NCBI GenBank assembly: GCA_007131285.1
Contig: SLQV01000148.1
Location: 1-37,089, forward strand
Direction: 5' to 3'
Origin: Myxococcales bacterium
Lineage (GTDB): Bacteria > Myxococcota_A > Polyangia > Polyangiales > SLQV01
DNA: 37,089 nucleotides
In this document: positions 1-37,089 of the stretch, piece by piece
Layout: every line of letters starts with the position of its first letter
How positions within the stretch are numbered: position 1 is the stretch's first letter
Made by a program: the position numbers and the translations under genes
Notes under the pieces: generated by a model
Told to the model about the DNA's origin: nothing
Database searches by the model: none
What the model saw: only the letters and a program-made list of their open reading frames with translations

Positions 1-25
1 CGCGCAGGCGCACCCTCCGGAGCCC

Positions 26-68
26 CCCACAATTGGGCACTGCGCACAGCTCCGTACCCAATTGTGGG
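26..68. repeat. Perfect 12-bp inverted repeat, 19-nt loop, flanked by C-runs
   Basis: CCCACAATTGGG at 26-37 is the exact reverse complement of CCCAATTGTGGG at 57-68, with 19 bases between. Runs of C lie just outside or at the edge of both arms (23-28 and 70-75). No T-run follows on either strand, so it does not look like an intrinsic terminator. It could be an RNA hairpin, an operator, or the end of a small mobile or intergenic repeat. Confidence 0.6.
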
Positions 69-84
69 TCCCCCCGAGACCCTC

Positions 85-336
85 CGCGGGCCCTGCAGCC
101 ACGTGCTCGCCGGAACCCCGGCCTGCATGCGTGAGCGATTGAAGGCGCGCGGCGAACCCAGCAGCGAACCCCGGGGCTGTAGCGGCTCACCCTTAAGCTG
201 ATGCGTATTAATATCTCAATAAAGAGATTGAGCCCGGCGGGCTGTTGGGCAGGACAGCGCAAAGGCGTAGAGGCAAGAGCGACCCGAACCCGGTTCTGAG
301 TCGCCCTGATATCATTCGCGGGCCCTGGAGCCACGT
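85..336. repeat. Duplicated 20-bp motif (copies at 85-104 and 317-336)
   Basis: The motif CGCGGGCCCTGCAGCCACGT at 85-104 recurs at 317-336 with a single C-to-G difference. Similarity continues weakly past each copy. Both copies are non-coding and lie 232 bp apart, so this is a short direct repeat, perhaps a remnant of a local duplication or a dispersed intergenic repeat. No function is evident. Confidence 0.5.
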
Positions 337-538
337 ACCCGTCGGGAATGGCGAGACTTGAATGAATGCGAGACGGTTGGAGAGGCGAGCTTAAGGTCGC
401 AATGCTTCAACCTCAGACTGAAGCGTACGCAACGGCGAAGACGAATCCCGTGCATCTCGAGTGCAGCGAGCCTGCAAAGCATAGCGCTTGGCTGATTCGC
501 ATGAGCCAGCGCTCGACGCGTGCCTGATCGGCTTGAGC

Positions 539-1492
539 ATGACCTCGGTCGCATATAACCTGCGGGGCGTGAGCATACTGCAGGTCGATGAATCGCTCGC
601 TGGCAAGACTCTGGCCGCCTGCATTCGCACCTTATCGCCTGATTACTCCTGGGCGCGGGCACGCCAGCTCTGCTCAAGCGGCAAGGCCTGGGTCAACGGC
701 TGCGTCACCGCGGACCCTGCGGAGCGGCTCGCCTTGGGTGACGTGCTCGAACTCAAGCTTCATGCGCCACGCCTGCGGGTCGGCAACCTGCCGCGGGCCA
801 CGATCCTCTTTGAGGACCGCGACATGCTGATTGTAGACAAGCCAGCTGGACTCATCACCGTACCGGTTGGTGACAGGTCACAGGACAGCATGCTCGAACG
901 GGTTCGCTTGGCCGTCGACCAGCGGGGACTGAAGAACGCATCGCTGTCGATGGTGCATCGACTCGATGCAGATACGAGTGGTTTGCTCGTGGTGAGCCGC
1001 AATCGCGACGCCACGCGGGCACTGAAAGCTCAGCTTTTTAACCACACCATCGAACGCTCCTACTTGGCCATTGTTCACGGGGAGCTCCTAGCGACCACCA
1101 TCCGCTCACATCTTGTTGAGAATCGCGGCGATGGCCTACGGGGCAGCTTCGAACGGAGCTGCGCTAAAACAAGTGCGCAACCCACCCACGCAAAGCTGGC
1201 CATCACGCATGTTGCACCGCTCAAGCGCCTCCAAGGCGCGTCGCTCGTCGCGTGCCGACTCGAGACAGGACGGCAACATCAAATACGTATTCATCTGAGC
1301 GAAGCCGGCGCGCCACTCGTCGGCGAACGGGTTTATATGAAAGACTTTAGCGGCAAACCCATTCCCGCCTCACGACACATGCTCCACGCACACAAAGTGG
1401 TGTTTCGCCACCCGCGTTCAGGCGCACCGGTCGCTTTTTCGGTCCCACCGCCGGAAGATTTCGCAAACCTGCTTCTACGCCTGGAGGGCTAG
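539..1492 (+). CDS. RluA-family RNA pseudouridine synthase
   Basis: This enzyme isomerises uridine to pseudouridine in 23S rRNA or tRNA in the cytoplasm. From the ATG at 539 it is 317 aa. An S4-like RNA-binding region occupies roughly residues 14-70, followed by the catalytic core with DKPAG near 100 and HRLDADTSG at 140-148. The Asp of HRLD (D143) is the catalytic nucleophile in the RluA/RluC/RluD family. The C-terminal part has the family TGRQHQIRIHL segment. An in-frame TTG at 488 would add 17 residues with no family likeness, and a GTG at 569 is also possible; no strong ribosome site decides. The gene stands alone and converges on the lipoprotein pair. Which uridine it modifies (RluA, RluC or RluD role) cannot be told from sequence. 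Confidence 0.9.
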   Translation: MTSVAYNLRGVSILQVDESLAGKTLAACIRTLSPDYSWARARQLCSSGKAWVNGCVTADPAERLALGDVLELKLHAPRLRVGNLPRATILFEDRDMLIVDKPAGLITVPVGDRSQDSMLERVRLAVDQRGLKNASLSMVHRLDADTSGLLVVSRNRDATRALKAQLFNHTIERSYLAIVHGELLATTIRSHLVENRGDGLRGSFERSCAKTSAQPTHAKLAITHVAPLKRLQGASLVACRLETGRQHQIRIHLSEAGAPLVGERVYMKDFSGKPIPASRHMLHAHKVVFRHPRSGAPVAFSVPPPEDFANLLLRLEG

Positions 1493-1701
1493 ACGCTGGC
1501 AACTGTTCAGCGGGGGGAGATATTTGACGTGGCCACCGGAGTGTTCAGGAGTGAATTTCGGAACTTCTCTGTCAAACACCTAAAGGTTGGCGCGGCACCC
1601 TAAGACCCGCTTGCATGCACCCGCAGATTTTTAGCATGCCCGACCTACCGAACGCTTACGCCCGAAGCTCCGGGGCCGCGGGCTGGCAACCACACGTATA
1701 T

Positions 1702-2994
1702 TCATGAAGACGTAGACGGTCCGAAGGTGACGCGGTAGTCAAGCCAGTAGTCGACGTCACTATCGAAACCACCTATCTTGTCGGAAACCACGGTGTTCTC
1801 GCCGGCGTCTCGAACGTGAAGCGAAAAGTTAGCTGCGGGCAACGGTTGGGATTTGCCGGAGGTCAAACCTTCGAGACTGCACACGAGCTCGGTGCCTGGA
1901 AGCATCGCAAAGGTCTCTACCCAGCCCACATCGTAAGGCGTGTAACCTGTGTAGCCGTTAGGCCCGCGGGTCCCGTCAACGATGCTGCCCGATTCGACAG
2001 GATGCCCCGAGGCCCAGGGTTCGGGCATCGGTGTGACGAGGACCTGCTCGCGGGCGCCGATGCGGCACCTCGGAGTCAGACGCCAGCTTTGACCACCTCC
2101 GTTGTACACTCGCAGTCGATCGAAATGCACGTTCACCTGGATGGGGTCCAGCCACACCAAGCGTTGCGAGACTGGCACGCACACATCAGGAATCGTTCGG
2201 TACTTCACGCCGATGGGGACGCTCTCGGTCTCGTCAATATTGTAGTTGCGCATCGTCACTTCCGGGTCGAAAGCAAAAATCGCATTGCCGTCTTTGGGGA
2301 TCATGCCTCGTCCAATGTGCGACACCTGCAAGCCGTGACTGTCGGCGTAGGAACGCGCACTGATACCGACGCGTGGTAGCGAGGGAATGCGCGCCGTTAC
2401 GCCCGAATGAAAGCGACTTATGTCGCCGTGGAAGATCATGGTATAGCTGGCGCCAGTGGAAACCTCTGCAAGGTAAAAGGTAGCGCCTGGGGGCAACTCG
2501 CGTTGGAGCGAGGCGTCTGCCTCGAGACGGTGAACCTGATGCGTCCGGGCAAGCGTGAACGACGCATGCCGCTGCGTGGCGATAGACCCTGAACCTACCT
2601 GCGCAATCCAGAGGTTAAGGTTGGCCTTGGCGCTCAAGGTATCTTCAGCATTCCAAAGATGACTTGTCAGTGAATTGACCGTTTCCGTTTGTGACGAGGC
2701 ACCGAGGAATAGGCCCACCCCTTGGGCACCTTCGATAAACTCGAAGTTTGCCGTAAGAGGCCGCCCCAGGTCGCTGCGGTCGATACCATCCGGCGGAGGG
2801 CCGCTGAACTCGAGCGGCGCCCTAAGCCGCGCGAAGCCGGTGGGACACGGCACATTAACCGCAGAGGCCTCGCAAAAAGGCGCACATGCTTCGTCTGCTG
2901 CCGGCGCGTCGTTTGGCTGGCCCTGATTGCTCAGACACGCACCGCAAAGCACAGCGCCAAGCCAAGTAAGGTGAGTGTTTAGCGGGTGTGACAT
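1702..2994 (-). CDS. Secreted lipoprotein-like protein of unknown family, paralogue A
   Basis: This 430-aa protein has a short hydrophobic N-terminus ending in a Cys-containing stretch (C17/C20), suggesting export and perhaps lipidation, though the lipobox is not canonical. It is homologous end to end with the gene just upstream (3012-4364). Shared features include a Cys cluster C-x-PFC followed by a CP (C37, C41, C50), SDLGRPLTANFEF at 74-86, PDVCVP in the middle, an FDRLRVY-like strand, paired later cysteines, and a DxDYWLDYRV ending. There are no transmembrane segments after the leader and no catalytic motif I know; the even spread of short hydrophobic strands suggests a beta-rich extracellular fold. 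It starts 17 bp after its paralogue ends, so the two are almost certainly co-transcribed. Confidence 0.75.
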   Translation of the reverse strand: MSHPLNTHLTWLGAVLCGACLSNQGQPNDAPAADEACAPFCEASAVNVPCPTGFARLRAPLEFSGPPPDGIDRSDLGRPLTANFEFIEGAQGVGLFLGASSQTETVNSLTSHLWNAEDTLSAKANLNLWIAQVGSGSIATQRHASFTLARTHQVHRLEADASLQRELPPGATFYLAEVSTGASYTMIFHGDISRFHSGVTARIPSLPRVGISARSYADSHGLQVSHIGRGMIPKDGNAIFAFDPEVTMRNYNIDETESVPIGVKYRTIPDVCVPVSQRLVWLDPIQVNVHFDRLRVYNGGGQSWRLTPRCRIGAREQVLVTPMPEPWASGHPVESGSIVDGTRGPNGYTGYTPYDVGWVETFAMLPGTELVCSLEGLTSGKSQPLPAANFSLHVRDAGENTVVSDKIGGFDSDVDYWLDYRVTFGPSTSS

Positions 2995-3011
2995 AGGGCT
3001 CTCCCCGTTTC

Positions 3012-4364
3012 CTAGTGGAGCTGCGTGGGCAGGTCGGCGAACTCTGGCAAGGTGGGAAACTCGACGCGGTAGTCGACGTAGTAGTCCGCTTTGCTGTCGT
3101 ACGCGCCCATCTGAAGCTTGCCCGTATTACGATTCAGTCCGTAGTTCTCTATCTTGACTGTAAACTGTGCCGGTGGGATCGGATGCCCCCCACTGATGAT
3201 GCCAGCCACTGAACAGCGCAGCTCCGAGCCAGGCAGCAACATGAGGCGCTCGCCCCACGCCATCGCATACTTGCCGTAGCCCGCGTGCGCGCCCGAGGGC
3301 CCGCGCGATGCATCGTGAAGCAGATTGTCTTCGACCGGACGCCCCATCGACCAGGCGGGAATGTCGCGATTCACAAGGATCTGTTCGCGATTGTCGATGT
3401 GACAGGTGGGCGCGAGCTGCCAGGTGTCACCGCTCGCTTTATAGACGCGGATCTCATCAAAATAAATGTCTACGGGAATGGGCCGCAGCCATGGCAATCC
3501 ATCCTGGCTGGGCACACACACGTCGGGAATACTCTTGTATTCGACCGTAATCGGCACCGCTCCCTCGGCCGTCGCTTCATAGTGACGCTCAATTTCACCG
3601 GGATCGAACGCAAAGATCGCATCTCCCCCCTTGGGAGTGAGACCTTTGCCTACGCTTCGCACCTCAAGCCCTTGACTCGATGCAAACCTGCCGATCCCCG
3701 CACCAATACCCCCAAGAAAGGGTAGCCGCGCCGCCACGCCACGATGGAACTGACTGGCTCGGCCGCTAAGAACCATGGAGTAGCTAGCGCCGGACGTGAT
3801 GTTTGAGAGATAGAAGACCGCCCGCGAAGGCGCGTTACGCATAAGTGTTCGGGTGGTATCGACAGCGTAGGTGTTACGGATCTGCATTGCCGTGTACGCC
3901 GCGTAGCGATTTGCGCTTGCCTGCGACGTTTCGAAAGAAGCGAACCAAATGGAGACACGTGCCTGAGAGCCCTGCCGAGTCTCTGAGGTCCACATGCTGT
4001 GTTCCATACGATTTTGTGGCTTGGTCTGTATTTCAGCTCCCGGGAAAAGACTTGCTCCATCGAGTCCCTCGAAGAACTCGAAGTTGGCGGTGGTCGGACG
4101 GCCGAGATCCGACTGGTGAATCGAATCCGGCGCCGGCATCGTGAAGGAAATGGGCTCTTCTACCCGAGCCATCCCCTCCGGACACGGTGCAAGCTGTGTC
4201 CGCTGCGCGCCGCAAAACGGCTCGCACTGACCGGGACCCGTCTCCGCGTTCCCGGCATCGCTTGCGTCTCGCGCCGCAAGACAGCCAAAGGAACCGAGGG
4301 TGAGCGCGAGGGCTATACCGAGAGTGCGTGTCGGCACTTCTTGTCTGCATTCTGAATGCACCAT
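3012..4364 (-). CDS. Secreted lipoprotein of unknown family, paralogue B
   Basis: From the ATG at 4364 the protein is 450 aa. It begins with a clear type II-like leader: charged residues, then GIALALTLGSFGC with the putative lipidated cysteine at C28, then a small-residue linker. The frame extends upstream to 4451, but that start would sit at or before the predicted transcription start and would bury the leader, so 4364 is preferred. Shared with paralogue A are C47-x-PF-C51, C61-P, SDLGRPTTANFEF at about 85-97, PDVCVP, FDEIRVY and the terminal DYYVDYRV strand. It is the first gene of the two-gene unit. Function is unknown; an outer-membrane or surface role is inferred only from the leader. 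Not recognised as any named family. Confidence 0.78.
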   Translation of the reverse strand: MVHSECRQEVPTRTLGIALALTLGSFGCLAARDASDAGNAETGPGQCEPFCGAQRTQLAPCPEGMARVEEPISFTMPAPDSIHQSDLGRPTTANFEFFEGLDGASLFPGAEIQTKPQNRMEHSMWTSETRQGSQARVSIWFASFETSQASANRYAAYTAMQIRNTYAVDTTRTLMRNAPSRAVFYLSNITSGASYSMVLSGRASQFHRGVAARLPFLGGIGAGIGRFASSQGLEVRSVGKGLTPKGGDAIFAFDPGEIERHYEATAEGAVPITVEYKSIPDVCVPSQDGLPWLRPIPVDIYFDEIRVYKASGDTWQLAPTCHIDNREQILVNRDIPAWSMGRPVEDNLLHDASRGPSGAHAGYGKYAMAWGERLMLLPGSELRCSVAGIISGGHPIPPAQFTVKIENYGLNRNTGKLQMGAYDSKADYYVDYRVEFPTLPEFADLPTQLH

Positions 4365-4456
4365 GCCGTTCTCGCTGCAAAATATGCACCTAAAAAAAGA
4401 TGTGTATTTTCGGCATGAATCCATGGTGGCGACGATGACATATGTACCCATTTATC

Positions 4457-4485
4457 ATTATATTACATACACATGCATGTCATCT
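4457..4485 (-). promoter_or_regulatory. Sigma70-type promoter of the twin lipoprotein genes, with a palindrome in the spacer
   Basis: On the minus strand a perfect TATAAT lies at 4462-4457. The best -35 at 17-18 bp spacing (about 4480-4486) is poor. Transcription would start near 4450, giving an 85-nt leader before the ATG at 4364. The spacer contains the perfect palindrome ACATGCATGT (4471-4480), which could be an operator half. The region (4380-4480) is markedly AT-richer than its surroundings, as expected of a promoter. Confidence 0.5.
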
Positions 4486-4992
4486 ATCCACCCACACGAG
4501 CAACCCTGCCTCATGCGCGCGTGGCGCGCGACCCGAGGCGCACACCGAAACTAGCGCGTAGTTTAAGCGAGCGGCCTGCGCGGGTTGAGAGCCTGTGCTC
4601 TCGTGCGCGCTCACAGCCGCGCCGCCCGGGAGCACCTTTAGCTAGAGACACGCGTGGGATTTTCGGCGAAAACCGCAGGGCCGGCTCAGATGCAGCATAT
4701 CGACACTAGTGGCTCGCCTATCGCGCATCGGCTGGACCGCCTCAATGCGGCGAGTGCATGGGCAAGAGAATCGTAACGCTTCTCTGCAGGCGCGCCTAAT
4801 GGCCGGATACACGACTGGCAACGTTCGGGGTAACGTGACACCCTTGGCGGGCTTAAATGGACGCCGAACCCTGCGGTCTGCGCGCACGCTAAGCGACGGC
4901 ACGGCGGCAACGACTCGCGGAGGAATCCCCCCCGGCCGCGGCGGGATCGATGACGTGCAAGCCCTATCCAGAGAAACACGAGAACACCGCAT
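4486..4992. other. Non-coding divergent region before ppa
   Basis: About 500 bp between the lipoprotein promoter and the pyrophosphatase start. Frames open on both strands here (for example minus 4642-5025) give Arg/Ser/Pro-rich translations and overlap ppa, so I treat them as noise. It should hold the ppa promoter, but I cannot point to a convincing pair of boxes. Confidence 0.4.
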
Positions 4993-5544
4993 ATGCACCC
5001 CTGGCACGATATTCACTGGAACCAAGCACTTGTCGACACCGGGTTCCCGGTCGTCATCGAAGTCCCGAAGGGCTCCAAGAACAAGTATGAGCTCGACAAG
5101 GACACCGGCATGTTGCGTCTTGATCGGGTGCTCTACTCATCGATGCACTATCCGGCCAACTACGGCTTTATTCCCCGCACGTTATGCGAGGATGAGGACG
5201 CGCTCGACGTGCTCGTCCTCGGGCAAGAACCGGTGCACCCGCTCACGCTCGTCGATGCCCACGCCATTGGCGTGATGCGCATGCGTGACGAGAAAGGCGC
5301 CGACGATAAAATCATTGCCATCTCGAAATACGATCCAGCCTGGCGCGAATTTACCGACCTTGACCAACTACCGAAACATACGCTCAACGAAGTGCGTCAG
5401 TTTTTCATGGATTACAAGACCCTCGAACAAAAGGAAGTGGTCGTTGACCGTCCACTAGGCCGCGACACGGCGCTCGATATCGTGCGGGGAGCGATCGCAC
5501 TCTACGACGCGATCTATGGCTCACGCGCCCCCGTTACCGCCTAG
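4993..5544 (+). CDS. ppa: Inorganic pyrophosphatase, family I
   Basis: The soluble Mg-dependent enzyme that hydrolyses pyrophosphate to phosphate and so pulls biosynthetic reactions forward in the cytoplasm. At 183 aa it has the usual bacterial family I length. Visible active-site segments are IEVPKGSKNKYE at 22-33, YPANYGFIP at 53-61, the acidic triplet in DEDALD at 67-72 (equivalent to E. coli D65, D67, D70), DDKIIA near 103-108, and YKTLE in the C-terminal helix. The signature differs from the classical D-x-D-P-x-D at two non-liganding places (Glu after the first Asp, Ala for Pro) while keeping all three aspartates. The last 24 bp overlap the 3' end of the convergent flavoprotein gene. Confidence 0.95.
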   Translation: MHPWHDIHWNQALVDTGFPVVIEVPKGSKNKYELDKDTGMLRLDRVLYSSMHYPANYGFIPRTLCEDEDALDVLVLGQEPVHPLTLVDAHAIGVMRMRDEKGADDKIIAISKYDPAWREFTDLDQLPKHTLNEVRQFFMDYKTLEQKEVVVDRPLGRDTALDIVRGAIALYDAIYGSRAPVTA

Positions 5545-6780
5545 CGGCTGACCCAGCCGCGGGACAGCGATGTGGACCCCCGCTCTCAGAAGCCCACCTA
5601 GAGGCACATGCCAGGGCGAAACCAGCCCGCAGTTCATGCGTATCATATGGGTGAAGAGGCTGGGTGACGCGCATAGCGCTGCAAGTAGCCGGGCCGTCAA
5701 CCGAGGACGCGCCTGGAGCATAAGCAAGGCACGGATGATGGTCTCAGGTAACCGGCGCACACGCCGAGAAGCGGATGCGTAGCTGGACCAGGCGTGCTTA
5801 TCTAGCGCCGTTGCAAGCAGATGCGCATCCTCAAAAGCGAGCGTCAGCCCCTCGCCTGTGATCGCGTCGAGATAGCCGGCGGCATCGCCAACTAACGCGA
5901 CGTTGTCCCGCACACGCCGTGCGCATGGCTGCCACATGGGACCGCCGCCTCGCACTTCCGATGTGGGGGTGGCCCCATTGAGCCTGCGTGCGAGCTCTGG
6001 AAAATACGCAATTAGTCTGGGAAAGCTTGCGGGGCGCTCGCCGGAAAGGAACGCAATGCCGACGCACCTTGGACCTACAGGCGTCACATACGCCTCGCAG
6101 GTCTCATGCCAGTATACCTCGACATAGGGTGACCACGGCGCAATCAGAAAATGTTGCCGAATGCCGTAACGCGCGGGCCGAGATCCAGCATGCGCGGTGC
6201 ACTTCAATGCCTCACGTGCTCGCGCGGCGGAGCGGCCTAAAAGGCCCACCACATCTTTCGGTAGCAGCGCGTGTGGCACGCGACCAGCCACGGGCGCGCT
6301 AACCTCGGCGCCACGTCCGACGAAATCCTTGAGCGTGGAGTGCAGCCCGTCAGCTCCGACGTACCACTTTGCGCTCTGCACCCCAGCGGAGGTTCGCAGT
6401 CCCCCCCCGAAAAATCCTGTGACGTGCGTGCCCCAGTGCAGCTCGACGCCAAGTTCGGAGGCGCGGGCCGCGAGGGCTGCATGCAGCGCGAGGCGCCGCA
6501 CACCCAAACCATAGTGACCTTCAGGAAACTGAGCCGTGACTTGTTGGCCCGACGCTGTCACGTAGCGGATACCCGCCAGCGGAACACTTTCCTCGGGCAG
6601 CGCACCAAGCGACCGCAGGCGCGCCACGCCAGCGGGCATAAGTCCCTCGCCGCAGGCTTTATCGATGGGTGGATGCCGCTTCTCCAAGACGCGCACCTCG
6701 TGCCCGCCAAGCCGCAGCGCGATGGCTGTCGCAAGGCCAGCGGGTCCGGCCCCGACAATGATGACCTCAGGCAGACCCAC
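5521..6780 (-). CDS. FAD-dependent monooxygenase/reductase (SrsC-like, geranylgeranyl-reductase/PHBH fold)
   Basis: A 419-aa flavoprotein. It has the dinucleotide-binding GAGPAG at 10-15, a family CGEGLMPAG at 43-51, the DG-type VGADGLHS at 141-148, and the second FAD motif GDAAGYLDAITGEGL at 298-312. These place it in the p-hydroxybenzoate hydroxylase/geranylgeranyl reductase superfamily. It is the third gene of a polyketide synthase-methyltransferase-flavoprotein operon. The GTG start overlaps the methyltransferase stop by one base (TAGTG), so the two are translationally coupled. By analogy with SrsC of Streptomyces it would hydroxylate or oxidise the methylated resorcinol ring to a hydroquinone or quinone; that role is inferred from gene order, not from sequence alone. 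An alternative is saturation of an isoprenoid chain. It overlaps the end of ppa by 24 bp tail to tail. Confidence 0.85.
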   Translation of the reverse strand: MGLPEVIIVGAGPAGLATAIALRLGGHEVRVLEKRHPPIDKACGEGLMPAGVARLRSLGALPEESVPLAGIRYVTASGQQVTAQFPEGHYGLGVRRLALHAALAARASELGVELHWGTHVTGFFGGGLRTSAGVQSAKWYVGADGLHSTLKDFVGRGAEVSAPVAGRVPHALLPKDVVGLLGRSAARAREALKCTAHAGSRPARYGIRQHFLIAPWSPYVEVYWHETCEAYVTPVGPRCVGIAFLSGERPASFPRLIAYFPELARRLNGATPTSEVRGGGPMWQPCARRVRDNVALVGDAAGYLDAITGEGLTLAFEDAHLLATALDKHAWSSYASASRRVRRLPETIIRALLMLQARPRLTARLLAALCASPSLFTHMIRMNCGLVSPWHVPLGGLLRAGVHIAVPRLGQPLGGNGGA

Positions 6781-7340
6781 TATCCAATCCCTGTAGCGCT
6801 CTCACCACGGCCAGGTTCGTAGTAGACCCTGCGCAGCGCATCATTTTCGATACGAATGCGCGTGGTGAGCACGACCGCGTTGGCGATAGAAAAAAGAAGC
6901 GCCGTCCGCCAAGCTCCGTGAATCAATGGCAAGGCAGCCATCTCAACCACGACGGCAATATAGTTCGGGTGGGTCAGCCAGCGGAAGGGACCGGTGGTAA
7001 CGCGCTGCGCCCCAGGCACGCAAATGACACGCGTATTCCAGAGCCGCCCGAGCGTCAGAATGACCCAATAGCGCAGCCCATTTGTCGCCAGCACTATTGC
7101 GGTAAACGTCACCGCCCAGGCCCAGGACACCTGAGTGGGCACCAAAGCCACCTCGGCTAAACATGCGACTAGAAAGAGCGTATGCACCACGACCATCCAT
7201 GGGTAGTGGCCCGAGCCGAACTCCTGCCCACCGCGCGCCAGCGCCCATGCTCGATTTCGTCGCGCGATAAATAGCTCAACGACGCGCTCGGCCGCCTGAA
7301 GCGAGATACACACAAGAAACCAAACGATTGTTCCACTCAT
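6780..7340 (-). CDS. Isoprenylcysteine carboxyl methyltransferase-family O-methyltransferase (SrsB/BpsB-like)
   Basis: A 186-aa integral membrane methyltransferase. Hydrophobic segments lie at about 3-20, 46-66, 72-98 and 128-160, and the SAM-binding signature of the ICMT/YpbQ family, RWLTHPNY at 120-127 with a following Glu at 133, is intact. Members encoded next to type III polyketide synthases (Bacillus BpsB/YpbQ, Streptomyces SrsB) methylate alkylpyrones or alkylresorcinols; I infer the same here. It sits 106 bp downstream of the synthase and is coupled to the flavoprotein by a one-base stop/start overlap. The membrane location suits a long-chain lipid substrate. Confidence 0.87.
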   Translation of the reverse strand: MSGTIVWFLVCISLQAAERVVELFIARRNRAWALARGGQEFGSGHYPWMVVVHTLFLVACLAEVALVPTQVSWAWAVTFTAIVLATNGLRYWVILTLGRLWNTRVICVPGAQRVTTGPFRWLTHPNYIAVVVEMAALPLIHGAWRTALLFSIANAVVLTTRIRIENDALRRVYYEPGRGESATGIG

Positions 7341-7446
7341 ACTTTGCTTTTATCCAAGACAAACGCTTGCGCTGAACACTGGCTTCGTGGTTGGGTCTCG
7401 CGTGACCGCAGGCCCCCTGACTCGCGACGCACGCGTTCTTCAGCTC

Positions 7447-8529
7447 CTACATGCTCAACAGCAACAGCTCCATGCTGAATCCAGGCCCCATCGCGAAGGC
7501 AACAGCATATCGCCGATGTTTCGGGGACTTTGTGACGGGCCGTTCCAGTGCCTCCATCTGGGCGGCCAGAATCCACATGATGGTAGCCGACGACAGGTTA
7601 CCAAACGCACTGAGCTGTGCCCGGCTCAAGGCAAAGGCCTCGGCGGGCAACGCGAGGGTCTGGGCGAGATGGTCCAATACCTTCGGCCCGCCGGGGTGCG
7701 GCAGCCAATAACCTACATCTGTCCGAGTGAGACCCTCTGCTCGAAGCAGACGGTCGATAGCGCCCGGCAAAAGCGCCGCGACCCGGCTGGGAATATCCCG
7801 AGAAAGCTTCACCTTGAAGCCGCTCGCGGATATGGCCCACCCCATCAGGTGCTCTGAATCGGGACAAAAGCGCGCGAGGGTATGCATGATCCTCGGTCCC
7901 ACTGTCGCCGTTTCGCTTCCAGAAAGGATAGCCGCAGCAGCCCCATCGCCAAAGAGCGAGGTGGCGATCAAGTTTTCGATGGAAAGGTCGCCTGACTGAA
8001 GCGTCAGCGAGCATAGCTCGACGCTGACGACGGCTACGTGCGCACGTGGATAGGCTAGCAAATAGTCGTGCGCGCGCGAAAGCATCGCGGCCCCCGCAGC
8101 GCAGCCAAGTCCGAAAATCGGCACCCGCTTAATTTCAGGGTTTAACCCGAGAGCGTTGATGAGGTGAGCGTCTATAGACGGCGTTGCAATACCAGTGATG
8201 CTCGCGAAGAAAATGACATCAACGTCCCGCGGCGCAACGCATGCGCGCTTGAGTGCCACCCGAAGCACGTCCGCGGCGAGTGGCTTTGCTGCCGCTATCC
8301 AAAGATCATTTGAGTCACCAAAGTCCCTAATGCCTCGATAGCGCTCCAAAGGGTAGGCTAGGTGCCGCTTCGACACACCAGCACTTTGATTAAAGCGCCG
8401 AAATCTTTCGGCGTCTCGCGTGCTGAGTTCACCGCGCTGTGCCCACACATCGAGCACCGCATCCACGAGCTCAGCCTGATGATAAACATGCTCTGGCTGC
8501 GCCGTCGCAATCGCACTGATCACCGACAT
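7447..8529 (-). CDS. Type III polyketide synthase (chalcone/stilbene synthase family; likely alkylresorcinol or alkylpyrone synthase)
   Basis: A 360-aa homodimeric condensing enzyme that extends a CoA-bound starter (probably a fatty acyl group) with malonyl-CoA and cyclises the product. The catalytic triad is complete: Cys143 in FGLGCAAG, His278 in LPHPGGPK, and Asn311 in FGNLSSAT. The C-terminal GFGPG loop of plant enzymes is present as MGPG near 347-350. Length fits bacterial members such as BpsA, SrsA and Azotobacter ArsB/ArsC. It is the first gene of a three-gene unit with methyltransferase and flavoprotein, whose order supports phenolic lipid synthesis. Whether it makes resorcinols (aldol) or pyrones (lactone) cannot be read from the sequence by eye. 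The start at 8529 lacks a strong ribosome site. Confidence 0.93.
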   Translation of the reverse strand: MSVISAIATAQPEHVYHQAELVDAVLDVWAQRGELSTRDAERFRRFNQSAGVSKRHLAYPLERYRGIRDFGDSNDLWIAAAKPLAADVLRVALKRACVAPRDVDVIFFASITGIATPSIDAHLINALGLNPEIKRVPIFGLGCAAGAAMLSRAHDYLLAYPRAHVAVVSVELCSLTLQSGDLSIENLIATSLFGDGAAAAILSGSETATVGPRIMHTLARFCPDSEHLMGWAISASGFKVKLSRDIPSRVAALLPGAIDRLLRAEGLTRTDVGYWLPHPGGPKVLDHLAQTLALPAEAFALSRAQLSAFGNLSSATIMWILAAQMEALERPVTKSPKHRRYAVAFAMGPGFSMELLLLSM

Positions 8530-8935
8530 GAAGCCGCCATAGCAAAGAGCCTGGACCCAAGCGGCCCAACAATCCAGCCCCCGACCGAATGGGCTCCCCC
8601 CAGCGTAGCGCGCACACCCCCGAACCCGAGAGAAAACAATGCGGCGCTAGAGCTCGCCGTCGCGGAAGATTGTACGGCTGAACCTCATTCTCTATATGCA
8701 CGCCTCCGTTTGCGAGTTGCCCCATGGTACGCGCTATCTCGCAGCGTCAGCGCGAGGGGAAACGTGCTTGCGCGTAGACGCCTGACTCTGGACCCGCCGC
8801 TTCTGTGCGCAACTCTTCCCCTGCCGCGAAGAACGACGTAGGCCAGCCGTTAGAGCATGGCGACGACGTGGCGGAAGCCCAGAATACCCCCCGAAAGTCG
8901 CTGCCGTAAGCTGTCACCGGGCATGCGCCCCCGGC

Positions 8936-8980
8936 ACCGTGCACTCAGAAACCGTGCACTCAGAAACCGTGCACTCAGAA
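8936..8980. repeat. Three perfect tandem copies of a 15-bp unit
   Basis: ACCGTGCACTCAGAA occurs at 8936-8950, 8951-8965 and 8966-8980 without a mismatch. Each unit contains the palindrome GTGCAC. It lies in non-coding DNA between the tRNA and the polyketide synthase operon. It may be a slippage-prone minisatellite or an array of protein-binding sites. Confidence 0.9.
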
Positions 8981-8995
8981 CTTGCCCCCGCGACG

Positions 8996-9017
8996 TCTCC
9001 CTATCCTACTAGGGAGA
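8996..9017. repeat. Stem-loop with 8-bp perfect stem
   Basis: TCTCCCTA (8996-9003) and TAGGGAGA (9010-9017) are exact reverse complements around a 6-base loop. No T-run follows on either strand, so termination is uncertain; it lies about 150 bp downstream of the tRNA in the tRNA's direction of transcription. Confidence 0.5.
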
Positions 9018-9137
9018 GGAACACGCCCGCAGACCCATACCCTTAAGCCGCGCCCTGGGCACCGGCCCGGGCCACGACCCGCCGCACGGCGACACCAGGC
9101 TATGAAATCCGGCCGATTATAGGTTTCACCACCCAGA

Positions 9138-9169
9138 GCGGTGGGCGAATATAGCGGTGGGCGAATATA
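9138..9169. repeat. Two tandem copies of a 16-bp unit abutting the tRNA 3' end
   Basis: GCGGTGGGCGAATATA is repeated at 9138-9153 and 9154-9169. The second copy ends one or two bases from the last nucleotide of the tRNA. This is where 3' trailer processing of the tRNA precursor would occur. Confidence 0.9.
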
Positions 9170-9170
9170 G

Positions 9171-9244
<74 letters not shown>

Positions 9245-9257
9245 ATCATTGGCCGTT

Positions 9258-9285
9258 AGTGTAGTGTAGACGCGCGCTTGGTCAA
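9258..9285 (-). promoter_or_regulatory. Promoter of the initiator tRNA gene
   Basis: On the minus strand TTGACC (9285-9280) is followed after 16 bp by TACACT (9263-9258). Both resemble sigma70 -35 and -10 boxes. The predicted start, about 7 bases further on, is some 7 nt before the tRNA 5' end at 9244, a typical short tRNA leader. TACACT occurs twice overlapping; only this copy has proper spacing. Confidence 0.65.
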
Positions 9286-9302
9286 GCCTTTCCGTGTCCG
9301 GC

Positions 9303-9320
9303 TGCGCCTCTTTAGGCGCG
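9303..9320 (-). terminator. Possible terminator hairpin after mtnA
   Basis: GCGCCT (9304-9309) pairs with AGGCGC (9314-9319) around a CTTT loop, 29 bp past the mtnA stop and just before the tRNA promoter. There is no T-run after it on the minus strand, so intrinsic termination is not assured; position is the main argument. Confidence 0.35.
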
Positions 9321-9347
9321 CCCCACAAGCTCCTCGCCGTGCCAGGT

Positions 9348-10424
9348 TCAGGCATGAGGATGCCAGACACCGTTCTCGGTGATGATGGCGGTCACGAGGC
9401 TGGCGGGTGTTATGTCGAAGGCGGGATGGCGGTAGGCGACACCTTCCGGCGCAAGTCGCTCTCCGCGAATCAACGCAGCCTCGTCGCTGGAGCGCTCTTC
9501 GATGACGATACGCGTCTCCGGACCCCAAGCGTGGTCCATCGTTGCGGTCGAGGCGGCCACGATGAAAGGCAAGTTGTGGTAGCGTGCCGCGATGGCGAGC
9601 GCGTAGGTTCCAATCTTGTTGGCCACATCCCCTCGGGGACTGATGCGGTCTGCGCCCACCACCACGCCATCGATATCACCGGACGCCATCAGCGCAGGGC
9701 CCATGGCGTCGGTGAGAAGCGTCACCGGAAGTCCTAGCGTTTGCAGCTCCCAGGCGGTGAGCCTTGCGCCCTGTAGGTAGGGACGCGTCTCGTTGGCGTA
9801 GACGTGTGCCAGACGACCTTCACCACCGAGCGTGCGCAGGATGCCGATGGCCGTGCCCCAGCCGCCACAGGCCAGCGCTCCCGTATGACAGTGAGTAAGC
9901 AGCCTTCGGTTCCCTGTCAGAAAACGTGCGCCGAACGTGCCGAGTCTCCGATTGGCCGCAAGGTCATCGGCGTGTAGCCGCTTAGCTGCCATCAGCAGGT
10001 GCGCTGCCCGAGCCTGGGGTTCACGGTCTGCCACGGACATCGCTTCTTGGACCATGTGCATGACGGAGCGGCTGAGATTCACTGCGGTAGGTCGGGTGGC
10101 AATGAGCGCCTTAGCGGCGATCCCCATCACACCCGCGAAAACCTGGCGGTCGGAGGTCTCGCGGGCGGCGAGCATGGCAAGCCCGTAGGCCGCCACCAGG
10201 CCAATCGCGGGAGCACCGCGCACCTTCATGGAGACGATGGCCTCGGCCACGCCGTCACTATCCGTCAGCGTGGTGTAATGCACCGATCCGGGCAACAAAC
10301 GCTGGTCGAGCACCTTAAGCGACGAGGTCGCCTCATCGAAGCCGAAGGGTTGCACTTCATCCTCGACCCGCGCGTGGGCAAGCTGAGGCGTCGTCGGCCC
10401 CACAATGGGCGCCTCAGCGGTCAA
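9348..10424 (-). CDS. mtnA: S-methyl-5-thioribose-1-phosphate isomerase
   Basis: It interconverts methylthioribose-1-phosphate and methylthioribulose-1-phosphate in methionine salvage. The protein is 358 aa, usual for MtnA. The motifs are RGAPAIG at 69-75, a catalytic Cys179 in THCHTGALA (usually NCN-T/A-G in relatives), NETRPYLQGARLTAWEL at 211-227, and the catalytic Asp259 in GADRISPRGDVANKIG. These also fit the related eIF2B-alpha/ribose-1,5-bisphosphate isomerase family, but the length and the TRP-x-x-QGARLTA segment favour MtnA. The TTG start overlaps the gatB stop by four bases (TTGA), so it is the last, translationally coupled gene of gatC-gatA-gatB-mtnA. No other methionine-salvage gene is in the window. 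Confidence 0.92.
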   Translation of the reverse strand: MTAEAPIVGPTTPQLAHARVEDEVQPFGFDEATSSLKVLDQRLLPGSVHYTTLTDSDGVAEAIVSMKVRGAPAIGLVAAYGLAMLAARETSDRQVFAGVMGIAAKALIATRPTAVNLSRSVMHMVQEAMSVADREPQARAAHLLMAAKRLHADDLAANRRLGTFGARFLTGNRRLLTHCHTGALACGGWGTAIGILRTLGGEGRLAHVYANETRPYLQGARLTAWELQTLGLPVTLLTDAMGPALMASGDIDGVVVGADRISPRGDVANKIGTYALAIAARYHNLPFIVAASTATMDHAWGPETRIVIEERSSDEAALIRGERLAPEGVAYRHPAFDITPASLVTAIITENGVWHPHA

Positions 10425-11887
10425 GCCGAGTCACCCGCCAACGCAGCGTCGAGCACTTCCCCAAGCGCTTGTGGGTTCGCGCGCCCGGCGGTTCGCTGCA
10501 TGACTTGGCCCACAAAGAAACCCTTGAGACCGAGCTTCCCTTGGCGGTAGGCCGCAACCTTATCGGGATTGGCCGTTAGAATATCTTGAACAACCGCCAG
10601 AAGTTCACCGCGGTCAGATATCTGCGACAAGCCTTGGGCAGCGACAATAGCCTTGGGGCTGCCTCCTCTGGCGAGCAGTTCTGCATAGACCTGCTTCGCG
10701 AGTTTCGAGCTTAGTTCGCCGGACATTACCAGCGAAACAAGCTCGAAGAGAGCTTTCGGAGTGACGGGAAACTGCGCTGAGAGACCGTCGTAGCTGACCT
10801 CGCGGAGCACCTCGCTCTGCAGGTAATTCGCGACAGGTTTCGCCGCGTCAGCGCGCGCGGCCTCATCCGCCGCGTGGGCCAGCGTTGATTCGAAGAAGCG
10901 CGCAAGGCCTGGATGCGCCGACAGCACACCGGCGTCGTAGTCGCTAAGCCCGTAGACGGATTTCCAGCGCGTGCGTAGGGCCTCCGGCAGTTCAGGGAGC
11001 GCCACGCGTGCATGCTCAAGCAGCGTCTCATCGATGACCAGAGGCGGCAAGTCCGGGTCGGGGAAGTAGCGGTAGTCGTGGGCAAACTCTTTGCTGCGCA
11101 TCGCCACGGTTTTTTGTTCGTTTTCGTTCCACGAGCGCGTCTCTTGAACCACCTGCCCGCCGGAAACGATGACCGACTCTTGCCGGGCTATCTCGTAATC
11201 AATCGCCTTCCGCACAAAACGGAAGGAGTTTATGTTCTTAAGCTCCGTGCGTGTACCTAGGGTCTTCGAGCCCACGGGCCGAATCGATACGTTCGCGTCG
11301 CAGCGAAACGAACCCTCTTCTAGGTTGCCATCATTCACACCGGCAAACATCAGAATCTCGCGCAGCGAACGGAGGTAGGCTTCTGCCTCCTCAGAACTAG
11401 CCATGTCGGGATTGCTTACAATTTCGATGAGAGGAATGCCCGCGCGATTGAAGTCAATATGCGAAAGACTGGCAGAGCCTACGCCATGCAGGTTTTTGGC
11501 AGCGTCTTCCTCAACATGAATGCGCTCAAGCGTCACGCGTTTGCGCTTGCCTGCAACTTCGATGTCAACGTATCCGCCTACGTTAAGCGGCCGGTCGAAC
11601 TGCGAGATTTGGTAACCCTTGGGCAGGTCGGGGTAGAAATAATGCTTGCGAGCAAAGATGCTCTCGCGTTGAACGTCGCAACCAAGGGCAAGGCCGGCCA
11701 TGACTGCGAGACGAATCGCGGCCTCGTTCACCGCCGGCAGCGCCCCGGGCAAGCCCAGCGTCACGGGTCCGATATGCGTGTTGGGCACGTCTGTGAAGCG
11801 CGCTTCCGCCGGACAAAACAACTTGGTTGTCGTCAGGAGTTGTGCGTGAACTTCAAGTCCTATGACTGCCTCGAAAGCACTAGACAT
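10421..11887 (-). CDS. gatB: Asp-tRNA(Asn)/Glu-tRNA(Gln) amidotransferase subunit B
   Basis: The tRNA-binding and kinase subunit of GatCAB, which phosphorylates and then amidates mischarged Glu-tRNA(Gln) or Asp-tRNA(Asn). It is 488 aa, the expected length. Visible landmarks are the N-terminal IGLEVHAQL, LGLPGALPAVN, the ARKHYFYPDLPKGYQISQF segment, RTELKNINSFRFV, the DYRYFPDPDLPPL block, and a C-terminal YqeY-like domain ending GFFVGQVMQRT with NPQ. The start overlaps the end of gatA by eight bases. The presence of GatCAB means the organism probably makes Gln-tRNA and/or Asn-tRNA by transamidation; no glnS or asnS is in view to decide. Confidence 0.97.
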   Translation of the reverse strand: MSSAFEAVIGLEVHAQLLTTTKLFCPAEARFTDVPNTHIGPVTLGLPGALPAVNEAAIRLAVMAGLALGCDVQRESIFARKHYFYPDLPKGYQISQFDRPLNVGGYVDIEVAGKRKRVTLERIHVEEDAAKNLHGVGSASLSHIDFNRAGIPLIEIVSNPDMASSEEAEAYLRSLREILMFAGVNDGNLEEGSFRCDANVSIRPVGSKTLGTRTELKNINSFRFVRKAIDYEIARQESVIVSGGQVVQETRSWNENEQKTVAMRSKEFAHDYRYFPDPDLPPLVIDETLLEHARVALPELPEALRTRWKSVYGLSDYDAGVLSAHPGLARFFESTLAHAADEAARADAAKPVANYLQSEVLREVSYDGLSAQFPVTPKALFELVSLVMSGELSSKLAKQVYAELLARGGSPKAIVAAQGLSQISDRGELLAVVQDILTANPDKVAAYRQGKLGLKGFFVGQVMQRTAGRANPQALGEVLDAALAGDSA

Positions 11888-13433
11888 GGGCTCCGCCTTT
11901 CTCCGCGATGCGAGCGTCAGACCACTCTCCGCCTAGGGGTTTGAGTCCGAGGCGAGCGGTGGCCTCGACTGGGTCGGGCAGTTGAAGTTGTTGCGACGCG
12001 ATATCCAGACCGCGATAGAGCGTATCTGCCAGAGCGAAGAGGCGGCCTTCCGTCAGGCTTGGGCCAATGAGCTGAGCGCCGAGCGGCAGCTTGACGCCTT
12101 CCCAATCCGCGAACGCGCAGGGCACGCTCAGCGCGGGCAAGCCCGCAAGTGATGCGGGCAACGTGAAAATATCAGCCAGGTACATCGAGAGCGGATCGGC
12201 GACCTCCCCGAGCCGAAAGGCGGGGGTCGGCGTGGTCGGTGAGAGGATGGCGTCGCACTGGCTGAACGCGCGTGCGAAATCCTGGCATAGCAAGGTACGC
12301 ACCTTCTGGGCCTTCGCGTAGTAGGCATCGTAGTAGCCTGAAGCGAGCGCGAACGTGCCGAGCATAATGCGGCGCTTCACTTCCGCACCAAAGCCCTGTC
12401 CGCGGGTCTGGGCGTAGGTGTCGACGAGCGACTCCCCTTCTACACACACACCGTAGCGCACGCCATCGAAGCGCGAGAGATTACTCGATGCCTCAGCGGA
12501 GGCCACGATGTAGTAAATGGCGACGGCGTGCTCGGCGCACGGCAACTGGATATCGACGAAACGATGCCCCGCCTCCGCCAAAACCCGCTCGGCCTCCTGC
12601 AAACCGGAAACCACCGCCGGATCTAAGGCAGCAGGCAGTCCGACAAGGCGACCAATCGTCAACGGCTGCTGTGAAGACGCAATCTCACCGCCGTATCTCG
12701 GGACGGGAGCCCGCCGACTCGTCGCGTCGCGACCGTCATGGCCCGCGAGCACTTCAAGCGCGAGCGCCGCGTCTGCTGGCGAGGCCGCGAACGGACCTAT
12801 TTGGTCCAGCGAGGACGCGAAAGCGACCAGGCCGTAACGCGACACTCGACCGTAAGTGGGCTTCACCGCCGTGACCCCGCAAAACGCACCAGGCTGGCGC
12901 ACCGAGCCTCCCGTATCGCTACCAAGGGCGAGTGGCACAAGCCCGGCGGCCACCGCAGCGGCAGAGCCGCCGGAACTCCCCCCGGGAACGCGGGTAAGAT
13001 CCCAGGGATTGCGCACGACATGGTACGCCGAGTTTTCGTTGGAGGAGCCCATCGCGAACTCATCCATATTCGCCCGCCCCAGCACAATAGCTCCCTCCGC
13101 CCGGAGTCGTTCGACGACGTGAGCATCATAGGGAGAACGCCAACCTGCGAGCAGACGCGAGCCGCAGCTCACCTCTTGACCGCGCACGCAGATATTGTCC
13201 TTCATCAGCACGGGCACACCACAGAGGCGACCTGTTTTCGGACCACGGTCGACGGCTGCTGCCTGCGCCAATGCGACCTCCCGGTCCCAGCCGAGCAGAG
13301 CGCCGTAAATCCCATTTAGCGAGGAGAGCCGGCTTAGGGTCTCCTCCACCACGCTCTGAGCGCTTCGCCGCCCTGAGACCACTGCGTCTCGCACACCCAC
13401 AGCTGACATAGCTTGCGTCGACGCCGCGTTCAT
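11880..13433 (-). CDS. gatA: Asp-tRNA(Asn)/Glu-tRNA(Gln) amidotransferase subunit A
   Basis: The glutaminase subunit of GatCAB, an amidase-signature enzyme that frees ammonia from glutamine and passes it to GatB. The Lys-cisSer-Ser triad is intact: K78 in VLMKDN, S153 in GGSSGGS, and S177 in DTGGSVRQ. At 517 aa it is some 25-30 residues longer than many homologues, the extra being mainly at the C-terminus. It overlaps gatC by four bases (ATGA) and gatB by eight, which indicates tight stoichiometric coupling. Confidence 0.97.
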   Translation of the reverse strand: MNAASTQAMSAVGVRDAVVSGRRSAQSVVEETLSRLSSLNGIYGALLGWDREVALAQAAAVDRGPKTGRLCGVPVLMKDNICVRGQEVSCGSRLLAGWRSPYDAHVVERLRAEGAIVLGRANMDEFAMGSSNENSAYHVVRNPWDLTRVPGGSSGGSAAAVAAGLVPLALGSDTGGSVRQPGAFCGVTAVKPTYGRVSRYGLVAFASSLDQIGPFAASPADAALALEVLAGHDGRDATSRRAPVPRYGGEIASSQQPLTIGRLVGLPAALDPAVVSGLQEAERVLAEAGHRFVDIQLPCAEHAVAIYYIVASAEASSNLSRFDGVRYGVCVEGESLVDTYAQTRGQGFGAEVKRRIMLGTFALASGYYDAYYAKAQKVRTLLCQDFARAFSQCDAILSPTTPTPAFRLGEVADPLSMYLADIFTLPASLAGLPALSVPCAFADWEGVKLPLGAQLIGPSLTEGRLFALADTLYRGLDIASQQLQLPDPVEATARLGLKPLGGEWSDARIAEKGGAHV

Positions 13434-13771
13434 GGGCTGGTCTCCATCACTTTCTGCACCGCGAAAGCCCCAGCATCCGCTCTCGGTGCGGCTGCCAGCG
13501 CCTCTTCCCTCGGGAGATGCAGGCCGGGGACATCGTTCCGGAAGGACTGAGCCTCCTGCCTGTCAGGATGCATCGTGTCTGTTACCCCACTCACATCAAC
13601 CCCCTCGAGGCGATCAATGTATTTGAGAATCGCCGCCAGATCTGTGCGCAGACGCTCGATTTCGAGGTCAGTACAGGCCAGACGAGCGAGCCTGGCTATC
13701 GCGCGGACCTGGTCGGCCGCGAGACGCTCGATTTGGGGTTCAGCCTCCGACATGGATTTGCCATCTACCAT
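13430..13771 (-). CDS. gatC: Asp-tRNA(Asn)/Glu-tRNA(Gln) amidotransferase subunit C
   Basis: The small subunit that wraps around GatA and GatB and stabilises the amidotransferase. It is 113 aa from 13771, or 107 from the second ATG at 13753, with the family pattern of a helical N-terminus (VRAIARLARLACTDLEIERL), ILKYIDRLEGVDVSGV in the middle, and the C-terminal LREEAL-like stretch. First gene of the gatCAB-mtnA unit; its promoter should lie in the roughly 100 bp before it, but I see no clear boxes. Confidence 0.93.
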   Translation of the reverse strand: MVDGKSMSEAEPQIERLAADQVRAIARLARLACTDLEIERLRTDLAAILKYIDRLEGVDVSGVTDTMHPDRQEAQSFRNDVPGLHLPREEALAAAPRADAGAFAVQKVMETSP

Positions 13772-13868
13772 CAGCCGTCGTCGCTGTCAGGCAAGAACAC
13801 ATCAGGACCTAGGTGTAGCAACCCTACAGCGCCTATCCCCCTCACCGAGATTTGAAACCACCGGGCAA

Positions 13869-14930
13869 CTACATGCGCATAATCGATGCGCCCCAGTTAA
13901 GGCCCGCTCCCAGCGCGAAAAAACACACGAGCTGGCCGGGTTTGACAGCGCCGGACTCCCTAAGCTCATCGAGAAGGATGGGGATCGTTGCACCCGAAGT
14001 ATTACCGTACCGAGCAATATTTGAGGGAACCTTAGCCTCAGGCAACTTCATCGCGTCCCGCACCGCAGCATTGATGCGATCGTTTGCCTGATGCGCGAGG
14101 AACCAATCAATGGCTTCGAGTTCAACGTTCGCGCCCAAAGCGGCTTTGCGAATCGCGTCCGGCAAGCGCGTCACCGCGAGCTTGAAAAGCTCGCGGCCCT
14201 TCATTTGTGGCAGCTCACGCTCTTCGGCGAGCACCGCCTCATCGACAAAAGGCTGCGCCAAAAAACCGACCCCCGGAATGTAGATCTGGTCGAAGTGCGC
14301 GCCGTCGCTGGCGACGTGGGTATGGAGCAATCCTTCCCCGGCTCTTTCGCACCGCTCGAGTACACACGCACCCGCACCATCTCCAAAAATGACGGCATAG
14401 CCGCGATGCCGCGTTGCCCGAGCAAAGTCGGCGTCCCCCTCCTCCACTGGCCCCGTGTCATCTCGAAGCCGATCCCAGCGTTTCCAAGGCATCATGCCTG
14501 CATGTGCCTCGGCCGCAATAAGAAGCACACGCTTCGCGGCACCGGAAGCAAGCAGTCCGTCAGCGACCTGCAGTGCGTACGGAAACGCGGCGCACTGTTG
14601 GCGGATATCAAGCGCTGGCACGCTCGCGAGGCCGAGCTTTGTCGCCGCCATCGGCCCCGAGCCTGGGAAGACGTATTCCGGCGTCATCGTCGCGAAAATG
14701 ACGTAATCGATACTGGCGGGATCGATATCTCCGGAGGCAAGCGCTTGCTTGGCGGCGGCCGCTCCAAGATCGCTTACGCCCTGACCCGGAGCTGAAAAGT
14801 GCCGTTGGGCCACCCCTGTACGCTGCCGAATCCACGCGTCGTTCGTGTCCATCACGCGCGAAAGGACATCGTTGGTGACGGGCTGCCCAGGCACGAATCG
14901 GCCCGTAGCGATGATCTTCGAACCAGGCAT
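13869..14930 (-). CDS. fabH: 3-oxoacyl-ACP synthase III (KAS III)
   Basis: It condenses acetyl-CoA (or a branched acyl-CoA) with malonyl-ACP to start fatty acid synthesis. From the ATG at 14930 it is 353 aa and begins MPGSKIIATGRFVPG, exactly where FabH proteins start; the frame stays open upstream to 15197, but those 89 residues have no family likeness. The thiolase-fold triad is Cys113 (IRQQCAAFPYAL), His280 (AHQANDRIN) and Asn310 (YGNTSGATIP). It is somewhat longer than E. coli FabH because of an insertion around residues 147-172 (PWKRWDR...DADF), a region that shapes the acyl pocket. A purine-rich ribosome site lies 12-17 bp upstream. A specialised FabH-like enzyme remains possible. Confidence 0.92.
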   Translation of the reverse strand: MPGSKIIATGRFVPGQPVTNDVLSRVMDTNDAWIRQRTGVAQRHFSAPGQGVSDLGAAAAKQALASGDIDPASIDYVIFATMTPEYVFPGSGPMAATKLGLASVPALDIRQQCAAFPYALQVADGLLASGAAKRVLLIAAEAHAGMMPWKRWDRLRDDTGPVEEGDADFARATRHRGYAVIFGDGAGACVLERCERAGEGLLHTHVASDGAHFDQIYIPGVGFLAQPFVDEAVLAEERELPQMKGRELFKLAVTRLPDAIRKAALGANVELEAIDWFLAHQANDRINAAVRDAMKLPEAKVPSNIARYGNTSGATIPILLDELRESGAVKPGQLVCFFALGAGLNWGASIMRM

Positions 14931-15251
14931 ATCCTTCGATGCTTCCCTTCGTGGGACGGCACGTTGCCACGCACCGCACGGCGTGCAAGCGCTACCTGTC
15001 TCGAGCAGGGGCCCGCCACAGTGGCCCGGTCGTCGAGCGCGAACGCCGCGCACCGCGGCGTTCGTACACAGCAGCCCCAACGCGAAAGCCAATGGTCCTC
15101 CGTCGGTCTCGCGCCCAACATTCGCATGAATGCACACAAAAGGGGCCAAAACCATCGAACCCAAAGAGCATCCGAGACCACACACTCCGGCGGCCAAGGC
15201 AATGCACGCACCCCGGCGCGTGCCAGCCCTGGCCCCTAAACGTAGGCTGCT
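14931..15251. other. Gap between tyrS and fabH
   Basis: About 320 bp. On the minus strand the fabH frame stays open to 15197 and would encode a hydrophobic, Cys/Gly/Ala-rich stretch of 89 residues (for instance LAFALGLLCTNAAVRG). I cannot tell whether this is a small membrane protein fragment or chance in GC-rich DNA. No RNA gene or clear promoter is seen. Confidence 0.35.
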
Positions 15252-16451
15252 CTAGCGGCGCAAGCTCAACTTAAACCAGCGTCGCTTGCCGATGCGCAAC
15301 ACTTTCCCGTCGGCCGTGGCATCCAGCGCTTCGTGTTCGTCGCTCATACGTTGGTTGTCAAGGGCCACTGCGCCAGCGCGCAACAAACGACGCGCTTCGC
15401 TGCGGCTAAGCTCGGGCTGACACGTAATCATCACATCGAGAAGTGGTCCGGAAACCACGTCTACGCTGGACGCATCCACCGGTTGCTGGCGTTGCGAAAA
15501 CGTCTCGCGGAACCAGGTCGTCTCCTCACCGCTCGTAGCTTTTCCGTGATAGCGCTCAACGATGGCTGCGGCGAGTTCGAGCTTTAGGTCGCGAGGGTTC
15601 AGCGCCCCCGCTTGCATCTGACCAAGACGCGCTCGGATATGCGCTAGCGGCAAGGTTGTGTACACCTCGAGATACTGCGCAATCAAGGCATCAGGGATAC
15701 GCATCACCTTGCCAAATTTATCCCGGGGGGTGTCCGCAAGCGCAATGTAGTTGCCCAGCGTCTTGCTCTGCTTCTGCACGCCGTCAGTACCTGGCGTTAT
15801 TTTGCTAGTCAGTACGACCTGCGGGGGCTGCCCGAGGCGCTCCTGAAAAAAACGACCCATCATTTCATTGAAAAGCTGATCTGACCCGACGATTGTCAAG
15901 TCAGAGTTAAGCATAAACGAGTCGTACCCCTGAAGCACTGGGTAGAGCAGCTCATGCATCCAGATCTCTTTCTGCTCCGCGATGCGCGTCTGAAACATAT
16001 CGCGCTGAATGAGGCGCCCGTGAGTCACCATGGCGAGCAACCGCAAAAACTCCGTCGCGCCCATCGACCCGAACCACTCAGAGTTGCGCCGCACCTCAAA
16101 CACCGCTGGGTCGGTCAGCAGTATTTGACTACACTGGTCAATAAACGCCTGCGCGTTGGCTTCAATCTCTGCGTCGGTTGGCACCTTGCGAGCCGCGGAT
16201 TTCCCCGTCGGGTCTCCGATACGCGTCGTGTAGTCACCGAGCAGAAAGAGTACGCGATGCCCTTCCTCTTGCAGCCGACGCATCATCCAAAGGTTGACCG
16301 CGTGCCCGAGATGGAGGAACGGGGCAGTGATATCGACACCGTACTTGATACGCAGCGGCCGACCGAGCTTCAGTTTTCGCTCCAGCTCCCCCTGTGAGAA
16401 GACTTGTTCGCTCGTTCGTTGCAGATCCTGCACTAGGGTAGAGTCGGTCAC
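15252..16451 (-). CDS. tyrS: Tyrosyl-tRNA synthetase
   Basis: It charges tRNA-Tyr. The protein is 399 aa with a class I Rossmann catalytic domain: the HIGH-type HLGH at 47-50, GDPTGKS at 79-85, GYDSF with the following GSDQ at 175-192 for tyrosine recognition, and an S4 domain at the C-terminus (LSRSEARRLLRAGAV). The KMSKS loop reads KQSKT (227-231): both lysines and the central Ser are kept, but Met and the last Ser are replaced. The overall layout fits the TyrZ-like bacterial group. The 245-bp gap upstream includes a copy of a 17-bp motif also found before aroKB. Confidence 0.95.
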   Translation of the reverse strand: MTDSTLVQDLQRTSEQVFSQGELERKLKLGRPLRIKYGVDITAPFLHLGHAVNLWMMRRLQEEGHRVLFLLGDYTTRIGDPTGKSAARKVPTDAEIEANAQAFIDQCSQILLTDPAVFEVRRNSEWFGSMGATEFLRLLAMVTHGRLIQRDMFQTRIAEQKEIWMHELLYPVLQGYDSFMLNSDLTIVGSDQLFNEMMGRFFQERLGQPPQVVLTSKITPGTDGVQKQSKTLGNYIALADTPRDKFGKVMRIPDALIAQYLEVYTTLPLAHIRARLGQMQAGALNPRDLKLELAAAIVERYHGKATSGEETTWFRETFSQRQQPVDASSVDVVSGPLLDVMITCQPELSRSEARRLLRAGAVALDNQRMSDEHEALDATADGKVLRIGKRRWFKLSLRR

Positions 16452-16637
16452 GGGGTCGGGCGTAGCAAAGCAAGGCAGCGTGGTCTACGGCCGCGTGTCT
16501 CGAACCGTAATTACGCGGGCCAACGCGCCTCTAGTTTCATGCGCTGAGAAGAGAGGCTGAGCCTGACTGGCTGGCGAGTTTGAGCAGACGGGAGGGCAGC
16601 GTTGCGACAATAGCAGGCTATATTCGAAACGAATCAG

Positions 16638-16654
16638 CGAGTTGACCGCATTCC
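16638..16654. repeat. 17-bp intergenic motif, copy 1 (upstream of tyrS)
   Basis: CGAGTTGACCGCATTCC matches CGAGTTCACCGCATTCC at 24374-24390 with one difference, and similarity extends leftward (CGAAT before each copy) and into a G/C-run to the right. Both copies are intergenic and 5' of a minus-strand gene. It may be a regulator site or a dispersed small repeat. Confidence 0.45.
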
Positions 16655-16697
16655 CTTGGCACACGGGGCCCCCGACCTAGCCCCCTGAACGCGCTCT

Positions 16698-18995
16698 CTA
16701 ACGCGCTCCATCTGCCAAGGCCTTCAGCGGCATGCCATCTGAGGCGCCGGATTGCTGGGGGTCGTCCGAAACGCCCACGGCCGGCTTGCTCACATACGGC
16801 AAACTCGACACATTGTGAGACGAAGAGGCCACAGACGGTGTCGATGAGAGATGCACAGGCCGACCCGCGACCTCAGCCAAGCTCGCGCGCACTTCACGCC
16901 CGATATCGTCGCTAAGCGCCGAGTCTGAGGGCTCGGCTTGGGGCCGCGATAAATCAACTTCCCCCCTGGTCTGGCCGTCGGGTTCATCCCCATGAAGCGC
17001 TCCACCGTCAACGCCGCGGGTCAAATCCGCGTCGCCATTCGGGTTAACATCTTGCGCGCTCGGTGGCGGACGGGTCGTTTCACGCGCGCGCTGCTCTGGG
17101 GAAACTTGATCCTCGCTGCGTCGTCCAAAGGGTAGCGAGGCGCGCGACGTATCCTGCGGCTGGGGCAAGCGCAGCAAAAACGATGTGCCTTGTGCGTTCG
17201 ATGCAAAGGTGACTTCGCCTTCGTGGTCTTTCGTGACTTTTTGCACGAGCGCCAAGCCGAGACCTGTACCGTTGTGCTTGCCGTAGGTCGCGAAGGAATC
17301 GAAAATACTCGCTTGTGCCTCTTCCGGGATACCCGGCCCGTCATCAGTCACCCGAATCAGCAGGTCATCCGTTGTTTCGTCGCGCGTGACGGCTATCTCG
17401 ATATGGCCGCCCTGCTCCGCGAGCGCCTGCGCCGAATTACGTGCCAGATTGTGAATAGCCCGCTGCACCTTTGTCTCGTCGAAATACGCGACCCCCCTGT
17501 CCGCGAGCGACAGGGAAAAGCGCAAGTGAGGGCTTTCAAAGGCACGACGCAGGTGTTCGGTGACCTCGGGAAAAAAGCGCGCGAGGTAGACTTTACGAAT
17601 AAGCACCCGCCGGTCGCCGCGCGCGAAGGCCAGGGTCTCCTTGGTCATCGCATCGACGAGATTGACTTGCCTCAGCGCCGTGCGTGCCAGATTGCGTCGG
17701 GCCTCTTCGCTCGGCTCTTCGGCCATGAGTTGCACATAACCGGAAATCACGGTCATCGGCGTGCGCAAGTCGTGGAGCATGCCGGAAAGAAATTGACCTA
17801 TCGCACTCAGGCGTTCTTCTCGCAACCGACGCTCGCGCTGCTGCGCCCGCCCGATAGCAGAGGCCACCTGTCCCGCGATGAGCAAGGCGAGGCGCAGGTC
17901 GTCTTCGTTGAACTCAGCCCGCCCGCCGGCTTTATTCAGAAATTGAAGCGCTCCACTTCCCTGTTCCTCCCAAACCAACGGCACACACAGTACCGACCGC
18001 GGATGGTAACCAACTCGGTCGGAGATTTGTCGCGAATGCCGCGCATCATCATCAACATTATTGATGACCTGCGGCTGTTTGTGCTTCGCAACCCAGCCAG
18101 AGATGCCCTGGCCGGCCTTGATCTCAATCCGCTTAATCTCGTCCGGCTTACCGCCGACCGCGGCCCGAAACCGCAGGTCACCACTTTCTTCATCGGCGAT
18201 TAAAATGGCCGCGGCTTCTACGTCCATGGCTACCGTCGATTGCTGCAAGATACGCTCAAAGAGGTCATCTAACGCGAGTGCACTCGCCGCAGCCGCCGAA
18301 ACATCAAGGAGCACCTCCTGGTCGCGAATCATGCGCTCGAGGCGATCCTTCGCCTCGAGCAGCTCCACGTTTTTACCGACTACCGAAAGAAAGAGCTTGG
18401 AGTTTTCGATAGACACGGCTGCCTGCGAAGCAAGAGCACTCAGCAGAGCTTCGTCATCAGAGCTGAAGCACCCGTGGCGGCGATTTAGCGCTTGAACAAC
18501 ACCTATGGTGCGTCCCTGATGATTCTTCATCGGCACACAAATCACCGATTGCGTTGAGAACCCAGTTCGCCTGTCCCACTCGCTATCAAAGCGCGCGTCA
18601 TTGCGTGCATCCGCCAGATTAACCGCCTCGCCGCGCTCCGCGACCCAGCCCGCAAGGCCCTCCCCTACACGGATGCGAATATCACCAGGAGCGGTACCTT
18701 GACCAAACTCCGCGGTGAGCGTCTCCCCTGTATCATCGAGCAAAAACAGCGTGGCGCGCTCGGCATCCATCACGTCGGATATCCGGTCGATGATCAACGC
18801 GAGAAGCTCATCCAGATCGAGCGCTGAAACCAGCGCCGCCCCAATGTCGCGAAGTGCGCGCACTTTCGCGCGTTCATGTTCCAGCAACACGCTAGCGGAC
18901 ATTTCCGCTGTAGCCATCGGTGCTGAACCTACTTCCACCATCGCACACTGAGTATCGCCAAAGCGCAGGGCACTTTCAATCTTAGACCGCAGCAC
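16698..18995 (-). CDS. Two-GAF-domain sensor histidine kinase with disordered C-terminal tail
   Basis: A soluble 765-aa sensor kinase with no membrane segment. GAF domain 1 covers roughly 48-200 and GAF domain 2 roughly 230-385, each with the IRVGEGLAGWVAE / IKAGQGISGWVAK and SVICVP / SVLCVP strands. The phospho-acceptor His408 lies in MLHDLRTPMTV, followed by the ATPase domain with N-box HNLARNSAQAL (515-525), G1 DDGPGIP (551-557) and G2 GTGLGLAL (576-583). Residues from about 612 to the end are low-complexity Ser/Pro/Asp/Gly-rich. The GTG at 18995 gives the longest form; an ATG at 18917 has a better placed AGGT. No response regulator is adjacent, so the partner and signal (GAF ligand) are unknown. 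Confidence 0.92.
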   Translation of the reverse strand: MLRSKIESALRFGDTQCAMVEVGSAPMATAEMSASVLLEHERAKVRALRDIGAALVSALDLDELLALIIDRISDVMDAERATLFLLDDTGETLTAEFGQGTAPGDIRIRVGEGLAGWVAERGEAVNLADARNDARFDSEWDRRTGFSTQSVICVPMKNHQGRTIGVVQALNRRHGCFSSDDEALLSALASQAAVSIENSKLFLSVVGKNVELLEAKDRLERMIRDQEVLLDVSAAAASALALDDLFERILQQSTVAMDVEAAAILIADEESGDLRFRAAVGGKPDEIKRIEIKAGQGISGWVAKHKQPQVINNVDDDARHSRQISDRVGYHPRSVLCVPLVWEEQGSGALQFLNKAGGRAEFNEDDLRLALLIAGQVASAIGRAQQRERRLREERLSAIGQFLSGMLHDLRTPMTVISGYVQLMAEEPSEEARRNLARTALRQVNLVDAMTKETLAFARGDRRVLIRKVYLARFFPEVTEHLRRAFESPHLRFSLSLADRGVAYFDETKVQRAIHNLARNSAQALAEQGGHIEIAVTRDETTDDLLIRVTDDGPGIPEEAQASIFDSFATYGKHNGTGLGLALVQKVTKDHEGEVTFASNAQGTSFLLRLPQPQDTSRASLPFGRRSEDQVSPEQRARETTRPPPSAQDVNPNGDADLTRGVDGGALHGDEPDGQTRGEVDLSRPQAEPSDSALSDDIGREVRASLAEVAGRPVHLSSTPSVASSSHNVSSLPYVSKPAVGVSDDPQQSGASDGMPLKALADGAR

Positions 18996-19046
18996 GCATC
19001 AGAGAGACCTGAAAGCCGCATGCCTCTCCCCGGGCGCAACGTTCAA

Positions 19047-20270
19047 CTACCGCGCAGAACCGCCAGCCGTAAGCCCCCGGATGCGGTCACCTTTTTGGAG
19101 TTCAGTGATACTTTCGATGACAAAAGCAGTCAGTTTGTCGGGTCCGCTATCCACGACTATCGCTGTCCCCACCCGTTCAGTGGGATAGAGGCCCGAAGGT
19201 GGCGCACTGGGTGGCTCAATGGAGTGCGGACTCACCAGATGGGATACGCCAAGTTCATCGTGCCACGGATCTCCCGAGCGGACGATCTCTAGCAAGGTGC
19301 CGACCGGCAAGTGCGCACGCTCCGCGGGCTGAATGACTACCAGCTCACCGGCCGCTATCGCTTCTCGATCCCGCACATCCCCAAGAATCAGACCTTCATC
19401 TGCGCGCACTGCGGGCACCCCTTCCAGATGCACAAATCGTTCTTCTATGGCCGCGACGGCAAAGCCACGTTCGAGCGGCCCATTGCTCTCGACAATGAGC
19501 CCACGCGCAAGCTTGTTGCCGTTGAACGACTGAAGCACCCGCACGCGACCGAAGATCCTTACAAGCTCGCCTCGGTCCTCTAAAGCGTTCGGTTTGCCCA
19601 GCTCAAAACGGCGGAAGATAGCGAGTTCACTGCCGTCGGGCGCGGGGGCCCCCTCGAAATGAATATAGACAACATCACCGTCCACGAGCATCGTGCGTTC
19701 ATTCGGCGCGCCCACCAGACGCCCCGCAGTCTCTTGGCCGTCGGAACGTACAAAGCCTAAAACCGAAACATATCCCGCGCCGATCGCCCCCCGACGCTGG
19801 CTGACCTTTCCTGGCGGCGGCCGCAGGGAGCTTGTTTGGGTGGCTTGCGCCGGCACCCCGGGGCTTTCGACGCGCAAGCGCATACCGGGATAGATCCAGT
19901 GGGGGTTGGTCACTTCGGGATTTCGCGACCAAAGCCGTGGCCACGCGTCTTTGGAGCCGAGTTCCTGCTCCGCTACCTTGCCTAGGGTATCTCCTTCTTT
20001 GACCGTGTATTCTCGAGTAGGCGCCGTATCGGGCTGAATAGGCGCCGCCTGTGCCCCAGCCAGGCTGGGCGATAGCATCAGCATTACCGGCCATGCGCGC
20101 GTCAGCTTCCCGCTGATACGCGCCCAAGCGTGAATGGCCCGGGCACCGCGCCTGAGCAAAGCATCGCAGAGCAGGCTCAAAAACGCCAGGCGCGCTCGCC
20201 TCGGGTCCTCGAACAGACACATGCCTCGCCCCACGTCATACGTATGGGCATGAACCCTATTCCAGATCAC
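19047..20270 (-). CDS. Exported LysM-domain protein
   Basis: A 407-aa protein with a LysM peptidoglycan-binding module at about residues 87-134 (YTVKEGDTLGKVAEQEL ... NPHWIYPGMRL) after a hydrophobic segment, PVMLMLSPSLAGAQA, that reads as a signal peptide with AxA cleavage near residue 75. The real start is therefore probably later than 20270, perhaps the ATG at residue 17 or an internal GTG/TTG. The remainder is beta-rich without a catalytic motif I know, with internal GELVVIQP-like strands. It is likely a periplasmic cell-wall-binding protein. It lies 51 bp before the histidine kinase on the same strand and after accA. Function beyond wall binding is unknown. Confidence 0.8.
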   Translation of the reverse strand: MIWNRVHAHTYDVGRGMCLFEDPRRARLAFLSLLCDALLRRGARAIHAWARISGKLTRAWPVMLMLSPSLAGAQAAPIQPDTAPTREYTVKEGDTLGKVAEQELGSKDAWPRLWSRNPEVTNPHWIYPGMRLRVESPGVPAQATQTSSLRPPPGKVSQRRGAIGAGYVSVLGFVRSDGQETAGRLVGAPNERTMLVDGDVVYIHFEGAPAPDGSELAIFRRFELGKPNALEDRGELVRIFGRVRVLQSFNGNKLARGLIVESNGPLERGFAVAAIEERFVHLEGVPAVRADEGLILGDVRDREAIAAGELVVIQPAERAHLPVGTLLEIVRSGDPWHDELGVSHLVSPHSIEPPSAPPSGLYPTERVGTAIVVDSGPDKLTAFVIESITELQKGDRIRGLTAGGSAR

Positions 20271-20414
20271 CTTTGAAGGATAGCGGTAGCAGGTCTCAGG
20301 TGTCGAGAAAGCCTTGTACGAGTGGGTGGCGTTTCGCGCCTTGCACGCATGCGACGCCGAGCGTCATCGGGCAAAAGAGGCAGGTTTCCACTCCATACGC
20401 AAGCCATGCATCAT

Positions 20415-20433
20415 CACTGAGACGCCCTCAGTG
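20415..20433 (-). terminator. Possible terminator hairpin after accA
   Basis: CACTGAG (20415-20421) and CTCAGTG (20427-20433) form a 7-bp stem with a 5-base loop, about 20 bp past the accA stop. The T-run expected of an intrinsic terminator is missing. Confidence 0.35.
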
Positions 20434-20453
20434 GGTGCTCAATTCCGGTACCA

Positions 20454-21716
20454 CTAGTGGGGCAAGCCGCCACCCAACGCGGCTGACGAGTGACCATTCG
20501 CCTGGACCGCCGGGACACCCTCTTTTGCGCCTTGATGCCTGGTTGCCGCACCGTTCCTTGTTGGCGCTGCCTCCGGCGCTCGTTGGGCAACGCCAGGAGC
20601 GTCAGGCTGGGCTTGTGTCTTCGCGGGCGAGGGGTCACTCCTCACAACACACGCGTCCTCCACGTCTCGGTCAGCCTCTTGCTCTTCTCGAGCGGCGCTG
20701 CCCGATTGAGTGGAACCTGGCTTCGACCGCGCGCGGTGAGTTTTCGGGTCTGAGGGAAGCTCGTGTCTCCCGTTTTCGTCACATACGAAGCCGATATTTC
20801 GAAACTTCTGATAGCGCAGTTCAAGCCGTTCCGCGTCGGATAGGCGCGCCGAAGCCCTCAATGCCTCGCGCACACCACGCGCCACGGACTGAGCCGCTCC
20901 GGTTGTATCGCGATGCGCGCCGCCCTCGGGCTCTTCTAGGATCTTGTCGACGATGCCTAAGCGCAGGGCGTCTTCAGCCAGCAACTTCAGCGCCTCCGCC
21001 GCCTGAGGTGCCTGGGCGCCGTCGCGCCACAAGATCGACGCGCATCCTTCGGGCGTGATCACGCTGTACGTCGCGTAGCGCAGCATCATGACCGTATCGG
21101 CTACACCGAGCGCGAGTGCCCCGCCAGAACCGCCCTCGCCTATCACAATGGCCACCGTAGGCACCTTGAGTTCGGCCATCGTCAAAATCGACGCCCCTAT
21201 GGCCTCGCTCTGGCCTCGCTCTTCGGCACCGATACCGGGATACGCGCCTGGGGTATCGATAATCGTGATGACCGGCCGTCCGAAGCGCTCCGCCAACCGC
21301 ATGACGCGCATCGCCTTCCGATAGCCTTCCGGATGACTCATCCCGAAGTTTCGCTTTAACTTTTCCTTCGTGCTTCGGCCTTTTTGATGACCGATAACCG
21401 CCACCCCTACGCCGTCAAACGTCGCGAGTCCGGCGACGATGGATGGGTCATCAGAAAAGAGCCGATCGCCGTGCAACTCGACAAAGTCATCAAAACAGCG
21501 TTCGATGTAGTCGAGAACATAAGGCCGCTCCGGATGACGGCTAAGCTGCACCTTTTGCCACGTCGAAAGCGAGCGATAGAGCGAGGCCCTCAGCTCGCGC
21601 GCCTCACGCTCAAGCGCCGCGATGGATTGCTGGGTTTCGCCCGAAGAGGAAGACGCCGTACGCAGCTTGGCAAGATGTTCCTCTAGTTCTACCAGCGGCT
21701 TTTCGAAGTCAAGCAC
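20454..21716 (-). CDS. accA: Acetyl-CoA carboxylase carboxyltransferase subunit alpha, with a long extra C-terminal tail
   Basis: With AccD it transfers CO2 from carboxybiotin to acetyl-CoA, giving malonyl-CoA for fatty acids (and for the type III synthase here). The GTG at 21716 is chosen because it yields M-LDFEKPLVELEE, the usual family N-terminus; a TTG at 21758 would add 14 residues. The core has HGDRLFSDD, the GHQKGR loop, IIDTPGAYPGIGAEERGQ, GEGGSGGA at 193-200 and TPEGCASILWRD near 221-232. The core ends near residue 318; the remaining ~100 residues are Ala/Gln/Pro/Ser-rich and unlike normal AccA (about 315-320 aa). accD is not in the window. Confidence 0.95.
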   Translation of the reverse strand: MLDFEKPLVELEEHLAKLRTASSSSGETQQSIAALEREARELRASLYRSLSTWQKVQLSRHPERPYVLDYIERCFDDFVELHGDRLFSDDPSIVAGLATFDGVGVAVIGHQKGRSTKEKLKRNFGMSHPEGYRKAMRVMRLAERFGRPVITIIDTPGAYPGIGAEERGQSEAIGASILTMAELKVPTVAIVIGEGGSGGALALGVADTVMMLRYATYSVITPEGCASILWRDGAQAPQAAEALKLLAEDALRLGIVDKILEEPEGGAHRDTTGAAQSVARGVREALRASARLSDAERLELRYQKFRNIGFVCDENGRHELPSDPKTHRARSKPGSTQSGSAAREEQEADRDVEDACVVRSDPSPAKTQAQPDAPGVAQRAPEAAPTRNGAATRHQGAKEGVPAVQANGHSSAALGGGLPH

Positions 21717-21828
21717 TGCCACAGCCCGTGAGTCTATCAGACCTGGACCAAAAGCCAAGTACTCGCACGTTCGGCGCTTCGCTCAAGCGCCGCCGAGCCA
21801 CGTGCTAGGCGCGCGCCTGGCGCCAGCC

Positions 21829-22674
21829 TCACTGCGCAAGGCAACGTAATATCGTCGGCGAATCCTGCCCAGGCCTGCAAGGAATCACTGGATCATCCGT
21901 GGGTGCTGCGACGCACCCCACTAAACAGTCCCCTTCGGCACACACTTGAATCGCGTAGTCGAAAGGACCGGTTTGGATCGAGCGACCACCACCAGTGCGC
22001 ACCGTTAAACGAATACGCGCGACCACCGTTCCTTCAGGCAAGAAGGCACCATAGCCATCCGGAATAACGGTGGCCGGCACAAACCCCCGCGAAGCCGATG
22101 CATCGGTCCCACTAGGAATGACAGAGCCTTGAGCATTTTCGGTGAACGGGTTGGCGGCGCCCGCAAAGTCGATCACCTCGCCAGCTTGATTGAGCAGCAG
22201 CACCTCGACTGTTTCCGTAACCACATGGTTAGGATCCGCGCGCCTTTCACTCGCGAGGTTTCTTAGCGCATTATCCACACGCAGATGGACCTGGTAGCTA
22301 TCAATTCCCCCCGCAGCTAACTCGGACACGACTTCGGGTCCAGCGAGCGCTTCGACCCGGCTTCGGAATCCTGGATTAAAGACCCCGCGGGCAAGGGTCA
22401 ACCCCGTCGAGTCATACAAGCAACCCGAATCGGTGGCTTCGCCTACCAGGTTGCCGCTGATAAACACCGAAGAGTTGTTCTCCGCGCAAGCGCTCACCGC
22501 GCTCAACATGAGCCCTAGCGCGCAGACCGCGCGACGCCGCCCCCTTGCCCACGCGCCCTGAACAGTGCAACGCGCTACATCACTTGCTACCAGGGCATCT
22601 CGTTCGCTCGCCGCCGCGCCTCGAGCGTTTTTGAATGCGACCGCTTGGTAATCTGGCTCTGGGAGACTGTGCAT
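21829..22674 (-). CDS. Predicted lipoprotein of unknown function
   Basis: From the ATG at 22674 it is 281 aa. A canonical lipobox LSAVSAC places the lipidated Cys at residue 63, so the leader has an unusually long N-region of about 40 residues; no nearer start codon is available in frame. Downstream are beta strands, several cysteines (including CLYDSTG and VCAEGDCLVGC), and no known catalytic motif. A TTG at 22701 would give 290 aa. It starts about 50 bp after aroKB and precedes accA, so it is probably in the same transcript. Not recognised as a named family; related Myxococcota have many such short outer-membrane lipoproteins. Confidence 0.65.
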   Translation of the reverse strand: MHSLPEPDYQAVAFKNARGAAASERDALVASDVARCTVQGAWARGRRRAVCALGLMLSAVSACAENNSSVFISGNLVGEATDSGCLYDSTGLTLARGVFNPGFRSRVEALAGPEVVSELAAGGIDSYQVHLRVDNALRNLASERRADPNHVVTETVEVLLLNQAGEVIDFAGAANPFTENAQGSVIPSGTDASASRGFVPATVIPDGYGAFLPEGTVVARIRLTVRTGGGRSIQTGPFDYAIQVCAEGDCLVGCVAAPTDDPVIPCRPGQDSPTILRCLAQ

Positions 22675-22724
22675 GGTTCTTCGAGGGTACCAAAAATGCA
22701 ATGACGTCCGGAAGTTTCCGCGCG

Positions 22725-24335
22725 CTATATCGCTGCGGACGCGCCTTGGCGCGCCGCGTCAAGCACTTGCCTGAGCTCCGCGAAGGACAGCATCTGATAG
22801 ACAACCGAACCCGGTGCGGTCAACAGCACCAGGGTGACCCCGTCTCCCTCGCGTTTTTTGTCCGCAAGCAGAAAGCTCAAGACGTGTGGGTTGATACGTT
22901 GCTCAAAGTCGGTCGGCAACTGAGCCCGCGCAAGGAGCCCCCGCATCCGCGGCAAAATAGGCTCTTTTGGACCGAGCAATACATCACTCAGGTAGGCAGC
23001 TGCGCATAAACCCAAAGCGACCGCCTCTCCATGGCTCAAAGCCCCGAAGCCCGCAGCAGCCTCGAATGCGTGTCCTACCGTGTGGCCAAGATTCAAGCAT
23101 CGACGGCGTCCTTGCTCCCGTTCATCCTCACGCACCACGTCGATCTTGAGGCGCACGCTCTCACGGATGGCGCGTTCTAGCGCCGACGGCGATCGAGCTA
23201 GCAGATCATCGACGTCCGCCTCAAGCCGGCGAAGGGGCTCTTCTCCCGCCAACCAGGCCGCCTTGACGACCTCAGCCAACGCAGATCTTATCTGTCTATC
23301 GGGTAGCGTATCGAGAAAATCGGTATCGCACAAAACCGCAGCGGGCTGATGAAACGTACCGACAAGGTTCTTCCCTTCTGGTCGGTTGATGCCGGTCTTT
23401 CCACCAACACTGCTATCGACCATCGCCAGTAATGTCGTGGGCAGGTGAATGACACGGAGACCACGCAACACCGTCGATGCGACAAATCCAGCGAGGTCCC
23501 CGGTGGTACCTCCACCGCAACTTACAATAAGTGCCCGCCGGTCCACACCCGCTCCCAGCAGGCGCGACCAGATCCTTTCCGTCACTTCTAAGGTTTTGGC
23601 CGCCTCGCCGGAAGGAACGGGCAAAAGCGTGACCGCAGCCCCCGTCTCAGCGAGGGCTGCCTCTAGGCGACGATTTCCGTAATGTGCAACAACCGCTTCG
23701 TCGACAATCACAAACATGTGTGAGACGTCACCGTAGCCGGCAACGAGCGAACGCAGCTTCTGCAGCGCCCCCTTTGCGATATGGATACGGTAGGTTGCGG
23801 TCCCTAAAGGAACGACAAGTGGCACGCTGCGCACGAGTGAAGCCACCTCTGCGGCGACCTCCGACGCACTCCCCACCGCCGATACCGCCGCATGGCATTC
23901 GGCGTAGGCCCCTCTACGCGCTTCGAGCAGCGTACGGAGTTGGCGCGCCGGATCCGTACTCAAGAGCGGACGATCCCCGCTCTTGCCTATGCGTGCAAGC
24001 AGGGCATCGATAGGAGCCGTCAATGAGATAAGGAGGCACTCGTCAAGCAGCCGCCAGCGCAGGGACGTTTGCGTGATTGCGCCGCCGCCGAGCGCCACAA
24101 TTGTTGAAGTGCGCTCGTCACGGTATTCATCAAGCAAGCCTGCAAGCGTGAATGCCTCGAGTTCGCGAAAGTAGGGTTCACCCCTTGACTGAAAGATTGC
24201 CTCAACCGAACTCGCATTATCGGCAGCAATTTTCGCATCGAGATCAACGAATTCGTAGCCGAGCGTCTCGGCCACGAGACGCCCAACCGTGCTCTTGCCG
24301 ACACCTGGCGGCCCACTGAGGCAAATCAAAGCCAT
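22725..24335 (-). CDS. aroKB: Bifunctional shikimate kinase / 3-dehydroquinate synthase (AroK-AroB fusion)
   Basis: Two enzymes of the shikimate pathway lie in one 536-aa chain. Residues 1-170 are shikimate kinase: P-loop GPPGVGKS at 8-15, Asp33 and Arg57 for shikimate, GGG at 83-85, and DRPLL with Arg122. Residues 172-530 are dehydroquinate synthase: the NAD-binding SCGGGTTGDLAGF at 272-284, LPTTLLAMVDSSVGGKTGIN at 298-317, the metal-ligand Glu355 in AEVVKAA, NLGHTVGHAFE at 415-425 and SHGEAVA with His435. All catalytic motifs of both halves are present. The two reactions are not consecutive (AroB makes 3-dehydroquinate, AroK phosphorylates shikimate). It follows pilQ, as separate aroK-aroB do in gammaproteobacteria. 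Confidence 0.95.
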   Translation of the reverse strand: MALICLSGPPGVGKSTVGRLVAETLGYEFVDLDAKIAADNASSVEAIFQSRGEPYFRELEAFTLAGLLDEYRDERTSTIVALGGGAITQTSLRWRLLDECLLISLTAPIDALLARIGKSGDRPLLSTDPARQLRTLLEARRGAYAECHAAVSAVGSASEVAAEVASLVRSVPLVVPLGTATYRIHIAKGALQKLRSLVAGYGDVSHMFVIVDEAVVAHYGNRRLEAALAETGAAVTLLPVPSGEAAKTLEVTERIWSRLLGAGVDRRALIVSCGGGTTGDLAGFVASTVLRGLRVIHLPTTLLAMVDSSVGGKTGINRPEGKNLVGTFHQPAAVLCDTDFLDTLPDRQIRSALAEVVKAAWLAGEEPLRRLEADVDDLLARSPSALERAIRESVRLKIDVVREDEREQGRRRCLNLGHTVGHAFEAAAGFGALSHGEAVALGLCAAAYLSDVLLGPKEPILPRMRGLLARAQLPTDFEQRINPHVLSFLLADKKREGDGVTLVLLTAPGSVVYQMLSFAELRQVLDAARQGASAAI

Positions 24336-24373
24336 GACGTCCGCAGACTAGCGCACTTAAGCGTCGAATTCAC

Positions 24374-24390
24374 CGAGTTCACCGCATTCC
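24374..24390. repeat. 17-bp intergenic motif, copy 2 (upstream of aroKB)
   Basis: CGAGTTCACCGCATTCC, one base different from the copy at 16638-16654. On the minus strand it reads as two 9-bp-spaced CGGTGAA direct repeats (CGGTGAACT then CGGTGAATT), 39-55 bp before the aroKB start. It could be a regulator's operator. Confidence 0.45.
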
Positions 24391-24468
24391 GTCCACGGGC
24401 CCACCTCGTGCGTGGCCGCCATCGTTCCAGCACTTAGCGAGCGATGCTGCGAAACCGACCTCAGCGCG

Positions 24469-26715
24469 CTACATGCGCAGGGCGGCGTCACGGTTGACGA
24501 TGCGCGGCGTCAGAAAGATTAGCAGCTCGCCGCGCTCCTCGCGCATACGCCGCCGCTGAAAAAGCACCCCTAAGATGGGCAGGTCACCGAAAAACGGCAC
24601 TTGGTCGATATTTCGCCCCGTGTTGCGCGTGTAAATACCGCCGATAACCGCCGTGTGGCCGTCGGCGACAAGCAAGTTGGTCTGCGCCTCACGCTTGAGA
24701 ATAGTGGGGTCTCCTCGGTTCGAGGTGCGGGTGAAATCGGGCTCGTCTCGAGTCACTTGAACCGCCATCGCAATGGATCCGTCGCTGGTAACGTGGGGGC
24801 GCACCTTGAGTTCTAGTTTCGCCTCCTGGAAGGCGGTTTGCACGCCCTGCGCGCTGACCTGGGAGAAGGGGATCAGAGTGCCCTGACCGATGGAGGCCTC
24901 CTGATTATCCAGGGTCAAAATCTTCGGCGAAGACACGATGCGCACGATTCCATTCGCTTCAGCGGCACTCAACCGCACGTTGAGATTAAACGTGCCGCCT
25001 AAGCTGCCAAGCGTGAGACCGAGGGCGCCACCCTGTCCGGTCCCGGTGAGCGCTGGCAAATTCACCGCAAAATTAGGCTGTGTCGTCGGTCCAAAGGGGT
25101 TGAGGCCCGACGACTGACCGAGCGTGTTGATGTCAAAGTTTCCACCGGCGGCCCCCACATTGGCGGGAAACGCGAGACCGGTTGGATTGCCCGTCGCCGT
25201 GCTCATGACGAAGTCACCGCCCCACTGGATACCGATATCGCGCGTGTATTGACTGGTCGCCTCGACGATGCGTGCTTCGATGAGCACCTGCGGTGTTTGG
25301 GTATCCAGCGTCCGCACCAGTGTTTCGACATCATCGAGATTTTCGTTGATATCGCGCACGACAAGCATGTTGGTGCGTTCATCGACGGACACCGTGCCTC
25401 GTCCGGAAAGCAATTCTTTAACCCGCGGCTCAAGGTCTAGTGCCGTCGCGTAGCTAACGGGAATGAGTCGTGTTTCGAGCGGCGCCAACTGCTCCTTCTG
25501 CCGCTGCCGGGCAATGGCCGCTTCGCGCTCCTTCTCCAGCACTTCCAAGGGTGCAACGCGAATCAGGTTGCGCTGCCGCGTCATGCCTAACCCCTTGGAT
25601 TGCAAGATCACATCGAGCGCCTGATCCCAGGGCACCGAACGCATGCGAATGGTGACCGCGCCTTTAACATCGTCGCTGGTGATGACGTTGACATTACCAA
25701 TTTCCGACAGAAGCCGAAGAATATTGTGGATATCCGCATCCTTGAAGTCGAGGTCCACCGTCCGCCCGGAATACGTCGGCGTTTTTTTCTTGATGCTCTG
25801 CGCCACTTCGCCTTCCGCAGCAGCTTCGGTACCGCTTTCAATGAAGCCATCTGCAACAACACCGTCGTAACCACTGACCACGTCAAGCAGCTCCGCTTCG
25901 CGTTCTCGTGCAATCGCTACGGGCTTTTGCATCACCTTACCCTCCGCGTGCGGCGCAAAGAGCCACACAAGTCGGCGACCCTGGGAAATTACAGTCTGAC
26001 GCGCGTCAGCCTTCAGCAACACGTCAATGAAGAGCGCGTCACCGCGCTCCATCAACTCAATGCGTTCGACAAGATTGAGGTTTGAGTCGAGAAACTCTTT
26101 CGCAAGCGATTCAAGTGCGCGCGCGTGCGAAAGCTGCAGCCGGAAGGTTCGACGGCTCACTTGCGTGACGTCGTACGGCAGCAACTCATCAAAGGAAAGC
26201 TCTATGCGGTCTCGGGATTCGACATGTTGCGTGTGTACAGCCACCAGCAGCGCTTTGGCGCTCGCCTCGGAGAATGCCTTGAAGTCGAGTTTGAGCGCAC
26301 CGCCCTCGAGCGTTGCCTGGTGTGTTGCCGGTGCTGCAACTTCAATTTGAAAAATCAAACCCTCCGCACGGCGACGCGGACGCAGTCGCTCGATGAGTCC
26401 GCTGCCAACCTCGGCTTCGAGGGGCGTTTCCCCGAGCTGGGCGTCTACTTCAAGCGTGAAGCTCTTGCGGTTAGGCGAAGCGTGGACGCGATAAAGCGCG
26501 TCTTCAGGCACCCCCTCGAGGCTTAGCGTGGCACCCTGAATGGTATTCGCCACCTTTAGCTTCAAACGTGGCTTGACTCCAGAGCGACTGCCGTCCTCGG
26601 AGGTTACACCCAGCGCTGGGCTGGGCGGCAGCGCATGCACCCCACCCGAACCGCAAAACACGACCAGACTTCCAGCGCAGATTGCGCGCGCCGCGACCTT
26701 AAATACCACTTTCAT
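24469..26715 (-). CDS. pilQ: Type IV pilus secretin PilQ
   Basis: The outer-membrane channel through which the type IV pilus extends. From the ATG at 26715 it is 748 aa with a signal peptide (MKVVFKVAARAICAG ... VHA). Next come two AMIN-like peptidoglycan-binding beta regions (roughly 50-260), an STN/N0 domain near 318-395 (VDLDFKDADIHNILRLLSEI), an N1 ring domain (about 420-470), and the secretin core from 480 onward, ending in the hallmark VPFFGDLPILGVLFQRR and ELLIFLTPRIV. An alternative in-frame start at 26736 is less likely. It overlaps pilP by 17 bp. Confidence 0.96.
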   Translation of the reverse strand: MKVVFKVAARAICAGSLVVFCGSGGVHALPPSPALGVTSEDGSRSGVKPRLKLKVANTIQGATLSLEGVPEDALYRVHASPNRKSFTLEVDAQLGETPLEAEVGSGLIERLRPRRRAEGLIFQIEVAAPATHQATLEGGALKLDFKAFSEASAKALLVAVHTQHVESRDRIELSFDELLPYDVTQVSRRTFRLQLSHARALESLAKEFLDSNLNLVERIELMERGDALFIDVLLKADARQTVISQGRRLVWLFAPHAEGKVMQKPVAIAREREAELLDVVSGYDGVVADGFIESGTEAAAEGEVAQSIKKKTPTYSGRTVDLDFKDADIHNILRLLSEIGNVNVITSDDVKGAVTIRMRSVPWDQALDVILQSKGLGMTRQRNLIRVAPLEVLEKEREAAIARQRQKEQLAPLETRLIPVSYATALDLEPRVKELLSGRGTVSVDERTNMLVVRDINENLDDVETLVRTLDTQTPQVLIEARIVEATSQYTRDIGIQWGGDFVMSTATGNPTGLAFPANVGAAGGNFDINTLGQSSGLNPFGPTTQPNFAVNLPALTGTGQGGALGLTLGSLGGTFNLNVRLSAAEANGIVRIVSSPKILTLDNQEASIGQGTLIPFSQVSAQGVQTAFQEAKLELKVRPHVTSDGSIAMAVQVTRDEPDFTRTSNRGDPTILKREAQTNLLVADGHTAVIGGIYTRNTGRNIDQVPFFGDLPILGVLFQRRRMREERGELLIFLTPRIVNRDAALRM

Positions 26716-27391
26716 TCTCGACCTCGTAGAGCGCAAGCGTGCGGGACTTTAAAACTTTGTTGGGAGATGTCGGGTCCTCCCGAGTGATAACCATCGCATG
26801 AGCTCGAATACTTTCGACTCTCCAGTTGAGCAGCACCGAGACGTCCTCCGCACCGCTTACTCTCACAATTTCAGGACGACCGACATAATCGCCCTGGCGC
26901 ACCGTATGCCCCACGCCGATGCGGTCCACGAGCATCGCACGAGGCGCAGGTATTCCACTGATAATTGCGATGATGCGCATTTCATCGATGCTCGTTTCGG
27001 GCAGAAGCACCGCCCGTTGAGGGCCCTCTGGTAGCTGGCCACGAAAGACGTCGATATACGCCCGGAAAGGGTCACGTTGCCGTTCGGACTCTAGAAAACG
27101 TGATTCGGTCAGTTCGAAGTTCGCAACATCCGTCGCAGAAACGGACTGCCCGGAGGCAGTGCTTCCTCCGTCAGGCGCCGCCGCGTTGCTCGGCGCTGGG
27201 CTAGTGCCGCGTGCGGCACCAGGCATACCCCGCACACTCACGAACTCCTCATTATCCCCACAACCCCATACGCTCACAGCAAGCGCCATGACGCCCACCG
27301 CGATCCATGCGGTGCGTCGCTGTTCCGAGCGCAGCCCACAAAGGGTTTGGTGCGTCAAGACACACCCGTGTTGTCGCGTAAGCGGTGTCAT
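26699..27391 (-). CDS. pilP: Type IV pilus alignment lipoprotein PilP
   Basis: The inner-membrane lipoprotein that links the PilN/PilO pair to the secretin PilQ. It is 230 aa, with a hydrophobic leader ending in SVWGC (putative lipidated C44), a Pro/Ala/Ser linker, and the C-terminal HR-type beta domain (IDEMRIIAIISG ... VRQGDYVGRPEIVRV) that binds PilQ. The start overlaps the pilO stop as ATGA. The leader lies some 28 residues in from the first ATG. Confidence 0.92.
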   Translation of the reverse strand: MTPLTRQHGCVLTHQTLCGLRSEQRRTAWIAVGVMALAVSVWGCGDNEEFVSVRGMPGAARGTSPAPSNAAAPDGGSTASGQSVSATDVANFELTESRFLESERQRDPFRAYIDVFRGQLPEGPQRAVLLPETSIDEMRIIAIISGIPAPRAMLVDRIGVGHTVRQGDYVGRPEIVRVSGAEDVSVLLNWRVESIRAHAMVITREDPTSPNKVLKSRTLALYEVENESGI

Positions 27392-28095
27392 GCACCACCT
27401 CGTGCTTGAACGCGCTTGGCACGCTCGCCCCGAATATCGACCATGGCGGTGCTCGGAGAAGCAGCCGGCGCGTGCGGCAACAACGCGGCGGAGGCCGGCG
27501 CGCCGTCGGCGGAAGGGCTTGGTTTGCGGAATGTTGTCGCCAACACTTCTACCTCTAGCGTCGAGGATGAGTCACCACTTTCGGGTTTAGCCAGCTTTAG
27601 GCGCACGTTCTCCAAGTTGATCGCACGGTCGAGTTTGCTCACGTTGTAAAAGAACTTGAACACCTGATGGAAAGTGCCACGCAAACCGAGGTTGACCGGC
27701 ACCTTAACGTAGAGCGGCTGTGGTTGCTCTGCGCGAGGTTGCACAAGGGAAATATCTAGACCGCACAGTTCAGCGACGCGGTTAAGATCTTTAAGAAACG
27801 CAGCGATCTCCGCTTCCGCAGGCAAGGTTCGGCGATTACGCTGATCAATGGCGCGACGCGCAAGGAGCGCCTCTGATACACGAACGAACTCTGATTTTCG
27901 CGCCTCCGCAGCGCGCTCTTTCTCTTTTAAGTCCTCAAACCGGCGTGACGCGGCTTCGAGGTCGTCGTTCAGCGGCCGATAAAGCGCAACGTAGTAGACG
28001 CTGGTGACCAAGCCGAGCAACACCACAAGAACCAGCATCTTCGCAGGTGCGGGCAGGTAGTTGAAGTTAGGCAGCTTATCGATACCAAAAGGCAT
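27388..28095 (-). CDS. pilO: Type IV pilus inner-membrane protein PilO
   Basis: A bitopic inner-membrane protein of the alignment subcomplex. It is 235 aa, with one transmembrane helix at about 20-40 (MLVLVVLLGLVTSVYYVAL), a coiled-coil region (about 43-80), and the ferredoxin-like periplasmic domain typical of PilO (KVPVNLGLRGTFHQVFKFF). The C-terminal tail from about 190 is Ala/Pro/Ser-rich. It is 40 bp after pilN and overlaps pilP by four bases. Confidence 0.93.
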   Translation of the reverse strand: MPFGIDKLPNFNYLPAPAKMLVLVVLLGLVTSVYYVALYRPLNDDLEAASRRFEDLKEKERAAEARKSEFVRVSEALLARRAIDQRNRRTLPAEAEIAAFLKDLNRVAELCGLDISLVQPRAEQPQPLYVKVPVNLGLRGTFHQVFKFFYNVSKLDRAINLENVRLKLAKPESGDSSSTLEVEVLATTFRKPSPSADGAPASAALLPHAPAASPSTAMVDIRGERAKRVQARGGA

Positions 28096-28135
28096 AAGGT
28101 TCGTACTATCTAAAGGCCGGTGTGTGCGTTCTGCA

Positions 28136-28783
28136 TCAGTAGGCGAGCTTGCTTTTCAGCGAAAACGCGATCCAGTTGGTGCCTGTTCCGCGGTCTTTGA
28201 CAGCCTCGGTCTTTTCGAGTGTGACACCATCGAAGAGCTCCGAGAGCGCCAAACGCCGAAGAAACTCGGCGACATCTTCATTCGTCTTGCCACGGCCCTC
28301 GATCGAGCAGCTACGGTTGTCCTCGGCGAATCGCTCGATCCACAGTCGCTTTGGATCCCAGTCTCGATTGAAGCCTGAGAGCGGATTGTCTCGGCGCATC
28401 TGCTCAAGCTTCTCTGGGCGAATGGTAGGCCCGCCATCAAGGCTAAGAATTTTCGATAACTCAAGGATGGTTCGGGTAGGACCTGTGCGCGCTCGATTCA
28501 ACTCAGCTACTGTAGCCTCGAGCTCCTCGCTCGATTTCAAGCGTAGCTGCAACGCGTCAAGCTCTTGGGTCTCTCGGGTCAGGCGGGTGACCTTGGTGTC
28601 GAGCGACCGGTTCTGCTCAAGCTTCTGTGCGAGCTGGTCGCCTAGACCCAGGTAGTTGACCGCAAGCAGAACGAGCCAGACCACCGACACAACGGCGTAG
28701 ACGATGTACCATATCTGCGTATTGGCGGTGGCAACCTGCGCTCCACGCGCTTTGCCGCCGGGCAGTAGATTAATGCGAATCAT
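28136..28783 (-). CDS. pilN: Type IV pilus inner-membrane protein PilN
   Basis: It pairs with PilO in the membrane and with PilM through its cytoplasmic N-terminus, MIRINLLPGGK, the conserved INLLP motif that docks into PilM. One transmembrane helix (about 26-48), a coiled coil (51-90) and a compact periplasmic domain follow, 215 aa in all. The ATG overlaps the pilM stop by four bases. Confidence 0.95.
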   Translation of the reverse strand: MIRINLLPGGKARGAQVATANTQIWYIVYAVVSVVWLVLLAVNYLGLGDQLAQKLEQNRSLDTKVTRLTRETQELDALQLRLKSSEELEATVAELNRARTGPTRTILELSKILSLDGGPTIRPEKLEQMRRDNPLSGFNRDWDPKRLWIERFAEDNRSCSIEGRGKTNEDVAEFLRRLALSELFDGVTLEKTEAVKDRGTGTNWIAFSLKSKLAY

Positions 28784-29853
28784 TGAAAACGCTCCCGCTC
28801 TCGGCGCAAGCCTAGGCCCAGCGCGACGTTAAGCTCGGAGGAGCTTTCGCGGAACGCGTCAATATTATTGGCTTTTTCGCTGAAATCAACGCCAGCGGTC
28901 GCATCGAGCAGGCGCACATCGCAGCCCGCGCGCTCTGCAATCGCACCCAGCAGACCGTAGAGGCGCCCGGAGCCGCCCGAAAGTAGAATGCTCTGCAAAC
29001 GTTTATCCACGGCGGTCGCCAGGTAAAAATCCAACGTGCGTTGTATCTCGCCCGCAAGCTCCTCAGCGGCCAGCTCTAGAGCCTCGCGCACTGAGCGGTC
29101 TGCCATGCCACCCGAGTCGCGCCTGCACTTCAGCGTCTCCGCTTCCTCACGGGCAATACCAAGCTGACGCTGGAGGGCTTCGGTGACGCGGTCACCGCCA
29201 GTGGTGACGTCGCGCGTAAAGGCGCTCGTCCCCGAGGCGATCACGTTCAGCGTTGTCAGCGACGCGCCGATATGGACAATGGCCGTATGCTCGCTCGCGT
29301 TGATGCCCGCCGGCAGCGTACGTGCGTAAAGGTTTTGCAGCGCGAGCGCATCAAGGTCGATCACCTTGGGCTTGAGTCGCGCTTCTGAAGCGAGGTTGGA
29401 GAGGTCACGAATCTCATCCTTTTTAGCCGCCACAAGCAACACATCCATTTGCCCCTGTACTGGCCTGCTCGCGAGCACCTCGTAATCTATGTGGACGTCA
29501 GAGAGCGCGAACGGGATGTGCTGCTCTGCCTCCCATATGGCTTGCTCCTGCAGCTCCTCGGGACTCATGATCGGTATCGCTATTTTCTTGATGATGACAC
29601 CGTGGCCGCTGACGCGAAGCGCCACTTCTCGGTGTTTACAGCCATCAAATAGTCGCTCGAGCGCTTCTACAACTGCACCCGCATTCATAATGTGGCCATC
29701 TACGATGCTCTGCGCGGGCAATCGCTCAATGCCCCAGCGCACGACGCGTGGACGCTCCTTTGGGCCTCCCTCGAACTCGCACACCTTGACCGAGCTGCTG
29801 CCGATATCGACACCTACGAGATAGCGACCTTCGTCTTTATTGCGGAACCACAC
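28780..29853 (-). CDS. pilM: Type IV pilus actin-like ATPase PilM
   Basis: The cytoplasmic, FtsA-like ring component that binds PilN. The GTG at 29853 is preferred: it gives VWFRNKDEGRYLVGVDIGSS, just as other PilM begin, has GGGGTG some seven bases upstream, and yields 357 aa. The frame is open to 29988, but those 45 residues have no family likeness. Nucleotide-binding motifs are VDIGSSSVKV near 14-23, IVHIGASLTTLNV (phosphate 2-like) and LLSGGSGRLYGL near the C-terminus. First gene of pilMNOPQ. Confidence 0.95.
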   Translation of the reverse strand: MWFRNKDEGRYLVGVDIGSSSVKVCEFEGGPKERPRVVRWGIERLPAQSIVDGHIMNAGAVVEALERLFDGCKHREVALRVSGHGVIIKKIAIPIMSPEELQEQAIWEAEQHIPFALSDVHIDYEVLASRPVQGQMDVLLVAAKKDEIRDLSNLASEARLKPKVIDLDALALQNLYARTLPAGINASEHTAIVHIGASLTTLNVIASGTSAFTRDVTTGGDRVTEALQRQLGIAREEAETLKCRRDSGGMADRSVREALELAAEELAGEIQRTLDFYLATAVDKRLQSILLSGGSGRLYGLLGAIAERAGCDVRLLDATAGVDFSEKANNIDAFRESSSELNVALGLGLRRERERFQ

Positions 29854-30401
29854 TGGCGAGCACCCCAAGTTCTGCGGAACCCTCTCCGCCGAACGCCACT
29901 CTATCTCAGCGAGGCACACTCGGTAAAGTTCACACCAACAATGGCTCCTGGCAGTGAATATTCCGTAGCATGGGAGCACCCCGTGCAACGCGAGGCTGCG
30001 CGAGGGGTCTCGCGTTCGAGATTAAGCCTCGCGGCCGTTTGTCAGCCTTGTCGAGTTGCGGTACATTGCCGCCGTGAGTCGTTGAACACCTGAGTTAACC
30101 GGCCCGAGCCATTACACGCTGGCGCAAAAGACGCCGGCCCCCGTCAAGAATGCAGCAGCACGCATGGTCTGGAATGCCTGGCCTGGAGCGCATCGTCTGA
30201 ACCGACTGGCCAAACGTGACTGATAAAAGGCAGCTGGCTGAGAGCGCTTAACTTTAAGGAAGAGGCTCAAGCAGGCTCTGTGTGGCACACTTAGCGTGCC
30301 ACAAGGTTGACAACGACGGGTGGCACATGGCCCGTGTCGTGCGAGCCAAGACCTATTCTGCGCAAAGCTACATGTTTCAGTGGATCCTTGGGAAACGCCA
30401 A
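29854..30401. other. Divergent region between pilM and the LysM-DUF882 gene
   Basis: About 550 bp that should carry the promoters of the pil operon (-) and of the cell-wall gene (+). I found no sigma54 -24/-12 pair with correct spacing and no clear sigma70 boxes. It holds a strong inverted repeat at 30281-30303. Open frames here are shadows. Confidence 0.4.
30281..30303. repeat. 8-bp perfect inverted repeat in the pilM/LysM-DUF882 divergent region
   Basis: TGTGGCAC (30281-30288) and GTGCCACA (30296-30303) are exact reverse complements with a 7-base spacer. This is operator-like symmetry; TGGCAC recurs at 30321. There is no T-run, so it is not a terminator. Confidence 0.55.
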
Positions 30402-31787
30402 ATGACGCAAGATATACGCCTACGGCTAGGCCGTCCTCACCGAGACAAGCACGGGCTTCGAGTGCTCATTTTAGGTTTACCGAAGCGCCGGTATTGCAAA
30501 AAGAGCACGACGCTGAACGGCGGCCGCTTCGCCCCTATCGCATCCGCGCTGATTCAGGTAGCCGGCGTCGTCTTAGGCGTCACGGCATCCAAGGTGCATG
30601 CGGAGCGCATTCATCAAGTGGCATCGGGGCAAACCCCAGCTCAAATCGCATCCAAATATCGTGTCTCTGTCCAGAACCTCTTGGCCGCCAACTCGATGAG
30701 CCAAGGCGACTTCATTCGCCCTGGTCAGTCGCTACGCGTGCCAGAACAGGGCGTTGTCTTTGTGAAAGCAGGCGACAGTCTCTCGGCGCTTGCCAAAAGT
30801 CATGGTGTTTCGGTGTCAAGCCTGATGAAAGCCAACCGCCTCAGCGACGGCGAAGTGATCCAGGTAGGCCAGAAGTTGCTGCTACCCGGCTATCAAGCAG
30901 CCCACCTGCAACGGAAAGCGGCCAAGCGTTGGGGCGAGCCGCGCAACCCTGGTGTGGCGAAGTTTGCGAGGGTCTACCCCCAGCAGAAACGCACCATTCG
31001 CTTGGTCGATAAGCGTGGTCGCACGCGCATGGCAGCCCGGCGCGCCCTGCGAGCGCTCTTTCGGGACAATGCTTCAGGCAAGACCATGCTGCCTAATGCG
31101 CGGCTGGTACAACTGCTCGCCCGCGTATCCGACCACTTCGGCGGACGACCCATTCATATCGTGTCGGGTTACCGCACACGCGGTGGATACACGAGCGAAG
31201 GCAGCCGGCACACAAGTGGACGTGCTGTCGACTTTCGAATTCCCGGGGTTCCAAACAGGGAATTGCGAGACTTCTGTCGCACACTCCCCGGCGTAGGCGT
31301 GGGGTTTTATCCAAACAGCACGTTTGTACATCTTGATGTACGCGATGACGGCGCTTTCTGGGTAGATGTTTCGCGCCCGGGGCAGAAGCCAACTTACGTC
31401 AAGGCCGCCGAGTATAAAAAGCGTAACCACACAAAAGAGTCCGACGATAGCGAAGCGGAAGGTCGCGCCAACGCCGCAAATAACGCGGCCGCAAGCGCCG
31501 CTGCCGATGAGGAGGCGCTTTCCGAAGCGGAGCATCTCGACAAGGATGAGGCAAGTGCCCCCCAATCCTCCAAGGCTGCATCGGATACCGCACCCGGTAA
31601 GGCCCGCGGAGACTCGCAACGCAGAAAGCCTTCAGATTCAAATCAGCCCGACAGTCCGTCACCCGCCAAATCGCCGACCAAAACCAAAGATACGCTCGAC
31701 ACACCCCTGAATTCTCCTGCCGCGCGCGAGTCAGACATCGATGCGACGGCTGTCCACAAAGGTGCGAATCAGAGGGGCGCAACCTGA
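30402..31787 (+). CDS. LysM-LysM-DUF882 (M15-like) cell-wall protein
   Basis: An exported peptidoglycan-binding protein, probably a murein hydrolase or carboxypeptidase-type enzyme. From the ATG at 30402 it is 461 aa; GTG at 30462 or earlier starts (to 30282) are possible, since the signal peptide (ALIQVAGVVLGVTASKVHA) lies well inside. Two LysM modules (about 69-113 and 118-162) precede a DUF882/M15_2 domain (about 190-325) in which the zinc ligands appear kept: His270 and Asp277 in RHTSGRAVDF, and His310 in FVHLDV. The last 120 residues are Lys/Ser/Asp/Ala-rich and disordered. It is divergent from pilM, which suggests, but does not prove, a role in the wall opening for pilus assembly. Confidence 0.85.
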   Translation: MTQDIRLRLGRPHRDKHGLRVLILGLPKRRYCKKSTTLNGGRFAPIASALIQVAGVVLGVTASKVHAERIHQVASGQTPAQIASKYRVSVQNLLAANSMSQGDFIRPGQSLRVPEQGVVFVKAGDSLSALAKSHGVSVSSLMKANRLSDGEVIQVGQKLLLPGYQAAHLQRKAAKRWGEPRNPGVAKFARVYPQQKRTIRLVDKRGRTRMAARRALRALFRDNASGKTMLPNARLVQLLARVSDHFGGRPIHIVSGYRTRGGYTSEGSRHTSGRAVDFRIPGVPNRELRDFCRTLPGVGVGFYPNSTFVHLDVRDDGAFWVDVSRPGQKPTYVKAAEYKKRNHTKESDDSEAEGRANAANNAAASAAADEEALSEAEHLDKDEASAPQSSKAASDTAPGKARGDSQRRKPSDSNQPDSPSPAKSPTKTKDTLDTPLNSPAARESDIDATAVHKGANQRGAT

Positions 31788-31825
31788 TACGTCGCGTACC
31801 CGCTTGAACTGCCGCATGCGTGCGC

Positions 31826-31842
31826 TCGTTTGTCGCAAACGA
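31826..31842. terminator. Hairpin between convergent LysM-DUF882 and alaS genes
   Basis: TCGTTTG (31826-31832) and CAAACGA (31836-31842) form a perfect 7-bp stem with a 3-base loop between two convergent genes, a place where a bidirectional terminator is expected. No T-run is present on either side, so confidence is low. Confidence 0.35.
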
Positions 31843-31906
31843 CCCCGCATCGATCAGCGCGGCGGCACGCGTCGGGCGCGTTGAATGGCCCGGGAAACCG
31901 TGGATG

Positions 31907-34639
31907 CTAGGGAGCCAGGGTCGCACGCGCAAGACTTTGGGCGGTGGCCAGCGCATCTTCGAGGCCGGCGGCCTGGGAGCCACCCGCTTGGGCGAAGTCA
32001 GTGCGGCCACCGCCACCGCCTTGAATCTTTGGGGCGGCAGCCTGAATCAGTGACTTGGCTGATATCCGATCTTCCAGACCCTTGCTGACGCCAATCGCAA
32101 GCAGGGCTTTGCCGTCGGCACTTCGCGTGCCAAGGATGACCACGGCGGGCGCGTGCTGTTGCTTCAGTTTGTCGATGCGCTCGCGCAGCACGGCGATATC
32201 CGTTGACGGTGTGACCTCAGCCAGCAGATTCACGCCGCCGACTGCTTCGATCTGCGTTTTCGAGGCGCCCGCGGCGCCTTCGACAAGCTGGCGCTTGAGC
32301 GCCTGAACGGTCTTTTGTAGCGCTCGCTGCTCTTCGAGTAGGCGTTCAATGCGCTCGCAGAGCTGATCGGGGCTGGTTTTCAAAAGCTGGCCAAGCCTCA
32401 AAAGGCGCCCGGATTCATCCTGGGCGTAGGCGAGTGCCGCACTGCCCGCTACCGCCTCAATTCGACGCACACCGGCGGCAAGGGAGGATTCGCTTACGAT
32501 GCGAAAGCTGCCGATATCGCCGGTAAAATTCACGTGCGTACCGCCGCACAGCTCTTTGGAAGTCCCCATGGTCAGTACGCGAACCTCCGCACCGTATCGC
32601 GCTTCGAACAGACCGACAGCACCAGCGGCCTTGGCCGCTTCTAGGTCGCAGATGTCGGTCGTCACTGCTTCGTTGGCCATGATTGCCGCATTAACGGCGC
32701 GCTCGATGCGGCTGAGTTGCTCAGGACTCAAGGCCGTCGCAGCACTGAAATCGAAACGAAGCCGCGCCGGACCAACGTACGAGCCCTTCTGCGTCGCCTG
32801 GGGCCCGAGCTCGGCGCGGAGCGCTTCGTGAAGCAGGTGAGTCACCGAGTGGTGGCGGCGAATTGCCCGACGGCGAGGGCTGTCGATAGTGAGTTCAACC
32901 TTGTGACTAGACTCAAGACTGCCTTCATCGACGCGCACCTGATGAAATACCACGCCCTCTCGTGGTCGCTGGGTGTCAAGAATCGTCGCGCGCACGCCGG
33001 GTGCGCTGAGTGTGCCTGTATCGCCGACTTGGCCGCCCGATTCGGCGTAGTAGGGGGTCACGTCGGTCACGACATAGCCCGTGCTCCCTGCCGCGAGCCG
33101 CGTTTGAGGTTCAGCGTTGGGATCGAGCAGGGCCAACACCCGCGCTGAGGCTTGCTCGCGTTCGTAGCCGACAAAGCGCGTGGGGGGCAGGTCGCGCTCT
33201 GCCAGCGCGAAGCCCTCCGCAAGGGCGGCGCTGCCCACTTTAGAGCCGGCGCTGCGCTGCCGGGCCGCTTCCATCGCTGCTTCGAAACCGGCGACATCTA
33301 CCGCAAAGCCGCGTTCTCGGCCGATCACCTCGAGCAAATCGAGGGGAAAGCCGAAGGTGTCGTACAAGTTAAAAGCAACGTCACCGGACAAGCTAGGCAG
33401 ACCGCTCGCGCTGTGTGCAACCGAAGGCGCATCAGGTGTCGAAGCCGGCGCGTGGGTTTCGATGAGGTCGAGACCGCGCTTGAGGGTCGCGTGAAACCGC
33501 CCCTCCTCCTGGCGCACGACATCGGAAATCAGGGCGCGTCGGTCGACCAGCTCTGGGTAGGCCTGGCCGTATTGGTCCACGACCACGCCCGCGCACTCTG
33601 CTAGAAATCCCGGACCCAAACCAAGGCTCTGGGCGTGCCTGATAGCGCGACGCATCACGCGGCGAAGCACGTAAGCGCGACCATCACGGTCGGGAAAGAT
33701 GCCCTCGGCGATCAGGAATGCCGAGGTACGCGCGTGGTCGGCGATGACCCGCAGCGCCACGTCCTCGGGCGAAGGGCTACTTCGATAGCGCACGCCGGCG
33801 AGCTTGGCGGCGGCGTCGAGAATAGGCCGCAGCAGGTCGGTATCATAATTGCTCGTGACGCCTTGCATGACGGCGGCGAAGCGTTCGAGCCCGGCACCAG
33901 TATCGATACAAGGCGCGGGCAGTGGCGCAAAGTTGCCGGCAAGATCGCGCTCGAATTGCATGAAGACCAGGTTCCAGAGTTCGACCCAGCCCGCGCCCGC
34001 GCTGTCGGGCTCCGCACCAAAGGCCGAGACGTCCGGCGTGCCTTCACCAAAGAAAAAGTGAATCTCGGAGCACGGGCCGCAGGGGCCGGTTTCACCCATC
34101 TGCCAGAAGTTGTCCGCAACGCCGCAACGTAGGACGCGCTCATCCTTTAGACCCGCGATGCGCTTCCAGAGGGCCGCCGCCTCGTCATCAGCAGCTAGAC
34201 CGTTCTCACCGCCAAACACAGTCACCACAAGGTGAGACTCGGGCAGCCCGAGGGTTTCGGTGACAAACTTCCAAGCGAGCTCGATAGCCTGCTCCTTGAA
34301 GTAGTCGCCGAAGGAAAAGTTGCCTAGCATCTCGAAGAAGGTGTGATGACGCGCGGTGACGCCCACATTCTCAAGGTCGTTATGCTTGCCACTGATGCGT
34401 ATGCACTTCTGCGCGCTGGTTGCGCGCGAGGCGGGTGCTGCGGCGCGTCCGATGAACACATCCTTGAAGGGCGCCATACCAGCGTTGACGAACATGAGCG
34501 TTGGGTCGTTCGCGGGCACGAGGCTGCCCGAAGGCACAATGCGGTGACCCTCCCCATGAAAAAAATCGAGAAAGCCGCGGCGCAGGCCGGCGCCAGTGCG
34601 CAAGCTTTCGGACTTTGGGAACACCTTGACGTTTCGCAT
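31907..34639 (-). CDS. alaS: Alanyl-tRNA synthetase
   Basis: It charges tRNA-Ala and edits mischarged Ser/Gly. From the ATG at 34639 it is 910 aa; the frame extends to 34711, but those 24 residues are not family-like. The class II catalytic domain is N-terminal (GLRRGFLDFF, RHHTFFEMLGNFSFGDYFK, then ETGPCGPCSEIHF). The tRNA-recognition domain follows. The editing domain shows the zinc ligands HxxxH (His597, His601, in HSVTHLLHEAL) and CGGTH (Cys698, His702). A C-Ala domain (VVILGTRSADGKALLAIG, then GGGGRTDFAQAGG) completes the enzyme. Convergent with the LysM-DUF882 gene and divergent from recN. Confidence 0.97.
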   Translation of the reverse strand: MRNVKVFPKSESLRTGAGLRRGFLDFFHGEGHRIVPSGSLVPANDPTLMFVNAGMAPFKDVFIGRAAAPASRATSAQKCIRISGKHNDLENVGVTARHHTFFEMLGNFSFGDYFKEQAIELAWKFVTETLGLPESHLVVTVFGGENGLAADDEAAALWKRIAGLKDERVLRCGVADNFWQMGETGPCGPCSEIHFFFGEGTPDVSAFGAEPDSAGAGWVELWNLVFMQFERDLAGNFAPLPAPCIDTGAGLERFAAVMQGVTSNYDTDLLRPILDAAAKLAGVRYRSSPSPEDVALRVIADHARTSAFLIAEGIFPDRDGRAYVLRRVMRRAIRHAQSLGLGPGFLAECAGVVVDQYGQAYPELVDRRALISDVVRQEEGRFHATLKRGLDLIETHAPASTPDAPSVAHSASGLPSLSGDVAFNLYDTFGFPLDLLEVIGRERGFAVDVAGFEAAMEAARQRSAGSKVGSAALAEGFALAERDLPPTRFVGYEREQASARVLALLDPNAEPQTRLAAGSTGYVVTDVTPYYAESGGQVGDTGTLSAPGVRATILDTQRPREGVVFHQVRVDEGSLESSHKVELTIDSPRRRAIRRHHSVTHLLHEALRAELGPQATQKGSYVGPARLRFDFSAATALSPEQLSRIERAVNAAIMANEAVTTDICDLEAAKAAGAVGLFEARYGAEVRVLTMGTSKELCGGTHVNFTGDIGSFRIVSESSLAAGVRRIEAVAGSAALAYAQDESGRLLRLGQLLKTSPDQLCERIERLLEEQRALQKTVQALKRQLVEGAAGASKTQIEAVGGVNLLAEVTPSTDIAVLRERIDKLKQQHAPAVVILGTRSADGKALLAIGVSKGLEDRISAKSLIQAAAPKIQGGGGGRTDFAQAGGSQAAGLEDALATAQSLARATLAP

Positions 34640-34674
34640 GAGCAGCGCCGAGTGTAGCGCCGCAATGCCGGAAC

Positions 34675-34700
34675 TGCATGCCAAAGCGGGGCCGCATGCA
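34675..34700. repeat. Inverted repeat in the alaS-recN divergent region
   Basis: TGCATGC (34675-34681) and GCATGCA (34694-34700) are exact reverse complements, 12 bases apart, between the two divergent genes (alaS from 34639, recN from 34752). It could be an operator for either. It does not match the proteobacterial LexA box. Confidence 0.4.
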
Positions 34701-34751
34701 CCGCTCGGCAACGCGCTGGATCCGCCGCAACCACTGCGCTAGCGTTCAGGC

Positions 34752-36713
34752 GTGCTGCGCTGTCTTCGTATTCGTCATCTCGCGCTCATCGAACACCTAG
34801 AACTCGAACTTGGGCCGGGACTCACGGTTGTTACCGGTGAAACTGGCGCGGGCAAATCGATGCTTATCGATGCGCTAGAGCTGGTCTTTGGCGGCAAGAG
34901 CCATGCGGAACACGTACGCCAGGGCGCGGCCGCCGCGGAGGTCGAGGCATCTTTCGACCTACATTCATGCCCAGAAAGTCTGCGCACCGAACTCGAAGAG
35001 CGCGATCTGATCGACGAAGATGACGCCTTGACGCTACGCCGGGTCGTCACCGACGGCGGACGCTCACGTGCTTACATTAATGGCCGTCAGGTACCGCGGG
35101 CAACGCTCGCACAAGCGGCAGCGTTGCTCGCGGACATCGCCTCCCAGCATGAGCATCATATGTTGGCCCAGCCTCAAGCGCACCGACACTACCTAGACGC
35201 CTTTGCAAAAGCCGACGACGTGCTCGCGTCTTATCGGGATGCTTACCAGCGCTGGATCCGCCTCAAGACTACGCTTGAATCCCTCGTACACTCAGCGGAC
35301 GAACGCGAACGCCAATCGGATTTTTTGCGCTTTCAGTTAGATGAAATCGAGGCGCTGCTGAGCGAAGTCGATGACGAGGAGCGCCTTTTCCAGGAGGTGG
35401 CACGGGAACGCCACGGCGAGCGACTTGCCCGGGAGGCCGGTGGTGCAGCCACGGCGCTCATCGATGCCGAAGACGCCCTTGTCGATGGACTGCGGCGCGT
35501 CGAACGCACCTTAAGTGAGCTTGCACGTGTCGATGGCAGCCTCGCCCTCATCGCAGAGACCTTCAACAGTCACGTACTAGGCATTGAGGAGGCTGGTCGT
35601 GAACTGAGCCGCTACGCCGATGCAGTCACGGTAGACGTCCCGCGGGCCGAGGCTCTTTCTGCGCTAGTGGACCGGCTGGTCAAGCTGAAGCGCAAGTATG
35701 GCCCCGACCTCGATTCCATTCGCGCGTTTGCCGAGGCCGCGCGCACTGAGCTTGGCGAGCTCGAATCCGCCGAATCGACCACGGGCGAAGTGCGAGTGGA
35801 ACTCAAGCAGGTGCAAAGCGAGGTGCTTCGGCTTGGCAAGCTGCTCTCGGTCCGACGTACTCAAGCGGCTGCCCATCTGTCGACGCGTATCTCTGCACTC
35901 TTGCACGATCTGGGCATGGGCGAAGCCCGCGTCGTCGTTGATGTCGCCGCACGTCTGGCAAGCGGTTCCGCTGGCCATTCCGCCCTGCACGAGGCAAGTC
36001 TGCGCCAAGAGCGTGCTGGTGCCGAGGACATGTTAACGGAATCCGCACAGAACGGCAGCATGGTGTCCAGTCCACTTGACGAGAACCAGCGGGCGCTAGC
36101 CGCAACCAGCGCGCAGCCCTTACCCGGACCTTTTGGCTTGGACGACGTAGCTTTTCTCATCGCCCCGAACCGCGGCGAAGCGCTACGGCCACTGCATAGC
36201 GTCGCGAGCGGCGGCGAGCTTTCGCGCTCACTTCTCGCTATTAAGTGCGCGCTCGCCGAGACTGCGCCGCGCACACTCTACGTGTTTGACGAGGTGGACG
36301 CAGGCGTAGGCGGCGCAGTGGGTGAGGTTATCGGGACCAAACTCAGTGCACTTGGCACCCATCAGCAGGTACTCTGCATTACGCATCTGCCACAAATTGC
36401 CGCCTACGGCACCACCCATATTCACGTAGCCAAGACTAGCGAGGGCACACGGACACACAGCCACGCGCGCCATCTGGACCGCGTCGAGCGCCAGCGCGAA
36501 ATCGCACGAATGCTCGGGGGCATTAACGTTACCGCAACAACCGAGGCTCTCGCCGCCGAGCTTATAGCCGACGCGCAGGCGCGTGTTTCACAGGCCGCCA
36601 TGCCCCTGCAAAGCACACTGCCTTCCACGAATAAACAAGCCAACAACAGGCAGAACTACACCAAGCCTTCCGGCGACGAGCCCAGAGCTCCCAGGCCCCG
36701 CCGCCGCGCTTGA
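34752..36713 (+). CDS. recN: DNA repair protein RecN, enlarged
   Basis: An SMC-like ATPase that organises broken DNA ends in recombinational repair. It is 653 aa against the usual 550-580. Walker A is GETGAGKS at 29-36, followed by the coiled-coil arms (roughly 150-390), the ABC signature SGGELS at 486-491 and Walker B TLYVFDEVDAG at 508-518. It differs from standard RecN in two places: a Ser/Glu/Ala/Gln-rich insert of about 50 residues at 405-455, just before the ATPase C-half, and a basic tail from about 615 ending RAPRPRRRA. It starts with GTG 112 bp from the alaS start, and a weak AGG lies upstream. Confidence 0.95.
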   Translation: MLRCLRIRHLALIEHLELELGPGLTVVTGETGAGKSMLIDALELVFGGKSHAEHVRQGAAAAEVEASFDLHSCPESLRTELEERDLIDEDDALTLRRVVTDGGRSRAYINGRQVPRATLAQAAALLADIASQHEHHMLAQPQAHRHYLDAFAKADDVLASYRDAYQRWIRLKTTLESLVHSADERERQSDFLRFQLDEIEALLSEVDDEERLFQEVARERHGERLAREAGGAATALIDAEDALVDGLRRVERTLSELARVDGSLALIAETFNSHVLGIEEAGRELSRYADAVTVDVPRAEALSALVDRLVKLKRKYGPDLDSIRAFAEAARTELGELESAESTTGEVRVELKQVQSEVLRLGKLLSVRRTQAAAHLSTRISALLHDLGMGEARVVVDVAARLASGSAGHSALHEASLRQERAGAEDMLTESAQNGSMVSSPLDENQRALAATSAQPLPGPFGLDDVAFLIAPNRGEALRPLHSVASGGELSRSLLAIKCALAETAPRTLYVFDEVDAGVGGAVGEVIGTKLSALGTHQQVLCITHLPQIAAYGTTHIHVAKTSEGTRTHSHARHLDRVERQREIARMLGGINVTATTEALAAELIADAQARVSQAAMPLQSTLPSTNKQANNRQNYTKPSGDEPRAPRPRRRA

Positions 36714-36902
36714 AACGGGCGCGCACAGTGCAAGCCGGGGGGCCGTGCGCGTCCGCCTCGAGTTTGACCGAGTCCGCCAGGCCGCGCCGTGCCTTTAGCC
36801 AGACAGGCATAGCTCGCTTGTGGGCACACATAGCGTACTGTCAGACGGGTGCTCACGCACCGACAGCCGTGCTACGTGCCTGCCAACACGCGGAGGCGCG
36901 GC

Positions 36903-37089
36903 ATGCACATCAAGACTCACATCGATATCCTTGCAGACGCAGATGCGGTATGGCGCGTGCTTGCGCATACGGAATCCTACGCCGCTTGGAACCCTTTCGT
37001 TCGAGAGCTCTCTGGCAAACTGGAAGCGGGGCAGAAGCTTAGGGCGTTAATTCAGCCTCCCGGCAAGTCCGCGATGGTCTTCAAGCCCC
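36903..37089 (+). CDS. SRPBCC-domain (polyketide cyclase/START-like) protein, cut by the window end
   Basis: The ATG at 36903 has a good ribosome site, GGAGG at 36892-36896, six bases upstream. The 62 codons visible give an N-terminal beta-alpha-alpha pattern typical of SRPBCC ligand-binding proteins: IKTHIDILADADAVWRVLAH, then SYAAWNPFVRELSG, with the diagnostic W-NPF. The frame is open to the window end. Family members bind hydrophobic ligands, but the specific function is unknown. It may start a transcript after recN. Confidence 0.8.
   Translation, partial: MHIKTHIDILADADAVWRVLAHTESYAAWNPFVRELSGKLEAGQKLRALIQPPGKSAMVFKP

Follow-up and report, generated by a model that had tools for sequence, protein, structure and literature searches.

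The genes for shikimate kinase (aroK) and 3-dehydroquinate synthase (aroB) are already known as neighbours of type IV pilus genes in Proteobacteria. They have been reported downstream of the pil cluster for 197 proteobacterial type IVa pilus (T4aP) secretins, in a paper that itself cites earlier work (PMC7545093). Escherichia coli K-12 carries hofMNOPQ-aroK-aroB with the same gene order and strand as the locus described here. However, its aroK and aroB are separate genes followed by damX-dam, whereas here a lipoprotein-like gene and accA come next. For myxobacteria, a survey of T4aP genes examined five flanking genes and names ribF beside pilB (PMC6060248); in its main text the word 'shikimate' is absent and the passages on flanking genes name no aro gene. 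Fusions of AroK with AroB are also known and are named in NCBIfam. We found no description of a pil-aroC-aroK-aroB arrangement across phyla in the literature, most subscription journals lying outside our search. What is new here is the depth of this neighbourhood across phyla, the apparent recurrence of the fusion, the apparent loss of aroC from the cluster and a family of lipoprotein-like proteins behind the aro genes.

The locus lies in a stretch of 37,089 nucleotides from a Myxococcales bacterium, analysed at its full length and hereafter termed the window (contig SLQV01000148.1 of assembly GCA_007131285.1). Its features are collected in Table 1. Five pil genes in order are followed by aroK and aroB as one fused gene, all on the same strand. 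This bears out the earlier note, which had read here the gammaproteobacterial order pilMNOPQ-aroK-aroB: the pil genes are now identified and the E. coli order matches. All components of the type IVa pilus alignment complex (PilM, PilN, PilO and PilP) and the secretin PilQ are present, PilP being recognised via a custom profile only, with no Pfam or NCBIfam match at E <= 0.001. The gap between pilQ and aroKB measures 133 bp and no terminator-like site was seen in it. Moreover, a promoter scan found nothing, terminator-like sites occurred at chance level and an Rfam search returned tRNA only.

Table 1. Features of the pil-aro locus, in positions of the window.
Feature	Position	Strand	Basis and remarks
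Uncharacterised cysteine-rich lipoprotein-like protein	21829..22701	(-)	Directly behind aroKB; true start probably inside ORF
aroKB, predicted bifunctional shikimate kinase / 3-dehydroquinate synthase, 536 aa	22725..24335	(-)	Single ORF; Pfam SKI + DHQ_synthase + DHQS_C; NCBIfam aroB
AroB (3-dehydroquinate synthase) domain, residues 173-518	22782..23819	(-)	Profile envelope; E354/H417/H434 invariant
Interdomain linker, residues 166-172	23820..23840	(-)	Length about 7 aa across most of the order
AroK (shikimate kinase) domain, residues 2-165	23841..24332	(-)	Profile envelope; invariant catalytic residues
pilQ, type IV pilus secretin	24469..26736	(-)	TIGR02515, 436 bits
pilP	26699..27391	(-)	Profile built in this study, E = 2.7e-44; position between pilO and pilQ
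pilO	27388..28095	(-)	PF04350
pilN	28136..28783	(-)	PF05137
pilM	28780..29853	(-)	PF11104; TIGR01175, 211 bits; ORF start could be upstream at 29988

The aroKB reading frame runs for 536 codons with zero internal stops, placing AroK at the N-terminus and AroB at the C-terminus. Pfam assigns SKI to residues 9-164 and DHQ_synthase with DHQS_C to residues 238-493, and the protein passes the NCBIfam aroB model TIGR01357 (349 bits, cut-off 305). Thus a shikimate kinase and a 3-dehydroquinate synthase share one unbroken chain, and both catalytic sets are kept. Across 19 fused homologues the invariant residues of AroK include Walker A G12/K13, D32 (the DxD-aspartate), R56, GGG 82-84, R121 and R139; those of AroB include E354, K357, H417 and H434. 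The single chain with all its motifs, as claimed in the earlier note, is therefore confirmed, and its product is predicted to be a bifunctional enzyme, catalytic activity being suggested by these conserved residues. Between the window and a genome of the same genus (G001), dN/dS is 0.064 for the AroK part, 0.015 for the linker (11 codons only) and 0.054 for the AroB part; the gene is under purifying selection. An AlphaFold model (pLDDT 90.6, pTM 0.89) places both domains confidently, and the top-ranking PDB matches are structures of AroB. Proteins of the AroB type are dimeric, and AroKB is likely to be an AroB dimer with tethered kinases.

Two NCBIfam models describe proteins with the same domain order. 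To NF010627 (PRK14021), of 542 positions, the window protein aligns over residues 7-511 with 274 bits, well below the equivalog cut-off of 565 bits, and its gene differs in sitting behind pilMNOPQ. To NF010556 (PRK13951), bifunctional AroK/AroB, it aligns over residues 3-509 with 208 bits, where the cut-off is 560. The fungal pentafunctional AROM protein likewise joins several shikimate enzymes in one chain, AroB-type and AroK-type domains among them, but its five domains are arranged differently, and as no match went beyond a single domain, a close relation was rejected.

The draft genome that holds the window consists of 216 contigs, which gives some ground for suspecting that a sequencing or assembly error fused two separate genes. 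The earlier note had itself raised a frameshift or read error. This is ruled out, because the same fused frame recurs in independent genomes: it is identical in G001, where AroKB is 87% identical, and a single match spans both the AroK and the AroB domain in 49/56 other genomes of the order, most of the remaining ones being cut by contig ends. The linker, moreover, is conserved, with mostly 7 residues across the order. We regard the chance of such an error as negligible, and the same relatives rule out a fusion restricted to this window. In the window's genome no second AroB or AroK-type kinase was found, the sole other match covering 35 residues. Other contigs carry AroC, AroA and AroQ, as well as a protein of the AroE family that scores 182 bits, short of the 200-bit cut-off.

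The history of the fusion was followed in AroB trees. In a tree of 141 sequences the window falls in a clade of 46 rows, all of them fused (SH-aLRT 98). This tree requires a minimum of 14 switches between the fused and the separate state, 8 of them forced by strong branches; a smaller, more careful tree requires 12, with 9 forced; these counts (12-14) give no direction, whether of fusion or of fission. The deep branches are weak, support for the order in the smaller tree being 71/81. The AU test rejects all fusions as one clade (p = 7.3e-5), the phylum's fusions as one clade (p = 7.7e-4) and the order joined with the fusions of family f34. A clade of the order and three fused families of the same class is not rejected (AU p = 0.19), so that the fusion may predate the order.

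The fused genes are non-monophyletic, and we favour the reading that the same gene pair was joined several times. Three observations argue for independent fusions. First, aroK and aroB are mostly separate in proteobacterial and Bacillota loci. Second, linker lengths differ between fused groups, with 7 residues in the order, 8-11 in f21, 20-26 in f20 and f34, and 59 in f42. Third, 37/40 separate pairs of the phylum share one register: aroB has the same frame shift relative to aroK and sits just past the aroK stop or overlaps it, so that a one-base indel could fuse the pair. Under the opposite history, AroKB would have been fused a single time, in the phylum or before it, and then split again on many occasions; fused forms are indeed widespread, and parsimony counts without direction leave room for it. 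However, the mostly separate Proteobacteria and Bacillota, the varying linkers and the common register of the separate pairs, which is what separate genes in the ancestor would lead one to expect, make this very improbable. So does a lone fusion within a separate-gene group: the fused AroKB of Massilia sp. Root133 (L123) resembles that of the window in having pilMNOPQ about 2 kb upstream, but its AroB groups with those of Burkholderiales, which points to a separate fusion event. With repeated joining as the favoured reading, this adjacent, often overlapping pair provides a natural experiment on gene fusion. AroB catalyses step 2 and AroK step 5 of the shikimate pathway. These steps are not consecutive, a point of the earlier note against channelling as the obvious reason that accords with textbook biochemistry, and the likelier consequence of fusion would therefore be equal amounts of the two enzymes rather than channelling. 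Repeated fusion of non-sequential enzymes suggests that some fusions owe more to proximity and frame than to channelling.

We then compared the pil-aro neighbourhood within Myxococcota. The phylum sample comprised 120 loci, 66 fused and 54 with separate aroK and aroB by an ORF test. An upstream PilQ is present at 38/66 fused and at 34/54 separate loci, some loci having too little flank to judge the presence of pil, and hence the pil-aro order occurs in either state. A lack of the synteny in close relatives was named in the earlier note as the finding that would count against it; the order pilMNOPQ-aroK(B) is in fact common to them (families f1, f3, f5, f6, f10 and f11). Many families of the phylum have pilMNOPQ-aroK-aroB with separate genes. 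Family f6, from the window's own order, has pilMNOPQ-aroC-aroKB, and a locus of the same class (L175) has PilQ-aroC-aroKB-x-aroQ; the fuller gene order in relatives is pilMNOPQ-aroC-aroK-aroB-(x)-aroQ. Families such as f12, with which a named Labilithrix MAG (L055) groups, retain aroKB without pil nearby. As f12 belongs to the window's order, this grouping points to Polyangiales as that order. No pil lies upstream in 28/66 fused loci, some of them with short flanks, suggesting that the linkage is often lost. Within the phylum, AroB distances correlate with those of PilM (Mantel r 0.75), PilO (0.80) and PilQ (0.66), which fits common inheritance, although any two vertically inherited genes would give such agreement.

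Beyond the phylum, a named scan covered 80 loci. Unfused pilMNOPQ-aroK-aroB is common in its beta- and gammaproteobacteria. In Bacillota, three loci (L129, L255 and L257) have pil genes and then aroC-aroK-aroB, and a fourth (L258) has pilM to secretin followed by aroC-aroK-aroB-aroQ; most other Bacillota loci retain aroC-aroK-aroB alone. A PilQ match at a further Bacillota locus (L271) was weak (E = 7e-3) and was not used. An actinomycetotal locus (L083) has pilMNO-aroC-aroKB-aroQ. For the 20 genomes of its class with a PilM match, a comparison of coordinates only places PilM on the strand of AroK or AroKB and 3.09-3.22 kb upstream of it in 17; these 17 genomes include fused and separate aroK/aroB.

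These comparisons bear on whether the adjacency in Myxococcota and that in Gammaproteobacteria arose independently, or the block spread by horizontal transfer. The linkage is patchy, with many fused and separate loci lacking an upstream pil, and the deep AroB branches are poorly resolved, both of which would suit such an origin. Nevertheless, we consider it improbable. The same order and strand, pil and then aro genes, are found in at least four phyla, and 17 genomes from a single actinobacterial class keep the PilM-AroK distance. Moreover, AroB and Pil distances agree, and in the AroB trees the Myxococcota sequences are not nested among proteobacterial ones. The earlier note had offered either an old pil-aro neighbourhood with a later fusion, or independent convergence. 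Our comparison of synteny and fusion, with pil-aro in both states in Myxococcota and beside separate genes in beta- and gammaproteobacteria, favours the former, on account of the separate-gene synteny in several phyla and the position of AroB; convergence does not hold for the synteny and does hold for the fusion.

A search of the order for AroC gave two types with a bimodal distribution. The first, in 19 genomes, is 60-100% identical to the f6 query and lies directly before aroK(B) in 15/19. The second, in the other 37 genomes including that of the window, shares 36-43% identity with the query and is a divergent copy located elsewhere. Thus about two thirds of the order lack the cluster-type aroC. 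As judged from the sequences, the simplest reading would be a loss of the cluster aroC in the window's lineage, which now relies on another copy.

Taken together, we consider it very probable that the window holds a reduced and fused form of an ancient pilMNOPQ-aroC-aroK-aroB(-x-aroQ) neighbourhood, with aroC gone, a bifunctional product and an inherited link to pil. Starting from that ancestral arrangement, aroC would have left the cluster in the window's lineage, its role in the genome being served by the divergent copy. Neighbouring or overlapping aroK and aroB, with aroB frame-shifted, would have merged, probably in a single event no later than the base of the order; the order of these events, aroC loss and fusion, is one that we infer. 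In the resulting protein an N-terminal ATP-dependent kinase would be tethered by about 7 residues to the NAD/metal-dependent synthase, probably riding on the AroB dimer, and would with it provide the two activities to the shikimate pathway, the remaining genes of which are located in other parts of the genome.

The link between pil and aro is most likely an inherited gene order without functional need, and no functional reason is required because families such as f12 keep aroKB with no pil nearby. The alternative is that both the joining and the synteny are kept for function, either because AroK and AroB are coupled metabolically or because aromatic biosynthesis is co-regulated with pilus assembly. 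Linkage and fusion are both deep and recurrent, and AlphaFold is confident on both domains (pTM 0.89), as such maintenance would lead one to expect. Set against this are the non-consecutive steps of textbook biochemistry, the lack of cluster-type aroC in about two thirds of the order and the persistence of aroKB away from pil. Moreover, the Acinetobacter genes aroB and aroK are listed solely for being essential and sharing type IV pilus operons (PMC5542475). We regard functional maintenance as unlikely, and keep inherited order as the preferred reading.

The aroKB case is well supported and is mostly ordinary genome evolution. Its wider interest lies in the neighbourhood, usually described for Proteobacteria: pilMNOPQ-aroKB is also found in Myxococcota, and Bacillota and Actinomycetota have the arrangement with aroC and in some cases aroQ as well. 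This occurrence across phyla makes the pil-aro order a candidate marker for tracing the deep history of type IV pili. A second and concrete lead is the lipoprotein family behind AroK(B) in Myxococcota. It could be speculated that selection, not inertia, holds the pil-aro block across phyla and that the lipoprotein is part of it, for example as an envelope component acting with the PilQ secretin; we rate this as a long shot. A profile search gave 63 members of the family, nearly all of them directly behind AroB or AroKB and all from the phylum sample or from four loci of the named scan. None of 23 members has a Pfam match, nor was there a PDB sequence match. The protein is nonetheless modelled confidently (pLDDT 90), yet its fold matches are only weak ones, to beta-sandwich proteins.

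A fused AroKB also occurs in Massilia sp. Root133 (L123:9944-11629), approximately 2 kb behind pilMNOPQ, where it sits among Burkholderiales with separate genes. At two loci (L251:2210-3967 and L104:4242-5999), a single ORF of 586 aa is hit by the PilM profile as well as by the PilN profile constructed in this analysis. The PilM match was confirmed by NCBIfam, and both loci hold a fused AroKB too. PilQ of the window is 755 aa long, whereas far longer PilQ ORFs, all with predicted starts, were found in family f21 (~2250–2790 aa; L184, L185, L189, L191, L195 and L197), at L243 of f43 (2367 aa) and at L176 of f15 (1621 aa).

Across the genomes searched for AroC (with G000:C139:14181-15257 among the copies), two distant types exist within one order, one located in the pil-aro cluster and the other elsewhere. 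The cluster aroC copy looks to have been replaced.

Features neighbouring the pil-aro genes in the window
Feature	Position	Strand	Location and source
LysM-domain protein	30282-31787	+	flank of pil-aro region; Pfam/NCBIfam
LysM-domain protein	19047-20270	-	flank of pil-aro region; Pfam/NCBIfam
Unnamed cysteine-rich lipoprotein-like protein	21829-22701	-	directly behind AroKB

One of the two flanking LysM proteins carries an M15/DUF882-type peptidase domain, the other LysM only. The cysteine-rich lipoprotein-like family comprises 63 members, nearly all located directly behind AroB or AroKB; besides the window, loci with members include L134-L176, L180, L184, L192, L199, L205, L210 and L251. Searches of Pfam and of PDB sequences returned no match to this family. 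Its AlphaFold model is confident, yet gave only weak fold matches.
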